64,000 nt of DNA from Acinetobacter lwoffii (lineage in GTDB: Bacteria; Pseudomonadota; Gammaproteobacteria; Pseudomonadales; Moraxellaceae). Shown here one piece after another: positions 1 through 64,000 of the stretch. The stretch spans positions 372,001 through 436,000 of the forward strand of contig NZ_CP077369.1 in NCBI RefSeq assembly GCF_019048525.1, written 5' to 3'. Below the pieces are notes generated by a model. That model was given only the letters and a program-made list of their open reading frames with translations. It had not been told where the DNA came from and did no database searches. Within the stretch, counting starts at the first letter, position 1. Each line of letters begins with the position of its first letter. Made by a program: the position numbers and the translations under genes.

Positions 1-39
1 CGCATCGACGAATGGGCCTTTTTTCAGAGAACGAGGCAT
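1..39 (-). CDS. rpsS: 30S ribosomal protein S19 (5' end only)
   Basis: Only the first 13 codons lie in the window. They read MPRSLKKGPFVDA, the highly conserved amino terminus of ribosomal protein S19, a component of the head of the small subunit. The ATG is at 39-37, 19 nt after the rplB stop, in the order rplB-rpsS expected for the S10 operon. The rest of the gene lies beyond the left edge of the window. Confidence 0.93.
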   Translation of the reverse strand, partial: MPRSLKKGPFVDA

Positions 40-58
40 TGTCAGATTCCTTTACTTG

Positions 59-883
59 TTACTTAACGCGACGGTCGCGAATAATCATCTTAGTCGTACG
101 CTTATTGGTACGTGTCTTGTACCCTTTAGCTTTTTGACCCCATGGGCTTACAGGTTGAATACCTTTGTTACGCCCTTCACCACCACCATGTGGATGGTCA
201 ACTGGGTTCATCGCCATACCACGAACGGTAGGACGAACACCACGCCAGCGTGATGCACCAGCTTTACCTAGTGAACGAAGGTTGCTTTCTGAGTTAGATA
301 CTTCACCTAACACAGCACGGCATTCAACGTGAATTTTACGCATCTCGCCTGAACGCAGACGAACGATAGCGTAAGAACCGTCACGACCCAACAGCTGAAC
401 TGAAGTACCAGCTGAACGAGCTAACTGCGCGCCTTTACCGATTTTAAGTTCGATGTTGTGAAGAGTAGAACCGATAGGCATGTTGCGAAGCGGCAAGCAG
501 TTACCTGGACGAATTGGAGCATCGTTACCAGACTGTACTTTATCGCCAGCGCGAAGGCCTTTAGGAGCGATGATATAACGACGCTCACCATCAGCATACA
601 ATACAAGTGCAATGTGTGCAGTACGGTTAGGATCGTATTCGATACGCTCTACAGTTGCAGGAATACCATCTTTGTTACGTTTAAAATCAACTAGACGGTA
701 GTGCTGCTTGTGACCGCCACCAACGTGACGAGTCGTGATGTGACCGTTATTATTACGGCCGCCAGTACGTTTTTTAGCTTCAACCAACGGAGAGTATGGT
801 GCGCCTTTGTGAAGGTGATCGTGAACCACTTTCTCTACAAAGCGACGTCCTGGAGACGTTGGCTTACATTTTTGAATAGGCAT
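59..883 (-). CDS. rplB: 50S ribosomal protein L2
   Basis: This 274-residue protein is the usual length for bacterial L2, the large-subunit protein that contacts 23S rRNA near the peptidyl-transferase centre. It begins [15 protein letters not shown], and the carboxy-terminal half carries the diagnostic [14 protein letters not shown] motif with the conserved histidine, followed by a very basic tail. It is the fifth gene of the minus-strand S10 operon, 11 nt after rplW, and is probably transcribed from the promoter upstream of rpsJ. Confidence 0.98.
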
Positions 884-894
884 AATTCTCGTCC

Positions 895-1215
895 TTATTC
901 CGCTGTGCTTTCAGCGGTATCGCCCAAGTCAGCCATTTCAACATCTTGGCCAGCTTTCAGGGTGACGTATGCTTTTTTAACATCAGAACGACGTCCTAAT
1001 GTTTTACCAAAGCGTTTAGACTTACCTTTAGTGATAGTCGTGTTAACTTTAACAACTTCCACACCAAAGAGTTGTTCCACTGCTTTTTTGATTTCAAGCT
1101 TGTTTGCATTTAATGCAACTTTAAACACTTGAACACCAGCAGTTTCACCTAAAACTTGTGCTTTTTCTGAGAATACAGGTCCTTGCAGGACTTGATAGAT
1201 ACGTTCGTTGTTCAT
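895..1215 (-). CDS. rplW: 50S ribosomal protein L23
   Basis: This protein of 106 residues begins [18 protein letters not shown], typical of L23, which binds 23S rRNA at the peptide exit tunnel and docks trigger factor and SRP. The central [15 protein letters not shown] stretch is the conserved basic loop. The start codon overlaps the rplD stop by 4 nt, which implies translational coupling. The alanine- and aspartate-rich carboxy terminus is a short extension beyond the core fold. Confidence 0.97.
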
Positions 1216-1814
1216 GCGAGTTCTACCTCAATTTTCTTAGCAGCAGCTACAGACATAACAACTTTGTCGAACGCAATCAAGCTAACCGGATCGATTGCAG
1301 CAGCATCAACCACATCAACGTGTGGAATGTTGCGCGCAGCAAGATACAGGTTCTCATCAACAGCATCAGTAACGATCAATGCGCGAGTCGCATTCAAGTC
1401 GTTAAGTTTTGCAAGCAATTCTTTAGTTTTTGGAGCTGCAACAGCAAACTCTTCAACTAAAACTAAGCGATCTTGACGAACAAGTTCAGCTAGGATGCAT
1501 TGCATAGCACCGCGGTACATTTTACGGTTTACTTTTTGAGACCAGTCTTGTGGACGAGCAGCAAAAGTTTTACCACCGCCAACCCAGATTGGGCTACGAA
1601 TAGAACCAGCACGAGCGCGGCCAGTACCTTTTTGACGGAATGGCTTGCGACCACCGCCAGAAACGTCTGCACGTGATTTCTGAGCTTTTGAACCTTGACG
1701 GCCACCAGCTAAATAAGCTGTAACCACTTGGTGAACAAGAGCTTCATTAAATTCACGACCGAACGCAACTTCTGATAATTCAACAGCAGAGCCGGAAACA
1801 GTATTTAAATTCAC
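1212..1814 (-). CDS. rplD: 50S ribosomal protein L4
   Basis: This 200-residue protein matches L4 in length and sequence. The motif [19 protein letters not shown] is the extended internal loop that lines the exit tunnel. In E. coli L4 is also the autogenous regulator of the S10 operon. The gene lies between rplC (11 nt gap) and rplW (4 nt overlap). Whether L4 regulates this operon here is not shown by the sequence; the rpsJ leader does hold a hairpin, listed separately. Confidence 0.97.
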
Positions 1815-1825
1815 GTTATTTCCCC

Positions 1826-2464
1826 TCAGGCCTTGATCGTAGGACGAACGATTACGTCGCCACCAGTAGCACCAGGAACCGCGCCTTTAACAACTAGAAC
1901 TGAACGTTCTGTGTCGATAGCAACGATCTCAAGACCCTGTGTAGTTACGCGTTCAGCACCTAAATGGCCAGCCATTTTTTTGCCTTTGAATACGCGACCA
2001 GGAGTCTGGTTTTGACCAGTAGAACCTAAAACACGGTGAGAAACTGAGTTACCGTGAGTTGCATCTTGCGTACGGAAGTTCCAACGCTTAACACCACCTT
2101 GGAAACCTTTACCTTTAGATTGACCAGTTACGTCAACAACTTGACCAACTTGGAACAATTCAACGGTAAGCGTACCACCAACTTCACGACCTTCAAGATC
2201 AGCTTCTGTAGCACGGAATTCTTGAACTAGACGACCAGCTGCAACACCCGCTTTCGCGAAGTGGCCTTTCTGAGCGTTAGTTACGCGAGATTCGCGACGT
2301 TCACCAGTAGTGATTTGAATCGCTTGATAACCATCAGTTTCAAGCGTTTTGATTTGAGTGATGCGGTTAGGATCAACCTCAATCACTGTAACAGGCACAG
2401 AAACACCGGCATCTGTAAAGATACGTGTCATACCGCACTTGCGACCGACTAAACCAATAGCCAT
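1826..2464 (-). CDS. rplC: 50S ribosomal protein L3
   Basis: L3 is one of the first proteins to bind 23S rRNA and initiates large-subunit assembly. The protein begins [16 protein letters not shown], the conserved L3 start, and contains the [14 protein letters not shown] region and the [15 protein letters not shown] motif that reaches towards the peptidyl-transferase centre. I chose the ATG at 2464 rather than an in-frame ATG two codons upstream because L3 proteins begin with MAIGLVG; this gives 212 residues. Confidence 0.97.
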
Positions 2465-2524
2465 GTGCATAAACCTCTAAAAAAGCGGCCTAATTAACTT
2501 AGAGTGTTAATTAACCCGAAAGCC

Positions 2525-2836
2525 TTAACCCAATGCGATCTGAACATCAACACCAGCTGCAAGATCTAACTTCATCAATGCATCTACAGTTTTGTCTGTA
2601 GGTTGAACGATGTCGATCAAACGCTTGTAAGTACGGATTTCGTACTGGTCACGCGCGTCTTTGTTTACGTGTGGTGATGTTAAAACGTTAAAACGTTCAA
2701 TGCGTGTTGGCATTGGAATTGGACCACACACTTGTGCGCCAGTACGTTTTGCGGTTTCTACGATTTCTTGAGCTGATTGATCAATCAGGCGATGATCAAA
2801 AGACTTAAGACGGATACGAATTCTCTGGTTAGACAT
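2525..2836 (-). CDS. rpsJ: 30S ribosomal protein S10
   Basis: S10 is a small-subunit head protein and also acts as NusE in antitermination. The 103-residue product begins [19 protein letters not shown] and ends DVQIALG, both diagnostic. A longer frame reaches back to 2872, but the family start MSNQRIR fixes the ATG at 2836. This is the first gene of the S10 operon. A promoter (3014-3042) and a leader hairpin (2872-2916) precede it. Confidence 0.98.
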
Positions 2837-2871
2837 ACCAGTAAACTCCAAGCCAAATATATAAAGAATCA

Positions 2872-2916
2872 CTCTTGACGCACCTCACCCCACTTTATAT
2901 GGGCAAGTGTCAAGAG
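2872..2916 (-). promoter_or_regulatory. Stem-loop in the rpsJ leader
   Basis: The arms CTCTTGAC (2872-2879) and GTCAAGAG (2909-2916) pair perfectly and extend by a G-T and a C-G pair; an inner CCCA/TGGG pair closes the apical part. The element lies between the predicted promoter and the rpsJ start, so it would be part of the S10 operon mRNA leader. It could take part in L4-type autoregulation, but that role is inferred only from position. Confidence 0.5.
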
Positions 2917-3013
2917 CAGTGAAATATCACTAAGGTCATGATCGATGCCACGACTGTAACGATAGTTAACTACTTTATTCGCAGTTAACCCCCTTCCTAT
3001 TGAAGGGTCGCTT

Positions 3014-3042
3014 ATTATAGCCATTGTTTAATGCATAAGCAA
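3014..3042 (-). promoter_or_regulatory. Sigma-70 promoter of the S10 operon
   Basis: Read on the minus strand, TTGCTT (3042-3037) and TATAAT (3019-3014) are separated by exactly 17 bp. The -10 is a perfect consensus. It lies about 180 nt upstream of rpsJ, leaving room for the structured leader, and faces the ribosomal genes. No other convincing promoter is seen between rpsJ and the upstream gene. Confidence 0.75.
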
Positions 3043-3108
3043 ATCTCTTTTATGGTTTTATCCAAGTTTTCAATTTATGACTTAAAACAATAGTTTATTG
3101 TTTAAATA

Positions 3109-3843
3109 TTAGGCAGTTTTTGCCAAAACATATTCTATAGCACGATTTAATATCTGATTTCCTTCAATAAATTTTTGCTTCGTGGTTTTTTTTAATTCAA
3201 ATAAATTTTGCACATATTTTCCTGAAAATTGCACAAGCTCTTCTTCATTTTCCAAAAACAATGCCAAGGTTGCCGGCGTGATTTCCGGATGAAACTGGAA
3301 GCCCAATACATTTCTGCCCAACTGGTACATCTGATTACGACAGGCTTCATTTTCTGCCAGATGGACTGCACCTTTGGGCAATTCAAATGTTTCATTGTGC
3401 CATTGCAGAATATTGAACTGCTCCGGCAGGCTAAAACACGTCTCTGGTAGATTCGCCACTCTGTGCACCGTGGTCCACCCCAATTCTTGTTCTGGATTGC
3501 GACTAACACCTGCACCCAAAGCATTTGCAATCAACTGCCCACCCAGACACAGGCCAATTGCCGGTTTGCCATGCGAAAGATAGCGACGCAACCAGCGTTT
3601 TTCTATTTTTAACCAAGGGAAATTTGCTTCATCATTCACACTCATGGTTCCCCCCATAATGATCAGCAAATCCACCTCTTCCACAGCAGGCAGCGCCTCG
3701 ATCTCCAGCGGCCGATCCACGGGTAAAGCAAAAAATTCAGTCGCTGTAATGTGCGCCTGATGCTGCTTTAAAAATTCATAACAACTACCAAAACCTTCAC
3801 CAGCAATATGCTGAAAATAATGCACTTTTAAATGCGATTTCAT
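3109..3843 (-). CDS. Class I glutamine amidotransferase-like protein
   Basis: The 244-residue protein is a stand-alone type 1 glutamine amidotransferase domain resembling the glutaminase part of GMP synthase. The nucleophile elbow IGLCLGGQ places the catalytic cysteine near residue 99, and FQFHPE gives the histidine and glutamate of the triad near residues 185 and 187, so the enzyme should be active. The ammonia acceptor is unknown. I chose the ATG at 3843, preceded by GAGGAG, over a TTG three codons upstream. It stands alone, convergent with nothing, upstream of the ribosomal promoter. Confidence 0.85.
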   Translation of the reverse strand: MKSHLKVHYFQHIAGEGFGSCYEFLKQHQAHITATEFFALPVDRPLEIEALPAVEEVDLLIIMGGTMSVNDEANFPWLKIEKRWLRRYLSHGKPAIGLCLGGQLIANALGAGVSRNPEQELGWTTVHRVANLPETCFSLPEQFNILQWHNETFELPKGAVHLAENEACRNQMYQLGRNVLGFQFHPEITPATLALFLENEEELVQFSGKYVQNLFELKKTTKQKFIEGNQILNRAIEYVLAKTA

Positions 3844-3883
3844 GCTCCTCAACCTATTTTTTTTAGCTATATAGATTTAGGTT

Positions 3884-3912
3884 TTGCAAAAATGAAGCCA
3901 ACTTTTTATAAG
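3884..3912 (+). promoter_or_regulatory. Candidate promoter for the metC-like gene
   Basis: TTGCAA (3884-3889) and TATAAG (3907-3912) are separated by 17 bp and lie about 70-95 nt upstream of the candidate starts of the next gene. The match to sigma-70 elements is good but the call rests on sequence only. Confidence 0.5.
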
Positions 3913-3983
3913 ACTTGTTGTTTTTAAACAATTCACAACGTAACTGGCAGTGAGTCACAGATTCTCTTAAGCTAGAGTAATAT

Positions 3984-5210
3984 TTGATTACATTTGAGCG
4001 CATTCACGTGAAACAAGACTCTCAAACTCGCCTGATTCATGCACCACGAAAGGCTCCTCAAGCGATTTCTACCATTCAGCCTCCCCTCTATCGTGCATCG
4101 ACCATTATCTTTAACAATACCGATGCCCTGTTTAATCGCCATTGGACCGATGACTATGACTATAGTTATGGCACGCATGGCACGCCTACAACCTTTACGC
4201 TGGGCGATAACATCGCCCAGCTCGAAGGTGGCTTGTATCACCTGCTCGCACCGAGTGGTTTATCCGCGATTAATCTCGTGAATTCTTGCTTTTTAAGTCA
4301 GGAGGATGAAGTTTGGGTGGCTGACAATATCTATGGTCCAAACATGGAGCATTTACGCAATCTGGAAAAGCGTTATGGAATTACGGTTAAAGTCTACAAC
4401 CCCATAGAGCTTGATACATTTCAGCCTACAGATAAAGCCAAACTGATCTGGCTCGAGGCTGCTGGCTCAGTCACCTTAGAGTTTCCGGATCTGGTTGGTT
4501 TGGTGAAAAAAGCCCAGGCACATCATATTCTGACGGCACTGGATAATACCTGGGGCGCAGGTCTGGCTTTTAATGCCTTTGATTTTGGTGAAGAGCATTT
4601 AAGTGTAGATATGACGGTACATGCACTGACCAAATATCCAAGCGGCGGGGGGGATATCCTGATGGGCTCAGTGGTTACGCGAGATAAGGTTTTGCATCAC
4701 AAACTGTTCCGTGCACATGCCATTCAGGGCATTAGTGTTTCTGGTGATGATGTGGCACAGGTACAACGCAGTCTGGCTTCGATGCAACTGCGATATCAAC
4801 ATCAATCCAACAGTGCGCTGACCTTACTGGAATGGCTTAAACAGCAAACCGAGTTTGTACAGGTGCTGCATCCTGCTGATCCGGACAGCGCAGGCCATCA
4901 GTACTGGAAAGAAATTTGCAAGCAAGGTGATAGTGCCGGCCTGGTCAGCGTAATCTTTGACAGCACATACGCCATGCAAGATATCCGAAATTTCTGTGAT
5001 AGTTTAAAACTGTTTAAGCTAGGCTTTAGTTGGGGTGGCCCTGTCAGTCTGGTCATGCTATATAACTTAAAAGACATGCGTGTGCTGGAACATTCACACT
5101 TAAAAGACGGCTTGCTGGTTCGTTTCTGTATTGGACTGGAACATCCGGAAGATTTGATTCAAGATATTCAGCATGCACTAGAACAAATGAAAAAACTTAA
5201 AAATGAATAA
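3984..5210 (+). CDS. metC: Cystathionine beta-lyase / Cys-Met metabolism PLP enzyme
   Basis: A fold-type I PLP enzyme of up to 408 residues in the Cys/Met metabolism family. The Schiff-base lysine lies in VHALTKYPSGG at about residue 217, and LAPSGLSAINLV and DNTWGAG match cofactor-binding regions. The shape fits cystathionine beta-lyase, which cleaves cystathionine to homocysteine, pyruvate and ammonia in methionine synthesis. Related lyases share these motifs, so substrate is inferred. The longest frame starts at a TTG (3984); a GTG at 4008 giving MKQDSQTRLIHAPR is equally plausible and may be the true start. Confidence 0.82.
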   Translation: MITFERIHVKQDSQTRLIHAPRKAPQAISTIQPPLYRASTIIFNNTDALFNRHWTDDYDYSYGTHGTPTTFTLGDNIAQLEGGLYHLLAPSGLSAINLVNSCFLSQEDEVWVADNIYGPNMEHLRNLEKRYGITVKVYNPIELDTFQPTDKAKLIWLEAAGSVTLEFPDLVGLVKKAQAHHILTALDNTWGAGLAFNAFDFGEEHLSVDMTVHALTKYPSGGGDILMGSVVTRDKVLHHKLFRAHAIQGISVSGDDVAQVQRSLASMQLRYQHQSNSALTLLEWLKQQTEFVQVLHPADPDSAGHQYWKEICKQGDSAGLVSVIFDSTYAMQDIRNFCDSLKLFKLGFSWGGPVSLVMLYNLKDMRVLEHSHLKDGLLVRFCIGLEHPEDLIQDIQHALEQMKKLKNE

Positions 5211-5228
5211 TAAATAACAGGAACAGCT

Positions 5229-6779
5229 ATGGGTACACCAATTGTTATTGCTAAAAAAACCACGGATACCACGCAGGATATTGTGCTGCATTCCCAACTT
5301 GCCAATCGACATGGCTTGATTGCAGGTGCCACTGGTACCGGAAAGACTGTGACTTTAAAAGTATTGGCGGAGAGCTTTTCTCGAATTGGTGTGCCTGTTT
5401 TCCTCGCCGATGCTAAAGGCGATGTGTCCAGCCTGGCCAAAGCAGGTGAAAGCAACCCAAAATTTGATGAACGGATTAAAAGTCTCAATATCGAGTCCAT
5501 TCCTTTTACAGCATCACCGGTGGTGTTTTGGGATTTATTTGGCGAACAGGGTCATCCGATTCGCACTACTATTTCTGAAATTGGTCCACTGCTGCTAGCG
5601 CAAATGCTGAATCTGAATGACACCCAGGAAGGTGTGCTTTCCGCAGTATTTCGGATTGCTGATGATCAGGGTTTATTGCTGATCGACTTTAAAGATCTGA
5701 AAGCCATGCTGAGTTATGTCTCTGAGCATGCGGCTGACTTTAAAGCTGAATATGGCAATTTATCTCCCGCCAGTCTTGGTGCGATTCAACGCAACTTGTT
5801 GGCACTGGCTGATCAAGGTGGTGACCAGTTTTTTGGCAACCCAGCGCTGGATCTGATGGACTTTTTGCAGACGGACAGTCAGGGCCGTGGCAATATCAAC
5901 CTATTGGCGGCCGACAAGCTGATGAATACACCCAAGCTATATGCTACTTTCCTACTGTGGATGCTCTCCGAGCTGTTTGAACAGCTTCCCGAAGTCGGCG
6001 ATCCGGACAAACCTAAACTGGTGTTTTTCTTTGATGAAGCCCATCTCTTGTTTGATAATGCCAGCCCTGCCCTGCAAGAAAAAATTGAGCAGGTGGTGCG
6101 TCTAATTCGCTCGAAAGGTGTAGGGATTTATTTTGTCACGCAAAATCCTTTGGACTTGCCTGAAAGTGTCTTAGGCCAGCTCGGCAATCGGGTTCAACAT
6201 GCTTTGCGGGCTTTCACTCCCAAAGATCAAAAAGCAGTGAAAACCGCAGCAGAGACTTTCCGAGCCAATCCTGAATTTAAAGTCGATCAGGTGATTACCG
6301 AGTTAGCAGTAGGTGAGGCTCTAATTAGCTGCCTGGATGAAAAGGGCATTCCACAAATTGTAGAGCGTGGCTGGGTCATGCCGCCGCATTCATCCTTTAC
6401 ACCGATCTCGCTTGAAGAACGCAAGGCTCTCATGCAGCAAAGTATTGTCGCCGGTATTTATGAGCAGCCAGTCGATCGGGACAGCGCCCACGAAATGCTG
6501 CAAAACAAGGTCGCAGAACGCCAGCAACAGGCTCAGGCCGCCGAATTTGCCAAACAACAAAGCAAGGAACAAGAAGCTCTTGCCAAGCAGCAAATTAAAG
6601 AACAGGAACGTCTGGCACGAGAACAGCAAAAAGAAGCTGAACGCGCAGCCAAGCAACGAGAAAAACTGACTCAGGATATTGTCGGCACCTTTGCCAAAAG
6701 TGCTGCCCGTAGCCTGGGCGGGAGTACTGGGCAGAAAATTGTGCGCGGCTTACTGGGTTCGCTGTTTGGCCGCAAATAA
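5229..6779 (+). CDS. HerA/DUF853-family ATPase (YjgR-like)
   Basis: The 516-residue protein belongs to the DUF853 group of HerA/FtsK-like ATPases, of which E. coli YjgR is a member. Walker A is GATGTGKT near residues 34-41 and Walker B is LVFFFDEAH near residue 260. Residues 430-490 are a Gln/Lys/Glu/Ala-rich predicted coiled coil, and the end [14 protein letters not shown] tail follows a small glycine-rich patch, as in the family. It starts 18 nt after the metC-like stop and may be co-transcribed. The cellular role is not established; DNA or protein translocation is possible. Confidence 0.88.
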
Positions 6780-6883
6780 TCCCCCTCCTTTTCCGATCAT
6801 CATCACACTTTTTATGGGATATTTTTATATCCCGTAATTTTTTTATGGTTTTATGACTATGCGCTATTGTAAAGCCATTTTAA

Positions 6884-6906
6884 AAGATGTAATTTAAATA
6901 CATCTT
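6884..6906 (+). promoter_or_regulatory. NsrR operator
   Basis: An 11-1-11 palindrome with half-sites AAGATGTAATT (6884-6894) and AAATACATCTT (6896-6906). The known NsrR motif in enterobacteria has half-sites of the form AAGATGYATTT and AAATRCATCTT; one position differs in the left half and none in the right. It lies 27 bp before the ATG of the globin gene, a position that would block transcription, and nsrR is the next gene downstream. The outer bases extend the inverted repeat to 6882-6908. Confidence 0.85.
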
Positions 6907-6932
6907 TTAAAAAACACCTGTAGACGGCTCTC

Positions 6933-7694
6933 ATGACTCCACAACATATTGAACTTGTACAAGCGACTGTTCCTGTTTTACGTGAAAACGGCGTAGCACT
7001 TACCACGTATTTCTATAACCGCATGCTGAAAAACCATCCAGAGTTGAAAAACACCTTCAACATGGATCATCAAAGTACTGGCCGTCAACCACGTGCCTTG
7101 GCTGCCGCAGTACTTGCCTATGCCGAAAACATTACCAATCCGGGCGTTTTGGCCAAAGCCATCGAACGCATTACCACTAAACATGTCAGCCTGGATATTC
7201 AACCGGATCAATATGCGATTGTCGGTGAGAATCTGTTGCACTCGATCAGCGAAGTTTTAGATGTACCCATGGACTCAGACCTGATTGCAGCCTGGAAAGA
7301 AGCGTATATGCAACTGGCAGATATTTTGATTGGTGTGGAAAAATCTAAATATGCCACCCTAGCTTCTGAAAATGGTGGCTGGGCGGGCTGGCGCGAATTT
7401 GAAGTAGCAGCAGTCAATGATACCGACGCAGGTAAAATCTTTACACTTAAAGCTAAAGATGGTGCAGCGATTGCAAGTGCTGAAGCCGGTGAACATATTT
7501 CAGTACGTGTACAGGTGCCTGAACAGCACATTCGTCAACCACAACAGTTTAGCTTTGATCAGGCTCAAAACGAGCAATATCAAATTACTGTGAAAGCGGA
7601 AGAAAATCCAACCGCATTCTCGGTTGCACAGACACTGATCGACCACTACAAAGTTGGTGATGTAGTTGAAGTGTCTGCCCCGCTCAAGCTTTAA
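6933..7694 (+). CDS. Short flavohaemoglobin-like protein (globin plus partial FAD domain)
   Basis: Residues 1-136 are a flavohaemoglobin-type globin: B10 tyrosine in TYFYNRML (Y28), distal glutamine in GRQPRALA (Q52) and proximal histidine in TTKHVSLDIQ (H84). Residues 150-253 align with the FAD-binding domain of Hmp, but the protein stops at SAPLKL where Hmp continues into its NAD domain, so it is about 140 residues short. The FAD motif RxYS appears as QQFS and lacks its arginine. It may be an NO- or oxygen-binding globin without its own reductase. The NsrR operator and the adjacent nsrR support a nitric-oxide role. Confidence 0.85.
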   Translation: MTPQHIELVQATVPVLRENGVALTTYFYNRMLKNHPELKNTFNMDHQSTGRQPRALAAAVLAYAENITNPGVLAKAIERITTKHVSLDIQPDQYAIVGENLLHSISEVLDVPMDSDLIAAWKEAYMQLADILIGVEKSKYATLASENGGWAGWREFEVAAVNDTDAGKIFTLKAKDGAAIASAEAGEHISVRVQVPEQHIRQPQQFSFDQAQNEQYQITVKAEENPTAFSVAQTLIDHYKVGDVVEVSAPLKL

Positions 7695-7730
7695 TTGCAA
7701 AAACGGTTTAGACTAGCATCAGATTCTGAT

Positions 7731-7756
7731 TAAAAGCTCCATTCGTGGAGCTTTTA
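7731..7756 (+). terminator. Intrinsic terminator after the globin gene
   Basis: A perfect 11-bp stem TAAAAGCTCCA / TGGAGCTTTTA closed by a TTCG tetraloop, 37 nt after the globin stop. The T-run is short. It separates the globin gene from nsrR, so nsrR probably has either its own promoter or depends on read-through. Confidence 0.75.
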
Positions 7757-7791
7757 ACATTCAATTCTTTCATTTTCTAGCTGTTGACGTT

Positions 7792-8232
7792 ATGCAACTC
7801 AATAAATTCACTGACTATGCGCTTCGGATTATGATGTATGTCGCACAGCCACGTGATCTCCCCTATACCATTGCAGAACTTGCCGAGCGATTACAGGTTT
7901 CACAAAATCATGCCATGAAAATCGTGCATTTTATGGCGAAACAGGAGTGGCTGATTACCACACGTGGTAAAGGTGGCGGCATACGTTTAAATCCGGCCAG
8001 CCTGAACCTCCAGCTGGGACAGATTGTGCGGATCCTGCAACGCGACAGCAATGTAGTGGAATGCAATAGCCCACCCTGCGTATTACGTCCGACCTGTGGT
8101 TTAAAAGGTATTTTAGATGATGCGGTGGAACAGTTTTATAGCAGTCTGGACCAATATGTGCTTAAAGATGTGATTAGGCCACGAAATGCGCGTTTCAGTA
8201 CAAATTCTCCGATCGGCCTGATTAATCTTTAA
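7792..8232 (+). CDS. nsrR: Nitric-oxide-sensing Rrf2-family repressor NsrR
   Basis: An Rrf2-family winged-helix protein of 146 residues. The amino terminus MQLNKFTDYALRIMMY and the recognition helix region LQVSQNHAMKIVHF match NsrR. Three cysteines lie at positions 91, 96 and 102 (VECNSPPCVLRPTC), the same positions as the iron-sulphur ligands of E. coli NsrR. NsrR represses NO-detoxification genes until NO destroys the cluster. The operator 6884-6906 upstream of the neighbouring globin gene is its likely target. No strong ribosome-binding site is seen before the ATG. Confidence 0.88.
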   Translation: MQLNKFTDYALRIMMYVAQPRDLPYTIAELAERLQVSQNHAMKIVHFMAKQEWLITTRGKGGGIRLNPASLNLQLGQIVRILQRDSNVVECNSPPCVLRPTCGLKGILDDAVEQFYSSLDQYVLKDVIRPRNARFSTNSPIGLINL

Positions 8233-8337
8233 AGTCTTCCGGGTCAGGTCTTGTGACTTATTCTTGCGGCAAAGTTCGCTTGCCTGTGCGACTTCCTTTA
8301 TAATGTTTCATTGTAGATCATTTATTGAAGTTGAGTT

Positions 8338-9288
8338 ATGCACCACAGCAGAGGAAAATCCAAAAACAGTAAGACAGCCCATGCGCCTAAGCAAAAGATC
8401 AGCTACGAGAAAAAAGTTGATTCTGCCATTACTGAATATTCTGTGCGCGCACTCAACTGGCTACGCAAAGCCGAATTTTTAATGAGTGCACCCAAACTTA
8501 GTCTTTGTGTAGAAGATACTGGCTATGAAATTGCTTTTGCCGGCCGCTCAAATGCGGGTAAGTCCAGTGCGATTAATGCTTTGACCAACCAGAAACAGTT
8601 GGCACGTGCATCGAAAAAACCTGGCCGTACCCAGATGATCAACTTTTTCAGCCTGGGTAATCCGGATCAGCGTTTGGTCGACTTACCCGGTTATGGTTAT
8701 GCGGCTGTGCCTGAAAAAATGAAACTGGTCTGGCAAAAAGAACTGGAAAATTACCTGATTCACCGCCAGAGCTTACAAGGCCTGGTATTGCTGATGGATA
8801 TCCGCCATCCACTGCAACACTTTGATGTGATGATGCTGGAATGGGCTTATTCCCGCCAGTTGTTCGTGCATGTCTTGTTAACCAAGTCAGATAAACTAAA
8901 CCGTGGTCCTGCATCCAAAGCCTTGCAGGAAGTCAAAGCGGCATTGAAAAAGATGAAGCTGGATTTCTCGATTCAACTGTTTTCCTCCATGAACAAACAA
9001 GGTTTAGAAGAACTGGCCAGTGTCATGGGTGGCCGTTTGAACTTTACCTTAGATCAAGCCTCTGAATATGATCTGGACAGTATTCCGGAAGCATCAGCGC
9101 ATGATTTAAATGAATCTGATGAACCGCTTGAAGAGCTCGAGCTTAGTGAATCCGATTCGGAGCATGTTGCCGAAGTATCGACACATGATTTAAATGAAGC
9201 TGAAGAACCGCTGGAATTACTTGAGCAGGATCAATCCGAGCTTAAAGCGGCAGATGAGCTAAATCAGAATAAGCGTTCAGCGGATTAA
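8338..9288 (+). CDS. engB: Ribosome-biogenesis GTPase EngB (YihA/YsxC) with long acidic tail
   Basis: EngB is a small essential GTPase in large-subunit assembly. G1 is GRSNAGKSS (69-77), G3 is DLPGYGYAAVP and G4 is LTKSDKLN. The core matches EngB proteins of about 200-210 residues, but this one has 316: about 40 extra residues at the front (basic and serine-rich) and a 76-residue acidic tail (241-316). The tail holds two copies of a motif of the type SxHDLNExxEPLExLE. Longer EngB tails are not unusual in this group as far as I recall, but the tail's function is unknown. Confidence 0.93.
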   Translation: MHHSRGKSKNSKTAHAPKQKISYEKKVDSAITEYSVRALNWLRKAEFLMSAPKLSLCVEDTGYEIAFAGRSNAGKSSAINALTNQKQLARASKKPGRTQMINFFSLGNPDQRLVDLPGYGYAAVPEKMKLVWQKELENYLIHRQSLQGLVLLMDIRHPLQHFDVMMLEWAYSRQLFVHVLLTKSDKLNRGPASKALQEVKAALKKMKLDFSIQLFSSMNKQGLEELASVMGGRLNFTLDQASEYDLDSIPEASAHDLNESDEPLEELELSESDSEHVAEVSTHDLNEAEEPLELLEQDQSELKAADELNQNKRSAD

Positions 9289-9350
9289 GACCATATCACC
9301 TAAATGATCTGTGATCATTCTTGATTTATTAAAACTCAACGTACAAATAA

Positions 9351-9375
9351 AAAAGCAGGTCAAATACCTGCTTTT
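9351..9375. terminator. Bidirectional intrinsic terminator (engB / symporter)
   Basis: A 10-bp stem AAAAGCAGGT / ACCTGCTTTT with a CAAAT loop and T-runs on both strands, located between convergent engB and the symporter gene. It can serve both genes. Confidence 0.88.
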
Positions 9376-9395
9376 TTTTTATTTTTTTAAATGTT

Positions 9396-10655
9396 TTAGC
9401 TATCTGTAGCTTGAAGATCGGGTTCACGCGTATGCCGGTCCACCACCACGCTGATCATCATATCTCCCTGAACATTCACCACTGTACGTACGGTATCCAG
9501 TAAACGGTCGATCGGCAACAGAATGGCAATTGCCTCGGCAGGCAAACCTACCGATTGCAAGACCATAATCATAGTCACCATACCGGCACTCGGAATCCCC
9601 GGTGCACCTAAGGATGCAATCATCGCAGTCGCGCAGACCACCAGTTGCTGCCCCAGACTCAGATCCAGCCCCATTAAATTGGCAATAAACAGAGCTGCAG
9701 CTGCTTCATACAGCGCCGTACCATCCATATTTAACTGGGTCCCAAGTGGAATTACAAAGCCTGCGGTATGTGGGCGTACCCCTAAATTTTCCTGTGCGCA
9801 TTTCATCGACAGGGGCATGGTGGCCGAACTGGAACTGGTGGCAAAGGCAGTAATCAAGGCAGCACGTGTGCCTTTAAAGAACGTGACCGGATCCATCTTG
9901 CCGAAAATCCATAGCAATAAAGGTAAGACCACGATGCCATGAAAAATCGTCGTACCGGTGACTACCGCAGCGAATTCAGCCAGACGACTAAGAACCGAAA
10001 CATCTTCAGTGGCAATTAATTTGGCCAATAAGGCAAAAATACCGAGTGGTGCCAGTTTCATTACCCAGCCAATCATCAACATCATGATTTCGAAAAACTG
10101 GTGACTCAGCTTGCGCACGGTACGAAATTTATCTCCTCCCGCAACCAGTGCCACACCAACAAATAGCGCAAAGACTACCACCGCCAAGACATTGCCATCC
10201 GAAAATGCTTTAAAGGGATTGATCAAGGTATTTTGAATAAAGTTGGTAAAGAAAGAAGAAGGCGTCAGCGTATCCGGTGTTTGATGTTGTGCCATGGCAT
10301 CCTGGAACATCAGCACATCCACACCCTTACCGACATCAAACAGATGCGCACACGCCAGACCTAAAATAAGTGCCAAGGTAGTGGTGGTCACACAGCACAT
10401 CAGGGTAATTTTCCAGGTGCGGCTTAGCTGCCCACCCGCCTGCAGATTGGATACGCCGACCACGATCGAGCTAAAAATCAGCGGCACTAACAGCATTTTT
10501 AACAAGCCAATAAAAATACTGCTGACGATGCCGATGCCATATAAGCTGATATCAAAAAATGAGGTCTGCGGAAATATCGTCAATAGAAATCCAAACAGCA
10601 CCCCCAATACGGCGGCAATTAAAATTTGCGTATTTAAGCTCATCTTTTCATGCAT
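9396..10655 (-). CDS. gltP: Dicarboxylate/amino acid:cation symporter (DAACS family)
   Basis: An inner-membrane secondary transporter of 419 residues with about eight hydrophobic segments and two re-entrant loops. The serine-rich motif ATSSSSATMPLS, the NMDGT motif, GAPGIPSAG and the cation-site region DRLLDTVRTVVNV are diagnostic for the GltP/DctA family. Substrates in the family are glutamate, aspartate or C4-dicarboxylates taken up with protons or sodium; the sequence alone does not decide. The gene is alone on the minus strand, convergent with engB. An in-frame ATG four codons later (MSLNTQ) is an alternative start. Confidence 0.92.
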   Translation of the reverse strand: MHEKMSLNTQILIAAVLGVLFGFLLTIFPQTSFFDISLYGIGIVSSIFIGLLKMLLVPLIFSSIVVGVSNLQAGGQLSRTWKITLMCCVTTTTLALILGLACAHLFDVGKGVDVLMFQDAMAQHQTPDTLTPSSFFTNFIQNTLINPFKAFSDGNVLAVVVFALFVGVALVAGGDKFRTVRKLSHQFFEIMMLMIGWVMKLAPLGIFALLAKLIATEDVSVLSRLAEFAAVVTGTTIFHGIVVLPLLLWIFGKMDPVTFFKGTRAALITAFATSSSSATMPLSMKCAQENLGVRPHTAGFVIPLGTQLNMDGTALYEAAAALFIANLMGLDLSLGQQLVVCATAMIASLGAPGIPSAGMVTMIMVLQSVGLPAEAIAILLPIDRLLDTVRTVVNVQGDMMISVVVDRHTREPDLQATDS

Positions 10656-10773
10656 TTTTAATATTGATCTTAAGCCGCACTATGCCATGCGAATTCTACA
10701 GAATCGAGTAATATTTTATAAACGCGGCGTGAGGACATGATATCAAATGGCCATTTTCATCCGGCTTAAAAAC

Positions 10774-10802
10774 AAAAAGCCGAATCAGGGATTCGACTTT
10801 TT
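10774..10802. terminator. Intrinsic terminator after tesB
   Basis: An imperfect stem: AAAAAG / CTTTTT arms outside CGAATC / GATTCG, a single C-A mismatch and an AGG loop. It lies just past the tesB stop on the minus strand. Confidence 0.75.
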
Positions 10803-10817
10803 GAGCAGGAAGAAAAA

Positions 10818-11690
10818 TTACTGTGTTTCGATTTCACGTAAACGGATCAAGCCTTCCTGAGAGGTACTGCAGACCAGCTCACCGTTCTGCCACATCCGGC
10901 CAAAATTCAGGCCACGCGAACTGGCGCTTTGGGTGGCATCCATATCGTAAAGCATCCACTCATCCGCACGGAACGGTTTATGGAAGTACATGGCATGGTC
11001 AATACTGGCACATTGCAAACTTGGCGAGATATAGCTCAGACCATGTGGACGAAGCGCTGTGGTCATCAAGGTAAAATCAGAATAGAAAGCAGCAATAGCC
11101 TGATGCAAGGAGATCTGATCGACTTCTGCAGCAATACGGTCATGCGTACGGATATAGTGCGCATAAGACGGTGCTTCAGGTTGAGGCTGGAATGGATTTT
11201 GCGGATTGACCGGACGAATTTCCACATGACGATCACGAGTGAAAGATGCACGGACATTTTCCGGAATAAACTCAATAATCTGTTTGATCAGTTCCGCTTC
11301 ATTTTTCAGGCTTTCTGCCGGTGGATATTCAGGCTCTGAAATCTGGTAATTTAGCCCTTCTTCCTGATGCGCGAAAGACACCATACACATGAAAATGGTA
11401 CGGCCATGCTGAATAGCGCGCACCTGACGGCTGACAAAGCTCTTGCCGTCACGGATACGATCCACTTCATAAATAATCGGTGCATTGACATCCCCGCCAA
11501 ACAGAAAATAGGCATGTAATGAATGTGCTGGACGGTCTGTGGTATAAGACGCGGCGCGTAGTGCCTGCCCTAAAACCTGCCCACCGAACACGCGCTTGCC
11601 CACCAGATTCCGGCTGATTCCCCGGAAAATGTTTTCTTCTAACTTTTCTAAGCTGAGCAGCTCGACCAGTTCCTGTGTTAAGGCATTCAT
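10818..11690 (-). CDS. tesB: Acyl-CoA thioesterase II
   Basis: TesB hydrolyses acyl-CoAs to free fatty acids and CoA. The 290-residue double hot-dog protein contains VFGGQVLGQALRAA and SLHAYFLFGGD in the first domain and the TesB-typical SISLQCASIDHAMYFHKPF-like stretch with SLQCASIDHAMYFH in the second. I chose the ATG at 11690 over a TTG two codons upstream. The gene is divergent from plsB, so the 280-bp intergenic region holds promoters for fatty-acid release and phospholipid synthesis. Confidence 0.92.
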   Translation of the reverse strand: MNALTQELVELLSLEKLEENIFRGISRNLVGKRVFGGQVLGQALRAASYTTDRPAHSLHAYFLFGGDVNAPIIYEVDRIRDGKSFVSRQVRAIQHGRTIFMCMVSFAHQEEGLNYQISEPEYPPAESLKNEAELIKQIIEFIPENVRASFTRDRHVEIRPVNPQNPFQPQPEAPSYAHYIRTHDRIAAEVDQISLHQAIAAFYSDFTLMTTALRPHGLSYISPSLQCASIDHAMYFHKPFRADEWMLYDMDATQSASSRGLNFGRMWQNGELVCSTSQEGLIRLREIETQ

Positions 11691-11973
11691 AAGCAACCTA
11701 TCTAATATTGGAGATATCCCAAAATGGAAAAAAGGATCTAAATAATTGATCTGGAATATTCTGCCACAAAATCAGAACGAAACTCTAAAGTTTGCATGAC
11801 TGTTCTGTCATACTGATGTCATAAGTGACTAGGAAAAGCACCTGCTTTCACGCTAAAATTGAAGCACTTCTGTTGAAGTTGTTAAAAAAAGATATATTGT
11901 TTCATCTTAAAAACCCGCAAAATAAATCCCCTCAGAAGTCCTGTGGTTTTGGTCAGTAAAATTAGGAGCAGCT

Positions 11974-14541
11974 ATGTCCAAGAATGGCTTTGGTCAAATG
12001 TATCGCAAGCTTTCAAGTAAACTACTTGATCTTGTGGTTACCCCTCATGTTCTTGGGGAAGTACCAAGTGAAGTGACAGCCCCTGAATCTGATCAGACTG
12101 CAGCAGAATCGCAGAAACTGGTCTGCTACGTTTTACAGAACCATTCTCGTAGTAATGCACTGGTTGTCGATGCAGAAACGCGCCGCTTAAAATTGCCGGC
12201 TGCACTTGATCCAATGCAACTGGGTAACAATAAAGAAAAAGCATCAGTACTGTTTTTGCAGCATCATGATGAAAATAATTTGCTCAGCTCACCACCGCAT
12301 GCTTTCCCGCCGCGCTTATTACGCCTGATTGAAATTCTAGAGCAGCACCCTGAGCTGGATGTCGAACTGGTTCCGGTAACAGTACTTTGGGGACGTGAAC
12401 CTGAGAAAGAAGATTCCTGGTTTAAGCTTTTATTTACCGATACTTGGTCTACGCCAAGCCGGGTCAAACAACTGGTCAATATCGGCCTGCATGGTCGCCA
12501 GTCTTATTTAGAGTTTCATGAACCGCAATCTTTACGCACCTTGATTAACTTTGCCAAAGAGACGCATCCAAATTCAGCGCCAGCAACTTATATTGTCAGC
12601 ACTTTAAATGATTACCTGGATGGTCAGCGTGAAGTCATTCTCGGGCCGGATCTGTCCGACCGCCGTAATGTGATGCATGGTCTGATCAAGTCACCCGATG
12701 TACAGGCAGCGATTCGCAATGACAGTATTCGTAGCAAAATCTCGATGCTGGAATCTGAACGTCGTGCGATTGGTTATCTGAACGAAATCGTTTCCGATTA
12801 TTCTCATTCTACCGTACGTTTTGCCGACAAGGCCCTGACCCGCTTATGGACCCAGCTTTATGATGGTGTGGAAGTGCATAATTTCAGTACCGTGCGTGAA
12901 CTGGCCAAGGATTATGAAATTGTCTATACCCCATGTCACCGCAGTCACATCGACTATTTGTTATTGTCTTATGTGATCTATCGTCGTGGCTTGATGGTGC
13001 CGTATATCGCTGCGGGCGATAACCTGAATATGCCTTTTGTCGGTCAGATTTTGCGCGGTGGTGGCGCTTTCTTTATTCGCCGTACTTTCCGCGGCAATGC
13101 GCTCTATACCACGGTGTTTAAAGAATATCTGTATAGCGTCCTGTCACGTAATACCCCGCTGGAATATTTTATTGAAGGGGGCCGTTCACGTACCGGTCGT
13201 TTGCTTCCGCCAAAAACCGGGATGCTGGCAATGACCGTGCATGGTCATTTACGTGGCAAATCTAAGCCGATCGTATTTTTGCCGACCTATATCGGCTATG
13301 AACGCCTGATGGAAGGTGGCACTTATGTCGGTGAAATGAGTGGCAAGCCAAAAGAAGCTGAGTCTATTTTTGGTATTTTGAAAACCCTGCGCAAGATTGA
13401 ACGCATTTTTGGCAAGGTGCACCTGAACTTCGGGAACCCGGTATTTCTAGATGACATCCTGAAACAGCATGGCGCAGAAAATATTAAGATCGAAAAGAAT
13501 GATGATCCAATTCCCCAAGCAGTTTCTGATGCTGTGAATAGCTCGGCACAAGCTATTCTGGAAAATATCAACAGTGCGGTCGTAATCAATCCGGTATCAT
13601 TATTATCTTTAATCTTACTGGCTACGCCAAAACATACGCTGGATGAAGAAATCTGTATCAAACAGCTGGATACCTATCGCACCTTGCTGGCAGCATTGCC
13701 TTATGATGAACGCATGCAGGTGACGCCGCTGTCAGGCAAAGAAATAATTGCCTATGCGATGAAGCTGAAACTGATCAAGCGGGTCAAGCATGTACTGGGA
13801 GATATTATTGCGATTGAAGATAATCAGGCAGTTCTGCTGACGTATTTCCGTAATAATATTGTGCACACTTTTGTGCTGCCATCTTTGATTGCAGCCCTAG
13901 TTGAACATAACGGTACCATTCGTCGTCATGATGTCGTGAATATCAGCAGTACCCTGTACCCATTCCTCAAAGCTGAACTGTTTTTAAAATGGCATGAAGA
14001 CGAGATTCAGGATCAGGTGAATGCACATATTGACAGCTTAATTACCTCAAAACTGATTACACAAGATGGTGAAAACCTGATTGCCCCTGCACCAAATACT
14101 GAAGCGCATCATCAGCTCGAAATTCTGGCTGCCCCAGTGACCCAAAGTCTGGAACGTTATTACATGACTTTGGCCCTGATTACCCAGCGTGGTTCTGGCA
14201 ATATTTCGACCCGTCAGGTCGAAGAGCTGAGTTATCTGGTGGGACAGCGCCTGTCTGTGCTATATGAGTTCAACTCACCTGAGTTCTTCGACAAAGCCCT
14301 ATTCCAGAGCTTTATTAAAGTCTTAACCCAAAAAGGTTATCTGTGTACCAATGAAGACAATGCGATTGTCTTTGATGAGCAGCTAACCAATGTGGCTCAA
14401 TATGCAGATTTGGTACTGGATGAAGTGAAGCTACAAATGCTGCACCACATCACCGACTTTACGGATGAAGAACTGAAAGAAGCGCTCGATGCGGTTGCAG
14501 CTGAACAAGCCAAGAAACGCGCGAAGCGGAAAAAGAAGTAA
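11974..14541 (+). CDS. plsB: Glycerol-3-phosphate 1-O-acyltransferase
   Basis: PlsB attaches the first acyl chain to glycerol-3-phosphate at the inner membrane, starting phospholipid synthesis. The 855-residue product has the usual length of PlsB (E. coli 807). The four acyltransferase blocks are present: HRSHIDYLLL (HX4D, near residue 321), GGAFFIRRTFRG, FIEGGRSRTGRLL and VFLPTYIGYERL. The carboxy end is strongly basic (KKRAKRKKK). The ATG at 11974 is preceded by AGGAGC. Confidence 0.97.
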   Translation: MSKNGFGQMYRKLSSKLLDLVVTPHVLGEVPSEVTAPESDQTAAESQKLVCYVLQNHSRSNALVVDAETRRLKLPAALDPMQLGNNKEKASVLFLQHHDENNLLSSPPHAFPPRLLRLIEILEQHPELDVELVPVTVLWGREPEKEDSWFKLLFTDTWSTPSRVKQLVNIGLHGRQSYLEFHEPQSLRTLINFAKETHPNSAPATYIVSTLNDYLDGQREVILGPDLSDRRNVMHGLIKSPDVQAAIRNDSIRSKISMLESERRAIGYLNEIVSDYSHSTVRFADKALTRLWTQLYDGVEVHNFSTVRELAKDYEIVYTPCHRSHIDYLLLSYVIYRRGLMVPYIAAGDNLNMPFVGQILRGGGAFFIRRTFRGNALYTTVFKEYLYSVLSRNTPLEYFIEGGRSRTGRLLPPKTGMLAMTVHGHLRGKSKPIVFLPTYIGYERLMEGGTYVGEMSGKPKEAESIFGILKTLRKIERIFGKVHLNFGNPVFLDDILKQHGAENIKIEKNDDPIPQAVSDAVNSSAQAILENINSAVVINPVSLLSLILLATPKHTLDEEICIKQLDTYRTLLAALPYDERMQVTPLSGKEIIAYAMKLKLIKRVKHVLGDIIAIEDNQAVLLTYFRNNIVHTFVLPSLIAALVEHNGTIRRHDVVNISSTLYPFLKAELFLKWHEDEIQDQVNAHIDSLITSKLITQDGENLIAPAPNTEAHHQLEILAAPVTQSLERYYMTLALITQRGSGNISTRQVEELSYLVGQRLSVLYEFNSPEFFDKALFQSFIKVLTQKGYLCTNEDNAIVFDEQLTNVAQYADLVLDEVKLQMLHHITDFTDEELKEALDAVAAEQAKKRAKRKKK

Positions 14542-14554
14542 GTTTAAATTAAAT

Positions 14555-14582
14555 AAAAAGAGAGGCTAAGGCCTCTCTTTTT
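14555..14582 (+). terminator. Intrinsic terminator after plsB
   Basis: A perfect 12-bp stem AAAAAGAGAGGC / GCCTCTCTTTTT with a TAAG loop, 13 nt after the plsB stop. Confidence 0.88.
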
Positions 14583-14653
14583 ATTTTAGAATTTATAAGA
14601 AGTGAAAATTGGAAAGCTAATGCCATTATTTAAATATGAGTATTCCCTCTCCT

Positions 14654-14693
14654 GAGCGAGTTTTAAAGCACGGCTTTTAAAACGAAGTGCAAG
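14654..14693 (+). repeat. REP-like intergenic repeat, copy A
   Basis: A 40-nt unit that begins GAGCGAGTTTTAAAGC and ends CGAAGTGCAAG, with an internal hairpin TTTTAAAGC / GCTTTTAAAA. It is 36/40 identical to the copy at 20489-20528, and a diverged inverted copy is at 30488-30525. Flanking CTCTCC and GGAGAG bases can pair outside the unit. Confidence 0.75.
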
Positions 14694-14725
14694 TGAGGAT
14701 ATGGAGAGGTCTTTTAAATAAAATC

Positions 14726-14790
14726 CTCCCCTAACCCCTCCTTTGAAAAGGAGGGGGATTCCTCCCTTTAAAAAGGGAGGCTAGGAGGGA
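14726..14790. repeat. CCCTAACCCC-type double-hairpin repeat
   Basis: Two adjacent hairpins: CCCCTCCTTT / AAAGGAGGGG (14735-14756) and CCTCCCTTT / AAAGGGAGG (14761-14780), preceded by CCTCCCCTAACCCC. Similar sequence occurs near 30540-30570 and 52700-52730. The last codons and stop of the neighbouring SDR gene lie in this repeat. Confidence 0.6.
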
Positions 14791-15596
14791 TTATTTTTCC
14801 TCATCAACCCCAAATAATCCTCATAACAATCTGGATGCTCTAACTCAAATCCCATTTTTTGCATTCGGGTCGCATAAAGCTTCTTACCTGTCACCTGCTC
14901 ACTTTCTACTTTAAGCAAAGGAAGCCCCATCTGCTTTTGGAACCATTGCAATATTTCATGCATTAATTTTGGATCGTTGTTTGTCACAATATAAGAATTT
15001 TCAGGATGTTCCACGTGAATCATCTGTGATAAGAAACGTGATAAATCTTCAATGTGAATCCGGTTGGACCAGTGCAGACTCGGATATCTCAACATCGAGG
15101 CGGCCATTTTTTGTAGGCGTTCTACCGATGCTCCATAAATCCCACTTGGACGAATGATGGTACATTTCTCAGGATAAGCAGTGAAATAAGCCTGCTCCAT
15201 CTGCTGCAAGATTTTGCTCTGAGCATCATTCGGGTGAATTTCAGTTTCGTCATCTACGATTTCACCGGAATTTTGCCCATACACTCGTGTCGATGACACC
15301 ACCACAATCCGTTTCACCGGATGCTGTTTCAAGGCAGAGACAATAGGTTGAACCGAATCCAGATAAGTTTGCTGATAGCCTTCAACCGTACTTTGTTTTG
15401 GACTAAGTAATACATAGACCCAGTCAATCGGTGTAACTGCTGTTAAATCCAGTTTATGCACATCCTGAATCAGATGAGTTGCGAATGAATCTGTTTTGGG
15501 ACTCTGGCTAATTGTGCTAATTTGATGACCTTGCTCAAATAGTTGTTTAGCCACACGTCGGGATGTTTTACCATAACCGGTAAATAAAATATGCAT
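14781..15596 (-). CDS. NAD(P)-binding SDR/epimerase-like protein
   Basis: A 271-residue extended-SDR protein. The amino terminus MHILFTGYGKTSRRVAKQL is a Rossmann dinucleotide-binding fold; VVSSTRVYG resembles the catalytic serine region, although the YxxxK pair is not obvious (SKILQQMEQAYF follows). It resembles the YeeZ group of uncharacterised NAD-dependent epimerase-like proteins. A longer frame runs to 15644, but the Rossmann start fixes the ATG at 15596 and leaves room for the recG promoter on the other strand. The final NPS codons and TAG are provided by the intergenic repeat. Substrate unknown. Confidence 0.75.
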   Translation of the reverse strand: MHILFTGYGKTSRRVAKQLFEQGHQISTISQSPKTDSFATHLIQDVHKLDLTAVTPIDWVYVLLSPKQSTVEGYQQTYLDSVQPIVSALKQHPVKRIVVVSSTRVYGQNSGEIVDDETEIHPNDAQSKILQQMEQAYFTAYPEKCTIIRPSGIYGASVERLQKMAASMLRYPSLHWSNRIHIEDLSRFLSQMIHVEHPENSYIVTNNDPKLMHEILQWFQKQMGLPLLKVESEQVTGKKLYATRMQKMGFELEHPDCYEDYLGLMRKNNPS

Positions 15597-15629
15597 TGAG
15601 CACCGAATCACAAATCTGGTTGAGGGGAC

Positions 15630-17675
15630 ATGGCTGCAGTCCATCAGTTACAAGGCGTTGGCAATGCCGCCGCTTCATTACTCGAAAAACTAAATATCTT
15701 CAATACTGATGATTTGCTTTTTCATCTACCACGTGACTATGAAGACCGTAGCACGATCATTCCCATGAATCAATTGAGCGTGGGACGCAGTTATCTGCTG
15801 GAAGGGATCGTTAAAGGTGTAGATTTTCCACCCGGTAAACGCAAATCTATGGCTGTGCTGCTGGATGATGATTTTGGCAAGGTTACTTTACGTTTTTATC
15901 ATATCTATAAAGGTATTACTGACCGCTGCAAACTGGGTAACCGTTTAAGAATTTTTGGTGAAGTGCGGGTCGGTGCGCGCGGTCTGGAAATGTATCATCC
16001 CGAACTGCAAGTCATTACTGAGGACACACCTTTACCTCAAACCCAGCTCACGGCGATTTACCCTGCGACTGAAGGCCTGACCCAACCCAAAATACGGGAT
16101 TATATTCAGCAGGCCTTGGCTCAATACAGCGACCATCTGCCTGAACTACTGCCAGCAAAATTTAGCAATGGTTATGCACTGAAACAGGCACTGGAATATA
16201 TCCATCACCCGCCAGTCAATGCCAATATGCTGCAACTAGCACAAGGCTCACATCCTGCACAGCAGCGCCTGATCTTTGAAGAACTGGTAGCGCATCAGAT
16301 CAGTTTATTGACACGTCGGGCCTTTATTCAGCAAGTCGAAGCGCCTTCATTTGCGCCCAGTAAAACCTATGCCAAACAGCTCTTAGCCAGTCTGGCTTTT
16401 GAAATGACCGGTGCGCAAAAACGTGTATCCAGAGAAATCGTGCAGGATTTAAAAAGCAATAAACCAATGTTGCGTCTGGTGCAAGGCGATGTTGGTGCAG
16501 GTAAAACCCTAGTGGCCGGTGTCGCAGCCTGCCATGCCTTAGAGGAAGGCTGGCAAGTGGCCTTGATGGCACCGACCGAGATTCTGGCCGAGCAGCATTA
16601 TCTAAACTTTAAACGCTGGTTTGAGCCTTTGGGCTTAAATGTGGCCTGGCTTTCCGGCAAGCAGAAAGGCAAAGCCCGCGCCGCAGCAGAACAGGTGATT
16701 CGGGACGGGAGCGCCCATCTGGTGATCGGTACCCATGCCCTGTTTCAGGAAAATGTCGAGTTTGCCAAACTGGGTCTGGTGATTATTGATGAACAGCACC
16801 GCTTTGGTGTGGATCAGCGCCTTGCACTCAGAAATAAAGGGCTAGATGGTATGTCTCCGCATCAACTGGTGATGACTGCGACTCCGATTCCCCGCACACT
16901 GGCCATGTCTGCCTATGGTGATCTGGATACCTCGGTGATTGACGAGCTGCCGCCGGGCCGTACCCCGATTCAGACCGTGACCATTCCATTAGATCGACGC
17001 GAAGAAGTCTTGCAACGGATTGCCAGCAACTGTGCTGAAGGTAAGCAGGCATATTGGGTGTGTACACTGGTAGAACAGTCCGAAACCCTGGATGCTCAGG
17101 CCGCAGAAGCGACCTTTGCCGAAATTCGCGAGCGCTTTCCTGCGCTGAATATCGGACTGGTACATGGCAAGATGAAAGCCGATGAAAAACAGGCGGTAAT
17201 GCAGCAGTTTAAAAATAATGAATTACAGCTCCTGATTGCCACCACCGTGATCGAAGTCGGCGTCGATGTACCCAATGCCTCCATTATGGTGATTGAAAAT
17301 GCCGAGCGTCTGGGTCTATCTCAATTGCATCAGCTACGTGGCCGGGTCGGTCGTGGCGCCAAAGCCAGCTTCTGTGCCCTGCTGTATAAGCATCCACTTT
17401 CGCAAAATGGTCAGGAACGTTTAAGAATCATGCGCGAAACCAATGATGGTTTTATGATTGCCGAGAAAGATCTGGAGTTACGTGGCCCGGGTGAGCTGCT
17501 CGGGACCAAACAGACCGGGGACATGAATTTCCGTGTGGCCAAACTTGAACGTGATGATCACCTGCTCAATCAGGCACATTATGTGGCTCAGCAGATGCTC
17601 AAGGATTATCCCGATCAGGCCGAAGCATTATTGCAACGCTGGCTACCGGAAGCACCGCGCTATGCCTATGTTTAA
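15630..17675 (+). CDS. recG: ATP-dependent DNA helicase RecG
   Basis: RecG regresses stalled replication forks and processes branched DNA. The 681-residue protein has an amino-terminal OB-fold wedge domain, Walker A GDVGAGKT (about residue 288), the DEQH box in VIIDEQHRFGV, MTATPIPRTL, and the carboxy-terminal TRG region around GRVGRGAKASFC and LRGPGELLGTKQTG. All are typical of full-length RecG. comF overlaps its end. Confidence 0.97.
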   Translation: MAAVHQLQGVGNAAASLLEKLNIFNTDDLLFHLPRDYEDRSTIIPMNQLSVGRSYLLEGIVKGVDFPPGKRKSMAVLLDDDFGKVTLRFYHIYKGITDRCKLGNRLRIFGEVRVGARGLEMYHPELQVITEDTPLPQTQLTAIYPATEGLTQPKIRDYIQQALAQYSDHLPELLPAKFSNGYALKQALEYIHHPPVNANMLQLAQGSHPAQQRLIFEELVAHQISLLTRRAFIQQVEAPSFAPSKTYAKQLLASLAFEMTGAQKRVSREIVQDLKSNKPMLRLVQGDVGAGKTLVAGVAACHALEEGWQVALMAPTEILAEQHYLNFKRWFEPLGLNVAWLSGKQKGKARAAAEQVIRDGSAHLVIGTHALFQENVEFAKLGLVIIDEQHRFGVDQRLALRNKGLDGMSPHQLVMTATPIPRTLAMSAYGDLDTSVIDELPPGRTPIQTVTIPLDRREEVLQRIASNCAEGKQAYWVCTLVEQSETLDAQAAEATFAEIRERFPALNIGLVHGKMKADEKQAVMQQFKNNELQLLIATTVIEVGVDVPNASIMVIENAERLGLSQLHQLRGRVGRGAKASFCALLYKHPLSQNGQERLRIMRETNDGFMIAEKDLELRGPGELLGTKQTGDMNFRVAKLERDDHLLNQAHYVAQQMLKDYPDQAEALLQRWLPEAPRYAYV

Positions 17676-18297
17676 ATTACTGCAACATGGAAAATCCTGG
17701 CTGACCCGCTTACAGCCCTGCCAGCTCTGTCTGACCGATCATCAGTCCATTCATTCAGTCTGTGAAGATTGCTGGCGACAATTACCCTGGGCACATCAAA
17801 CCATTCAACGGCAGGAAATGCAGTTCCAGATTGCCTGCGACTATGCTTACCCGATGGACCGGCTGATTCAACTGTTTAAATATGAACAGAAGCTGCATTT
17901 GCAAAATTTACTGGCAGGTGTGCTGTTAAGTTTAGACCTACCTAAAGTCAGTGCGATAGTACCGATGCCGATCTCGAATGAGCGTCTGGCTGAGCGCGGT
18001 TATAATCAATCTCTAGTGCTGGCCAAACATGTGGCAAAACAGTTGAATGTACCCATCTGGCAACCTGTTCGACGAATGAAACAACACTCGCAAAAGGGCC
18101 TAAGCCGGCTGGAGCGGATTGAAGACATCCAATCACAATTCCAGATCAGTACTATTTCCAAGCTGCGTTACCGTCGGGTGCTGATTATTGATGATGTGGT
18201 GACGACCGGCAGCTCGATTCGAGCACTGAGCCAAACACTTGAACAACTGGGCTGTCAAAAAGTTTATGCAGCCTGTCTGGCAGGTGCTCAAATCTGA
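17662..18297 (+). CDS. comF: ComF family phosphoribosyltransferase-like protein
   Basis: ComF proteins are needed for natural transformation in several bacteria; they combine an amino-terminal zinc-finger with a phosphoribosyltransferase fold. Here CQLC and CEDCW give the paired cysteines, and RRVLIIDDVVTTGSSI is the PRPP-binding loop. The product has 211 residues if translated from the ATG at 17662, or 209 from 17668; both overlap the recG end, and a frame extending further back to 17533 lies inside recG and is unlikely. recG-comF is a coupled pair. Confidence 0.88.
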   Translation: MPMFKLLQHGKSWLTRLQPCQLCLTDHQSIHSVCEDCWRQLPWAHQTIQRQEMQFQIACDYAYPMDRLIQLFKYEQKLHLQNLLAGVLLSLDLPKVSAIVPMPISNERLAERGYNQSLVLAKHVAKQLNVPIWQPVRRMKQHSQKGLSRLERIEDIQSQFQISTISKLRYRRVLIIDDVVTTGSSIRALSQTLEQLGCQKVYAACLAGAQI

Positions 18298-18301
18298 AAA
18301 T

Positions 18302-18703
18302 TTAAGCTTGGGCGAGTAACTGCGACTTCACCCAAGGAATCACAATTTCAGTGGTCAAGGGTGCGAGTCGTAGCTCTTTTTCATCCAGATCGACCCATTT
18401 CATTTCGGCAATTTCCGCTTCAATTTTTGGTGCTTGATCCAGACTTACCCAATAGACATAACTCACCAGTTGATGATCAGGTTCATTTGCCGTCTGGGTT
18501 TCAAAACGCCCAATGAATTGCTGAATCTGCGCCTGTGTGCCAATTTCTTCCTGAATTTCACGCAACATCGTTGCTTCTGGTGCTTCATTTGGCTCCAGCT
18601 TGCCACCAACCTGCATAAAGCAGGATGTCCCTTTTTTGCGAACCACCAGCAGTTGCTGCGCTTCATTTAAAATAATGGCTGCAGCCACCGTAATCACGTT
18701 CAT
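18302..18703 (-). CDS. Nudix hydrolase
   Basis: A 133-residue Nudix domain protein. The Nudix box GX5EX7REUXEEXGU is intact, running from GGKLEPNEA to REIQEEIGT and providing the metal-binding glutamates. The family hydrolyses nucleoside diphosphates linked to other moieties. The opening MNVITVAAAII and the short length resemble MutT-like housecleaning enzymes, but the substrate cannot be assigned. The gene is convergent with comF, 4 nt apart. Confidence 0.9.
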   Translation of the reverse strand: MNVITVAAAIILNEAQQLLVVRKKGTSCFMQVGGKLEPNEAPEATMLREIQEEIGTQAQIQQFIGRFETQTANEPDHQLVSYVYWVSLDQAPKIEAEIAEMKWVDLDEKELRLAPLTTEIVIPWVKSQLLAQA

Positions 18704-18733
18704 TTATTTTCTACAAATCATGCTGTGGACAGC

Positions 18734-19327
18734 TTATTTTACAAGATCGGTCTGATCGACCATACCCCATTTCGCTTCAGGCGGCTGATAACTTTCAAAC
18801 TGGCGCAAAATATCATCCAGATTATCACTCACAATTAAAGCATCGCTAAAGCGCGCTTTGGTAAAACCTTTCTCAGTCGTCATATAGATAAATTTGAGTA
18901 AATCATCATAGAAACCATCTACATTTAAAAAAGCACAAGGCTTTTTATGAATTCCCAACTGTGCCCAGGTCCATTGTTCAAAAATTTCCTCTAGGGTTCC
19001 GGCACCACCCGGAATGGCAATAAATCCCTGGGCCAGTTCCGACATGCGGGTTTTACGTTCATGCATATTATCGACCACAAATAGCTCGGTAATATGCGGA
19101 TGCGCCAGTTCACGATTGACCAGCTGTCTTGGAATTACACCAATCACCTTGCCACCAGCAGCCAAAGCACTATCAGCAACAATGCCCATTAAACCGGAGC
19201 GACCACCGCCATAGACCAGCGTCTGATGCCTTGCTGCCAAGGTTTGGCCAACCTTTTCGGCAATCTGGGCATAGAGAGGATCCGAGCCCAGTGCTGAACC
19301 ACAAAAAATTGCAATAGAATTCATCAT
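18734..19327 (-). CDS. LOG-family protein (TIGR00730; cytokinin riboside phosphoribohydrolase-like)
   Basis: A Rossmann-fold protein of 197 residues. The motif PGGAGTLEEIFE is the PGGxGTxxE signature and VYGGGRSGLMG the nucleotide-binding loop of the LOG family, whose members hydrolyse nucleoside 5'-monophosphates to the base and ribose 5-phosphate. The ATG at 19327 follows GGAGAG with good spacing; the next codon is also ATG, and a TTG further up is less likely. It lies 30 nt upstream of the Nudix gene and the two may form a nucleotide-housekeeping operon. Confidence 0.88.
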   Translation of the reverse strand: MMNSIAIFCGSALGSDPLYAQIAEKVGQTLAARHQTLVYGGGRSGLMGIVADSALAAGGKVIGVIPRQLVNRELAHPHITELFVVDNMHERKTRMSELAQGFIAIPGGAGTLEEIFEQWTWAQLGIHKKPCAFLNVDGFYDDLLKFIYMTTEKGFTKARFSDALIVSDNLDDILRQFESYQPPEAKWGMVDQTDLVK

Positions 19328-19476
19328 TTCACTCTCCAATTGACGCTATATTGTACGAAATCGCTGCAAGCGCGCTTTTTCCAAAAATAACTGCTTAATA
19401 TCAGTGTTTTTATTCAATTCCTTGTCTAAAATACACCCATTCCAATTCACATACTGCGCCAGGGAGAAAAGACAGC

Positions 19477-20490
19477 ATGCTTGAAGCCTTTTACGCCACA
19501 GAGCGCGGTAGCTTAGAAGATATCACGATTAACGGTGATTTCGACCTGCATCCAGATTTAGTATGGCTTGATCTGATTGCACCTTCACAAGAAGAGCAGC
19601 AATGGATTCTAGATGCCTATGCGCAAAACTTGCCGACCTTAAAATCGCTGGAAGATATTTCCTCGAGTGCCCGATTTTACCGTGATGATGACGGCATTTT
19701 GCATATCAGTACCTATTTTTTAACCAAAAATAAAAACTATCAGGTCGAGAACGAAAACGAAGATGAATCCAGCATGCTGGCGACGGTACAAACCGTAGCA
19801 TTCATTCTGCATAAGGACCGTCTGTTTACCTTGCGTGGCGAAAAGCTGGTGGCCTTTCGTGCCTTCCGTGCCCGTGCGCGCCGCAATGATTATGAAATCG
19901 ATTATAAAGATCCGACCTGGATTTTATTGGGTCTGCTCGAAGCCAAACTAGATGAACTGGCCGACATTCTAGAAGATGTACATAAAGATTTAGAGAAATA
20001 TTCAACTGAAGTGTTGAATAACCGCCATCGTGAGCAGATTCTCGATCTGGATGACATGATTACCCGGCTAGCTCAACTGGAAGATATGCTCGGTAAAGCG
20101 CAGCTCTGTCTGATCGATTTACGTCGTGTTCTAACTTTCCTGTCTCGTCCACGCGCCTTGGGTAGTCATATTTATGATGCGGATATCCGAGAACTTAGTG
20201 AAGATGTCCGCTCGCTGGTGGAGCATGATGCCTTCCTGTTCCAGAAAGTGCGCTTCCTGCTCGATACCACGTCCGGATTCATTAACACGGAACAGAACGA
20301 TACGATTCGTCGATTCTCGATCTTGCCAAGTATGCTTGCACCGCCGATGCTCATTGCCAGTATTTATGGCATGAATACCGAAGTTCTGCCTTTTGCACAA
20401 GGCTCCATGAGCTTCATTATGGTCAGTATTATTTTGATCGGCTTTTTGATCGGGCCATTGATTTACTTTAGATGGAAGAAGTGGATTTAA
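19477..20490 (+). CDS. corA: CorA-family divalent cation transporter
   Basis: A magnesium/cobalt channel of 337 residues. Most of the chain is the cytoplasmic funnel domain; two transmembrane helices lie at the carboxy end, and the signature YGMNTE (GMN) sits at the end of the first. The positively charged end YFRWKKWI follows the second helix. The stop codon overlaps the first bases of a REP-like repeat. Confidence 0.95.
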   Translation: MLEAFYATERGSLEDITINGDFDLHPDLVWLDLIAPSQEEQQWILDAYAQNLPTLKSLEDISSSARFYRDDDGILHISTYFLTKNKNYQVENENEDESSMLATVQTVAFILHKDRLFTLRGEKLVAFRAFRARARRNDYEIDYKDPTWILLGLLEAKLDELADILEDVHKDLEKYSTEVLNNRHREQILDLDDMITRLAQLEDMLGKAQLCLIDLRRVLTFLSRPRALGSHIYDADIRELSEDVRSLVEHDAFLFQKVRFLLDTTSGFINTEQNDTIRRFSILPSMLAPPMLIASIYGMNTEVLPFAQGSMSFIMVSIILIGFLIGPLIYFRWKKWI

Positions 20491-20528
20491 GCGAGCTTTA
20501 AAGCACTGCTTTTAAAGCGAAGTGCAAG
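20489..20528 (+). repeat. REP-like intergenic repeat, copy B
   Basis: A 40-nt unit starting AAGCGAGCTTTAAAGC and ending CGAAGTGCAAG, 36/40 identical to copy A at 14654-14693. It lies immediately after corA and its first bases form part of the corA stop codon. Confidence 0.75.
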
Positions 20529-20565
20529 AAACGCTCCTCATCTGATTCATGTTTATTTGAAAAGC

Positions 20566-20597
20566 AATAAAAAAGCACCTTTCGGTGCTTTTTTATT
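20566..20597. terminator. Bidirectional terminator (corA / mlaB)
   Basis: A perfect 14-bp stem, AATAAAAAAGCACC / GGTGCTTTTTTATT, with a TTTC loop between the convergent corA and mla genes. The mlaB stop codon lies at its right edge. Confidence 0.9.
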
Positions 20598-20887
20598 TAC
20601 TGAATGATCTGTAAATCATCCTGTAAATGACAGGCCTGAATGATATTCATCATTTTAGCAGGAACAGCTTTAAACTGTAGTCCTTGCGCTTGAGGAGTTT
20701 GGCGCAACCAGCGCACCAATACCGCCAAAGCCAAAGTACTGCCACTTTCAAGCCCAGCCAAGTTGACCACAAGCGGAAATTTGGTCTGGGATTGAACCAC
20801 ACGCAGACCATTTAGGTAATAGTCCTGCGCATTGGCATAGTCAATTTTGCCTGAAACCTGCAATTCCTGATCCTTGAATACAATCAC
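20597..20887 (-). CDS. mlaB: STAS-domain protein MlaB of the Mla lipid transport system
   Basis: A 96-residue STAS domain, the cytoplasmic partner that binds the MlaF ATPase and stabilises the MlaFEDB complex. The sequence LVVNLAGLESGSTLALAVLVRWLR matches the STAS helix region including the conserved serine-threonine. It is the last gene of mlaFEDCB, 15 nt after mlaC. Confidence 0.9.
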   Translation of the reverse strand: MIVFKDQELQVSGKIDYANAQDYYLNGLRVVQSQTKFPLVVNLAGLESGSTLALAVLVRWLRQTPQAQGLQFKAVPAKMMNIIQACHLQDDLQIIQ

Positions 20888-20902
20888 GGCTCACCTATCT
20901 GA

Positions 20903-21541
20903 TTATTTCTTGTTCTTGTCGATTGCAGCTTCTGCATCCGGTTTGAAGTTAGCAATAGCTTTATCTATATTACCGCCATTACGTTTTACTGTCGCAGCAA
21001 ACTGGTTACGGAATTGCAAACCTAGATCGATACCCGATACGTTGATGTTGCGGATTTTCCATTGTGAGCCTTTGTCCACCAGCTGAAACGCTACCGGAAT
21101 TTTCTCGCCTTTATTATTAAAGTCGATGGTTACAACAGGGTTTTTGCTGTTGCTGGCCTTGTATGGACGCACGCTATAGGTCTGATTACTAAACTTGGAA
21201 AATGCAGAACCATAATTTTCAATGAGCGTTTCACGGAAATTCTTTTCAAACTGCGCGCGCTGTGCAGCAGTACTATACTGGTTCGTCGCATAAGTCCCCA
21301 TCACAATACGCGTGAAAGACTGTGAATCAATGTATGGATCCAAATTCTGGCGGACAATCGCTTTGACCAGCGCCGGATTGTTCTGCAATTTTGCATTATC
21401 AGCTTTGAGGCGCTCAATCAAACCATCTGCCACTTTTTTAATAAAAGCAGGTGGTGCTTCAGATGGTGCAGCAAACACTGTACCAGCAACCATTGTTGAA
21501 AGAATGCTTGCTGCAAGCGTTTGTTTTACTAAAGTCTTCAC
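20903..21541 (-). CDS. mlaC: Periplasmic phospholipid-binding protein MlaC
   Basis: A 212-residue periplasmic carrier that shuttles phospholipid between the outer-membrane MlaA complex and the inner-membrane MlaD ring. A signal peptide is clear (MKTLVKQTLAASILST, cleavage near VFAAP). The mature chain matches the MlaC/Ttg2D fold, with FTRIVMGTY and FEKNFRETLIENYGSAF. It is the fourth gene of the operon. Confidence 0.95.
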   Translation of the reverse strand: MKTLVKQTLAASILSTMVAGTVFAAPSEAPPAFIKKVADGLIERLKADNAKLQNNPALVKAIVRQNLDPYIDSQSFTRIVMGTYATNQYSTAAQRAQFEKNFRETLIENYGSAFSKFSNQTYSVRPYKASNSKNPVVTIDFNNKGEKIPVAFQLVDKGSQWKIRNINVSGIDLGLQFRNQFAATVKRNGGNIDKAIANFKPDAEAAIDKNKK

Positions 21542-21559
21542 TGAAATCTCCTCAATCTA

Positions 21560-22237
21560 TTATTCAACAAATGCAGGTTCTGCATCAGTCGATTCTGAAA
21601 CTGTCGCCTGTTCTGGGGCAGTTTCTTGACTATCCGACGATTTACCGGCACCGCCAGTAATGAACTTCGTCACTAAATCTTCAATTTCCATGGTGCCTTG
21701 GGTATTGGCAATCTGATCACCGCGTTTCAAATAGTTCAGACCACCACCTGGAATAATTTTCAGGTATTTTTCACCCAACAACCCATTGGTCGCTACCATA
21801 ATATAAGCATCTTCATCAATATTGGTGATGGAGTTCATGTTATCTAACAGTTGTTTTTCCATGTCTTTTTGTTGCGCAGGTGCAGCCGCAGTATAGTCCG
21901 AACTATAACGTAACTCTTCCAGTGCTTCCTGCTGAACCTGCTTTAACTGTTCAGCATTAAACGAGGTCAATGAGCCATCCAGGGTCATATGCACGGTCGC
22001 CAGACGCGTGACTGGATCCAGGGTAATGTCATCCACTTGCCCCACTTTCACACCACTCAATGCCACTTTGGCACGCGGCTTAATCCCATTTACATTTTCA
22101 AAAGTCGCTGTCATTTTATAGCTGTCGGAAATATTGTGTCCGACCAGACCACTGACACGCATTGCTAGGAAAAATAAGGCAATACCAAACAAAATAACAA
22201 AAACACCAACGGCCAGCTCACTAGTACGTGATTTCAT
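21560..22237 (-). CDS. mlaD: MCE-domain protein MlaD
   Basis: A 225-residue inner-membrane-anchored substrate-binding protein. One amino-terminal helix (about residues 7-28) is followed by the MCE domain with GIKPRAKVALSGVKVGQV and GLLGEKYLKIIPGG. MlaD hexamers form the periplasmic ring on MlaE. A 20-30 residue insertion rich in Gln/Glu (EALEELRYSSDYTAAAPAQQ) interrupts the domain compared with E. coli; Acinetobacter MlaD is known to carry such an insertion. The ATG overlaps the mlaE stop by one base. Confidence 0.95.
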   Translation of the reverse strand: MKSRTSELAVGVFVILFGIALFFLAMRVSGLVGHNISDSYKMTATFENVNGIKPRAKVALSGVKVGQVDDITLDPVTRLATVHMTLDGSLTSFNAEQLKQVQQEALEELRYSSDYTAAAPAQQKDMEKQLLDNMNSITNIDEDAYIMVATNGLLGEKYLKIIPGGGLNYLKRGDQIANTQGTMEIEDLVTKFITGGAGKSSDSQETAPEQATVSESTDAEPAFVE

Positions 22238-23016
22238 TAAACACCTCCGAACATGACCGCAGTCAACACAAAGTCAAAGCCTAAAACGCACAGTGAAGAA
22301 TAGACGACTGTACGCGTTGTAGAAGTTGCAATACCTTCCGATGTCGGGACACAGGCATAGCCTTGGTACACCGCAATCCAAGTACAAATTAATGCGAATA
22401 CAAAACTTTTAATAATGGTGCCATTCAAGACATCTTTATAGAATTGCACGCTGCTTTCCATGCCGCTCCAATAAGCGCCTTCATCGGCACCCAGGAAATC
22501 TACCCCGACCATTTTACCGCCCATAATGCCAACTGCGGCAAAGATGACGGAAAGCATTGGCAAGCTAAAAATCCCTGCCCAAAGACGCGGCGAAATCACC
22601 CGCTTCAATGGATCGACACCGATCATTTCCATACTGGACAATTGTTCAGTAGCTTTCATCAGGCCAATTTCCGCAGTCAAGGCTGAACCGGCACGTCCTG
22701 CAAATAGCAAAGCAGCGACCACAGGTGCCAGTTCACGCAGCAAGGTCAACGCGACCGCCGTTCCTAGCATCGACTCACTACCAAAGGTCGACAAGATGCT
22801 AAACATCTGCAAACCAAGCACGGCACCAATAAACAGGCCAGAAACCACAATAATCAGCAGGGACAATACCCCAACCCGATACATCTGATAAATAAACAGC
22901 TTTACTCCAAGCCAGGTCGGTATGGAAAATAAAATCTGCAACAGCATCAGGGTCGCGACCCCAATCCCCTGTACACGTTCAATAACGCGTCTACCTAATG
23001 CGGCAATTGCATTCAT
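22237..23016 (-). CDS. mlaE: MlaE inner-membrane permease
   Basis: The 259-residue permease of the Mla ABC transporter. It has several hydrophobic segments and the diagnostic [20 protein letters not shown] motif that contacts the ATPase. It overlaps mlaF by 4 nt and mlaD by 1 nt, so the operon is translationally coupled. Confidence 0.95.
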
Positions 23017-23831
23017 GAACGAACCTCATCACTTAAATAAGCTTGATGACTAAACTGATAATCCACTGGACCTTCTACCGAACCGGTCAGAAATTGCTGT
23101 ACAAAAGCAGACGGATGCGCTTTCAGCTCTGCCGGTGTGCCCTCGCCCTGAATTTTGCCTTCTGCCACCACATAGATGTAGTCTGCAATTGATAAAGTTT
23201 CTGCAACATCATGCGAGACAATAATTGTGGTTAAGTCCAGTGCTTCACGTAATGAACGGATCAGACGAGTCAAAACGCCCATCACAATCGGATCTTGTCC
23301 GGCAAAGGGTTCATCGTACATGATCAGCTCAGGATCCAGCGCAATCGCACGGGCCAAAGCCACGCGTCGGTTCATACCACCGGATAGTTCAAACGGCATC
23401 ATCTGTTCTGCACCACGTAAACCGACTGATTCCAGCTTCAGTGCCACGATTTCCTTAATCAGATGTTCCGGCAATTTAGTATGTGCTCGAATCGGAAATG
23501 CGACATTTTCATACACGCTCATATCGGTAAACAAAGCACCGCTCTGAAACAACATACCCATCCGTGCACGTGCTGAAAAAAGTTCGGAACGTGACATCGT
23601 GGCAATATCTTTGCCGTCCAGTAAAACCTGACCGTGCTCAGGAACCAGCTGCCCACCAATCAACCTTAATAAAGTGGTTTTACCAGTACCGGATGGTCCC
23701 ATAATGGCGGTAATCTGCCCACGACGAATACTTAAACTCACGTCGTCATAAATCACGCGCTCACCCCGCTTGAAGCTCAGATTCTTGACTTCAATCAGAG
23801 ATTGAGTATCTCGCGCTGTTTGATTTTTCAT
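23013..23831 (-). CDS. mlaF: MlaF ATP-binding protein
   Basis: The ATPase of the Mla system, 272 residues. Walker A is GPSGTGKTT, the signature is [14 protein letters not shown] and Walker B is [10 protein letters not shown], followed by the H-loop SHDV. It is the first gene of mlaFEDCB, which maintains the lipid asymmetry of the outer membrane. No clear promoter was found in the short region upstream. Confidence 0.96.
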
Positions 23832-24185
23832 AGCTGAGTTTATTCCTGCATTTTTTCAGCATGCATACTATAAAGGAACGAAGTTCAAAATGTTAGCAGT
23901 TGAAAAAGGTGGTTTAATATCATAAAAAATGACAACAATGGATTATTTCGTATTTTTTGTAATAAAAATATGCACTTAAGCTTGAGCCAGGTACATTGAT
24001 TAATTAAAAAGACTGTATAAATAATAGATAATATTACATAAAATCAAAGTCAATGCGATATATGGCATATACACCTCTATCAATTGAGATCGAAGAGTTA
24101 AGCTTTTCATGTTAATAATTATCATAACCCTGACAAAATATGATTTAGTAGACATTTTACGTTAAAAAGCAAAAAACTCAATGCA
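23832..24185. other. AT-rich intergenic region with no gene seen
   Basis: About 350 bp between mlaF and the helicase terminator. It must hold the mla promoter near its left end. No ORF, tRNA or repeat was recognised. A stretch near 24112-24128 resembles a partial Fur box but has no gene to regulate nearby. Confidence 0.5.
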
Positions 24186-24217
24186 TAAAAAAACCGGTAT
24201 TTCTACCGGTTTTTTTA
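24186..24217 (-). terminator. Intrinsic terminator after the DEAD-box helicase
   Basis: A perfect 14-bp stem TAAAAAAACCGGTA / TACCGGTTTTTTTA with a TTTC loop, 20 nt past the helicase stop on the minus strand. Confidence 0.9.
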
Positions 24218-24236
24218 TCTTCATCTAGCGACTGAA

Positions 24237-26111
24237 TTAGTCGTTAAATTTACGACGTGGACGATCTTCACCACCGAACGAACGTTCACCACGTGGCTTG
24301 TCATCAAAGTTGCGACGTACTGGACGATCACCGAAATCACGCTTTGGACGGTCATCACCGAATGAACGCGCTGGACGATCACCGAAACCACCTTCACGAC
24401 GTGGAGCAGGACGATCACCAAAATCACGTTTTGGACGATCACCATAACCGCCTTCACGAGCTGGTTTATAATCTACACGGTTACCACGGTTGTCATCATT
24501 AGAGCGAGGACGGTCACCAAAACCACCTTCACGACGTGGAGCTGGACGATCACCGAAGTCACGCTTTGGACGGTCATCAAACGAACGTTGTGGACGATCA
24601 CCAAAACCGCCTTCACGACGTGGAGCTGGACGATCACCGAAGTCACGCTTTGGACGGTCATCAAACGAACGTTGTGGACGATCACCAAAACCGCCTTCAC
24701 GACGTGGAGCTGGACGATCACCGAAGTCACTACGTGGACGATCTTCGCCAAATGCCGGACGTTCGCCACGAGGTTTGTCATCGAAGCTACGACGTGGACG
24801 ATCATCACCGCCTTCACGACGTTTGAAGTTGCTTTCGCCTTCAAAACGACGACCGCCACCGAAACCACCACGACCGCCATCACGACGACCACCATCACGG
24901 CCACGACCGCGACCAGCGCCATCACGGCTACCACGTGCAGGAGGTGGAGATGGCTCAAGACCTTCAATTTCAGATACGTTTAGACGCGCATCAAGGAAGT
25001 CTTCTAAAGCACGGATTTTACCGCGTTCACGGTAAGTCGCCAAAGTAATGGCTTTACCAGTACGACCCGCACGACCTGTACGACCGATACGGTGTACATA
25101 GTCTTCATTCTTCATTGGAAGACCGAAGTTGATGACGTGTGAAATAGTTGGTACATCAAGACCACGCGCTGCAACGTCAGTTGCAACCAAGATCTTCGCA
25201 CGACCTTCACGGATGCTGCGTAAACGACGGTTACGAACAGTTTGTGGCATAGCACCGTGAAGCGCTACAACTGATAGACCTGCTTCAGCAAGTTCTTCAG
25301 CCAACATATCTGTGTCTTCTTGAGTTGACGCAAATACAACTGCTTGATCAACGTCTTCTTCGTTCAACCAGTGAGTAAGAAGTTTTTTCTTGTGCTCGAA
25401 ACCGTCAGTCCAATGCAAAGTCTGAGTAATATCAGTATTTGTAGAGTGACCAGTTTCGATCGAAATACGCATTGGATCATTCATCATGCGTTCTGCAAGT
25501 GTAATGATACGTGGTGCAAAAGTCGCAGAGAACATAAGAGTTTGTTTGCGGTTTGCAGCCAACTCACCAATTGCTTCTAAGTCTTCAGAGAAGCCCAGGT
25601 CAAGCATACGGTCAGCTTCATCGACGATTAACGCGTCAACTTTATCCAATTTGATTTGACGACGATTCACCAAGTCAAGTAGACGACCTGGAGTTGCAAC
25701 AACAACTTGCGCGCCTTTCAACTGTTGAATTTGTTTACCAAAAGGCATACCGCCCATGATTGCTGCAATACGAACACCTTTCATGTGACGTACAAATGCG
25801 ATTGCGTCTTGACATACCTGTTGTGCCAATTCACGAGTCGGTGAAATCACCAAAATATTCGGTTGAGTAACCGCTTTCATACGGTCTTTAAACGGTACTA
25901 ATGTATCTTGGTTTGCCAACGCATTTAACGTAGGCAGTAAGAATGCAGCAGTTTTACCAGAACCTGTTTGGCTTGACACAAGAAGGTCTTTGCCTTCAAG
26001 CGCAGCTGGAATCGCTTGTTCTTGTACAGGAGTAGGAGTAGTAAAGCCTAAAGCGTCGAGAGCCTGTGTTAGAGATTCGTCGAGGGAAAAATCAGCAAAA
26101 GTTTTGCTCAT
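24237..26111 (-). CDS. DEAD-box RNA helicase with repetitive Arg/Gly-rich tail
   Basis: A 624-residue ATP-dependent RNA helicase. Residues 1-375 hold all motifs: Q motif TPTPVQEQAIP, SQTGSGKTAAF, PTRELAQQ, VDEADRMLD, SAT, and HRIGRTGRAGRTG. Residues from about 390 on form a low-complexity tail of RGG-like and DRP-R-F/D units, including two copies of a 28-residue block encoded by an exact 84-bp tandem repeat. Such tails bind RNA. It is of the RhlE/DeaD type, acting in ribosome assembly or mRNA decay, but I cannot tell which orthologue. A long leader precedes it. Confidence 0.92.
   Translation of the reverse strand: MSKTFADFSLDESLTQALDALGFTTPTPVQEQAIPAALEGKDLLVSSQTGSGKTAAFLLPTLNALANQDTLVPFKDRMKAVTQPNILVISPTRELAQQVCQDAIAFVRHMKGVRIAAIMGGMPFGKQIQQLKGAQVVVATPGRLLDLVNRRQIKLDKVDALIVDEADRMLDLGFSEDLEAIGELAANRKQTLMFSATFAPRIITLAERMMNDPMRISIETGHSTNTDITQTLHWTDGFEHKKKLLTHWLNEEDVDQAVVFASTQEDTDMLAEELAEAGLSVVALHGAMPQTVRNRRLRSIREGRAKILVATDVAARGLDVPTISHVINFGLPMKNEDYVHRIGRTGRAGRTGKAITLATYRERGKIRALEDFLDARLNVSEIEGLEPSPPPARGSRDGAGRGRGRDGGRRDGGRGGFGGGRRFEGESNFKRREGGDDRPRRSFDDKPRGERPAFGEDRPRSDFGDRPAPRREGGFGDRPQRSFDDRPKRDFGDRPAPRREGGFGDRPQRSFDDRPKRDFGDRPAPRREGGFGDRPRSNDDNRGNRVDYKPAREGGYGDRPKRDFGDRPAPRREGGFGDRPARSFGDDRPKRDFGDRPVRRNFDDKPRGERSFGGEDRPRRKFND
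24541..24708 (-). repeat. Exact 84-bp tandem duplication within the helicase gene
   Basis: The block 24541-24624 is identical base for base to 24625-24708, and the next 20 or so bases begin a third, diverging copy. It encodes a 28-residue unit with GFGDRPQRSFDDRPKRD. The copies are in frame. Identity at silent positions shows that the duplication is recent or is kept uniform by recombination. Confidence 0.95.
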
Positions 26112-26397
26112 AGAGAGTATTCACCCTGAAGTGGGTGCTCCATTTAATAAATAACAATTATGGACATCGGCAAAAAGCGGCACAGCAAATAATGCTGAAA
26201 ATATTAGGATTCAGCAGCGATCCGAGTAACGACGATGTGGATATAACGCACGCATGATTACGGCCGCAAACCTGAAGGAATCGCTTAAGCGATTGGGGCG
26301 CGAAGGATATGTCCTCTCTATGGACAGCACGCGCATACAATGATTAGAAGATAGTGTTCAGGTAAAGAACAGAAATTAAGTGCGTGGCGGAATTATA
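26112..26397 (-). promoter_or_regulatory. Long structured leader of the helicase mRNA
   Basis: A -10 element TATAAT (26397-26392) lies about 280 nt upstream of the helicase ATG, with ATGACA 16 bp further up as a weak -35. The transcribed leader contains a 16-bp perfect palindrome AATCGCTTAAGCGATT (26279-26294) and a TGTCC / GGACA hairpin near 26310-26326. An ATG at 26336 opens a 41-codon frame ending at 26211, without a visible ribosome-binding site. Long leaders are known for cold-induced helicase genes; regulation here is inferred. Confidence 0.5.
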
Positions 26398-26605
26398 GCA
26401 GAATATTCCACAATGTCATTAAGTTTTAAAACTAATTTCCCTTATTCTTAATTTATCTATATATTTCTGATACTTAAAATATAATAAAAAATGTAACAGG
26501 CGGTATAAAAAGTCACTTTACGCCAATTCACCTGATATTTCCAGTATTCAAGCATAGACAAACAATCTTGCATCAGTCTCTCGCGACTTAAATTTCCATG
26601 CATAA

Positions 26606-26631
26606 AAAAGGCATCCCGAAGGACGCCTTTT
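26606..26631 (-). terminator. Intrinsic terminator after suhB
   Basis: The stem AAAAGGC-A-TCC / GGA-C-GCCTTTT has one mismatch and a CGAA loop, about 30 nt past the suhB stop. Confidence 0.8.
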
Positions 26632-26663
26632 CTCAATATTAGATCTGATTCATCTAAACCCGA

Positions 26664-27494
26664 TTATTTTGCTGCTTCGCCCCAAGCAGGAACAACTGCT
26701 TGCATTAAAGGCTTAAGCATTTTCATTGAACAAGCCAAAACTTGACCATTTTCCATAGAGTCGCTACCACCACGTGCATCAACTACAGTACCGCCTGCTT
26801 CTTTCACGATCAATTCGCCAGCTGCGATATCCCAAGGCTTTAAACCAAGTTCGAAATAACCATCGAAACGACCTGCAGCAACATAGGCTAAATCCAATGC
26901 TGCAGAACCTGAACGACGATATTGCGCGCCAGCTTCAGTTACGTTTAACAGGGTTTGAAAATGGTTCTTGGCATAAGACACAACTTCGCCATTACGCTTG
27001 GCACGATAAGCGTGACCAACAGCCATAAAGGTATTTTCCAGGCTGTCTTTAACATTCACACGAATACGGCGCTGGTTCATCATGGCACCACGACCACGAC
27101 TGGCAGAGAATAGCTCATCTTTCACCGGGTCATAAATCACCCCGTGTTGAGTAATGCCTTTGTGCTGAACTGCGATAGAGATACAGAAATGCGGGAAACC
27201 GTTAATGAAGTTTAAAGTACCATCTAGCGGATCGATCACCCAACACCAATCGGCGTCATGACCTTTACCTTCCTGATAGCCAAACTCTTCACCAAGGAAA
27301 CTGTGATTTTTATAGCTTTTACGTAGGGTATCGATGGTCAACTGTTCCAAATAACGATCTACACGCGTTACCGGACCATCAATTCCTTTTTCTTCGACTT
27401 GTAGATCGAGTTTATGACGATTCTGATGCGCTTTTAAAAGCTCTTGACCAACTAACTGAGCCGCACGCGCAGCCATCACCACCATAGGTTCCAT
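26664..27494 (-). CDS. suhB: Inositol-1-monophosphatase family protein SuhB
   Basis: A 276-residue Mg2+-dependent phosphatase. The metal-binding motif IDPLDGTLNF (about residues 85-94), GEEFGYQ upstream and WDIAAGELIVKEAGG near residue 220 are the three signatures. In E. coli SuhB is also a component of the rRNA antitermination complex with NusA/B/E/G. The gene is read alone between two terminators. Confidence 0.93.
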   Translation of the reverse strand: MEPMVVMAARAAQLVGQELLKAHQNRHKLDLQVEEKGIDGPVTRVDRYLEQLTIDTLRKSYKNHSFLGEEFGYQEGKGHDADWCWVIDPLDGTLNFINGFPHFCISIAVQHKGITQHGVIYDPVKDELFSASRGRGAMMNQRRIRVNVKDSLENTFMAVGHAYRAKRNGEVVSYAKNHFQTLLNVTEAGAQYRRSGSAALDLAYVAAGRFDGYFELGLKPWDIAAGELIVKEAGGTVVDARGGSDSMENGQVLACSMKMLKPLMQAVVPAWGEAAK

Positions 27495-27540
27495 TGAACA
27501 CCCACTACAAATTTGAAGACACTGATAAAGAATAATGCAT

Positions 27541-27576
27541 AAAAGCCCCGATATCTTAGCAAATATCAGGGCTTTT
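27541..27576 (-). terminator. Intrinsic terminator after dxs
   Basis: AAAAGCCC and GATAT on the left pair with ATATC and GGGCTTTT on the right, with one C-A mismatch and an 8-nt loop, followed by Ts. It lies about 30 nt past the dxs stop on the minus strand. Confidence 0.82.
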
Positions 27577-27608
27577 TTGGGAAAAATGTGTCTAAAATTT
27601 TTAAGATA

Positions 27609-29519
27609 TTATGACAAGACGCTTTGCCCTAGGTTGGACCAAGCCTGATTGATTGATTTTTCAATACCTTGCGCATCCAGCCCCGCCTGCTGTAACATCT
27701 GTGCATGAGTCGCTTGTGCCATAAATGTATCATCCAGACCCAAATTCAGTATCGGTTTGACAATCTGCGCTTCTGCCAGATATTCATTCACGGCACTACC
27801 CGCACCGCCCATCACTGCATGTTCTTCCACCGTGACAAACAGACTGGTGCTTAAAGCGAGATCATCGAGCATTTGAGTATCCAGTGGTTTGACAAAACGC
27901 ATGTTAACCACACGCACGCCAATCTCATGTTTCACGGCAAATGCTTCAGCAGCGTCGACTGCAGCCTGTACCCGGCTACCAAATGCCAGTACAGAAATAT
28001 ATTCATCATACTGCCCATTAAAGCTGGCCACAATTTCCGCCTGACCGATCGGAATCTCGATCATCTTTTGCTGGATATCGACGCCCAGTCCATTGCCACG
28101 CGGATAACGTACCGCTGCCGGCCCTGGATACAAATACGCTGTATGCAGCATTTGACGGCATTCATTTTCGTCTTTCGGCGCCATGATCACGATATTCGGG
28201 ATAGTACGCATATAGGCATAGTCATAAGCACCGGCATGCGTCGGGCCATCTTCACCAACCAGACCGGCACGATCAATACCGAAAGTAACATCCAGATTCT
28301 GCAAAGCCACGTCATGTACCAGTTGATCATAACCGCGTTGCAGGAAAGTCGAGTAAATTGCAACCACCGGCTTCAAGCCTTCACAAGCCATACCGGCAGC
28401 CAAGGTAACCGCATGCTGTTCGGCAATCGCGACATCAAAGAAACGTTCTGGATATTCTTTGGCAAATTTGACCATGCCTGAGCCTTCGCACATCGCAGGT
28501 GTGATTGCGAGCAAACGGGCATCTTGTGCCGCTTCATCGCAAAGCCATTGTCCAAATACATCCGAATATTTCGGTGCAGTATTGCTGGCGGCAACGGCGT
28601 TGATTTTGCTAATCGCGTGATATTTGATTTGATCGGATTCTGCCGGAGCAAAGCCTTTGCCTTTTTTAGTATAGACATGAATCAGGCGTGGGCCTTTACG
28701 CTTTTTCAGCGCATTAAAGACATGCACCAGCTGTTTGACATCATGACCATCGTACGGGCCAAAATAGTCAAAGCCGATGGCTTGGAATAAGTTATCTGCA
28801 GCGTCGGTTGCTGCACTGTGCAAACGCGAGTTATACAACCATTCTGGATGTGGCTGTACATATGCCTCACCCTGCTCGGTAACATTAACGAACTCACCGC
28901 GCTCCCAAATGGCAGCCAGATGTTTGGCAAAACCACCGGTACTGCAAGAAATCGACATATCATTGTCGTTCAGCACCACCATCAGATCAGCACTGTGTGC
29001 CACGGCATCATTCAAAGCTTCAAAAGCCATACCTGCCGTCATGGCGCCATCGCCAATAATCGATACCACTTCACACGGCTTGTTCTGATAACGACGTGCC
29101 AGCGCCATACCTAGGCCAGCAGAAATCGCCGTCGAAGAATGCCCTACCCCAAAGGTATCAAATTCAGATTCTTCACGAGCCGGAAACGCAGCCAGACCAT
29201 CTTTGGCACGAATCGTGGTGAGCTGTTCACGACGACCAGTCAACACTTTATGCGGATAGGCCTGATGACCTACATCCCAGATCAGGCGGTCATGCGGTGT
29301 ATTAAAGCAATAATGTAAAGCCACGGTGAGTTCAATCACACCGAGATTGGCACCAAAATGTCCGCCACTTTGCCCGGCAGCATACAAAATGAATTGACGT
29401 AACTCATCCGCCACTTGTTCTAGCTGGCTTTGCTCGAGTGCACGCAGTTGCTCAGGATGATTGATCGCATCAAGCAACGGTGTTACAGGGCGTTGAGTTG
29501 GGATTTCTGTATACAGCAT
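27609..29519 (-). CDS. dxs: 1-Deoxy-D-xylulose-5-phosphate synthase
   Basis: Dxs condenses pyruvate and glyceraldehyde 3-phosphate in the first step of the MEP isoprenoid pathway. The 636-residue chain has the thiamine-diphosphate motif [16 protein letters not shown] with LNDNDMSIS, the conserved histidine region [10 protein letters not shown], and the transketolase-type [16 protein letters not shown] chose the ATG at 29519 ([11 protein letters not shown]); a frame ten codons longer exists but the start fits the family better. Confidence 0.96.
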
Positions 29520-29828
29520 ATTATGGCAAAGCCTTCTAAAGCCTGGCAAATCTAAAGCTAGGTCAATGGGGAGTACCCGATCATATAGCTGAATTGTAGC
29601 AGCTTCAATTCAGCTACGCTTCTAGCGATGCAATATTAAACAATGATCTCGTCGGGGTGAAAAAATTGCAGCCTACGATTATCCTGAATAATCTTACTAT
29701 TTATCAACTATTATCGTTCGCTTTCTACAAAAAAGAAAATCTATTGCAGAATTTCGACTTTGCAATTCTACCAATGTTCAATCATTACGCTATACTTTAG
29801 CCAATTTCAGGATTTAACGGGTTCAGCT
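29520..29828. other. Divergent intergenic region, dxs / ribA
   Basis: About 310 bp that must hold promoters for both genes. A TATACT sequence near 29791 is a possible -10 for ribA, but no matching -35 was seen. No FMN riboswitch motif was recognised. Confidence 0.4.
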
Positions 29829-30431
29829 GTGCCAATCGAATTTGTCGCAACGTCAAGATTACCTACCGCTCACGGTGAATTTAAAATTACTGTATTTCAA
29901 GACCCTGAGACTGGCGAAGAACATGTCGCACTTTCCAAAGGACTTGAAGAAATATCAGATGAGCCTGTAGTGGTGCGTGTGCATTCTGAATGTTTAACCG
30001 GTGATGCCTTTGCTTCGCTCAAATGCGACTGTGGCCCGCAATTGCAAGCGACTTTAAAACTGATCAATGAATTGGGCCGCGGAGTCATTCTGTATTTGCG
30101 TCAGGAAGGTCGTGGCATTGGCCTGACCAATAAAATTCGCGCTTATGCTCTGCAAGATCAGGGACATGACACCGTAGATGCCAATTTAATGCTGAACCTG
30201 CCCGCAGATGCACGCCAGTATGATATGTGTAGCATCATGCTGGATCATTTACAGGTGAAAGCAGTACGCTTGGTGACCAATAACCCTTCTAAAATTGAGG
30301 CTTTAAAAGCCCAGGGAATTAACGTGATCGATCGTGTGCCTTTGACTGTGGGTTTAAACCCTTTTAATGAACAATATCTCAAGACCAAGCACGAACGCAT
30401 GGCACATCTTTATAAAAAAGATGATTTTTAA
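29829..30431 (+). CDS. ribA: GTP cyclohydrolase II
   Basis: RibA opens the GTP ring in the first step of riboflavin synthesis. The 200-residue protein has the zinc site [15 protein letters not shown], the catalytic region [10 protein letters not shown] and the end-region [15 protein letters not shown] chose the GTG at 29829 ([13 protein letters not shown]), which matches the family length of about 196; a longer frame starts at 29760 but has no support. The gene is alone; other riboflavin genes are not in the window. Confidence 0.93.
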
Positions 30432-30487
30432 TATTTTTAAAACCCTGTCCTACCTTATTTTAACTTAACCACTCCAAACCTCCCTTT

Positions 30488-30525
30488 CTTGCGCTTCGAC
30501 TTAAAGCAATGCTTAAGTCTTGCTC
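30488..30525 (-). repeat. REP-like intergenic repeat, copy C (inverted, diverged)
   Basis: On the minus strand it reads GAGCAAGACTTAAGC ... GTCGAAGCGCAAG, 38 nt, clearly related to copies A and B but with several changes. Flanking CCTCCC and GGGGAGG can pair. It lies between ribA and the convergent hemN, next to a GGGGTTAGGGGAAG stretch related to the second repeat type. Confidence 0.6.
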
Positions 30526-30570
30526 GGGGAGGTTTTCCCTATCTTTCTTAAAAATGGGGTTAGGGGAAGA

Positions 30571-31944
30571 TTAAATCGTCATCGAGAAAATCCGGTTCTC
30601 CGGTATGCGTCGCTTTAAACGTAAATCAAAAGCCATACAAATATTGCGTACAAATGGTTTCCCTTTCTCCAGAATCGTGACTGACGAGTCTGAAAATTGA
30701 ATCAAACCATCCTGTGCCATTTCCTCAAGCTGTTCCAAAACCTCATCAATTTCAGGGAAAAGCATCTCGGAATTTTCCCATGAGGTGCTAAAGCTGCACA
30801 TCAAATTTAGAATATGTTGCCGGATGATCAAATCTTCCTGATTTAAGACATGTCCTTTAAATACCGGAATTTCATTGCGTGCCAGGCATTCATAATATTC
30901 TTCAATGGTTTTCACATTCTGCGCAAAGCTGTACCAGCTATCACTGATTGAAGAAATGCCTAGCCCAATCATCACCTGGGTTTTAGAGGCGGTATATCCC
31001 ATAAAATTGCGGTGCAATGTTCCAGCTTGAAAGGACTGGTACATCGCATCTTTTTCTAAGGCAAAATGATCCATACCGATTTCATGATAGCCATGTGCCA
31101 GAAGTTTCTTTTTACCCGCTTCATAACATTCCCGTTTGATCGCATCTTTGGGCACATCGGCATCTTTAAAACCGCGCTGACCATTACCTTTAATCCAGGG
31201 CACATGTGCATAGCTATATAAAGCCAGACGGTCCGGCAAGAGCGAATTGGTTTGTTCAATAGTATTTAAAACATCATCCAGACTCTGAAATGGCAGACCA
31301 AAGACCAGATCATGGGAAATCGATTCATAGCCAATTTCTCGCGCCCATTCGGTCACCTGTTTAACATTTTCATAAGGCTGAATCCGGTGAATCGCCTTTT
31401 GCACGGTTTCGTTATAATCCTGCACACCATAACTGACCCGACGAAAACCCAGGTCATACAATCCCTGCAAATGTTCACGCGTAGTATTATTGGGATGACC
31501 TTCGAAACTGAATTCATACTCAGGCGCTACGTCTGCTTTGGCCAGAATGCCTTGAATTAGTTGAGCCAGATGTGCCATTGAAAAAAAGGTCGGCGTTCCT
31601 CCACCAAAATGAATCTCTTTAATGATGGGCTTTTCTTGTAATAACTCGCAATATAGATCCCATTCTTTCAGCAGTGCCTGAATATAAGGTTGTTCGACTT
31701 CATGGCGTTTGGTCACGCGCTTATGACACCCGCAGAAGGTACACAGGCTTTCGCAAAATGGCAGGTGGATATACAAGCTAATGCCTTCGCTTTGATTGGA
31801 TTCATCAAAAGACTTTTTTAGCGTTTGCTTCCATTGTTCCAGCGAGAAATTCTGCTCTTCCCAATACGGAACAGTGGGATAACTGGTATAGCGTGGCCCG
31901 GGAACATTGTATTTTTGAATCAGGGAATTGACCTGTACCGACAT
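30571..31944 (-). CDS. hemN: Oxygen-independent coproporphyrinogen III oxidase
   Basis: A radical SAM enzyme of 457 residues that converts coproporphyrinogen III to protoporphyrinogen IX without oxygen. The cluster motif is CESLCTFCGC (CxxxCxxC), preceded by YIHLPF. The amino terminus NVPGPRYTSYPTVPYW is typical of true HemN and separates it from HemW. I chose the ATG at 31944 (MSVQVNSLIQKYN). It is divergent from hemF, the oxygen-dependent enzyme for the same step. Confidence 0.93.
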   Translation of the reverse strand: MSVQVNSLIQKYNVPGPRYTSYPTVPYWEEQNFSLEQWKQTLKKSFDESNQSEGISLYIHLPFCESLCTFCGCHKRVTKRHEVEQPYIQALLKEWDLYCELLQEKPIIKEIHFGGGTPTFFSMAHLAQLIQGILAKADVAPEYEFSFEGHPNNTTREHLQGLYDLGFRRVSYGVQDYNETVQKAIHRIQPYENVKQVTEWAREIGYESISHDLVFGLPFQSLDDVLNTIEQTNSLLPDRLALYSYAHVPWIKGNGQRGFKDADVPKDAIKRECYEAGKKKLLAHGYHEIGMDHFALEKDAMYQSFQAGTLHRNFMGYTASKTQVMIGLGISSISDSWYSFAQNVKTIEEYYECLARNEIPVFKGHVLNQEDLIIRQHILNLMCSFSTSWENSEMLFPEIDEVLEQLEEMAQDGLIQFSDSSVTILEKGKPFVRNICMAFDLRLKRRIPENRIFSMTI

Positions 31945-32134
31945 GAGACCCACCTATTACCGTCGAGAAATGCTCAAGCCAATGAGCGCTTGTGAGTTAT
32001 TGTGCTGAGCTTGAAAAAAGAATTCAACCTAGCCATTTAGTCGGATTTAATGATGCATTCTGCTTATGAATAGTGGAATGTAATGTCTGGGCTGATGAAT
32101 TGCATCACCAAATTAGACCTTAATCTTTGACTGA

Positions 32135-33139
<1,005 letters not shown>

Positions 33140-33142
33140 TAC

Positions 33143-33170
33143 AAACGGCCCTCAAATAGAGGGCTGTTTT
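33143..33170 (+). terminator. Intrinsic terminator after hemF
   Basis: An 11-bp stem AAACGGCCCTC / GAGGGCTGTTT with one G-T pair and an AAATA loop, just after the hemF stop. Confidence 0.85.
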
Positions 33171-33273
33171 AATAGATATATCCTCTATACTGCTGCATAG
33201 AAATACCTGATTTGATCGCGGCACCCTATCGCTACATCGATCATATTCCATTTGATGTCTAGTGAGAATAACA

Positions 33274-33480
33274 ATGCATAATCTTCAATTAAATCTACCT
33301 GTGTTGGCCTTTTGGCTTTTTCTGGCTCTCGCCATCAGCGCGATGAGTACCGCAATTTTGAGTCACAACCTGATTCTGGATGGCGCCGCTATTCTGGTGA
33401 GTATCCTGACTGGGTTTGGGGTTGTTCTCAGTATGGCGCTGATGTTTGCGGAACATATTATGGATATTTGCAGTTCCTAA
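33274..33480 (+). CDS. Small hypothetical membrane protein
   Basis: A 68-residue protein starting MHNLQLNLPVLAFWLF, with two hydrophobic segments (about residues 8-27 and 36-58) and almost no soluble domain. The ATG at 33274 is preferred to one four codons upstream; AGTGAGAATA precedes it. I do not recognise the family. It lies between hemF and aroE on the same strand but behind the hemF terminator. Confidence 0.6.
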   Translation: MHNLQLNLPVLAFWLFLALAISAMSTAILSHNLILDGAAILVSILTGFGVVLSMALMFAEHIMDICSS

Positions 33481-33579
33481 AACCCGGATCACTTAACAGC
33501 AATTTAAAATCGCGCAGGCTTTAGTCTCTGCGCTTTTTCACGTATATTGATGGCCATTTCCGCACATGGACATTGTGAA

Positions 33580-34368
33580 ATGAGCAAACAATTTTCCGTG
33601 ATTGGTAACCCGATTGAACAATCACGTTCTCCAGAATTGCATCACGCCTTTGCTGCTAAAACTGGTGTCGACCTGAGTTACACCAAGCGTCTGGCGCCAC
33701 TGGATGGCTTCGTAGCCAACATTCAGGAATTCTTTAGCAATGGCGGTAGTGGCATGAATGTCACCGTACCCTTTAAAGAACAGGCTTTTGCCCACTGTCA
33801 GGTGCTGAGTGAACGGGCCAAAATTGCCAAAGCCGTGAATACGCTATGGATGGAAAATGGTGTGCTGCATGGCGACAATACCGATGGTCAGGGACTGGTT
33901 GAAGCAATTCGAGCACTAGATTGGCCACTGGAAAATACAGATATTTTAATTATTGGTGCAGGCGGTGCCACGCGTGGTGTAATCTATCCCCTAGCCCAGG
34001 CAGGTGCGAAAAAAATCGTGATCGCCAATCGTACCTTGGCACGGGCGGAACAACTGGTCGCTGATCTTCAGAATGCCGTACCGCAAGTCGAATTACAGGC
34101 GATTTCACTAGACACTTTAGCCGGTGAATTTGATTTGATGATTAATGCCACTTCTGCCAGTCTCAGCGGTGATGCCTTGGTTTTACCGGAAACGCTACAG
34201 TTTAAACGGGCCTATGAAATGGCCTATGGCAAACCTTCTTCCTTTCTGGATCAAGCCAAGGCACGCGGTGTACCGACATCTGAAGGTTTTGGCATGCTGG
34301 TCGGTCAAGCAATTGAATCTTTTTACATCTGGAATGGTATCAAACCGGATTTAAAAGAGTTTCTTTAA
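33580..34368 (+). CDS. aroE: Shikimate dehydrogenase
   Basis: AroE reduces 3-dehydroshikimate with NADPH in the aromatic amino acid pathway. The 262-residue protein has the substrate motif NVTVPFKEQA with the catalytic lysine, the NADP-binding loop IGAGGATRGVIYPL and NRTLARAEQL. I chose the ATG at 33580 (MSKQFSVIGNPIEQSRSP), the conserved AroE opening; an in-frame ATG at 33547 is too early. Confidence 0.95.
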   Translation: MSKQFSVIGNPIEQSRSPELHHAFAAKTGVDLSYTKRLAPLDGFVANIQEFFSNGGSGMNVTVPFKEQAFAHCQVLSERAKIAKAVNTLWMENGVLHGDNTDGQGLVEAIRALDWPLENTDILIIGAGGATRGVIYPLAQAGAKKIVIANRTLARAEQLVADLQNAVPQVELQAISLDTLAGEFDLMINATSASLSGDALVLPETLQFKRAYEMAYGKPSSFLDQAKARGVPTSEGFGMLVGQAIESFYIWNGIKPDLKEFL

Positions 34369-34766
34369 AACCCCTATCTCTCTAATGAGTTCAGTTCGGG
34401 TTGCAACTGCAACCCTTTACTTCCCTCCTACTACTTTTTATAAGCTGAAAAACCATGGATTGGTTTTAATGACATTTTAAAATGAGTTATTTTGCCACCT
34501 GAATCCGAGCACAATTCATAAAAAAATATACTGGACAAATCACCTTTTAACTCATTAAATTCCATTGATATAACAAGTTTTTAATCTTCCTGTAATGTAA
34601 ACACCTAATGATGAAATTCGATGATTTCATTCATTAGCCTTAAAAATCGATTAGCTTTTCTGACATTTTTATTCACTGAATTCATCAATGTTTTTTTATC
34701 CCGAATGTGAATAATCAAAGAATCGATACAGATAATCCAAAACTAATTTCAATCAGGATTAAACGC
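34369..34766. other. Intergenic region aroE / acyl-CoA dehydrogenase
   Basis: About 400 bp. A hairpin GGGTTGCA / TGCAACCC (34398-34415) followed by TTT may terminate aroE. An inverted repeat TGAAAT-6-ATTTCA (34612-34629) lies about 140 bp before the dehydrogenase and could be an operator. Nothing else was seen. Confidence 0.45.
34398..34418 (+). terminator. Possible weak terminator after aroE
   Basis: GGGTTG / CAACCC with a 6-nt loop followed by only three Ts. The position after aroE is suitable but the T-run is poor. Confidence 0.4.
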
Positions 34767-36590
34767 ATGCCAGCATATAAAGCCCCTTTACACGACATTC
34801 GCTTCCTTATGAATGAAGTGCTTGACTACCCTGCGCACTACCAGAATTTGTCGAATGGTGAATATGCCGATGCCGACACGGTAGATATGATCTTAGAAGG
34901 CGCTGCAGATTTCTGTGAAAATGTACTGTCGCCGTTGAATCAAAGCGGTGATGAAGAAGGCTGTCATTTTGAAAATAGCGAAGTAAAAACACCGAAAGGC
35001 TTTAAAGAAGCTTACGACCAGTTCGTACAAGGTGGCTGGCAAGGTCTGTCTTATCCTGAAGAATTTGGTGGCCAAAACCTGCCAATGTCTTTAAACCTGA
35101 TCAAATCGGAAATGATGGGGACTGCAAACTGGTCATTCCAGATGTATCCGGGTTTAAGTGTGGGTTGTATCAACACTATCATGCAATATGGTACCGATGA
35201 GCAGAAAAACACGTATCTGCCTCACTTAGTTGCAGGAACTTGGGCGGGCACCATGTGTCTGACTGAGCCGCAATGTGGTACTGACTTGGGTCAAGTTAAG
35301 ACCAAAGCAGAGCCGAAAGAAGATGGCAGCTATGCCATTTCAGGCACCAAAATCTTTATTTCCGCAGGTGAGCACGACCTGACTGAAAATATCGTACATA
35401 TCGTACTGGCACGCCTTCCAGATGCGCCGCAAGGTACCAAAGGGATTTCTCTGTTTATCGTACCGAAATTTATTGCTGCTGCAGATGGCGGGATCGGCGA
35501 GCGTAATCCAGTGAACTGCGGTTCGATTGAACACAAAATGGGGATTCGCGCTTCAGCAACGGCTGTACTGAATTTTGACAATGCGACTGGCTACCTGATT
35601 GGCGAACCGAATAAAGGCTTGCACGCTATGTTCACCTTTATGAACACGGCGCGTATTGGTACTGCGATTCAGGGTATTTGTCATGCTGAATTGTCATTCC
35701 AGGGTGCTTTACCGTATGCCAAAGAGCGTATGTCAATGCGCGCCCTGTCTGGCAAAAAAGATCCGGAAAAAGTAGCGGATGCGATCATTCACCATGCTGA
35801 TGTCCGCCGTATGCTATTGACGCAAAAAGCCATTGCTGAAGGTGGCCGTGCCATGATTTATCATGCAGCAAAAATTGCCGACAACATGAATGATGCTTTG
35901 CTGCGTGGCGATACTGCAGCATTTGAACAGCATGATGACCATCTTGGGTTCTATACTCCAATCCTGAAAGGCTTCCTGACCGAAATGGGTTATGAGGCAT
36001 CAAATCACGGTATGCAAGTCTTCGGTGGACACGGCTATATCAAAGAATGGGGCATGGAACAGATCGTACGTGACTCACGTATTTCTACCTTGTATGAAGG
36101 CACAACAGGCGTTCAGGCACTGGATCTGATTGGTCGTAAAGTGCTGTTGACCTCGAAAGGCAAAGTGATTCGTGATTACACTGCTGAAATCCTGAAATTC
36201 TGCGGTCAGCATGCACGCAATAAATACATGCGCCGCTTTGCCTGGGATTTGACCAAGCTCTGTGCACAGTGGAATGCACTAACTGTGCGTATCATGCTGG
36301 CTGCACGTAAGGACCGCGACATCGTTTCTTCTGCATCAGTCGATTTCCTGATGTTCTCCGGTTATGTGATGATGGCGTACTTCTGGGCACAACAAGCCGC
36401 AGTCGCTTCAGCCAAACTGGCTTCTGGCGATGGTGCGGAAGTACCAGAGTTCTATAAAGCAAAAATCAAAACTGCTGATTTCTACTTTGAACGTATCCTG
36501 CCACGTACCCAAGGTCATGCAGAAGCGATGGTGAATCCGTCTAAAACCATGACGGCACTCGCGCCAGAACACTTTAGCTTCGATTACTAA
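34767..36590 (+). CDS. Acyl-CoA dehydrogenase, long form with extra C-terminal domain
   Basis: An FAD-dependent acyl-CoA dehydrogenase of 607 residues, about 200 longer than the short-chain type. CLTEPQCGTDLG and MGIRASATAVLNFD are acyl-CoA/FAD motifs and GYIKEWGMEQIVRDSRI is the carboxy-terminal signature with the FAD contact; YEGTTGVQALDL follows. The extra carboxy domain is that of the DmdC/phenylacyl-CoA type proteins. Substrate is unknown. The ATG at 34767 (MPAYKAPLHDI) is chosen over a GTG frame at 34707, since the family starts at MPxYKAPL. Confidence 0.9.
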   Translation: MPAYKAPLHDIRFLMNEVLDYPAHYQNLSNGEYADADTVDMILEGAADFCENVLSPLNQSGDEEGCHFENSEVKTPKGFKEAYDQFVQGGWQGLSYPEEFGGQNLPMSLNLIKSEMMGTANWSFQMYPGLSVGCINTIMQYGTDEQKNTYLPHLVAGTWAGTMCLTEPQCGTDLGQVKTKAEPKEDGSYAISGTKIFISAGEHDLTENIVHIVLARLPDAPQGTKGISLFIVPKFIAAADGGIGERNPVNCGSIEHKMGIRASATAVLNFDNATGYLIGEPNKGLHAMFTFMNTARIGTAIQGICHAELSFQGALPYAKERMSMRALSGKKDPEKVADAIIHHADVRRMLLTQKAIAEGGRAMIYHAAKIADNMNDALLRGDTAAFEQHDDHLGFYTPILKGFLTEMGYEASNHGMQVFGGHGYIKEWGMEQIVRDSRISTLYEGTTGVQALDLIGRKVLLTSKGKVIRDYTAEILKFCGQHARNKYMRRFAWDLTKLCAQWNALTVRIMLAARKDRDIVSSASVDFLMFSGYVMMAYFWAQQAAVASAKLASGDGAEVPEFYKAKIKTADFYFERILPRTQGHAEAMVNPSKTMTALAPEHFSFDY

Positions 36591-36606
36591 GCTGTAAATT
36601 GACTTG

Positions 36607-36630
36607 AAAAGGGCGCTTCGGCGCTCTTTT
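36607..36630 (+). terminator. Intrinsic terminator after acyl-CoA dehydrogenase
   Basis: A 10-bp stem AAAAGGGCGC / GCGCTCTTTT (one G-T pair) closed by a TTCG tetraloop. Confidence 0.88.
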
Positions 36631-36937
36631 TATTGATGTAGATGCCCTTCTTCAACTTAAAAAACCTTTCTGCATAGAAAATATACAAATTTAATTTTAT
36701 ATTTTTCAACATCCTAATAAATTAGCCAAATAAAACGCTTGTATATCTCAAAATAAGCGGTATGATAATCCCAACTAGAAAAATTCTTGTTTTGGTTAGT
36801 CTTCTTTTAAGTATCGCAGTTTTAGTCATAAACCTTCGTATTACAGATCAAAAAGCTCCATCCTTTTTATTTTTCAAAGTTACAGTTAGTCATCTGAAAT
36901 TTTGGCTATAAATTCATACGATTCAATAGGTTATATT
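36631..36937 (+). promoter_or_regulatory. Promoter and long leader of the cold-shock gene
   Basis: About 300 bp without a gene. TTGTAT (36739-36744) and TATGAT (36761-36766), 16 bp apart, are the best promoter candidate and give a leader of about 165 nt. Long 5' leaders are a feature of cspA-type genes, where they act as RNA thermometers; that function is inferred here. Confidence 0.45.
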
Positions 36938-37147
36938 ATGTCTAATACAGTTAACGGTACAGTAAAATGGTTCAACGAAACTAAAGGTTTTGGTTTCATT
37001 CAACAAGAATCAGGTCCAGACGTTTTTGCTCATTTCAGCGAAATCACTGGTTCAGGTTTCAAAACTTTAGTTGAAGGCCAAAAGGTTTCTTTCAGCGTAG
37101 CTCAAGGTCAAAAAGGCCCGACAGCTGTAAATATCGTTGCTCTATAA
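36938..37147 (+). CDS. Cold-shock protein, CspA family
   Basis: A 69-residue single cold-shock domain. RNP1 is KGFGFIQQ and RNP2 is VFAHFSEI. These proteins bind single-stranded RNA and DNA and act as RNA chaperones. The ATG at 36938 ([12 protein letters not shown]) fits the family; a frame from a TTG 12 codons upstream is not needed. Which of the several Acinetobacter paralogues it is cannot be decided. Confidence 0.95.
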
Positions 37148-37165
37148 TTTAGAAGCAAGATATTG

Positions 37166-37192
37166 AAAAAAGCACTCTTAGAGTGCTTTTTT
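37166..37192 (+). terminator. Intrinsic terminator after the cold-shock gene
   Basis: A perfect 12-bp stem AAAAAAGCACTC / GAGTGCTTTTTT with a TTA loop, 18 nt past the stop. Confidence 0.92.
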
Positions 37193-37224
37193 TGTGCCTA
37201 TCATTTCTCTCATACCGCTCGCTT

Positions 37225-38169
37225 TTAAAGATCATTGGGTTTTTCTAAAAACCGGTGTGCTCTATGCCAGGCTAAAAATACCGGATCAGGGGCAAAACGT
37301 TTTGGTACGTCGATTCGTTTACCGTGATAGGGTTTTAAATAGGCGTATAAACTCGCATCTTGCTTGGCTTGATTAGCAAGACACACTTTAAGCCCTTTAT
37401 CTAGCGTGATAAATCCTTGATCAAAAGCTTGATCCAATAAAGAAGATAAACAAATTCCATTACGCGGATTTTTTCGGTGTGCCTGATTTTCAGACCAGGG
37501 TACGATATGAGAAGCCACTAAAAAAGTTTTGGTCTTAATGCCGGAGATCGCACATTGATATTGATAATTAAGTTTAACTTGTAAAGCAAATTTCTGGTGT
37601 GGCGAACCGCGAACATTTACCCTTGCATATTGATCTTCAACACTATAATCAAGGATTTCTTGACGCAAATGCGTATCTAGTAAAGTGTCCTGTTTTTCTC
37701 CTCTTCCCGCTAATTTAAGTAATCGCCAAAAATCATCTGCCGTGATCTCATTCATGCCATATTGTTGAAAAAAATGTGCCCAAGTATTTCCGCGTGGTTT
37801 AAAAGTCCATTGAAAATCTTCCAAATCGGACTGTAGAATGGGATCTATAAAACGTATACCATCGATCACTTCCGCAAAGACCGGTTTGGTTCGGCGTTTT
37901 TGATGATTTTGAGGAATAGCAGTAGGTGCAATAATCTTGGCTATACGGCCTGCACCATAAAGATAGAATTGATTTTTAATTTCAGAGGCTTTTTGCGGTC
38001 GGCGATATAGAAAGAAATCTCCTTCCCTGACTCTATTATATTTAGACTGATCCCAATGATATTCTTCAAAGTCTAGATCCCCATAGACGAGATGATCAGC
38101 TTTACTATCGAAAATAAAAAATCGGGTATCAGCTAAATCCATCTGTTGAAAAGCCCATAATGTATCCAC
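37225..38169 (-). CDS. HNH endonuclease with uncharacterised N-terminal domain
   Basis: A 314-residue protein. The carboxy third is an HNH nuclease: CAISGIKTKTFLVASHI followed by NPRNGICLSSLLDQAFD supplies the histidines and asparagine. Residues 1-150 are not familiar to me; aromatic and basic residues in EGDFFLYRRPQ and YLYGAGRIAKI suggest a small beta-barrel of the kind that reads modified DNA bases in type IV restriction enzymes. No methyltransferase is nearby. A role in defence is a guess; a house-keeping nuclease is possible. Confidence 0.72.
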   Translation of the reverse strand: MDTLWAFQQMDLADTRFFIFDSKADHLVYGDLDFEEYHWDQSKYNRVREGDFFLYRRPQKASEIKNQFYLYGAGRIAKIIAPTAIPQNHQKRRTKPVFAEVIDGIRFIDPILQSDLEDFQWTFKPRGNTWAHFFQQYGMNEITADDFWRLLKLAGRGEKQDTLLDTHLRQEILDYSVEDQYARVNVRGSPHQKFALQVKLNYQYQCAISGIKTKTFLVASHIVPWSENQAHRKNPRNGICLSSLLDQAFDQGFITLDKGLKVCLANQAKQDASLYAYLKPYHGKRIDVPKRFAPDPVFLAWHRAHRFLEKPNDL

Positions 38170-38282
38170 CTGCCCACCCTCTAGAAATTATAATATTCAT
38201 TTAATTTAATCTTTGAATATTCTCAGAAAACTTCTCTCTAAGAAAGCTTCAATCAGACTTTAGGTATTTATTTAAGGCAATA

Positions 38283-38311
38283 AAAAACCCACTAGAATCC
38301 TAGTGGTGTTT
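38283..38311 (-). terminator. Intrinsic terminator after hemW
   Basis: The stem CCACTAG / CTAGTGG with AATC loop, extended by AAAC / GTTT, lies just past the hemW stop on the minus strand. Confidence 0.75.
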
Positions 38312-38339
38312 CTTTTCAAACAATGGGAAAATTAAATAA

Positions 38340-39506
38340 TTAAAGAAATTCTTCTAATACCGAATTTAAAAAGATATGCCCCTGCTCAGTACAAGAAAGC
38401 CGGTCTTGATCATCGACCATTAATTTTCTGTCACGTAAAGAACTCAGTAACTCATGTAAAGTATCTAGACTCAAACCAGTACGTTCGGCATAGAGTTTGG
38501 CTTCCACACCGTGATTTAAACGTAACGCATTCATCATAAATTCAAAAGGCATGTCGGCATCTTCAATACGCTTAAACTGCACATGCTCGGCAGGTACTTT
38601 GGCTAAGTAGTCCTTAGGTAAACGGGTTTTCTGGAACCGATACACGCCATCCGGCTGAGTGACTTTGCCATGTGCTCCAGCACCAATTGCCAAATAGTCA
38701 CCAAACTGCCAGTAATTCAGATTATGCGCTGAAGGCAATTCTTTACGCCAAGCCGAAACTTCATAGTTGATAAAGCCTTGAGCTTTTAAGTAGAGCTCAC
38801 CCTGCTCCTGAATATCTTCCAATACTTCATCGACAGGCAAAATCGGTTGAGTCCGGAAAAATACCGTATTGGGTTCAATCGTCAGCTGATACCAGGAAAT
38901 ATGGGTTGCGCCCTGCTCCACTGCCAGTTTTAAATCATGCAAAGCCTGTTCTAAAGTCTGTTCAGGCAAACCATGCATCAAGTCGACATTAATCCGCTGA
39001 AACCCAGCTTCACGTGCCAGCCCAATGGCAGAAATCGCATCTTCATTGCTGTGAATCCGTCCCAAACGCTTGAGATGCTCGGTATTAAAACTCTGTACCC
39101 CAATCGACAGACGGTTAATTCCGGCCTGCAAATAACCGGCAAACGGATCATGTTCGACTGTGCCGGGATTGGCTTCCAGCGTAATCTCACAGCCTTCGGC
39201 AAAGGGAATAACGGCTTTGAGCTGATCAAATAACCATTGATAGCCTAGGGCAGAAATCAGTGACGGCGTCCCCCCACCAATAAAGACACTGTGAATCTGC
39301 CGGCCTTGGGCAAAATCGACCTGAGTTTTAAAGTCTTCCACCAGTGCTCGTAAATATTCCTGTTCCAATTCCAGTGATAGCTGACCATCCGGAACCGCAT
39401 GTGAATTGAAGTCACAATAAGGGCATTTGCGCACACACCAAGGCATATGAATATATAAGGACAAAGGGACAGCAGCAGGATTCAATTCAGCCAAAGAACT
39501 ACTCAA
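38340..39506 (-). CDS. hemW: Radical SAM haem chaperone HemW
   Basis: A 388-residue HemN-like radical SAM protein. The cluster motif is CVRKCPYCDFNS, preceded by YIHMPW, and IGGGTPSL and EANPGTVEHD follow as in HemW. HemW has been shown in other bacteria to bind haem and deliver it to respiratory enzymes, and it lacks coproporphyrinogen oxidase activity. It differs from the HemN at 30571 by its amino terminus. It is alone on the minus strand. Confidence 0.93.
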   Translation of the reverse strand: MSSSLAELNPAAVPLSLYIHMPWCVRKCPYCDFNSHAVPDGQLSLELEQEYLRALVEDFKTQVDFAQGRQIHSVFIGGGTPSLISALGYQWLFDQLKAVIPFAEGCEITLEANPGTVEHDPFAGYLQAGINRLSIGVQSFNTEHLKRLGRIHSNEDAISAIGLAREAGFQRINVDLMHGLPEQTLEQALHDLKLAVEQGATHISWYQLTIEPNTVFFRTQPILPVDEVLEDIQEQGELYLKAQGFINYEVSAWRKELPSAHNLNYWQFGDYLAIGAGAHGKVTQPDGVYRFQKTRLPKDYLAKVPAEHVQFKRIEDADMPFEFMMNALRLNHGVEAKLYAERTGLSLDTLHELLSSLRDRKLMVDDQDRLSCTEQGHIFLNSVLEEFL

Positions 39507-39620
39507 AAACGATTACAAGATATAGCGGAATTTTAACATGACTCGGCGGCAACACTGCTAAAATTAAATTTGATCGTGTGATATGCCTAAAAATTTAAAT
39601 AGAATTAGTCAGTTAAAATT

Positions 39621-40079
39621 ATGAAAATATCTTCTCAACTTATTATTTTACTTCCTTTGGTTTTTGCAATCGGTGTTTTATTGACACTCCAGACCGCAAT
39701 TAATACACAACTAAAAGAATATTTATATTCTCCTATTCAAGCTGCATTTTTTTCCTTTTTGATTGGTACAATAGTGCTCGCCGTAATCGTACTTTTTCAG
39801 TCCAATCCCAAACCCGGTTTACAGGAACTGATGAGTGTTCCCTGGTATTTATGGCTCGGGGGCATCGTGGGTGTATACGCGATTAGCATGAGCATTTATG
39901 CAGCGCCCAAACTTGGCTTTCTGGTTCTTAGCGGTCTCATTATTTTTGGTCAGATGGTGATGTCGATGCTGGTCGATCATCTGGGATTATTGGGTAATGA
40001 AAAAATGCCGATTAATTGGCAACGTCTTTTAGGCGGCGTGGTAATTTTTATTGGTGTGCTTCTCACTTTACAACGCTAA
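39621..40079 (+). CDS. DMT-family membrane protein (DUF606, YdcZ-like)
   Basis: A 152-residue protein with about five hydrophobic helices: residues 5-25, 40-58, 75-95, 97-115 and 130-149. The segment LTLQTAINTQLKEYL and LGGIVGVYAISMSIYAAPKLG match the DUF606 group of half-size drug/metabolite transporters, which pair two copies to make a channel. Substrate unknown. It is followed by abeM with 39 nt between, so they may be co-transcribed. Confidence 0.82.
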   Translation: MKISSQLIILLPLVFAIGVLLTLQTAINTQLKEYLYSPIQAAFFSFLIGTIVLAVIVLFQSNPKPGLQELMSVPWYLWLGGIVGVYAISMSIYAAPKLGFLVLSGLIIFGQMVMSMLVDHLGLLGNEKMPINWQRLLGGVVIFIGVLLTLQR

Positions 40080-40118
40080 ACCTTCTATTTAAGCACATGA
40101 TCACGATGAGTAATTTTT

Positions 40119-41477
40119 GTGTCGAATGTTTCACCAGTCACAACCTTTGGTTTTGAATTAAAAAAACTGTTTCATCTGATGTTACCCATTCTGGTGACCC
40201 AATTTTCTCAGGCTGGTCTGGGTCTGATTGATACCATTATGGCCGGTCACCTGTCTGCTACCGATCTTGCCGCGATTGCCGTCGGAGTAGGACTCTGGAT
40301 TCCGGTGATGCTGCTGTTTAGTGGCATTATGATTGCCACGACGCCTTTGGTTGCTGAGGCCAATGGCGCACGTACACCTGAAAAAATTGCCACCATTGCA
40401 CGTCAATCACTTTGGGTTGCCCTGATTCTTGGGGTAATTGCCGGCTTGATTCTACAAGTTTTGCCAGCCCTTTTACCTCTCTTGGGTGTACCGGAAAGCT
40501 TGCAGCCCAAAGCCGGTTTATTCCTGCATGCGATTGGTTTTGGTATGCCTGCGGTAACCATGTATGCAGCCTTACGCGGCTACTCAGAAGCGATTGGAAA
40601 TCCTCGCCCGGTCACCGTGATTAGTTTATTGGCGCTGGTTTTGCTGGTTCCGCTGAACTATATCTTTATGTATGGTATTGGCCCTGTTCCGGCCCTGGGC
40701 AGTGCAGGCTGTGGGTTTGCCACAGCGATTTTGCAGTGGTTAATGCTCATGACTCTGGCATTGTATATCTTTAAGAATAAGGCCTATCAACGTACCCAGC
40801 CTTTTACTCATTGGGAAAAAATCAACCCGGAATGGGTGAAGCGTATTCTGCAACTGGGTTTTCCGATTGGATTGGCGATCTTCTTTGAGGTCAGTATTTT
40901 CAGTACAGCAGCAATTGTGCTGAGTCCTTTGGGTGAGACCATTGTCGCTGCCCATCAGATTGCTATTTCTGTCACTTCACAACTGTTCATGATTCCCATG
41001 TCACTGGCGATTGCCCTGACCATTCGGGTTGGCACCTACTATGGTGAACAGAACTGGCAAGCCATGCGTAAAGTACAATATCTCGGCCTGATTACTGCCA
41101 CTATTCTGGCGATCCTGACCATGATTCTGCTTTGGGTTTTTCGCAATGAAATCGTGGCACTCTACACCTCAGATATGATCGTGACCCAAATTGCAGTCTA
41201 TCTGATTCTGTTTGCCATTGCCTATCAGCTGATGGATGCCTGGCAGATCAGTGCGGCAGGTTGTCTGCGCGGCATGCAGGATACCAAGGGGCCAATGTGG
41301 ATTACCATGCTGGCTTACTGGGTCATCGCCTTCCCGGTCGGGGTGTATTTGTCCCGCTTTACCGACATGGGCGCCGCCGGTGTCTGGGTTGGCCTGATTG
41401 TAGGCCTCAGCGTAGCTTGCATACTTTTATTGGGCCGTTTATATGGCAATAATAAACGCTTAAGTCTAAACAACTAA
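40119..41477 (+). CDS. abeM: MATE-family multidrug efflux pump AbeM
   Basis: A 12-helix MATE transporter of 452 residues. It matches A. baumannii AbeM closely along its length as I remember it, for example ELKKLFHLMLPIL, AIAVGVGLWIPVMLLFSGIM and GTYYGEQNWQAMRK. AbeM extrudes fluoroquinolones, aminoglycosides and dyes using a proton gradient. The start is the GTG at 40119 giving MSNVSPVTTFGFELKK. Chromosomal homologues are intrinsic and not a sign of acquired resistance. Confidence 0.92.
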   Translation: MSNVSPVTTFGFELKKLFHLMLPILVTQFSQAGLGLIDTIMAGHLSATDLAAIAVGVGLWIPVMLLFSGIMIATTPLVAEANGARTPEKIATIARQSLWVALILGVIAGLILQVLPALLPLLGVPESLQPKAGLFLHAIGFGMPAVTMYAALRGYSEAIGNPRPVTVISLLALVLLVPLNYIFMYGIGPVPALGSAGCGFATAILQWLMLMTLALYIFKNKAYQRTQPFTHWEKINPEWVKRILQLGFPIGLAIFFEVSIFSTAAIVLSPLGETIVAAHQIAISVTSQLFMIPMSLAIALTIRVGTYYGEQNWQAMRKVQYLGLITATILAILTMILLWVFRNEIVALYTSDMIVTQIAVYLILFAIAYQLMDAWQISAAGCLRGMQDTKGPMWITMLAYWVIAFPVGVYLSRFTDMGAAGVWVGLIVGLSVACILLLGRLYGNNKRLSLNN

Positions 41478-41519
41478 ACACTTTTATTTGATTAATTTAA
41501 GTTAGAAAATGCGCTGAGA

Positions 41520-41726
41520 TTAAAGATCCAGCGCATTTTTTAATCCTTGTGGAATCTCAGATTCATCCACTACATCTTTAATCACCACCTGCCCCACAAT
41601 TACATCCGTACCATTAAAAGTCATGGTGGGTGAACCATATAGCTCATAACCTTCATTTAAGGCACGGGTCACCCGCGCACAAAAATGTACATCATCTTTC
41701 CCGGTAAAATATCGATAGACTTTCAT
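41520..41726 (-). CDS. DUF1737 protein
   Basis: A 68-residue protein of the DUF1737 family, recognised from YRYFTGKDDVHFCARVTRALNEGYELYGSP. Function unknown. The ORF begins at an ATG with TTGAATTTTC-poor upstream; no convincing promoter or ribosome-binding site was seen. It is convergent with abeM. Confidence 0.8.
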   Translation of the reverse strand: MKVYRYFTGKDDVHFCARVTRALNEGYELYGSPTMTFNGTDVIVGQVVIKDVVDESEIPQGLKNALDL

Positions 41727-42013
41727 TGAATTTTCTTCATTACTACACTCTGTTTATTCTAAGCTTTTAGCTATAAAACAACATTCAGAATTAGTACTCG
41801 GTCTTATCTAAAACGATGACGGATTCCGGCATATTCTTATAGTTTAAACGCAAGCAATAAAGATAAATCTTTTAACAAATCAGAGATGATGCATTAAACA
41901 TGGAGAAGCTGAAGGAAATCACAACACAACCTCTACAATTAAATCTAGGCAATTGAACCTTTGTCACCTATGATCAAATACATCCATTCATAGTTGGTCT
42001 CAAGGAATCTCGC

Positions 42014-43312
42014 ATGGCAAAAACGGCTAGCACACCCGGTCGTCGCTTTATGAAACTTGCCGGAATGACCGCAAGTATTGCAGGTAAAACCCTCTCCAAT
42101 TCCATTAAAAATTTAACTGCCGATGACGAGCAGAAAAATACTGCGCGCAGTAAATTATTTCAGGATATTGGGGTGCAGATTGCGGATACCTTGGGAGAGA
42201 TGAAAGGCGCAGTCATGAAAGTTGGCCAGATTGCCTCGCAATATAAAGATGTTTTCCCGCCCGAAGTCGCTAAAGCCATTGCTAAATTACAGCGTCAGGC
42301 CCCACCCATGCCGTTTAAAGAAATTCAGGCACAAGTAGAAAAAGAATTGGGTAAACCTTTGCAGCAACTTTTCCAGCAGTTTGATGAACAGCCATTTGCC
42401 GCGGCCTCGATTGGTCAGGTGCATAAAGCCACTCTACCGAATGGCCAGCAAGTTGTAGTCAAGGTGCAATATCCTGGTGTGGATGAAGCCTGCGAAAGCG
42501 ACCTGAAGCAAGTTCGTCTGGCACTGCGCATGATGGGCGTATTAAAGATTGATCGTAAACTTCAAGATCAATTATTTAAAGAAATTCAGCACAGTCTGGA
42601 CAATGAGTTGAACTATGAAATTGAAGCCCAGAATCTGGAAATCGCCCGTGCCTTCCATGAATCTCTGGATAGTAAAATTATAATTCCGAAAGTGTTTCAT
42701 GAGTACTCTTCACGTCATATTCTGACTTTGAGCCAGGAGCTTGGTGAAAGTATTGAAACTGCCAGCACTTGGCCACTCGAAACCCGAAATGCTTTAGGCC
42801 GCCGCCTCTTCCGCGCCATTGGCCAAGAAATTTTTTATCTGAAACGCTTTCACTGTGACCCACATCCGGGTAACTTTGCATTTCGTGAAGATGGCTCTGT
42901 GATTGTTTATGATTATGGTGGCGTTAAAACGCTGTCGACTGAAGTAATTGGACATTTCAGAGAATTGATCCATGCTGCACGTGAGAAGAATATTCCCGCA
43001 ATCGAACAACAGCTGGATGCACTACATTCCTTAACTGAAACTGGAAAATTCCCCACAGAATTGTATGAACAATGGCTGGAAGTGCTTATGCGTCCTCTGG
43101 TCACTCACTATGATTTTGCTGAAAACTCAGCGCATCATGATGGCATGGAACTGTTGAAACCGTCCTTAAAATATTGGGATGTGTTTAAGCCTTCTCCTGA
43201 TACCTTGATGGTGAACCGGACAATTTCAGGACAATACTGGAACCTGATTCATCTCAAAGTACAGGATGATTTAAGCGATGTATTTGAGGAACTGGTACCG
43301 GGCCGAAGTTAA
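42014..43312 (+). CDS. ABC1/UbiB-family protein kinase-like ATPase
   Basis: A 432-residue atypical kinase. The ABC1 hallmarks are MKGAVMKVGQIASQ (KxGQ), the alanine-rich AAASIGQVHKATLPNG, the lysine in VVVKVQYPG, HCDPHPGNFAF and the metal motif YDYGG. Members include UbiB, which supports ubiquinone synthesis, and related proteins of unknown role. The protein lacks the carboxy-terminal transmembrane helices of UbiB, so it is probably the soluble AarF paralogue. It is alone. Confidence 0.88.
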   Translation: MAKTASTPGRRFMKLAGMTASIAGKTLSNSIKNLTADDEQKNTARSKLFQDIGVQIADTLGEMKGAVMKVGQIASQYKDVFPPEVAKAIAKLQRQAPPMPFKEIQAQVEKELGKPLQQLFQQFDEQPFAAASIGQVHKATLPNGQQVVVKVQYPGVDEACESDLKQVRLALRMMGVLKIDRKLQDQLFKEIQHSLDNELNYEIEAQNLEIARAFHESLDSKIIIPKVFHEYSSRHILTLSQELGESIETASTWPLETRNALGRRLFRAIGQEIFYLKRFHCDPHPGNFAFREDGSVIVYDYGGVKTLSTEVIGHFRELIHAAREKNIPAIEQQLDALHSLTETGKFPTELYEQWLEVLMRPLVTHYDFAENSAHHDGMELLKPSLKYWDVFKPSPDTLMVNRTISGQYWNLIHLKVQDDLSDVFEELVPGRS

Positions 43313-43361
43313 ATTGAGACGATAGGCTTACACGCTGCAACACTAGATTACTTGAAATATC

Positions 43362-43382
43362 AAATGTTATATTATAACATTT
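43362..43382 (+). promoter_or_regulatory. Zur-type operator
   Basis: A perfect palindrome of 10+1+10: AAATGTTATA (43362-43371), T, TATAACATTT (43373-43382). This matches the known gammaproteobacterial Zur box AAATGTTATAnTATAACATTT. It is 26 bp before the ATG of the cysteine-free L31 gene, overlapping a TTGAAA / TATAAC promoter, which fits repression when zinc is present. Confidence 0.85.
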
Positions 43383-43408
43383 AATCACGAATCATGAGGA
43401 AGTTAGAT

Positions 43409-43660
43409 ATGCGTTCAGATATCCATCCTGAGTATCGTGAAGTGTTATTCCATGATACCAATGCCGATGCCTATTTCGTGATTGGCAGCACGATGAACTC
43501 GAGTCAAACCAAAGAATATCAAGGTAAAACATATCCTTATGTAACACTAGATATTTCAAGCGCATCACATCCTTTCTATACGGGTGAGCAACGTCAGACC
43601 AGCAATGAAGGACGTGTGGCAAGCTTTAACAAACGTTTTGGGCGTTTTAAACGGGGTTAA
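43409..43660 (+). CDS. rpmE2: 50S ribosomal protein L31, type B (zinc-independent)
   Basis: An 83-residue L31 of the long type B. It has no cysteine, so it is the C-minus form that cannot bind zinc; the opening [16 protein letters not shown] and [11 protein letters not shown] are conserved. In zinc-poor cells type B L31 replaces the zinc form and frees zinc. I chose the ATG at 43409, since the family begins MRxDIHPxY. The Zur-like palindrome directly upstream supports this role. Confidence 0.95.
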
Positions 43661-43704
43661 AACCGAAAACCCTCGATTATCTTAAGATTTAAATCGTGGT
43701 TTAT

Positions 43705-43738
43705 GTCAGGAAATGACCTCCAATTTCCTGACTTTTTT
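43705..43738 (+). terminator. Intrinsic terminator after rpmE2
   Basis: A perfect 10-bp stem GTCAGGAAAT / ATTTCCTGAC, 8-nt loop, followed by TTTTTT. Confidence 0.85.
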
Positions 43739-43749
43739 ATGCGCTGATT

Positions 43750-44130
43750 TTAACTCTGTGCTAACACGAGTGAAGTTAAATAAAAGCCCAGCGCCAGAAC
43801 AATAATACTGACAATTAAGCTGGATAATGCATATAACAACGCTAGGCCCATAGCACCCTGCTTCAATAACAAAAAGCTTTCCAGACCGAAACTGGAAAAT
43901 GTGGTAAAACCACCGAGAATCCCCACCATTAAAAACAGACGAGCTTCTTGTTGGAGTACTGGATATTTTTGGCTACAGGCAAAAAAAATCCCGGCACATA
44001 AACAGCCTAAAATATTGATCCACCAGGTGGGCCAAGGAAATTGCATTTGTGGTTTGAACAGCCAAAGTCCTGCTGCATAACGCAGACTGGCACCGATTGC
44101 CCCACCCATTGCCACCCAAAGCCAGCCCAT
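43750..44130 (-). CDS. crcB: Fluoride ion channel CrcB/FluC
   Basis: A 126-residue four-helix membrane protein. GGAIGASLRY near the start, WINILGCLCAG and GGFTTFSSFGLE are the FluC signatures. The channel exports fluoride as a dimer. No fluoride riboswitch was recognised in the 100 bp upstream. Confidence 0.92.
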   Translation of the reverse strand: MGWLWVAMGGAIGASLRYAAGLWLFKPQMQFPWPTWWINILGCLCAGIFFACSQKYPVLQQEARLFLMVGILGGFTTFSSFGLESFLLLKQGAMGLALLYALSSLIVSIIVLALGFYLTSLVLAQS

Positions 44131-44304
44131 ATTTTTTCCTGTTCTATTTATTGATCAAGTTTATTTTATCCAAAGTTTCATATTCAGCATGGATAAATTT
44201 CACTGTTATCTTGAACCGAAAATCAATGAAATACCATGGAACTTCGCAAGAAAATTGCTATATTTATTGCATCGAATTTTCATGAATGGCATAGGAAAAA
44301 CAGC

Positions 44305-44637
44305 ATGGCACAGGATTTATTGGCCCAGTTGGCAGCAGGCGAAGCAAAATTTGCAGATGTAATTACTTATATCGAATCCCGTTATACGCATACACCGACT
44401 GCATTTAAAAATGGCCAGCAGAATAATGCGGCCACAGAAAACCAGGGCAGCGCCAAAGTCTTTTCTTTTGCACAATTAAATGGTCTGGATCAGGCACAAA
44501 CGTTAAGCCTGTTTGCTGAGCATTATGCTTCTGTACTGGCGACGCCAGAGGCGACTGATCATCAGAATATCCGCCAGTTTATGCTCAATGGCTGGGATGG
44601 AATTGCCTTTGAAGGTCAGGCTTTAACTGCGAAGTAA
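44305..44637 (+). CDS. HopJ type III effector-family protein
   Basis: A 110-residue protein of the HopJ family, recognised from YTPTAFKNG-like (YTHTPTAFKNG) and GSAKVFSFAQLNGL. The family was named after a Pseudomonas effector but is widespread in bacteria without type III secretion, so the name should not be taken as function. I chose the ATG at 44305 (MAQDLLAQLAAGEAKF); the longer frame from 44236 is not supported. Terminated by a strong hairpin. Confidence 0.85.
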   Translation: MAQDLLAQLAAGEAKFADVITYIESRYTHTPTAFKNGQQNNAATENQGSAKVFSFAQLNGLDQAQTLSLFAEHYASVLATPEATDHQNIRQFMLNGWDGIAFEGQALTAK

Positions 44638-44651
44638 GTACTAAGCAGATA

Positions 44652-44679
44652 AAAAAACCGCTCAAAGGAGCGGTTTTTT
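44652..44679 (+). terminator. Intrinsic terminator after the HopJ-family gene
   Basis: A perfect stem AAAAAACCGCTC / GAGCGGTTTTTT with an AAAG loop; usable on both strands between convergent genes. Confidence 0.9.
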
Positions 44680-44710
44680 ATACAACTCAGAAGTGTATAG
44701 GATGTCTGTT

Positions 44711-45274
44711 TTAGCTCTTACCGACTTTTTCAATCCACTTAATGGAACTGACGCGGAAAACTTCACAGGCACCATCACCCGTATCGGTCGGCGTTAAAGA
44801 CGATTTCCAGACCAGATCTTTGTCACGAACTTCAACTAGCTCCCCTTGCATACGCACCAGATCGCCACGCTTTACCTTTTTAATTGCCTTGGCAATTTCA
44901 GGATTGGCAGGAATGATATGCATATTGGACACCATCTGCTTGGCTTGTTCTACCGGCACTGGCACCCGATCCATTTTCCAGTTCAAATAACGATCAAATT
45001 GATTGACCGTGATATGTCGAGCAATTTCAGGCTCAGCAAACAGCCCCCAACTGACTGCATAATCAATTGGAGAGAATTTGGCTTGCGGGTCAGAACTATA
45101 AACCTTTGAACCCAGAATACGAAAATCACCTTTAAAAGGCTGCAAGACCGAAATTGACTGGCCTTTAACGACGGGAGGCAAGCCTTTGGCAATATTGTGG
45201 TCGACCGAGCTATAGCCCGAAACAGGCAGCAACAGGCTGGCCAGCAAAGCATAATGTTTAAAGTGTTTGAGCAT
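44711..45274 (-). CDS. Hypothetical exported protein (paralogue of the 46113 gene)
   Basis: A 187-residue protein with a signal peptide (MLKHFKHYALLASLLLPVSG). The last third holds IKKVKRGDLVRMQGELVEV and a single late cysteine, similar to IRRLKSGQKITISGDLVTV and late cysteine of the gene at 46113. The pair suggests an OB- or beta-rich carboxy-terminal domain. I do not recognise a characterised family. Confidence 0.7.
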   Translation of the reverse strand: MLKHFKHYALLASLLLPVSGYSSVDHNIAKGLPPVVKGQSISVLQPFKGDFRILGSKVYSSDPQAKFSPIDYAVSWGLFAEPEIARHITVNQFDRYLNWKMDRVPVPVEQAKQMVSNMHIIPANPEIAKAIKKVKRGDLVRMQGELVEVRDKDLVWKSSLTPTDTGDGACEVFRVSSIKWIEKVGKS

Positions 45275-45464
45275 AATTTTAATCTAATCCTAATCAAGTT
45301 GATCAAACGTTTTAAGGATATCTTCCTTGATCTTACGGATTTTTTAATGAATAAACAGTTGAACTTGGTAACAAACTGCAAGTATTTAGTCAGCTCGAGA
45401 TATGCCTGTCATTTTATTTTTCAGTTAAGCTAGAACGTATTTCCATCAAATTAAAATAACTCAA

Positions 45465-46094
45465 ATGCTGTATAAACTTTATCAACAACATATCTTTCCG
45501 CATCTGCTGAATCAGGTGATGCAAACACCATCCCTGATGGACTTGCGTCGTGAATTGCTTTTGGACATTTCAGGTGAAGTGCTGGAAATTGGTTTTGGTA
45601 CCGGCTTGAATCTGCCTTTTTATCAATCGGTTGATAAGGTCTATGCGCTGGAACCAAACCCGACGATCTTCAAACTGGCAGAATCACGAATTCAACAGGC
45701 AGGGTTTCAGGTCGAGCATATTCAGGCCAGCGCAGAAGCTTTGCCTTTTGTTGAAAATAGTGTGGAAAATATTGTATCTACCTGGACGCTTTGTAGTATT
45801 GCAGAGCTAGAACAGAGCCTGCAGGAAATTTACCGTGTGCTACAACCGGGTGGGACTTTACATGTGGTCGAACATGTCCTGAATGGGCAAAATTTAAATA
45901 TTCAGCGTCTGCAACATTTACTCACTCCCATTCAAAAGAAAGTCGCAGATGGCTGTCATCTGAATCGGGATATTGAAACCGCCTTGCTGGAAACTGGTTT
46001 CGAAATAGAAACCTTAAGTTATGTAGATGCCGAAGGTATTCCGAAGATTGGCCAACGCATGTTGTTAGCACGATTTCGTAAACCAGGAAGCTAA
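45465..46094 (+). CDS. SAM-dependent methyltransferase (class I)
   Basis: A 209-residue class I methyltransferase. Motif I is VLEIGFGTGLNL, the acidic residue after strand 2 is in YALEPNP, and VENIVSTWTLCSI and VLQPGGTLHVVEH form motifs post-I to III. It resembles the METTL7/UbiE-like type. Substrate unknown. It lies between two divergent or convergent hypothetical paralogues. Confidence 0.85.
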   Translation: MLYKLYQQHIFPHLLNQVMQTPSLMDLRRELLLDISGEVLEIGFGTGLNLPFYQSVDKVYALEPNPTIFKLAESRIQQAGFQVEHIQASAEALPFVENSVENIVSTWTLCSIAELEQSLQEIYRVLQPGGTLHVVEHVLNGQNLNIQRLQHLLTPIQKKVADGCHLNRDIETALLETGFEIETLSYVDAEGIPKIGQRMLLARFRKPGS

Positions 46095-46112
46095 TTTACG
46101 ACCATCTTATAT

Positions 46113-46691
46113 TTAGTGTGGCTGAAGGTGGGTTACTTGCAGCAACTGACAATGAGCACGATATTCAGAGCCCGTCCCGACCCGGAATTCTTGTCCAGTC
46201 GTGCCTGAATGAACTGTCACCAGATCACCGCTGATGGTGATTTTCTGTCCCGATTTTAGCCGGCGAATCTGATCGGCAATTTTTTCAGTGGCAGCAATCA
46301 GACTAAAATGCTGCACATGCGTATTGACGAAGTCACGCTCCGCTTTATTGGTTTGTCCTTCGAGCTGATAGCAGCGTTTTGCTTCATCAAACTCCAATGT
46401 TGCCTGCATGGTGGGCAGTGGTTGTGTCAGCAACAGCACATCAATATTACTCAGATAGGCCAGATCATTAAAATGCCCCACCACAGGGCTGGCCTGATGC
46501 AGCACCCGACGATCAGGTTTTACGAAACGGTGATCATGCACAATATAAGTCGCGGAAATGCGCTTAACGGGTTCTACTTTAAAGTTTTTAAGTACGCCCT
46601 TTTCTTGCAGATGCGGAATGGCACGAAAAAATTCATTCCACACCCAGAGTCCTAGCATAAACAGCAGCGCAGTGATCAGTAATTTTTGCAT
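46113..46691 (-). CDS. Hypothetical membrane-anchored protein (paralogue of the 44711 gene)
   Basis: A 192-residue protein. One helix near the amino terminus (LLITALLFMLGLWVW) anchors it in the inner membrane. The carboxy-terminal IADQIRRLKSGQKITISGDLVTV parallels the 44711 product. No characterised family was recognised. It ends 18 bp from the convergent methyltransferase gene, and the gene behind it lies 27 bp upstream. Confidence 0.68.
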   Translation of the reverse strand: MQKLLITALLFMLGLWVWNEFFRAIPHLQEKGVLKNFKVEPVKRISATYIVHDHRFVKPDRRVLHQASPVVGHFNDLAYLSNIDVLLLTQPLPTMQATLEFDEAKRCYQLEGQTNKAERDFVNTHVQHFSLIAATEKIADQIRRLKSGQKITISGDLVTVHSGTTGQEFRVGTGSEYRAHCQLLQVTHLQPH

Positions 46692-46718
46692 AATTTTTTA
46701 TTCTTCACTGGATTTTGG

Positions 46719-47186
46719 TCAATCCTGAAAATCAATCCGAATGGTTTCAAAACGTACCCGCCCTTCCTGAACCGCACGGGCAATGGCTTGCTGGCCTTTG
46801 GTCAGACGTGCTCCGCCACTTTTAATGTCAATCAAAACCACTTCAATATCTTCAGCGTCGCCTTCGCCATCACGAAAATCGGTATAACCATCAAAGACCA
46901 CATAATCCACCGGATCACCCAAAAACTTGGCATCACTCGGCAGATATTGAAATTCCGGCATGATCGGCGCGAGCTGTTCCGCCATTTTTCCTTTGAGAAC
47001 TGCACGGCTGGTATTCACGCTGCGTTTTTGCGCGGCAATGAGGGACTGCTGATGCTCTAGTTCCAGCTCGGCAATATACTGCTCATATTCGGCCTTGATC
47101 CGTCCATTGCGCGTCTGACTTAAAATAATAGTGGTCAATACCACCCCGATACATGCGCCAATCAACATGGCCATCCATATGGACAT
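46719..47186 (-). CDS. Holliday-junction-resolvase-like nuclease domain, membrane anchored
   Basis: A 155-residue protein. Residues 3-24 are a membrane helix, residues 30-65 a charged predicted coiled coil, and the carboxy half holds VDYVVFDGYTDF and VVLIDIKSGGARLTKGQQAI. The DIKSG motif and following lysine resemble the PD-(D/E)xK nuclease core of archaeal Holliday junction resolvase-related proteins. Catalysis has not been shown here. It is divergent from the orphan parA. Confidence 0.75.
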   Translation of the reverse strand: MSIWMAMLIGACIGVVLTTIILSQTRNGRIKAEYEQYIAELELEHQQSLIAAQKRSVNTSRAVLKGKMAEQLAPIMPEFQYLPSDAKFLGDPVDYVVFDGYTDFRDGEGDAEDIEVVLIDIKSGGARLTKGQQAIARAVQEGRVRFETIRIDFQD

Positions 47187-47310
47187 TCAATCTTCCTAAT
47201 TTGCCTGATTTTTATAGCATCGCATTCGACTGAAGTTGAGGACTTCGGCCATTTGCATACTTGAAAAGAATGATATGCTAGGCCGGAACAGAATAAAATC
47301 ACCTTGAGTC

Positions 47311-47955
47311 ATGAAAACAATTTTAGTTGCGAATCAGAAAGGCGGTTGTGGCAAAACCATGACAGCCATTAGTTTAGCGTCAGCACTCGCACAAAAGGGT
47401 TATAAGGTGGCATTGGCCGATGCCGACAACCAGAAATCAACATTGCAATGGCTCAAGCATCGTCCGGCACAGGTGGCACAGATCCAAAGTCTGGACTGGC
47501 GCAACAGCAAGTCCATTGGTGATGCGCCGAAGCAGATCGAATACCTGATTATTGATGCACCAGGTGCTTTGACCGATGATCATGCCGAACAGCTGATCAG
47601 TGAAGCACATGCGATTATCATCCCGATCCAGCCTTCTTTTTTTGATATCGATTCGACCCGCCGTTTTCTCAAACATTTGCAGGACATCAAACGCATCCGT
47701 AAGGGCAAGGTTGAAATTTTACTTTTGGCCAATCGCACCAAAGCAAATGCAGCCAGCAATCAGGACATACAGCAGTTTTTTGACAAGATCGACCAGCAGC
47801 CAGTGGCCTGGATTTCGGAACGTGCCCCTTATAGCCGACTGGCTATGGAAGGTCTTTCAGTCTTTGATAAACCTCAGAAAATCTACCGGGAACTGCAGGC
47901 TCAATGGCAACCGGTACTGAATGCCATTATTGATGATCCGAGTCAGTGGTTTTGA
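47311..47955 (+). CDS. Orphan ParA-family ATPase
   Basis: A 214-residue deviant Walker ATPase: QKGGCGKTMTAISLA with the signature lysine, DADNQKSTLQW and LIIDAPGA. It is of the ParA/MinD group but has no parB or centromere-like repeats beside it, so it is not a standard partitioning locus. Possible roles include cell-cycle positioning. Divergent from the nuclease-like gene and followed by a transporter gene. Confidence 0.85.
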   Translation: MKTILVANQKGGCGKTMTAISLASALAQKGYKVALADADNQKSTLQWLKHRPAQVAQIQSLDWRNSKSIGDAPKQIEYLIIDAPGALTDDHAEQLISEAHAIIIPIQPSFFDIDSTRRFLKHLQDIKRIRKGKVEILLLANRTKANAASNQDIQQFFDKIDQQPVAWISERAPYSRLAMEGLSVFDKPQKIYRELQAQWQPVLNAIIDDPSQWF

Positions 47956-48044
47956 GTCAATCATCTGAATCGTGGTATAGCTTTGGGAAAATAATCTCGC
48001 TACTTGGCTAGCTATCATTTTCGATCGCTTTTTTTTCAGTTAAT

Positions 48045-49214
48045 ATGCCTGAACACGACCTAAAAAATGAGTCATTAAATTCAGTGCAACAGTACGCGCC
48101 TACATTACAAAAAGTCTTATTATTTGGATTGTTCTTTATCCTGATTTTTTTGAGTTTTCATATACTCAAGTATTTCATCATTCCTGTAGTTTGGGCAGCC
48201 ATTATTGCCTATATGACTTGGCCGCTGTATCAGTCGGTATTACGCCTATGCGGCAATCGACCGACATTAAGCGCAACCGTAATGATCTTGGCCGTGATTC
48301 TGGTCTTTGGTCTGCCGTTTATTTTCGCCATTTTCATGTTGCAGCATGAAGGTCGTAACCTGTATTTTGAATTGCAGCGACAAGTGTTTTCCGGTCACCT
48401 GAATGTCCCAGATTTTATTCGCGGGCTTCCGATTGTCGGCAAGGAAATTACCCGAACCTTAAATGAAATCAATACTGATCCACAGAGTATTGCACTGTCG
48501 GTATCGACCTGGATTCAAGGTCATCTGAATTATGGCAAAGTGGTGTTGAATGAAGTCAGCAAAAACATCTTTAAATTGTGTTTTGCGGTACTTTCGCTAT
48601 TTTTCTTCTACCGTGATGGTCAGACCATTTTAAATCAGGTGCGTAGAGCCTTTGAAATGGTGGTCGGCCCACGTGTACATCATTATTTTTCTACCATCTC
48701 TGCAACTACACGTGCCGTGGTCTATGGGGTTGGTTTGACTGCGATTGCACAGTCCTTGTTGGCAGGTCTGAGCTATTTTGTTGCAGGTGTTCCGAATCCG
48801 ATGGTTTTAACCATTGTGACCTTTATTTTTGCCCTGATTCCCTTTGGCCCACCCCTCGCCTATAGTGCGGTGGCGTTATGGCTGTTTTCACAAGGACAAA
48901 CCATTGAAGCCATTGGGGTCATGGTCTGGGGTGTCTGTATTGTCAGTACTGCCGATAACGTGATTCGTCCACTGGTAATTTCTGGCGCAACCCAGATTCC
49001 TTTCCTGCTGATCATGTTTGGAGTCTTGGGTGGTATTGCCAGCTTTGGTCTGGTCGGGGTGTTTATTGGCCCGGTGATTCTAGCTGTGCTGCTTGCAATC
49101 TGGCGTGAATGGTTACATGAAAGTAATCTGAATGAACCTTTGATGATGCCTAAAGCCACCATGGCACATGAGATTGATCCAGAAACCAAGGACACACCGC
49201 CCAAGACACCTTAA
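48045..49214 (+). CDS. AI-2E family transporter
   Basis: A 389-residue membrane protein of the TqsA/PerM family. Several hydrophobic segments surround FFFYRDGQTI, and the carboxy half has the conserved PFGPPLAYSAVALWLF, DNVIRPLVISG and GGIASFGLVGVFIGPVILAV. Family members are named for autoinducer export, but many are not; substrate is not known. The carboxy tail is polar. Confidence 0.87.
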   Translation: MPEHDLKNESLNSVQQYAPTLQKVLLFGLFFILIFLSFHILKYFIIPVVWAAIIAYMTWPLYQSVLRLCGNRPTLSATVMILAVILVFGLPFIFAIFMLQHEGRNLYFELQRQVFSGHLNVPDFIRGLPIVGKEITRTLNEINTDPQSIALSVSTWIQGHLNYGKVVLNEVSKNIFKLCFAVLSLFFFYRDGQTILNQVRRAFEMVVGPRVHHYFSTISATTRAVVYGVGLTAIAQSLLAGLSYFVAGVPNPMVLTIVTFIFALIPFGPPLAYSAVALWLFSQGQTIEAIGVMVWGVCIVSTADNVIRPLVISGATQIPFLLIMFGVLGGIASFGLVGVFIGPVILAVLLAIWREWLHESNLNEPLMMPKATMAHEIDPETKDTPPKTP

Positions 49215-49336
49215 AGTATAGATAGAATCGACTTAAACAAAACAAAACATTTAAGTACTGATTCTATATAGAGCTTCTGATCTTGCTCTGTTTAAATGAA
49301 TCCACAAAACAGAATAAAGATCAGGATGCCAAAATC

Positions 49337-49879
49337 ATGTCTTCATTGTTTAAAATTACGACACTTTGCGCGTTAAGCGCCGCACTTTTTACCGGTTGTG
49401 CCTCAACTTCTCCATCAAATGAAGTGGTCAGAGCAGTGACTGTGAATGCTGTAACTGCTCAAGGTGTGGGCCAAGAGATTGGGACCGTATTACTCAGTGA
49501 CAGCCCAGCCGGTCTGGTTATTCGTACCAACCTGAAACAACTTCCTGCGGGTGAACGCGGTTTCCATATTCATGAAAATGGTTCATGCACGCCTGCCATG
49601 AAAGACGGCAAGATGGGTGCAGCACTGGCTGCAGGTAGCCATTACAATCCAAATCAAGCACCGCATCACGGTACACCAGTGACAGGTCACTTAGGTGATT
49701 TACCCGCATTGAAAGTCAATACAGATGGAAGTGCACGTGTCACCCTGCTTGCGCCACGTCTGAAACTGGCTGATGTTCAGGGTCGTGCCATTATGGTTCA
49801 TGCCGGTGGCGATAACTATTCCGACAACCCATTACCCTTGGGCGGCGGCGGTGAACGTATTGCCTGTGGTGTGATCTAA
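49337..49879 (+). CDS. sodC: Copper/zinc superoxide dismutase (secreted lipoprotein)
   Basis: A 180-residue periplasmic or outer-membrane Cu/Zn SOD. The signal ends FTGC, giving a possible lipidated cysteine 21. Copper and zinc ligands are visible in GFHIHENGSC, AGSHYNPN and PHHGTPVTGHLGDL, and MVHAGGDNYSD holds the last histidine; GGGGERIACGVI is the end. I chose the ATG at 49337 because it gives the signal peptide; the longer frame from 49283 does not. SodC detoxifies superoxide outside the cytoplasm. Confidence 0.92.
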   Translation: MSSLFKITTLCALSAALFTGCASTSPSNEVVRAVTVNAVTAQGVGQEIGTVLLSDSPAGLVIRTNLKQLPAGERGFHIHENGSCTPAMKDGKMGAALAAGSHYNPNQAPHHGTPVTGHLGDLPALKVNTDGSARVTLLAPRLKLADVQGRAIMVHAGGDNYSDNPLPLGGGGERIACGVI

Positions 49880-49905
49880 ACACCTTCATGCCAATGACTC
49901 AATAG

Positions 49906-49930
49906 AAAAACGGGCACTATGCCCGTTTTT
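49906..49930 (+). terminator. Intrinsic terminator after sodC
   Basis: A perfect 11-bp stem AAAAACGGGCA / TGCCCGTTTTT with a CTA loop. Confidence 0.9.
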
Positions 49931-49975
49931 TATAGACATTTCCTTTATTTTGGCGTCTAAATTGCATTCAGAACT

Positions 49976-52189
49976 TTGCGTTTTTACTTCCCGGATCCTG
50001 TCCTTGTGAATGCTGCCCGACCTGCGACTGCTACTTTTGTTAAAATTATAAAACCTGTCCTGCTGCCCTTTCAGTCTAGTGCGCTGATGACTTATTGCCT
50101 GCAAATCTTGCTAGTGTTTTTAGGTACCACTTTCGGTCTGAAATTTCTGGGTTATGAGTTCTTGATCGTTCCAGTAACTTTAGGGGCAATTGCCACGGCA
50201 CTGACTGATTTTGATGACCGGCTGAGCCTGCGTTTGCGCAACCTGTTACTGGTCATCATTCTGTTTTTTAGTGTCAGCAGCATTCTGGAATTTCTTGCTC
50301 CACATAAATTCTGGTTTGCACTGTGGCTATCCCTGTCGAGTGCGCTGTTTATTCTAATGGGTGCATTAGGCCAACGTTATGCCATGATTTCATTTGGCAC
50401 CATTTTACTGTCAATCTATACCATGTTCGGCCTGGGCGAATATCAGCACTGGTATGAACAGCCGCTTTATTTTGTCATTGGGGCGCTATGGTACGGCCTG
50501 ACGTCTATTCTATTTTTTCTGCTGCGTCCTACTTTGCAGGTTCAGGAAAATCTCGCACAAAGCTTGCAGCACATGTCGGATTTACTGCTGAGTAAAGCCA
50601 AACTGTTTGATCCAGACCAGTATCCAAATGTTGAAACCCTGCTCTATGAGTTGTCACTTAAAAATACTTTAGTCATTCAGAGTTTTAACCGTAGCAAAGA
50701 TTCGCTATTGACACGACTCAAAGCTTCGCGTGCCAATCGTAATACCATTTACTGGCTGAATCTGTATTTTTTGATGCAGGATATTCATGAACAGGCCACC
50801 GCGAATTATCTGCATTATGAACAGATCGAACAGCATTTTAGCCGCACTGACCTGATTTTCCGGATTCAGAAAAATATCCGTCTGCAAGCCCTTGCCTGTC
50901 AGCATTTGGCAGAATGTGTATTGCGCAATGAGAAATTTTACCTGTCTACAGATGATGAACTGGCATTAAAACATTTACAGGAGTCGATGCAGGACTGGAT
51001 TGCTCAACACCCACAAAATATTGAAGTCAAAAATTTACAGCTTATTCTGGCCAATCTGCTGAGTGTACATGAACAGTTACAACACCTGCATGATCAACAG
51101 GCACTGTATAAACCACGCTATCAGCAGCATTTTGATGACTTGAGTCTGTTTGATGATGATATTCGCGATAGCATAGATCTTTGGCTGAAACTCAAACCAC
51201 ACTTAAGTTCGCAATCGGCACTCTTTCGGCATGCGGTGCGGATTGCGATTGTGTTTTTAGTTGGCTATGCCATTTCATTATTACCTTTTGCGAAAAATGG
51301 CTACTGGATTTTACTGACCAGCCTGTTTGTCTGTCAGATCAGTTATTTTGCCACCAAAAGCCGGCTCAAATTGCGGACGCTCGGAACATTATTGGGGGTC
51401 ATGCTAGGTGTTCCCATTCTGTATTTTGTGCCAAGTGTCGAAGGTCAGTTATTGCTAACAGTAATTTTTGGTGTCGGTTTTTTCTATCTACGTTCCAAAA
51501 AATATGCCATGGCCACTCTCATGGCGACCTTGATGGTACTCCTGATTTTTAACCTGAAAGGTGCCGGTTATGCCATTATTTTACCGCGTATTATTGATAC
51601 CCTTATAGGCTGTCTGATTGCATGGATGGCAGTAAGCTGGATCTGGCCTGACTGGAATTTTCGTAATATTTCCAGCAATATCAAAAAATCATCACTTGCT
51701 ACGCTGGACTATTTTGCTGCAGTGGTCGAGCAATATCAAAACGGTAAAGATAACAGTATTGCTTACCGGACTGCACGACGTCTGGCCCACAATGCACAGA
51801 TTGATTTATCCAGCATGATTTCAAGCCTGAGCACCGAACCAAATCCAGATCCGCAACTGGTTAAAAGTGCCTTTCGCTATCTGGTCTATAGCCATAGCCA
51901 GCTCAGTTATATTGCAGCATTGGGGAGTCACCGTGAGCAGGTCACTGATGCGCAAATTCTAGATTTAATGCGTTGGTGCCAGCAGACCTTAACTGCGGTA
52001 TTGCTGCAACAACAGCCTTTAGATACCTACGACATTGATCATAAACTGGCAGAAATTCAACGCTTAAGTACCCAGGAAAACCCGTCAGCACATCTGCTTT
52101 TGGTACTGAAACAGATCAGTTTATTGCTGGAAACCTTACCGGAATTACTAAAATTACGTCATGAATTACTAGGTGCCGAGATTAAATAA
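49976..52189 (+). CDS. FUSC-family inner-membrane protein (YccS-like)
   Basis: A 737-residue protein of the fusaric-acid-resistance-like YccS/YhfK family. Two blocks of about five transmembrane helices (about residues 40-190 and 420-560) flank cytoplasmic domains rich in leucine and glutamine. The second block holds NGYWILLTSLFVCQ and FATKSRLKLRTLGTLLGVMLG. Function is unproven. The start is uncertain: the frame opens at a TTG (49976); a GTG at 50006 or an ATG at 50087 are alternatives, the last within the first helix block. Confidence 0.85.
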   Translation: MRFYFPDPVLVNAARPATATFVKIIKPVLLPFQSSALMTYCLQILLVFLGTTFGLKFLGYEFLIVPVTLGAIATALTDFDDRLSLRLRNLLLVIILFFSVSSILEFLAPHKFWFALWLSLSSALFILMGALGQRYAMISFGTILLSIYTMFGLGEYQHWYEQPLYFVIGALWYGLTSILFFLLRPTLQVQENLAQSLQHMSDLLLSKAKLFDPDQYPNVETLLYELSLKNTLVIQSFNRSKDSLLTRLKASRANRNTIYWLNLYFLMQDIHEQATANYLHYEQIEQHFSRTDLIFRIQKNIRLQALACQHLAECVLRNEKFYLSTDDELALKHLQESMQDWIAQHPQNIEVKNLQLILANLLSVHEQLQHLHDQQALYKPRYQQHFDDLSLFDDDIRDSIDLWLKLKPHLSSQSALFRHAVRIAIVFLVGYAISLLPFAKNGYWILLTSLFVCQISYFATKSRLKLRTLGTLLGVMLGVPILYFVPSVEGQLLLTVIFGVGFFYLRSKKYAMATLMATLMVLLIFNLKGAGYAIILPRIIDTLIGCLIAWMAVSWIWPDWNFRNISSNIKKSSLATLDYFAAVVEQYQNGKDNSIAYRTARRLAHNAQIDLSSMISSLSTEPNPDPQLVKSAFRYLVYSHSQLSYIAALGSHREQVTDAQILDLMRWCQQTLTAVLLQQQPLDTYDIDHKLAEIQRLSTQENPSAHLLLVLKQISLLLETLPELLKLRHELLGAEIK

Positions 52190-52309
52190 CCAACTGCCTC
52201 ACTTGGTTATAACTTATTAAAAATATTGAATATATCTTTATTATTAAGATTCAATATTCAGGTGATATTCGGTACACTCAAAACTAATTCGGTTAAATCA
52301 ATATGTATT

Positions 52310-52606
52310 ATGAACATCAAAACTTTGCGTCTGGTCGGTTTGCTTGAAGGGATTTCATTCCTGCTGCTGTTATTTATCGCGATGCCAGTGAAATATATGA
52401 TGGATAATCCGATTTTAGTGAAATATGTCGGCATGGGTCATGGCGTACTGTTTGTGCTGTTTCTGGTGGTGTTATTCGCGGTATGTGAAAAACAGAAATG
52501 GTCTCTCAGCATGTTTGTGATGGGTTTAATCGCTTCGATTCTGCCTTTCGGTCCATTCCTGTTTGATATGAAACTAAAGAAGCTGGAACAGCCCGCTGAA
52601 GCTTAA
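52310..52606 (+). CDS. DUF3817 membrane protein
   Basis: A 98-residue protein with three hydrophobic segments. LRLVGLLEGISFLLLLFIAMPVKY and GMGHGVLFVLFLVVL are typical of DUF3817. Function unknown. I chose the ATG at 52310 because the family begins at the first helix; an ATG frame from 52226 is longer without support. Confidence 0.82.
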   Translation: MNIKTLRLVGLLEGISFLLLLFIAMPVKYMMDNPILVKYVGMGHGVLFVLFLVVLFAVCEKQKWSLSMFVMGLIASILPFGPFLFDMKLKKLEQPAEA

Positions 52607-52645
52607 TTGTAGAATCCTAATATAATTAGATCAGTCAAAAGAAAA

Positions 52646-52735
52646 TTCTCTCTCCCTTTGGGAGAGAGTTAGAGAGAGGGAACTTATTAAATACTTAACC
52701 TCACCCTAGCCCTCTCCTAAAAGGAGAGGGAAATT
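52646..52735. repeat. Double-hairpin intergenic repeat, copy D
   Basis: Two hairpins, CTCTCTCCC / GGGAGAGAG (52648-52668) and CCCTCTCC / GGAGAGGG (52710-52730), with CTCACCCTAGCCC between, resembling the block at 14726-14790. It lies between the convergent DUF3817 and craA genes. Confidence 0.65.
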
Positions 52736-52785
52736 CAATACTGAACATATGATTTCAATAATTTATAATTTCCCTTAATAAGGAA

Positions 52786-54015
52786 TCAAAACTCCCCACG
52801 CTCTTGTCTTTCCAGCATTAACTGTTTGAGTTGCATGCGTGGCAAAGTAAACCAGAGTGCAATCAGAATCAAAGAGGCAACACAATAGGCCCAGATATCA
52901 TAAGCTTCATATGCCATTCTTACTGCTTCAATTACCACAAAAAAGCTGAGCATCAGGATAATAGAAACCGTCGCAGCCACCGTACCTTTGGACACTTCTG
53001 AAGACATCAGTGCAAAACGGTATAGTACCGAGAAACTTACGCCCTCACCTAGACTGATACAGGTGGTGCCGATAATCAGACAATGAACAAAATACTCTGG
53101 AATCAATAAGCCCAACATCAATAAACCGGCACCCAACAGCATCAGTGGCAGACCCAATAATACGGTTTTACCCAGCGGCATTTTATCGATAATTTTCAGC
53201 AAAATCAGATTACCTGCAATCAGGCCACCCAAGACCGGAAACTGCGCCAGACCATATTGCACACTACTGAATCCAAATTGCTCGACCAGAATCACTGGTG
53301 ACAATGCAATCCATAACATCAAAGGCAGACTCACCAAAGGCAAGGCTACAGTCATAATCACAAAGCGCTTATTTTTTACAACCTGTTTAAAGTCATCCAG
53401 AATATAGCTGACCGGCTGTCTGGGAATACTGACTTTCAGATTTGGCATTTTGGCTTTTAGGCCGAACCAGCTCAGAAATGACAGAAATGCAATGCCGATA
53501 AAACCCCAATGCCAGGAGATATGATCAATCATAAAGGCACCCAGCACTGGTCCTAGCAAGGGTGCCAGCAAAGACACATTGGCCATCAGTGCCATGACTT
53601 TGATGGCATCACGTTCTTCAAAGCTTTCCTGAATGGCGGCATAACCTACAGCAGTAATAAAGGACAGGCCAAAGCCCTGTAAAAAGCGCAGGAATAAGAA
53701 ACTTTCGATATTGGGTGTCAATAAAATGGCCAGACAACTGAGGGTAAAAAATGCCACACCGCCGAGCAGTACCGTTTTACGTCCGAGACGATCGGACAAT
53801 GGCCCCAAGATCGCTGCGACAAATGCCCCGCCCAACAGGAAAAAGGACATGGAGGATGGTGCCCATGAACTACTCACGCCAAAATCACGGGTAATCGCCA
53901 GCATGGCCGGTTGAATCAGGTCATTACAGATATAGACTGAGAATTCAAATAGGACCAGTGCCAGCGGGAACATGAGTGTGGCACGGGTCAGTTTTTGGGT
54001 TTGGATTTTTTGCAT
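52786..54015 (-). CDS. craA: MFS multidrug efflux pump CraA (MdfA-like)
   Basis: A 12-helix major-facilitator pump of 409 residues. It closely matches A. baumannii CraA as I recall it, for example TRATLMFPLALVLFEF, WAPSSMSF, FGSSVQYGLAQFPV-like region and SSEVSKGTVAA. CraA gives intrinsic chloramphenicol resistance; MdfA is the E. coli relative. The acidic residue in VLFEF is the family's drug-binding glutamate. The ATG at 54015 is directly used. Confidence 0.9.
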   Translation of the reverse strand: MQKIQTQKLTRATLMFPLALVLFEFSVYICNDLIQPAMLAITRDFGVSSSWAPSSMSFFLLGGAFVAAILGPLSDRLGRKTVLLGGVAFFTLSCLAILLTPNIESFLFLRFLQGFGLSFITAVGYAAIQESFEERDAIKVMALMANVSLLAPLLGPVLGAFMIDHISWHWGFIGIAFLSFLSWFGLKAKMPNLKVSIPRQPVSYILDDFKQVVKNKRFVIMTVALPLVSLPLMLWIALSPVILVEQFGFSSVQYGLAQFPVLGGLIAGNLILLKIIDKMPLGKTVLLGLPLMLLGAGLLMLGLLIPEYFVHCLIIGTTCISLGEGVSFSVLYRFALMSSEVSKGTVAATVSIILMLSFFVVIEAVRMAYEAYDIWAYCVASLILIALWFTLPRMQLKQLMLERQERGEF

Positions 54016-54163
54016 GGGAGTTTTTATTGTCAGTCTGCCTGATGAAGCAGAATGAGCTTTATCTAAAATAGAAAGAAGGAATTTTAGCAGATTTGCTTTT
54101 AATAGTTTTAGGATAACTCCTCTAACGCTACTCTTTCTTTGATCTGAAAATTTATTTCAGGGT

Positions 54164-54846
54164 TTAGTTAAATTGAAGCCAACCATTTTTCATCCACTGT
54201 TCTACTTTATCCTTTCCAAGAATTGCTAAAAGATTATTTAGGAGAGAAAATTTAGCCAGCTTATCAAAATAATAGACTCCAACTCTAACGTTACGATCGA
54301 TATCATCGTTTAAACTAAATAAATCAAGAATGTAATCCTTATCCGAAACATCTAATGAATGACCCCAAATATTAAAATTTAAATCTAACTTCATTATCTT
54401 TAAAAAATGCTCTTCTCGTTCTTGTTCAATTTGATTGTTTGGATAATTATGACTTTTATGTTTTTTATATTTTTCTAAAGTATCTTTCAACTTTTTTTTA
54501 TATTCATCTAAAAATAAATAATGAGTATCTTTAAATAATTTTTGATGATATTTGGTGAAACCGTACGCTTTTAGCTTTTTAAGTGATTCATCTTCTAACT
54601 GTGAGATACCTAAAACTATATTTTGAAAGTCTCCATGATTCCCATGTAAGTAATCAACTTCAATCGAATTATAGATACGTTGATATGTATTAGTATAGTT
54701 AAATGAATAAATTTTATCTGGATTAATCCAGTCATCTGAGGAAATTTGAATATTGTTATTCGAATTAATTTTATTAACTATCAGTTCTAAATATAAATTA
54801 AATATTTCTATAAATTCTTCTAAATTTTTTACTAAATTATTTACTA
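54164..54846 (-). pseudogene. 3' part of an AbiH-family gene interrupted by an IS
   Basis: The downstream half of the AbiH-like gene. The codons from the insertion onward read without stops to a TAA at 54166-54164. Translation gives FNYTNTYQRIYNSIEV with LHGNHGDFQN and the carboxy-terminal NIWGHSLDVSDKDYI, which are characteristic AbiH segments. It contains about 227 codons, is very AT-rich compared with its neighbours, and has no start codon or promoter of its own. It cannot be expressed as part of the full protein while the IS is present. Confidence 0.88.
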
Positions 54847-55685
54847 GGGCGTGTCCTCATTTGAAGAATTGGTTTTAAATACTTAAAATCCTCCTTTGAG
54901 TTATTTTTATTTCTATATTTTCAATGGCACGTACTCTTCTTACCGATGATATCTGGCAGCAAATTCAAGATACTATGCGATTACATGGTTGTTACTGTTC
55001 AAAGAATAGTAGAAATATCATGGAAGCGATCTTATGGAAACTGCGTACAGGCGCCACATGGCGTGATATTCCTCAAGAATTTTGTCCTTGGCAAACTGCT
55101 TATAATCGTTTTAATCGTTGGGCAAGCAAGGGATTGTGGAATAAATTTTTTTTAGATTACGAGGCGTCTTGGATCAAGAATGGGTATTCATTGACGGAAG
55201 CTACATACGCGTGCATCAACATGCAAGTGGAGCTCGGAATGGTTTCGAAAGAGCAATTGGACAATCACGTGGTGGACGAACAACAAAAATACATCTTGCA
55301 ACCGACGCGAATGGATTACCGATTGATTTTAAAATCACTGGGGGTGGCGTCCACGACAGTCAAGTTGCAAAACAACTGATTGATACTGTAGGCGAGGCAA
55401 CTTATCTCATTGCTGATAAGGGGTATGATGCTGAGCACATTAGAATATATGCCCAGAACAAGGATATGATTCCCATCATTCCAATGAGATCAAATAGTAA
55501 AAGATCGAATAAGGAGTTTGATAAATATCTATATAAATTAAGACATTTAGTTGAAAATGTGTTTGCGAGATTGAAGCATTTCCGAGCGATTGCAACCCGA
55601 TTTGATAAGCTTGCACGAAATTACCAGTCTATGATTTACATTGCTTGCATATTTATTTGGTGTAAAGCCAAATGAGGACACGCCC
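54847..55685 (+). mobile_element. IS5-family insertion sequence (IS427-like)
   Basis: An 839-bp element with terminal inverted repeats GGGCGTGTCCTCATTTG (17 bp identical at both ends). It is bounded by a TA target duplication (54845-54846 and 55686-55687). It carries one transposase split over two frames. The element lies in the AbiH gene, on the opposite strand. The intact ends and open frames suggest a fairly recent and still mobile insertion. Confidence 0.92.
54924..55675 (+). CDS. IS5-family transposase (programmed -1 frameshift)
   Basis: Frame A (54924-55379) encodes a DUF4096-type helix-turn-helix region (ILWKLRTGATWRDIP). Frame B (to 55675), in the -1 frame, encodes the DDE domain: FIDGSYIRVHQHASG, then TYLIADKGYDAE, then HLVENVFARLKHFRAIATR. 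The frames overlap at AAATTTTTTTT (55143-55153), a likely slippery site, giving a product of about 250 residues. The DDE residues are D in IDGSY, D in DKGYD and E in VENVF. Confidence 0.9.
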
Positions 55686-56429
55686 TAGGGTGTCACTATT
55701 AAATTTCTTATAACCCAATAAAAATTGGATATTTTCATCTTTTATATAGAATCGAAAATCCCCAATATCTGAATCATTAACCTTATGTATATTTGTATAG
55801 GTATGTCCAGATTCATCATTATCTATTTCATCAATAAAGTAGCCAGATTCTAAGATTCCTAATTTTTCTAGAATATTACAGTTTTCTCTGGTCAAAAAAA
55901 TTTGCCATTCATTGCTGTCTCCAGAGAAATAAACTTCCGGAGAAAAACTTCCAACTTTTTCTATTTTTTCTTCTATATTCTCAATAAATCTTGCAACTAC
56001 TCTCAATGCCTCATCAATTTTATTTTCAAAATCAATCCAAGTTTTAACTTCTCTAACATGATCCTTGAAATACTGATACCAACAATTCAGTTCCAATCTA
56101 TATTGGATCTTTAATACATCTTTAGCGGATAAATTAATTTTATCTACTAAATAATACTCTTTTGTTTTATCTATAAATTTAATATCTCTTATTTTTAAAA
56201 ATAACTCATTAAAGCTCATATCGAACTTAAACGAATCAGGATTTTTATTTTTTAGGAACATGTCATCGAGTATATCCATCCATTCTTGCACTGTATGAAT
56301 TGTTAAGTTTGGGGCCTTTCCACCAGTATTCTTATTTTCAATTGCCTCCATCACATCCATAAAATGATCGTACTTCGTCGGTAAATAGTGCGACAAATCA
56401 AATCCGTTCCCCACAATCAAAATATTCAT
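55686..56429 (-). pseudogene. 5' part of an AbiH-family phage-defence gene, interrupted by an IS
   Basis: The upstream half, 248 codons beginning MNILIVGNGFDLSHYLPTKY, the diagnostic nucleotide-binding-like opening of AbiH abortive-infection proteins. With the IS and one copy of TA removed, this half joins the 3' half in the same frame to give a 474-residue protein. Now translation runs 12 codons into the IS and stops (TLGRVLIWLYTK). Only 21 bp separate the start from a terminator, so a promoter must lie further up or in read-through. It is very AT-rich, a mark of transfer. Confidence 0.88.
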
Positions 56430-56450
56430 TCTTATAAACCCCAAAAACAA

Positions 56451-56476
56451 AAAAGCGCATCCTTAGATACGCTTTT
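56451..56476 (-). terminator. Intrinsic terminator after the 56507 gene
   Basis: AAAAGCGCATC pairs with GATACGCTTTT with one mismatch, around a short CTTA loop. It is on the minus strand, 30 nt past the stop of the lipoprotein-like gene and 21 nt before the abiH start. Confidence 0.78.
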
Positions 56477-56506
56477 AACCAAAATCTACCTAAAGATCAA
56501 ACACTA

Positions 56507-56884
56507 TTATGGACAGACCGCTTTCTGGTAAGTCTTGGTATTTGAACCTCGTGCACAACGATATAACTTCTCGGTATTTTGCAGCATCCAGCTGTTATCT
56601 TCCCGTTTAAAATAATAAATGGTCTGCACTGAGCGTACCGAATCATCCATTAACCCAGTTTCAGTGACTTTGACCTGTCCAATCGTGGGCGACTCTACCT
56701 TGTCAAAGAACTGACGCAATTCAACCGTTGCCAGTTCCTTACGCAAGTCCGGTCTTAATTGTAAAACCTGTTCCAAAGGCGTATCTGAAGACGACTGTAC
56801 CTTTGCAATGACCTGTTGAGCAGTTGCACAGCCTGAACCCAATATACCAAAAGCTAGAGTTACGACTGCCAATATCCGGAACAT
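56507..56884 (-). CDS. Hypothetical exported protein (lipoprotein-like)
   Basis: A 125-residue protein with a signal MFRILAVVTLAFGILGSGCATA; the cysteine at 19 could be lipidated, although the preceding LGSG is only a loose lipobox. The mature chain has VELRQFFDKVESPT and ends with RCARGSNTKTYQKAVCP, with a possible disulphide. No family recognised. I chose the ATG at 56884, not an upstream one that would precede the signal. Confidence 0.68.
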   Translation of the reverse strand: MFRILAVVTLAFGILGSGCATAQQVIAKVQSSSDTPLEQVLQLRPDLRKELATVELRQFFDKVESPTIGQVKVTETGLMDDSVRSVQTIYYFKREDNSWMLQNTEKLYRCARGSNTKTYQKAVCP

Positions 56885-56982
56885 ATTGTTTAACCCTATA
56901 TCATCATTCTTATTCCCACCCATCATGCCGAGCTTCTTCGTACAAAACCATTTAGACTCTGTAACTGTATTTACACAGCAAT

Positions 56983-57012
56983 AAAAAAGCGCACCTTTCG
57001 ATGCGCTTTTTT
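56983..57012 (-). terminator. Intrinsic terminator after the FAD oxidoreductase
   Basis: AAAAAAGCGCA and TGCGCTTTTTT pair around an 8-nt loop, just past the stop of the dehydrogenase on the minus strand. Confidence 0.88.
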
Positions 57013-57025
57013 CAATTCCGACCGA

Positions 57026-58435
57026 TTAAAGATCGAAAAGTTTACCCGGGTTCATGATGCCATTTGGATCGAACACTTTTTTCAGGGCTTTCATATATTC
57101 AATTTCTTCCGCCGAACGCGAATATTCAAGATATGGCTTCTTGGTCATGCCCACACCATGTTCCGCAGAAATTGAACCGTCATATTTTTTCACGGTATCA
57201 AATACATACTTATTCACGACTTGGCATTTCGCAAAGAATTCATCTTTACTCAGGTCAGCAGGTTTTAAGATGTTTAAGTGCAGGTTACCATCACCGATAT
57301 GACCGAACCAGCAGATTTCAAAATCAGGATAGTTCTCGCTCACAATCGCATCAATTTCTTTAATGAATGCAGGAACGTGCGTGATCAGAACTGAAATGTC
57401 GTTTTTATATGGAATAAATGGGGCAATAGATTCAGAAATGTCTTCGCGTAATCGCCATAAGCTTTCTACCTGATCCAGGCTCTGGCTCATCACGCCGTCC
57501 AGTACCCAACCTTGTTCCATGCAATGCTCGAAGATTTCCATCGCCTTGTCCATAATCGGCTCAAACGGAGCTTCAAACTCAAGCAATACATAGAATGGGC
57601 ATTCAGTTTCAAATGGACGTTGCACGTGACCGTTGGCCAATACTTTTTGCATCGCCAGTTCACCAAAGAACTCAAATGCAGTCAGGTCAATTTTCGCCTG
57701 GAAGGCATGCAATAACGGCATGATTGCATCAAAGTCAGGCACACCCAGTACCATCACTTGCAGGTCTTGCGGTTGACGTTCAAGCTTGATTTCCGCTTCA
57801 GTCACCAGACCCAGCGTCCCTTCACCACCGATGAATAAATGCTGAAGTGCATAGCCGGTTGCATTCTTGATCATGCCTTTGTTCAGACGCAATACATCGC
57901 CCTTACCCGTAACAACCGTCAGGCCAAGCACCCAGTTACGGGTCATGCCGTATTTAATCACTTTGATGCCGCCAGCATTGGTCCCGATGTTACCGCCAAT
58001 TTGCGATGAACCTGCCGAAGCAAAATCAACCGGATAATACATGCCCTGCTCTTCAGCATAGTTCTGCAACTGTTCAGTCACCACACCTGCCTGTACGCGC
58101 ACCATACGGTCTGCCGGGAAGAATTCCAGAATCTGGTTCATCTTGTCCATGCTGACCACGATCTCGCCATTGGCTGCGACTGCACCTGCAGAAAGACCGG
58201 TACGACCACCCGATGGAGTCACTGCAACGTTAAATTGGTTTGCCAATTTTACGATGTCTTGAACTTGCCCAGTTGACGACGGAAAAACGACGACTGACGG
58301 GTTTGGATCAAAGTGCTTCGTATGATCGCGACCCCAATTCTGGAGGCTGTCCGTATCGGTTTTAATACGGTTTTCACCCACAATTGCAGTCAATTGGGTC
58401 AATAACTCAGGGGTTAAAGCGACTGGAGCATTCAT
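57026..58435 (-). CDS. FAD-linked 2-hydroxyacid dehydrogenase (D-2-hydroxyglutarate/D-lactate type)
   Basis: A 469-residue flavoprotein of the FAD-binding-4/GlcD family. PSGGRTGLSAGAVAANG and AGSSQIGGNIGTNAGGIKVIKYG are the FAD motifs; CWFGHIGDGNLHLNIL and SISAEHGVGMTKKPYL belong to the carboxy-terminal catalytic domain with metal-binding histidines. In Pseudomonas the homologue next to serA oxidises D-2-hydroxyglutarate, a by-product of SerA. The same layout here supports that role, but D-lactate oxidation is also possible. The ATG at 58435 (MNAPVALTPEL) is used. Confidence 0.9.
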   Translation of the reverse strand: MNAPVALTPELLTQLTAIVGENRIKTDTDSLQNWGRDHTKHFDPNPSVVVFPSSTGQVQDIVKLANQFNVAVTPSGGRTGLSAGAVAANGEIVVSMDKMNQILEFFPADRMVRVQAGVVTEQLQNYAEEQGMYYPVDFASAGSSQIGGNIGTNAGGIKVIKYGMTRNWVLGLTVVTGKGDVLRLNKGMIKNATGYALQHLFIGGEGTLGLVTEAEIKLERQPQDLQVMVLGVPDFDAIMPLLHAFQAKIDLTAFEFFGELAMQKVLANGHVQRPFETECPFYVLLEFEAPFEPIMDKAMEIFEHCMEQGWVLDGVMSQSLDQVESLWRLREDISESIAPFIPYKNDISVLITHVPAFIKEIDAIVSENYPDFEICWFGHIGDGNLHLNILKPADLSKDEFFAKCQVVNKYVFDTVKKYDGSISAEHGVGMTKKPYLEYSRSAEEIEYMKALKKVFDPNGIMNPGKLFDL

Positions 58436-58789
58436 CGTTTGCAGACCTAGCATGATTTAAACAAGAGAGACTTCGCTGGTTCATTTGCACATTTTTTATG
58501 CATAAAAACATGGATACAAATCAGGCGAAACATGATTATTAAAGCACCGGATCACGCGGCTTTAAAAGCATGGCGCAATATTATAAGCTATTTTTTGGTG
58601 TTTCCTGCGAAAAATGACAATTTTGATAATATACCTTTGAAAATACAGATTTAAATCAAACACCATGATCATTATTATCAATATATCTTGCCAGAATAGC
58701 TGATGTGAGCGTCATCAAGGAAATGTATAAGTGCGCTTTTCCTGTGCTATTATACCGCGACTAAATTTGGCCTTTGTAGCGGAGCCGTA
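58436..58789. other. Divergent intergenic region (FAD dehydrogenase / serA)
   Basis: About 350 bp that must carry both promoters. TATTATA (58748-58754) is a possible serA -10, but the -35 is not clear. No other structure was noticed. Confidence 0.4.
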
Positions 58790-60022
58790 ATGAGCCAACA
58801 TCTATCTCTACCTAAAGATAAAATCCGTTTCTTGTTGTTAGAAGGCGTTCACCAGAATGCAATCGACACTCTAAATGCTGCTGGATATACCAACATCGAC
58901 TATCGTAAAACTGCGCTTGAGGGTGAAGCGTTGAAAGAAGCGATTAAAGATGCGCACTTCGTCGGTATTCGTTCCCGTACTCAATTGACTGAAGAAGTCT
59001 TTGAAGCTGCGAACAAACTGATTGCTGTCGGTTGCTTCTGTATCGGTACCAACCAGGTGAACCTGGACGCTGCAATGCGTCGCGGTATTCCAGTCTTTAA
59101 CGCACCTTACTCAAATACGCGTTCAGTGGCTGAACTGGTATTGGCAGAAACTATTCTTCTTCTGCGCCGTGTACCTGAAAAATCAACAGATACACATGCA
59201 GGTGGCTGGAACAAATCGGCTGTCGGTTCATTCGAAACACGTGGTAAAACTTTAGGTATCGTAGGTTACGGTTCAATCGGTTCACAACTTTCTGTACTGG
59301 CTGAAAGCCTAGGCATGAAAGTAACCTACTATGATGCAGTCACAAAACTACCTTTAGGTAATGCACGTCAAGTCGGCTCTATGGGCGAATTACTTGCCAA
59401 TGCAGATGTGGTTACTCTACACGTTCCGGATCTGCCATCTACTCGTAATTTCTTTGGCAAAGAACAGTTTGCGCAAATGAAAGAAGGTTCAATCTTCCTG
59501 AATGCGGCACGTGGTACATGTGTCGTGATTGAAGACCTGGCAGATGCGATCAAATCTGGTCATATTGCTGGTGCTGCGGTTGACGTATTCCCGAAAGAGC
59601 CTAAAGCGAACGGTGAAGAATTTGTTTCTCCATTGCGTAACCTGCCAAACGTGATCCTGACTCCGCATGTGGGTGGTTCGACCATGGAAGCGCAAGCGAA
59701 CATCGGTCTGGAAGTAGCTGAGAAATTTGTAGCTTACTCTGACAAGGGTATGACGCTTTCTGCGGTGAACTTCCCAGAAATCGCATTGCCGTTGACTGAA
59801 GGCAAACATCGTTTACTGCACATCCACCAAAATATTCCGGGCGTGTTGTCTAAAATCAACAACCTGTTTGCTGAACAAGGCATCAACATCTCTGGTCAGT
59901 CACTGATGACTAAAGGCGATGTGGGCTACCTGGTGATGGATGTCGATGCTGCTGCATCTCATGAAGCACTTGATATGCTTTCGAATGTTGAAGGTACAAT
60001 CCGCGCACGCGTATTGTTCTAA
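58790..60022 (+). CDS. serA: D-3-phosphoglycerate dehydrogenase
   Basis: SerA takes 3-phosphoglycerate into serine synthesis. The 410-residue protein has the 2-hydroxyacid dehydrogenase core with VGYGSIGSQLS (NAD-binding) and active-site regions NAARGTCV, AVDVFPKEP and LTPHVGGST. The end is an ACT domain (HRLLHIHQNIPGVLSKINNLF), which binds L-serine for feedback control in E. coli. Length equals that of E. coli SerA (410). Confidence 0.95.
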   Translation: MSQHLSLPKDKIRFLLLEGVHQNAIDTLNAAGYTNIDYRKTALEGEALKEAIKDAHFVGIRSRTQLTEEVFEAANKLIAVGCFCIGTNQVNLDAAMRRGIPVFNAPYSNTRSVAELVLAETILLLRRVPEKSTDTHAGGWNKSAVGSFETRGKTLGIVGYGSIGSQLSVLAESLGMKVTYYDAVTKLPLGNARQVGSMGELLANADVVTLHVPDLPSTRNFFGKEQFAQMKEGSIFLNAARGTCVVIEDLADAIKSGHIAGAAVDVFPKEPKANGEEFVSPLRNLPNVILTPHVGGSTMEAQANIGLEVAEKFVAYSDKGMTLSAVNFPEIALPLTEGKHRLLHIHQNIPGVLSKINNLFAEQGINISGQSLMTKGDVGYLVMDVDAAASHEALDMLSNVEGTIRARVLF

Positions 60023-60034
60023 TTCAAGATTTCA

Positions 60035-60066
60035 AAAACACCACAGCTCTCGGGCTGTGGTGTTTT
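60035..60066 (+). terminator. Intrinsic terminator after serA
   Basis: A perfect stem AAAACACCACAGC / GCTGTGGTGTTTT with a TCTCGG loop and T-rich tail. Confidence 0.92.
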
Positions 60067-60146
60067 GTTTTTTAAGGTTTTTATTTTAAACCTTTTTCAG
60101 CTGATGCTGCTCTTCCGCTATTCGAGAAATCGAAACCTATTTAGTC

Positions 60147-61022
60147 ATGCTGAATTTTAAAATTGCACCTATTGTGCAAGCGCCGCTGATTTTGCTGATC
60201 GCCATGATCAGTATGCAAAGCAGTGGTTCCTTTGCCAAATATCTGTTCGGTCAGTTTCCCATCCTGACTGTTTCCGCAATGCGTCTGCTGTTAGGCGCTA
60301 TGATTTTGGCGCTGATTTTTAAAATTTGGCAAATCCATTTCAGACAGATCAAGTGGCCGGCCATTATCAGTTATGGCCTTGCTCTGGCTGGTATGAACCT
60401 GCTGTTTTATCTATCTATTAATCGCCTGCCGCTGGGAATTGCCGTCTCTTTTGAATTCATTGGCCCCTTAAGTGTTGCCCTGTTTTATGCACGTCAGAAA
60501 TTTGACTTTATCTGGGTCGGACTGGCAATTCTAGGTCTCATTCTACTGTTCCCTTTTGATCAGGCTGCCCAGCCACTTGACCCGATCGGGATTGCATTCG
60601 CCCTGGGTGCTGGTGCCTGCTGGGCCTTATATATCGTTGCCGGCCAAAGACCTTCAGGCATTTCTGGCAATCATACTGTCTGCCTAGGCATGTTTGTCGG
60701 CATGCTGGTTTTGATGCCGATTGCGCTCTTTGCAGGCATGCCGGCATATACTTTTGAACCGATGAGTTTGCTGTATTTTGTGGCTTTGGCTGTGTTGGCC
60801 AGTGCCCTGCCTTTCACTCTGGAAATGATTGCACTGCGTAATTTAAGCGCACTGAGTTTCGGCACCTTGATGAGTTTGGAACCCGCTATTGCCGCACTCT
60901 CGGGGCTGATCTTTCTAGGCGAAACCTTGTTGTGGACACAGTGGCTGGCATTGGCCACGATTATCAGTGCTTCGGTAGGCTGTACGGTGACCATGCAAAA
61001 GCGCAAAAATAAAAATATTTAA
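60147..61022 (+). CDS. DMT-family exporter (RhtA/EamA type), first copy
   Basis: A 291-residue protein with ten hydrophobic segments, two EamA repeats. SSGSFAKYLF, GMNLLFYLSINRLPLGIAVSFEFIGPL and ALGAGACWALYIVAGQR match RhtA, a threonine/homoserine exporter of E. coli. The substrate here is unknown. It is followed by a paralogue. The ATG at 60147 opens MLNFKIAPIV. Confidence 0.87.
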   Translation: MLNFKIAPIVQAPLILLIAMISMQSSGSFAKYLFGQFPILTVSAMRLLLGAMILALIFKIWQIHFRQIKWPAIISYGLALAGMNLLFYLSINRLPLGIAVSFEFIGPLSVALFYARQKFDFIWVGLAILGLILLFPFDQAAQPLDPIGIAFALGAGACWALYIVAGQRPSGISGNHTVCLGMFVGMLVLMPIALFAGMPAYTFEPMSLLYFVALAVLASALPFTLEMIALRNLSALSFGTLMSLEPAIAALSGLIFLGETLLWTQWLALATIISASVGCTVTMQKRKNKNI

Positions 61023-61267
61023 ATCATTGATCATTTTCTACTGTAGGAATTTTTAAATTCAAAGTTTTGCGCAGTGATTTTTACACTTTGAATTTAAAAT
61101 TTTCTGGTCATTTATGGAGCTTAAAAATTTAAATTCATTTGCGTTAAATTTAAGGCAACTGTTCACAAAATATTCTCTCTGCCTACTCATCAAAAATTAA
61201 CCAGTTTGCTATAATCTGCCTTTCTCCCTGACCTGAATTCTGTGCCTGCCTGGCATATCAAACTCCC

Positions 61268-62146
61268 ATGCCAAACGCCCAACTCCTTGCTGTGTTGTAC
61301 ATGGTTTTATCCATGACTTCATACCAGATCAGTGCATCCTTCGCGAAGCAATTATTTACTGTACTGGACCCGCTGACAGTAACCATTTTGCGTCTATGTT
61401 TTGCCGCCATTATTGTCTGTGTGATGTTCCGTTCCTGGAAAATTATCTCGCGACTGCCCTATCTCAAATGGAAAGATTTACTCTGCTACAGTGCAGCACT
61501 GGGCCTGATGAATATCCTGTTTTATATGTCACTGGGCAGACTGCCTCAAGGGATTGCAGTCGGTCTGGAATTTGTAGGACCGCTAGGGCTGGCGTTGTTA
61601 TCCATTAAAAATCGCAGTGATTATATCTGGGTAATTCTGGCCATTTTAGGAATCGCATTGATGGTGCCATGGGGACAAGCTGCCAATCATCAGTTTGACC
61701 TGCTGGGTGCTGCCTGTGCATTAGGTGCTGGTCTATGCTGGGCCTTTTATATTTTCTTTGGTCAGCGTGTGGTACAGCAGAATATGGGTATGCATGCCCT
61801 GACCATTGCCATCAGTATTTCTGCGCTATGTTTACTTCCATTCGGGCTATATCACAATGCGGCAGCAGTTCTCGATACCCAGCATTGGGGCAAAGCCATT
61901 ACCATTGCAATTCTGGCAACAGCCATTCCTTATGCTCTGGATTTAAAGGCACTTCAGCATTTGAATAAAACCAGCTATGGTACCCTGTCCAGCCTGTCTC
62001 CGGCTTTGGCTGCACTGGCCGGTTTTGTACTATTAGGCGAAAAAATTACGCTTCTTCAGACCGTGGCACTGATCTGTATCATGCTGGCATCAGTCGGCGT
62101 GACTGTACGTGCCGCCCGTCAAGGATCGGGAGAAAAGAATACCTAA
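61268..62146 (+). CDS. DMT-family exporter (RhtA/EamA type), second copy
   Basis: A 292-residue paralogue of the preceding gene, sharing the layout ISASFAKQLF, GLMNILFYMSLGRLPQGIAVGLEFVGPL and ALGAGLCWAFYIFFGQR. The two are clearly related but not recent copies. Between them lie 245 bp. The tandem pair might export related amino acids. Confidence 0.87.
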   Translation: MPNAQLLAVLYMVLSMTSYQISASFAKQLFTVLDPLTVTILRLCFAAIIVCVMFRSWKIISRLPYLKWKDLLCYSAALGLMNILFYMSLGRLPQGIAVGLEFVGPLGLALLSIKNRSDYIWVILAILGIALMVPWGQAANHQFDLLGAACALGAGLCWAFYIFFGQRVVQQNMGMHALTIAISISALCLLPFGLYHNAAAVLDTQHWGKAITIAILATAIPYALDLKALQHLNKTSYGTLSSLSPALAALAGFVLLGEKITLLQTVALICIMLASVGVTVRAARQGSGEKNT

Positions 62147-62557
62147 AAGGCTTATTGGAATTTGAACAACTAAATATATCTCATCATTAATCTCTTCACT
62201 TTATCCATTTGATATAACTAAAAAAAATAGATGAATGGATAAAAATCCCATATCTCCAGATAAAAAGATGATCAGATGCCCTAGTTGCAATAAAGAGATT
62301 TTTGATACGCGAGTGTGGCAAGGATGCCACATGTTACCCATCACGACAGGACGTCGTGTATGGGTAACAAAAGACTTTTGCCTACTTTGGGTCTTTCCAA
62401 AGTAGGGAGATTGCCTACACAAAAGCATTTAAGTTTTTAAGAAATGAGGCTGTACAATCATCTTCTTAAGCTAAACATGCATAACGATTAACTCAAACAT
62501 CTAATTTGAGTTATAAGTTATGGAAAAGTAGCTAATCAAATGTCATCTTTTCGATGT
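62147..62557. other. Intergenic region with a structured repeat block
   Basis: About 410 bp with no gene I can support; one short minus-strand frame is a by-product of the inverted repeats. The part 62314-62406 folds into three successive hairpins, described as a repeat. Confidence 0.6.
62314..62406. repeat. Three-hairpin intergenic element
   Basis: Hairpin 1: TGTGGCA / TGCCACA with an AGGA loop (62314-62331). Hairpin 2: TGTTACCCAT plus CACGAC pairing with GTCGTG plus ATGGGTAACA, with one T bulge and a 5-nt loop (62332-62369). Hairpin 3: a perfect CCTACTTTGG / CCAAAGTAGG (62381-62406). The block is likely a mobile repeat or a small RNA; similar sequences may exist elsewhere in Acinetobacter. 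Confidence 0.7.
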
Positions 62558-63025
62558 TTAGTTTTGTACCAGCATATCTTTTTTCATGTCTTTATAACGC
62601 TGGTATTCATTCTGGTACTGCACTGCTAAAGCGGTCTTCTGCTTTTCATCCAGAATTTTACCGGCCTGCTGGAAGAAACCATGTTCCTCTTCTTTTAAGT
62701 GATGATGCACCTTTTCGGAAAGTTTTTTGGCCATGGCAATCCAGCCCGGATTACTCAATTCAGTTGCAGTTAATTCCTCGATCATTTCGTCCATTTCATG
62801 ATGTTCGGCCAAGGCATGGCGGGTAATATTCAGGCCCGAATCGGTCATCATCAAGGGAATATAAAAATAACGGTCTTCCGCAGCTTCATGGGCAAACAAT
62901 TCATTTTTCAGTTGCTTGAACAGCTCGCGGCGTTCTGGTGTATCCCCGGAAGTCTGTAATAGTTTTTCTGCAAGATCACGCTGAATCTCATGACTCTCTC
63001 TTAATGCTTCAAAAATAGTCGTCAT
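62558..63025 (-). CDS. Hemerythrin-domain (HHE) protein
   Basis: A 155-residue four-helix protein. Histidines and glutamates in ALRESHEIQ, FAHEAAEDRYFYI, ALAEHHEMDEMIEEL and VHHHLKEEEHGFF match the di-iron ligands of bacterial hemerythrin-like proteins. These bind oxygen or act in stress or iron-related repair. Specific role unknown. Confidence 0.87.
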   Translation of the reverse strand: MTTIFEALRESHEIQRDLAEKLLQTSGDTPERRELFKQLKNELFAHEAAEDRYFYIPLMMTDSGLNITRHALAEHHEMDEMIEELTATELSNPGWIAMAKKLSEKVHHHLKEEEHGFFQQAGKILDEKQKTALAVQYQNEYQRYKDMKKDMLVQN

Positions 63026-63158
63026 TCCGATATTTCTCCGATTGTTTTATATTTCATATCATTGATTCTAGAAGATTTTCAGAACAGGTTCAGACGAAGT
63101 TTATACAGTGATTTGTTAAGAAATTTTAATATCGAGAATGATTTACATCGGGTTTAGA

Positions 63159-63923
63159 TCAAAAAAACATCTGGTATGCCATCCGGCAAATTAGCAGACT
63201 GACCAGAATCAGGAATAAAATCCGGATAAAGCCACTGCCATATTTAAATGCCAAACGCACCCCGACCAAGGAACCACAAATATTGGCTACCGCCATCATT
63301 GTCCCGACCATAAACAGCACATTGCCACTGGGAATAAAAAAGCTTAATGCGGCCAGGTTGGTGGTGAAATTGGCAATTTTCGATAAGGCCGATGCATGCA
63401 GGAAGTCGACGCTTAAATAGCGAATAAAAAAGAAAATAAAGAAACTGCCGGTGCCCGGACCAAAGATACCGTCATAAAAGCCTATCGCCAGACTGCCCAA
63501 AGCGGCCAGAATCAGCATTTTCCGATTCAGTTTTTGTTCGGTATGCACCTGGCCAAACTGTTTTTTCATTAAGGTATAGATTGCGATCACGATCAACATG
63601 ACCAGCACAAAAGGCTTAAGAATCTCGACTGGAATTAGCGTAACGCTGGCTGCACCAATAAAAGAACTGACAAAACTACACAGTGCAATCACGCCCAAGA
63701 GCAGCCAAGGTAGTTTTACCTGACGCAGATAGGAAAATGCCGCAGAAGCGGTGCCACAAATGGAGGCGAGTTTATTGGTGCCAAAGACCGTAGCAGGCTG
63801 TAAATGCGGTAAACTCCCCATAATTGCCGGGATCTGGATCAGACCACCACCACCCACGGCAGCATCAATCGCCCCTGCAAAAAATGCAAAGACAACCAGA
63901 CTGATGATGATCTCTATTTCCAT
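63159..63923 (-). CDS. TSUP-family membrane transporter (TauE/SafE)
   Basis: A 254-residue protein with about eight hydrophobic segments. DAAVGGGGLIQIPAIM and GFYDGIFGPGTGSFFIF are the two repeats' signatures. The family exports or imports small organosulphur or sulphite-type anions; substrate not known. The ATG at 63923 opens MEIEIIISLV. Confidence 0.88.
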   Translation of the reverse strand: MEIEIIISLVVFAFFAGAIDAAVGGGGLIQIPAIMGSLPHLQPATVFGTNKLASICGTASAAFSYLRQVKLPWLLLGVIALCSFVSSFIGAASVTLIPVEILKPFVLVMLIVIAIYTLMKKQFGQVHTEQKLNRKMLILAALGSLAIGFYDGIFGPGTGSFFIFFFIRYLSVDFLHASALSKIANFTTNLAALSFFIPSGNVLFMVGTMMAVANICGSLVGVRLAFKYGSGFIRILFLILVSLLICRMAYQMFF

Positions 63924-63935
63924 ATCTTGACTCGA

Positions 63936-64000
63936 TTAGAGGTTCAGGACGCGTTTGGGTACCAGACGTTTTTTGTCGGTAATTTCTGCCAGCCCCAGAC
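63936..64000 (-). CDS. 3' end of an unidentified gene
   Basis: A minus-strand frame enters from the right edge of the window and ends at TAA (63938-63936). The last 20 residues read LGLAEITDKKRLVPKRVLNL. It stops 13 bp before the TSUP start, so the two could form an operon. The family cannot be recognised from this fragment. Confidence 0.5.
   Translation of the reverse strand, partial: LGLAEITDKKRLVPKRVLNL

What the first reader, a model, noticed from the sequence alone, without database searches (positions are those of the whole stretch)
54164..56429. AbiH phage-defence gene split by an IS, restorable in frame
Removing the 839-bp IS and one TA joins the two halves in one open frame of 474 codons with AbiH-type segments on both sides (NILIVGNGFDL at the start, FNYTNTY and GHSLDVSDKDYI after the junction). 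The lack of any other stop suggests recent inactivation and possible reversion by excision. The patch is far more AT-rich than its neighbours, which fits acquisition as a defence gene.
Basis: partly seen in the sequence, partly recalled or inferred. Interest (0 to 1): 0.75.

Follow-up and report, generated by a model that had tools for sequence, protein, structure and literature searches.

The report
Twice-broken AbiH gene at swap site
A phage-defence gene in an Acinetobacter chromosome has been cut in two by a small jumping gene and also carries a second, smaller fault, and it sits at a spot where related species keep different defence genes.

Summary
An 839-bp IS5-family element (54847-55685, TA duplicated) splits an AbiH gene on the minus strand (54164-56429). 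Each half alone passes PF14253 and the lengths keep frame (744 + 681 nt). I never joined the halves. Intact natural copies exist: P0004 (493 aa) is 99.6% and 99.1% identical to the two halves.

The "restorable" reading fails. Against P0004 the window has a second lesion, a one-nucleotide frameshift near the 3' end. The last 19 residues are still encoded, but out of frame, so the stop at codon 475 is premature. The lost end includes an Asn-Pro pair kept in all 119 homologues whose ends are complete.

The setting is more interesting. Between the terminator of a small conserved gene and craA lies an interval of 171-5054 bp in 90 loci: empty in close relatives, AbiH in 27, elsewhere other defence genes or unknowns. 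AbiH divergence does not follow craA. AbiH is broken in 8-10 of 42 genomes, craA in 1 of 89. A decaying member of a known family at an apparent defence-exchange site.

The parts
55688..56429 (-). 5' part of abiH, from the ATG at 56429 (GNGFD loop and hypervariable middle)
   Evidence: PF14253 39.2 bits, profile 1-79; 99.6% to P0004 over 244 aa
54164..54844 (-). 3' part of abiH (FNYTNTY and GHSLDVSDKDYI motifs), ending at a premature stop
   Evidence: PF14253 61.3 bits, profile 101-247; 99.1% to P0004 over 226 aa
54847..55685 (.). IS5-family insertion element, 839 bp
   Evidence: Inverted ends; length and copies at 99.5% and 94.5% in the same genome
54845..54846 (.). TA, one copy of the duplicated target
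   Evidence: Sequence; other copies of the element also sit at TA
55686..55687 (.). TA, other copy of the duplicated target
   Evidence: Sequence
54924..55379 (+). Transposase, first reading frame (151 aa)
   Evidence: NF033580 81.5 bits, below its 110 cut-off because partial; PF13340
55169..55675 (+). Transposase, second reading frame (168 aa), overlapping the first
   Evidence: NF033580 187.8 bits, cut-off 110; PF01609
54108..54167 (-). Terminal 19 codons and stop of abiH, now out of frame (second lesion lies at its upstream edge)
   Evidence: Shifted frame reads as the end of P0004
56451..56476 (-). Terminator-like hairpin after lp, upstream border of the variable interval
   Evidence: Similar hairpin found in 56 of 90 loci
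56507..56926 (-). lp: small conserved gene (139 aa, function unknown), upstream flank
   Evidence: Found in 126 of 149 Acinetobacter genomes; no Pfam family above cut-off
52786..54015 (-). craA: chloramphenicol efflux transporter, downstream flank
   Evidence: NF052292 759.7 bits, cut-off 725

Best explanation
The window holds a recently inactivated AbiH abortive-infection gene. Shown: an IS5-family element splits it at about codon 248, at the end of its hypervariable middle, and a one-nucleotide frameshift near the 3' end truncates it further. The first part keeps its start but runs into element sequence; the second part has no ATG before its residue 155. Inferred: neither piece works, because the invariant N-terminal loop is separated from the conserved central and C-terminal motifs. 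Also inferred: the gene arrived as a single-gene cassette in a fixed interval between the lp terminator and craA, where Acinetobacter species swap defence genes by recombination in the conserved flanks without an integrase, and where unneeded genes are lost by insertion elements, stops or deletion. How intact AbiH works is not shown; a Sir2-type enzyme is a published prediction that I could not confirm.
For: AbiH matches of both halves; intact P0004 and junction-spanning P0118; shifted-frame end identical to P0004; starts in the second half; conservation pattern. Site: 90 loci with lp and craA, gap 171-5054 bp, about 192 bp in five close relatives, AbiH in 27, other defence families in five more. 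AbiH against craA distance rho 0.012 (859 of 2000 permutations), lp against craA 0.396 (12 of 2000), 19 loci; craA against yccS 0.77, 13 loci. No phage homologue and one plasmid-collection record, itself 4.09 Mb. Broken AbiH 8 of 42 clear, 10 of 42 with contig-end cases, craA 1 of 89.
Against: The frameshift could be a sequencing error; no reads were available. Residues after the lost Asn-Pro pair vary between relatives, so the cost of the truncation is uncertain. glcD, of which only a short piece was available, gave no clear contrast (0.192 with craA, 0.213 with AbiH, 17 loci), and lp against AbiH was 0.49 in 13 loci though 0.136 in 19. The profile comparison with SIR2_2 found nothing. Many loci hold non-defence genes (pirin, flavodoxin-fold, RlaP).
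Confidence: 0.75

Rival explanations
1. Reversible switch: the element moves in and out precisely, so the population holds both forms and the gene can be turned on again.
For: Target duplication is clean and the frame is kept by length; uninterrupted alleles nearly identical to both halves exist in databases.
Against: The second lesion would remain. The uninterrupted alleles come from other samples, P0118's source is not shown, and alleles without the element are equally expected from never having had it. Related loci show stops and a deletion, not only insertions.
Confidence: 0.05
2. Mutational target: AT-rich genes with suitable sites collect insertion elements by preference, so the repeated breaks say little about selection against AbiH.
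For: The element sits at TA, mostly CTAG-like, and hit an unrelated AT-rich gene at the same site in G171; an IS30-type element split another one in G060.
Against: Four of the eight clear breaks are stops, shifts or a deletion, which target preference does not explain. The reading shares with mine that the gene is dispensable.
Confidence: 0.3
3. Old vertical gene: AbiH was ancestral at this site and has been lost many times, with its divergence from fast evolution and no exchange between species.
For: Nearly fixed position next to lp across the genus; the remnant in G173.
Against: AbiH distances ignore craA while craA follows yccS and lp. Other unrelated single genes occupy the same interval.
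Confidence: 0.15

Closest known systems
AbiH abortive-infection family (PF14253; first described in Lactococcus lactis)
   Same: Both halves match the family model above cut-off in the right order; natural full-length relatives carry PF14253
   Different: About 450-500 aa with a hypervariable middle against a 260-position model; here interrupted and truncated; protection not tested
IS5-family insertion elements
   Same: Transposase model NF033580, inverted ends, TA target
   Different: Nothing unusual; transposase in two overlapping frames
Defence hotspots between conserved core genes
   Same: Conserved flanking genes with differing defence genes between them
   Different: Very small, usually one to three genes, and no integrase among the families scanned. 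Whether lp-craA is among the hotspots of Yi et al. 2025 (Commun Biol; seen only as a reference in PMC12421847) is unknown: that paper is not held
Sir2-superfamily defence enzymes
   Same: Published prediction that AbiH is a Sir2-superfamily enzyme (PMC3506569, passage); similar order of short motifs by eye
   Different: No detectable profile similarity to SIR2_2 proteins here

Membership tests
AbiH (PF14253) | Match to the curated family model | tested here: met
   39.2 and 61.3 bits for the halves searched apart, cut-off 30.9
AbiH (PF14253) | Complete reading frame | tested here: not met
   Split by an element and truncated by a frameshift: a broken member
AbiH (PF14253) | Protection against phage | not testable with these tools
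   No experiment; protection is reported for S. thermophilus AbiH (PMC12322248, passages)
IS5 family | Transposase, inverted ends, target duplication | tested here: met
   NF033580 187.8 bits, cut-off 110; inverted ends; TA both sides
Sir2 superfamily | Profile or fold similarity | tested here: inconclusive
Defence hotspot | Conserved flanks with varying defence genes | tested here: met
   90 loci; AbiH, PD-T4-7, dCTP deaminase, PRTase-CE with NADAR, NACHT
Defence hotspot | Enrichment of defence genes over other variable sites | not tested
   No genome-wide comparison of variable sites was made

The most novel reading that the evidence does not exclude
The interval between the lp terminator and craA is a genus-wide, integrase-free parking place for single defence genes that species trade by homologous recombination. 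The unknown genes found there (a 218-aa family in five loci, a 353-380-aa family in five loci, and single genes in L084 and L112) would then be undescribed anti-phage genes, and AbiH in this genus would sense phage through its hypervariable stretches.
Probability: 0.35. Interest if true: 0.6.

Novelty: new member of a known kind. Interest (0 to 1): 0.4.

Why it matters
An insertion element in a defence gene is ordinary. The comparative setting is useful: one small, well-bordered interval lets gain, exchange and loss of single defence genes be followed across about 90 Acinetobacter species, gives a measure of decay against intact neighbours, and points to unknown genes worth testing. AbiH's mode of action is still listed as unknown (PMC12322248, table passage). 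Acinetobacter carries it often (42 of 175 genomes), the phylum at large rarely (2 of 298 other genomes; different query profiles, so only a rough contrast).

Tried and rejected
Restorable gene: rejected because of the second lesion. Sir2 homology by profile comparison: no signal. Solved structures: one chance match, E 0.88. Spread by phage or plasmid: no phage match, and one record in the plasmid collection, 4.09 Mb long, at 42% identity. AbiH travelling with lp: rho 0.49 in 13 loci but 0.136 in 19 (306 of 2000 permutations), so not claimed. Naming the species: the genome-contig search says that records of the window's own genome may be left out, and no near-identical named record turned up there or in the protein searches, so only the genus is given. 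Rfam and tRNA scans of the window found nothing. Literature: listings for AbiH with Acinetobacter (9 papers) and for craA with genomic islands (10 of 13 listed) showed nothing on this site by title or abstract start; I make no claim that it is unpublished.

Rows dropped: of 125 other genomes with lp (126 of 149 with the window's), 98 regions were fetched; G144 (short contig) and the 26 weakest matches were left out. G014 was fetched without lp. Nine of the 98 had no craA in place and were left out of the 90-locus counts. Of 39 cargo clusters, 20 proteins were scanned with Pfam, 10 of them with PADLOC, and 10 cargo or insertion proteins with NCBIfam. For shared clusters only one copy was scanned.

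Full report
What was checked. The finding describes an AbiH gene on the minus strand split by an insertion element. The element runs from 54847 to 55685 (839 bp), with perfect inverted ends, TA on both sides and an IS5-family transposase in two overlapping frames (NF033580, 81.5 and 187.8 bits, cut-off 110). The genome holds a copy at 99.5% and two at 94.5%. A search with 54017-56506 found 107 Acinetobacter plasmid records; the 20 listed all match only about the element's part, best 98.9%. The two gene halves match AbiH separately and in order, and their lengths keep frame.

Intact copies. A protein search with the AbiH of a related genome (G032, 77% and 90% identical to the halves) returned P0004, 493 aa, in a cluster of 27 sequences. 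It is 99.6% identical over 244 residues of the first half and 99.1% over 226 residues of the second. P0118, a partial sequence whose source is not shown, is identical to the first half and runs uninterrupted past the insertion point. So intact copies exist and the break is recent on the scale of these proteins. One residue at the junction differs between the window and these alleles.

The second lesion. P0004 is longer than the window's arithmetic frame (493 against 474). The last 19 residues are still encoded at 54108-54167, identical to the end of P0004, but in another frame. The lost end contains an Asn-Pro pair invariant in 30 of 30 aligned sequences. A pattern for it fits 118 of 120 proteins; of the two others, P0109 has the pair in a variant context and P0118 is cut off by its contig. 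Residues after the pair vary (mean pairwise identity 0.38 for 476-493), so the size of the effect is uncertain, and a sequencing error cannot be excluded. Either way, this sequence does not bear out that the element is the only lesion.

The protein. Among 30 relatives, residues 1-27 are nearly invariant (mean pairwise identity 0.99), residues 301-360 and 403-475 are conserved (0.78 and 0.81), and residues 141-247 and 361-402 are hypervariable (0.22-0.28). The element sits at the end of the first hypervariable stretch. It separates the N-terminal GNGFD loop from the central and C-terminal motifs. The second half has a TTG at its residue 123 and no ATG before residue 155, so expression in two pieces is unlikely. 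A Sir2-superfamily enzyme has been predicted for AbiH (PMC3506569, passages). My profile comparison with 11 SIR2_2 proteins did not detect it; the score was within that of shuffled controls. The AbiH profile is shallow, so this does not exclude it. The mechanism is listed as unknown in PMC12322248 (passages), where S. thermophilus AbiH inhibited Vansinderenvirus phages.

The site. The upstream gene lp (56507-56926) is found in 126 of 149 Acinetobacter genomes. I fetched the regions of 98 of the 125 others, and one without lp. In 90 loci with lp and craA, window included, the distance between them is 171-5054 bp, median 1932. Five close relatives (L071-L075; lp 94-96%, craA 98-99% identical) have only 191-193 bp there; three others as close (L069, L070, L076) carry a 218-aa gene of unknown function. 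AbiH lies in the interval in 27 of 90, one of them a remnant. Other occupants include a PD-T4-7 relative (cluster of 2), an anti-phage dCTP deaminase (cluster of 2; the copy scanned scores 443.6 bits, cut-off 400), a PRTase-CE with NADAR pair (1) and a NACHT protein (1), besides pirin, RlaP, flavodoxin-fold and other genes and unknowns. A terminator-like hairpin after lp, allowing three errors, is seen in 56 of 90.

Exchange. Among 19 loci with intact AbiH, AbiH distances do not follow craA (rho 0.012; 859 of 2000 permutations reach it), while lp and craA agree (0.396; 12 of 2000). craA and yccS agree at 0.77 in 13 loci. glcD, a short piece only, gave no clear contrast (0.192 with craA, 0.213 with AbiH, 17 loci). 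P0004 has no match in the phage collection and one in the plasmid collection, a 4.09-Mb record. Exchange by recombination in the flanks is my inference; natural transformation is a plausible route (recalled, not tested).

Decay. AbiH occurs in 42 of 175 genomes of the genus. By reading frame, 32 of 42 are intact; G053 is counted intact although the start pattern missed it. Eight are clearly broken: the window; G017 and G161 by IS5-type and G011 by IS1-type insertions (transposase matches below their curated cut-offs, in partial frames); G063 and G081 by early stops; G085 by shifts; G173 by deletion. Two lie at contig ends (G073, G214). In the neighbouring loci craA has one internal stop in 89, yccS is split in 1 of 65, and lp fell under the coverage limit in 4 of 99 without stops; marks stops within the lp match in 2 genomes (G021, G144). 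Fisher tests against craA give p = 4.6e-4 for 8 of 42 and 4.3e-5 for 10 of 42. Species are not independent and the two criteria differ, so these are guides only. In G171 the same element (99.8%) interrupts the 218-aa gene at the same site, and in G060 an IS30-type element splits another unknown.

Verdict. This is a twice-broken AbiH gene at a small interval that looks like an exchange site for defence genes. The break itself is ordinary; the interval is moderately interesting and its unknown occupants are testable. I did not test whether defence genes are enriched there over other variable sites. Whether the site is already catalogued is open: a 2025 paper on Acinetobacter defence hotspots exists (seen as a reference only) but is not held.

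Noticed in passing
L076 (G171), oriented 1027-2524: The same element (99.8%) interrupts a different gene, the 218-aa unknown, in the same lp-craA interval of a related species.
   Followed up: yes
L077 (G060), oriented 1072-3178: An IS30-type element splits another unknown gene (353-380-aa family) in the same interval.
   Followed up: partly
L152 (G008) oriented 2028-3281; L148 (G014) 1952-3229: AbiH lies between glcD and lp in G008, and between glcD and craA without lp in G014.
   Followed up: no
L143-L163, oriented about 2150-2540 (14 loci): A second, weaker lp copy (25-28% identity) lies just before craA in 14 loci, with oppositely directed genes between the copies; the one scanned (L149) is a flavodoxin-fold protein.
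   Followed up: no
L113, L118: A gene of the D-Ala-D-Ala ligase family occupies the interval in two loci (one copy scanned).
   Followed up: no
55146-55153: A run of eight T lies near where the two transposase frames overlap, a possible programmed frameshift site.
   Followed up: no
24320-24899: Tandem repeats (84-bp unit, 2.7 copies, 98% matches, and smaller units) within the reading frame of 24237-26111, which looks like a DEAD-box helicase (name from the sequence, not searched).
   Followed up: no
60147-62146: Two neighbouring transporter-like genes that look like paralogues (by eye, not tested).
   Followed up: no
L099-L162 and other AbiH loci: AbiH relatives are nearly identical over residues 1-27 yet differ widely in the middle, which may mark a specificity region.
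   Followed up: partly
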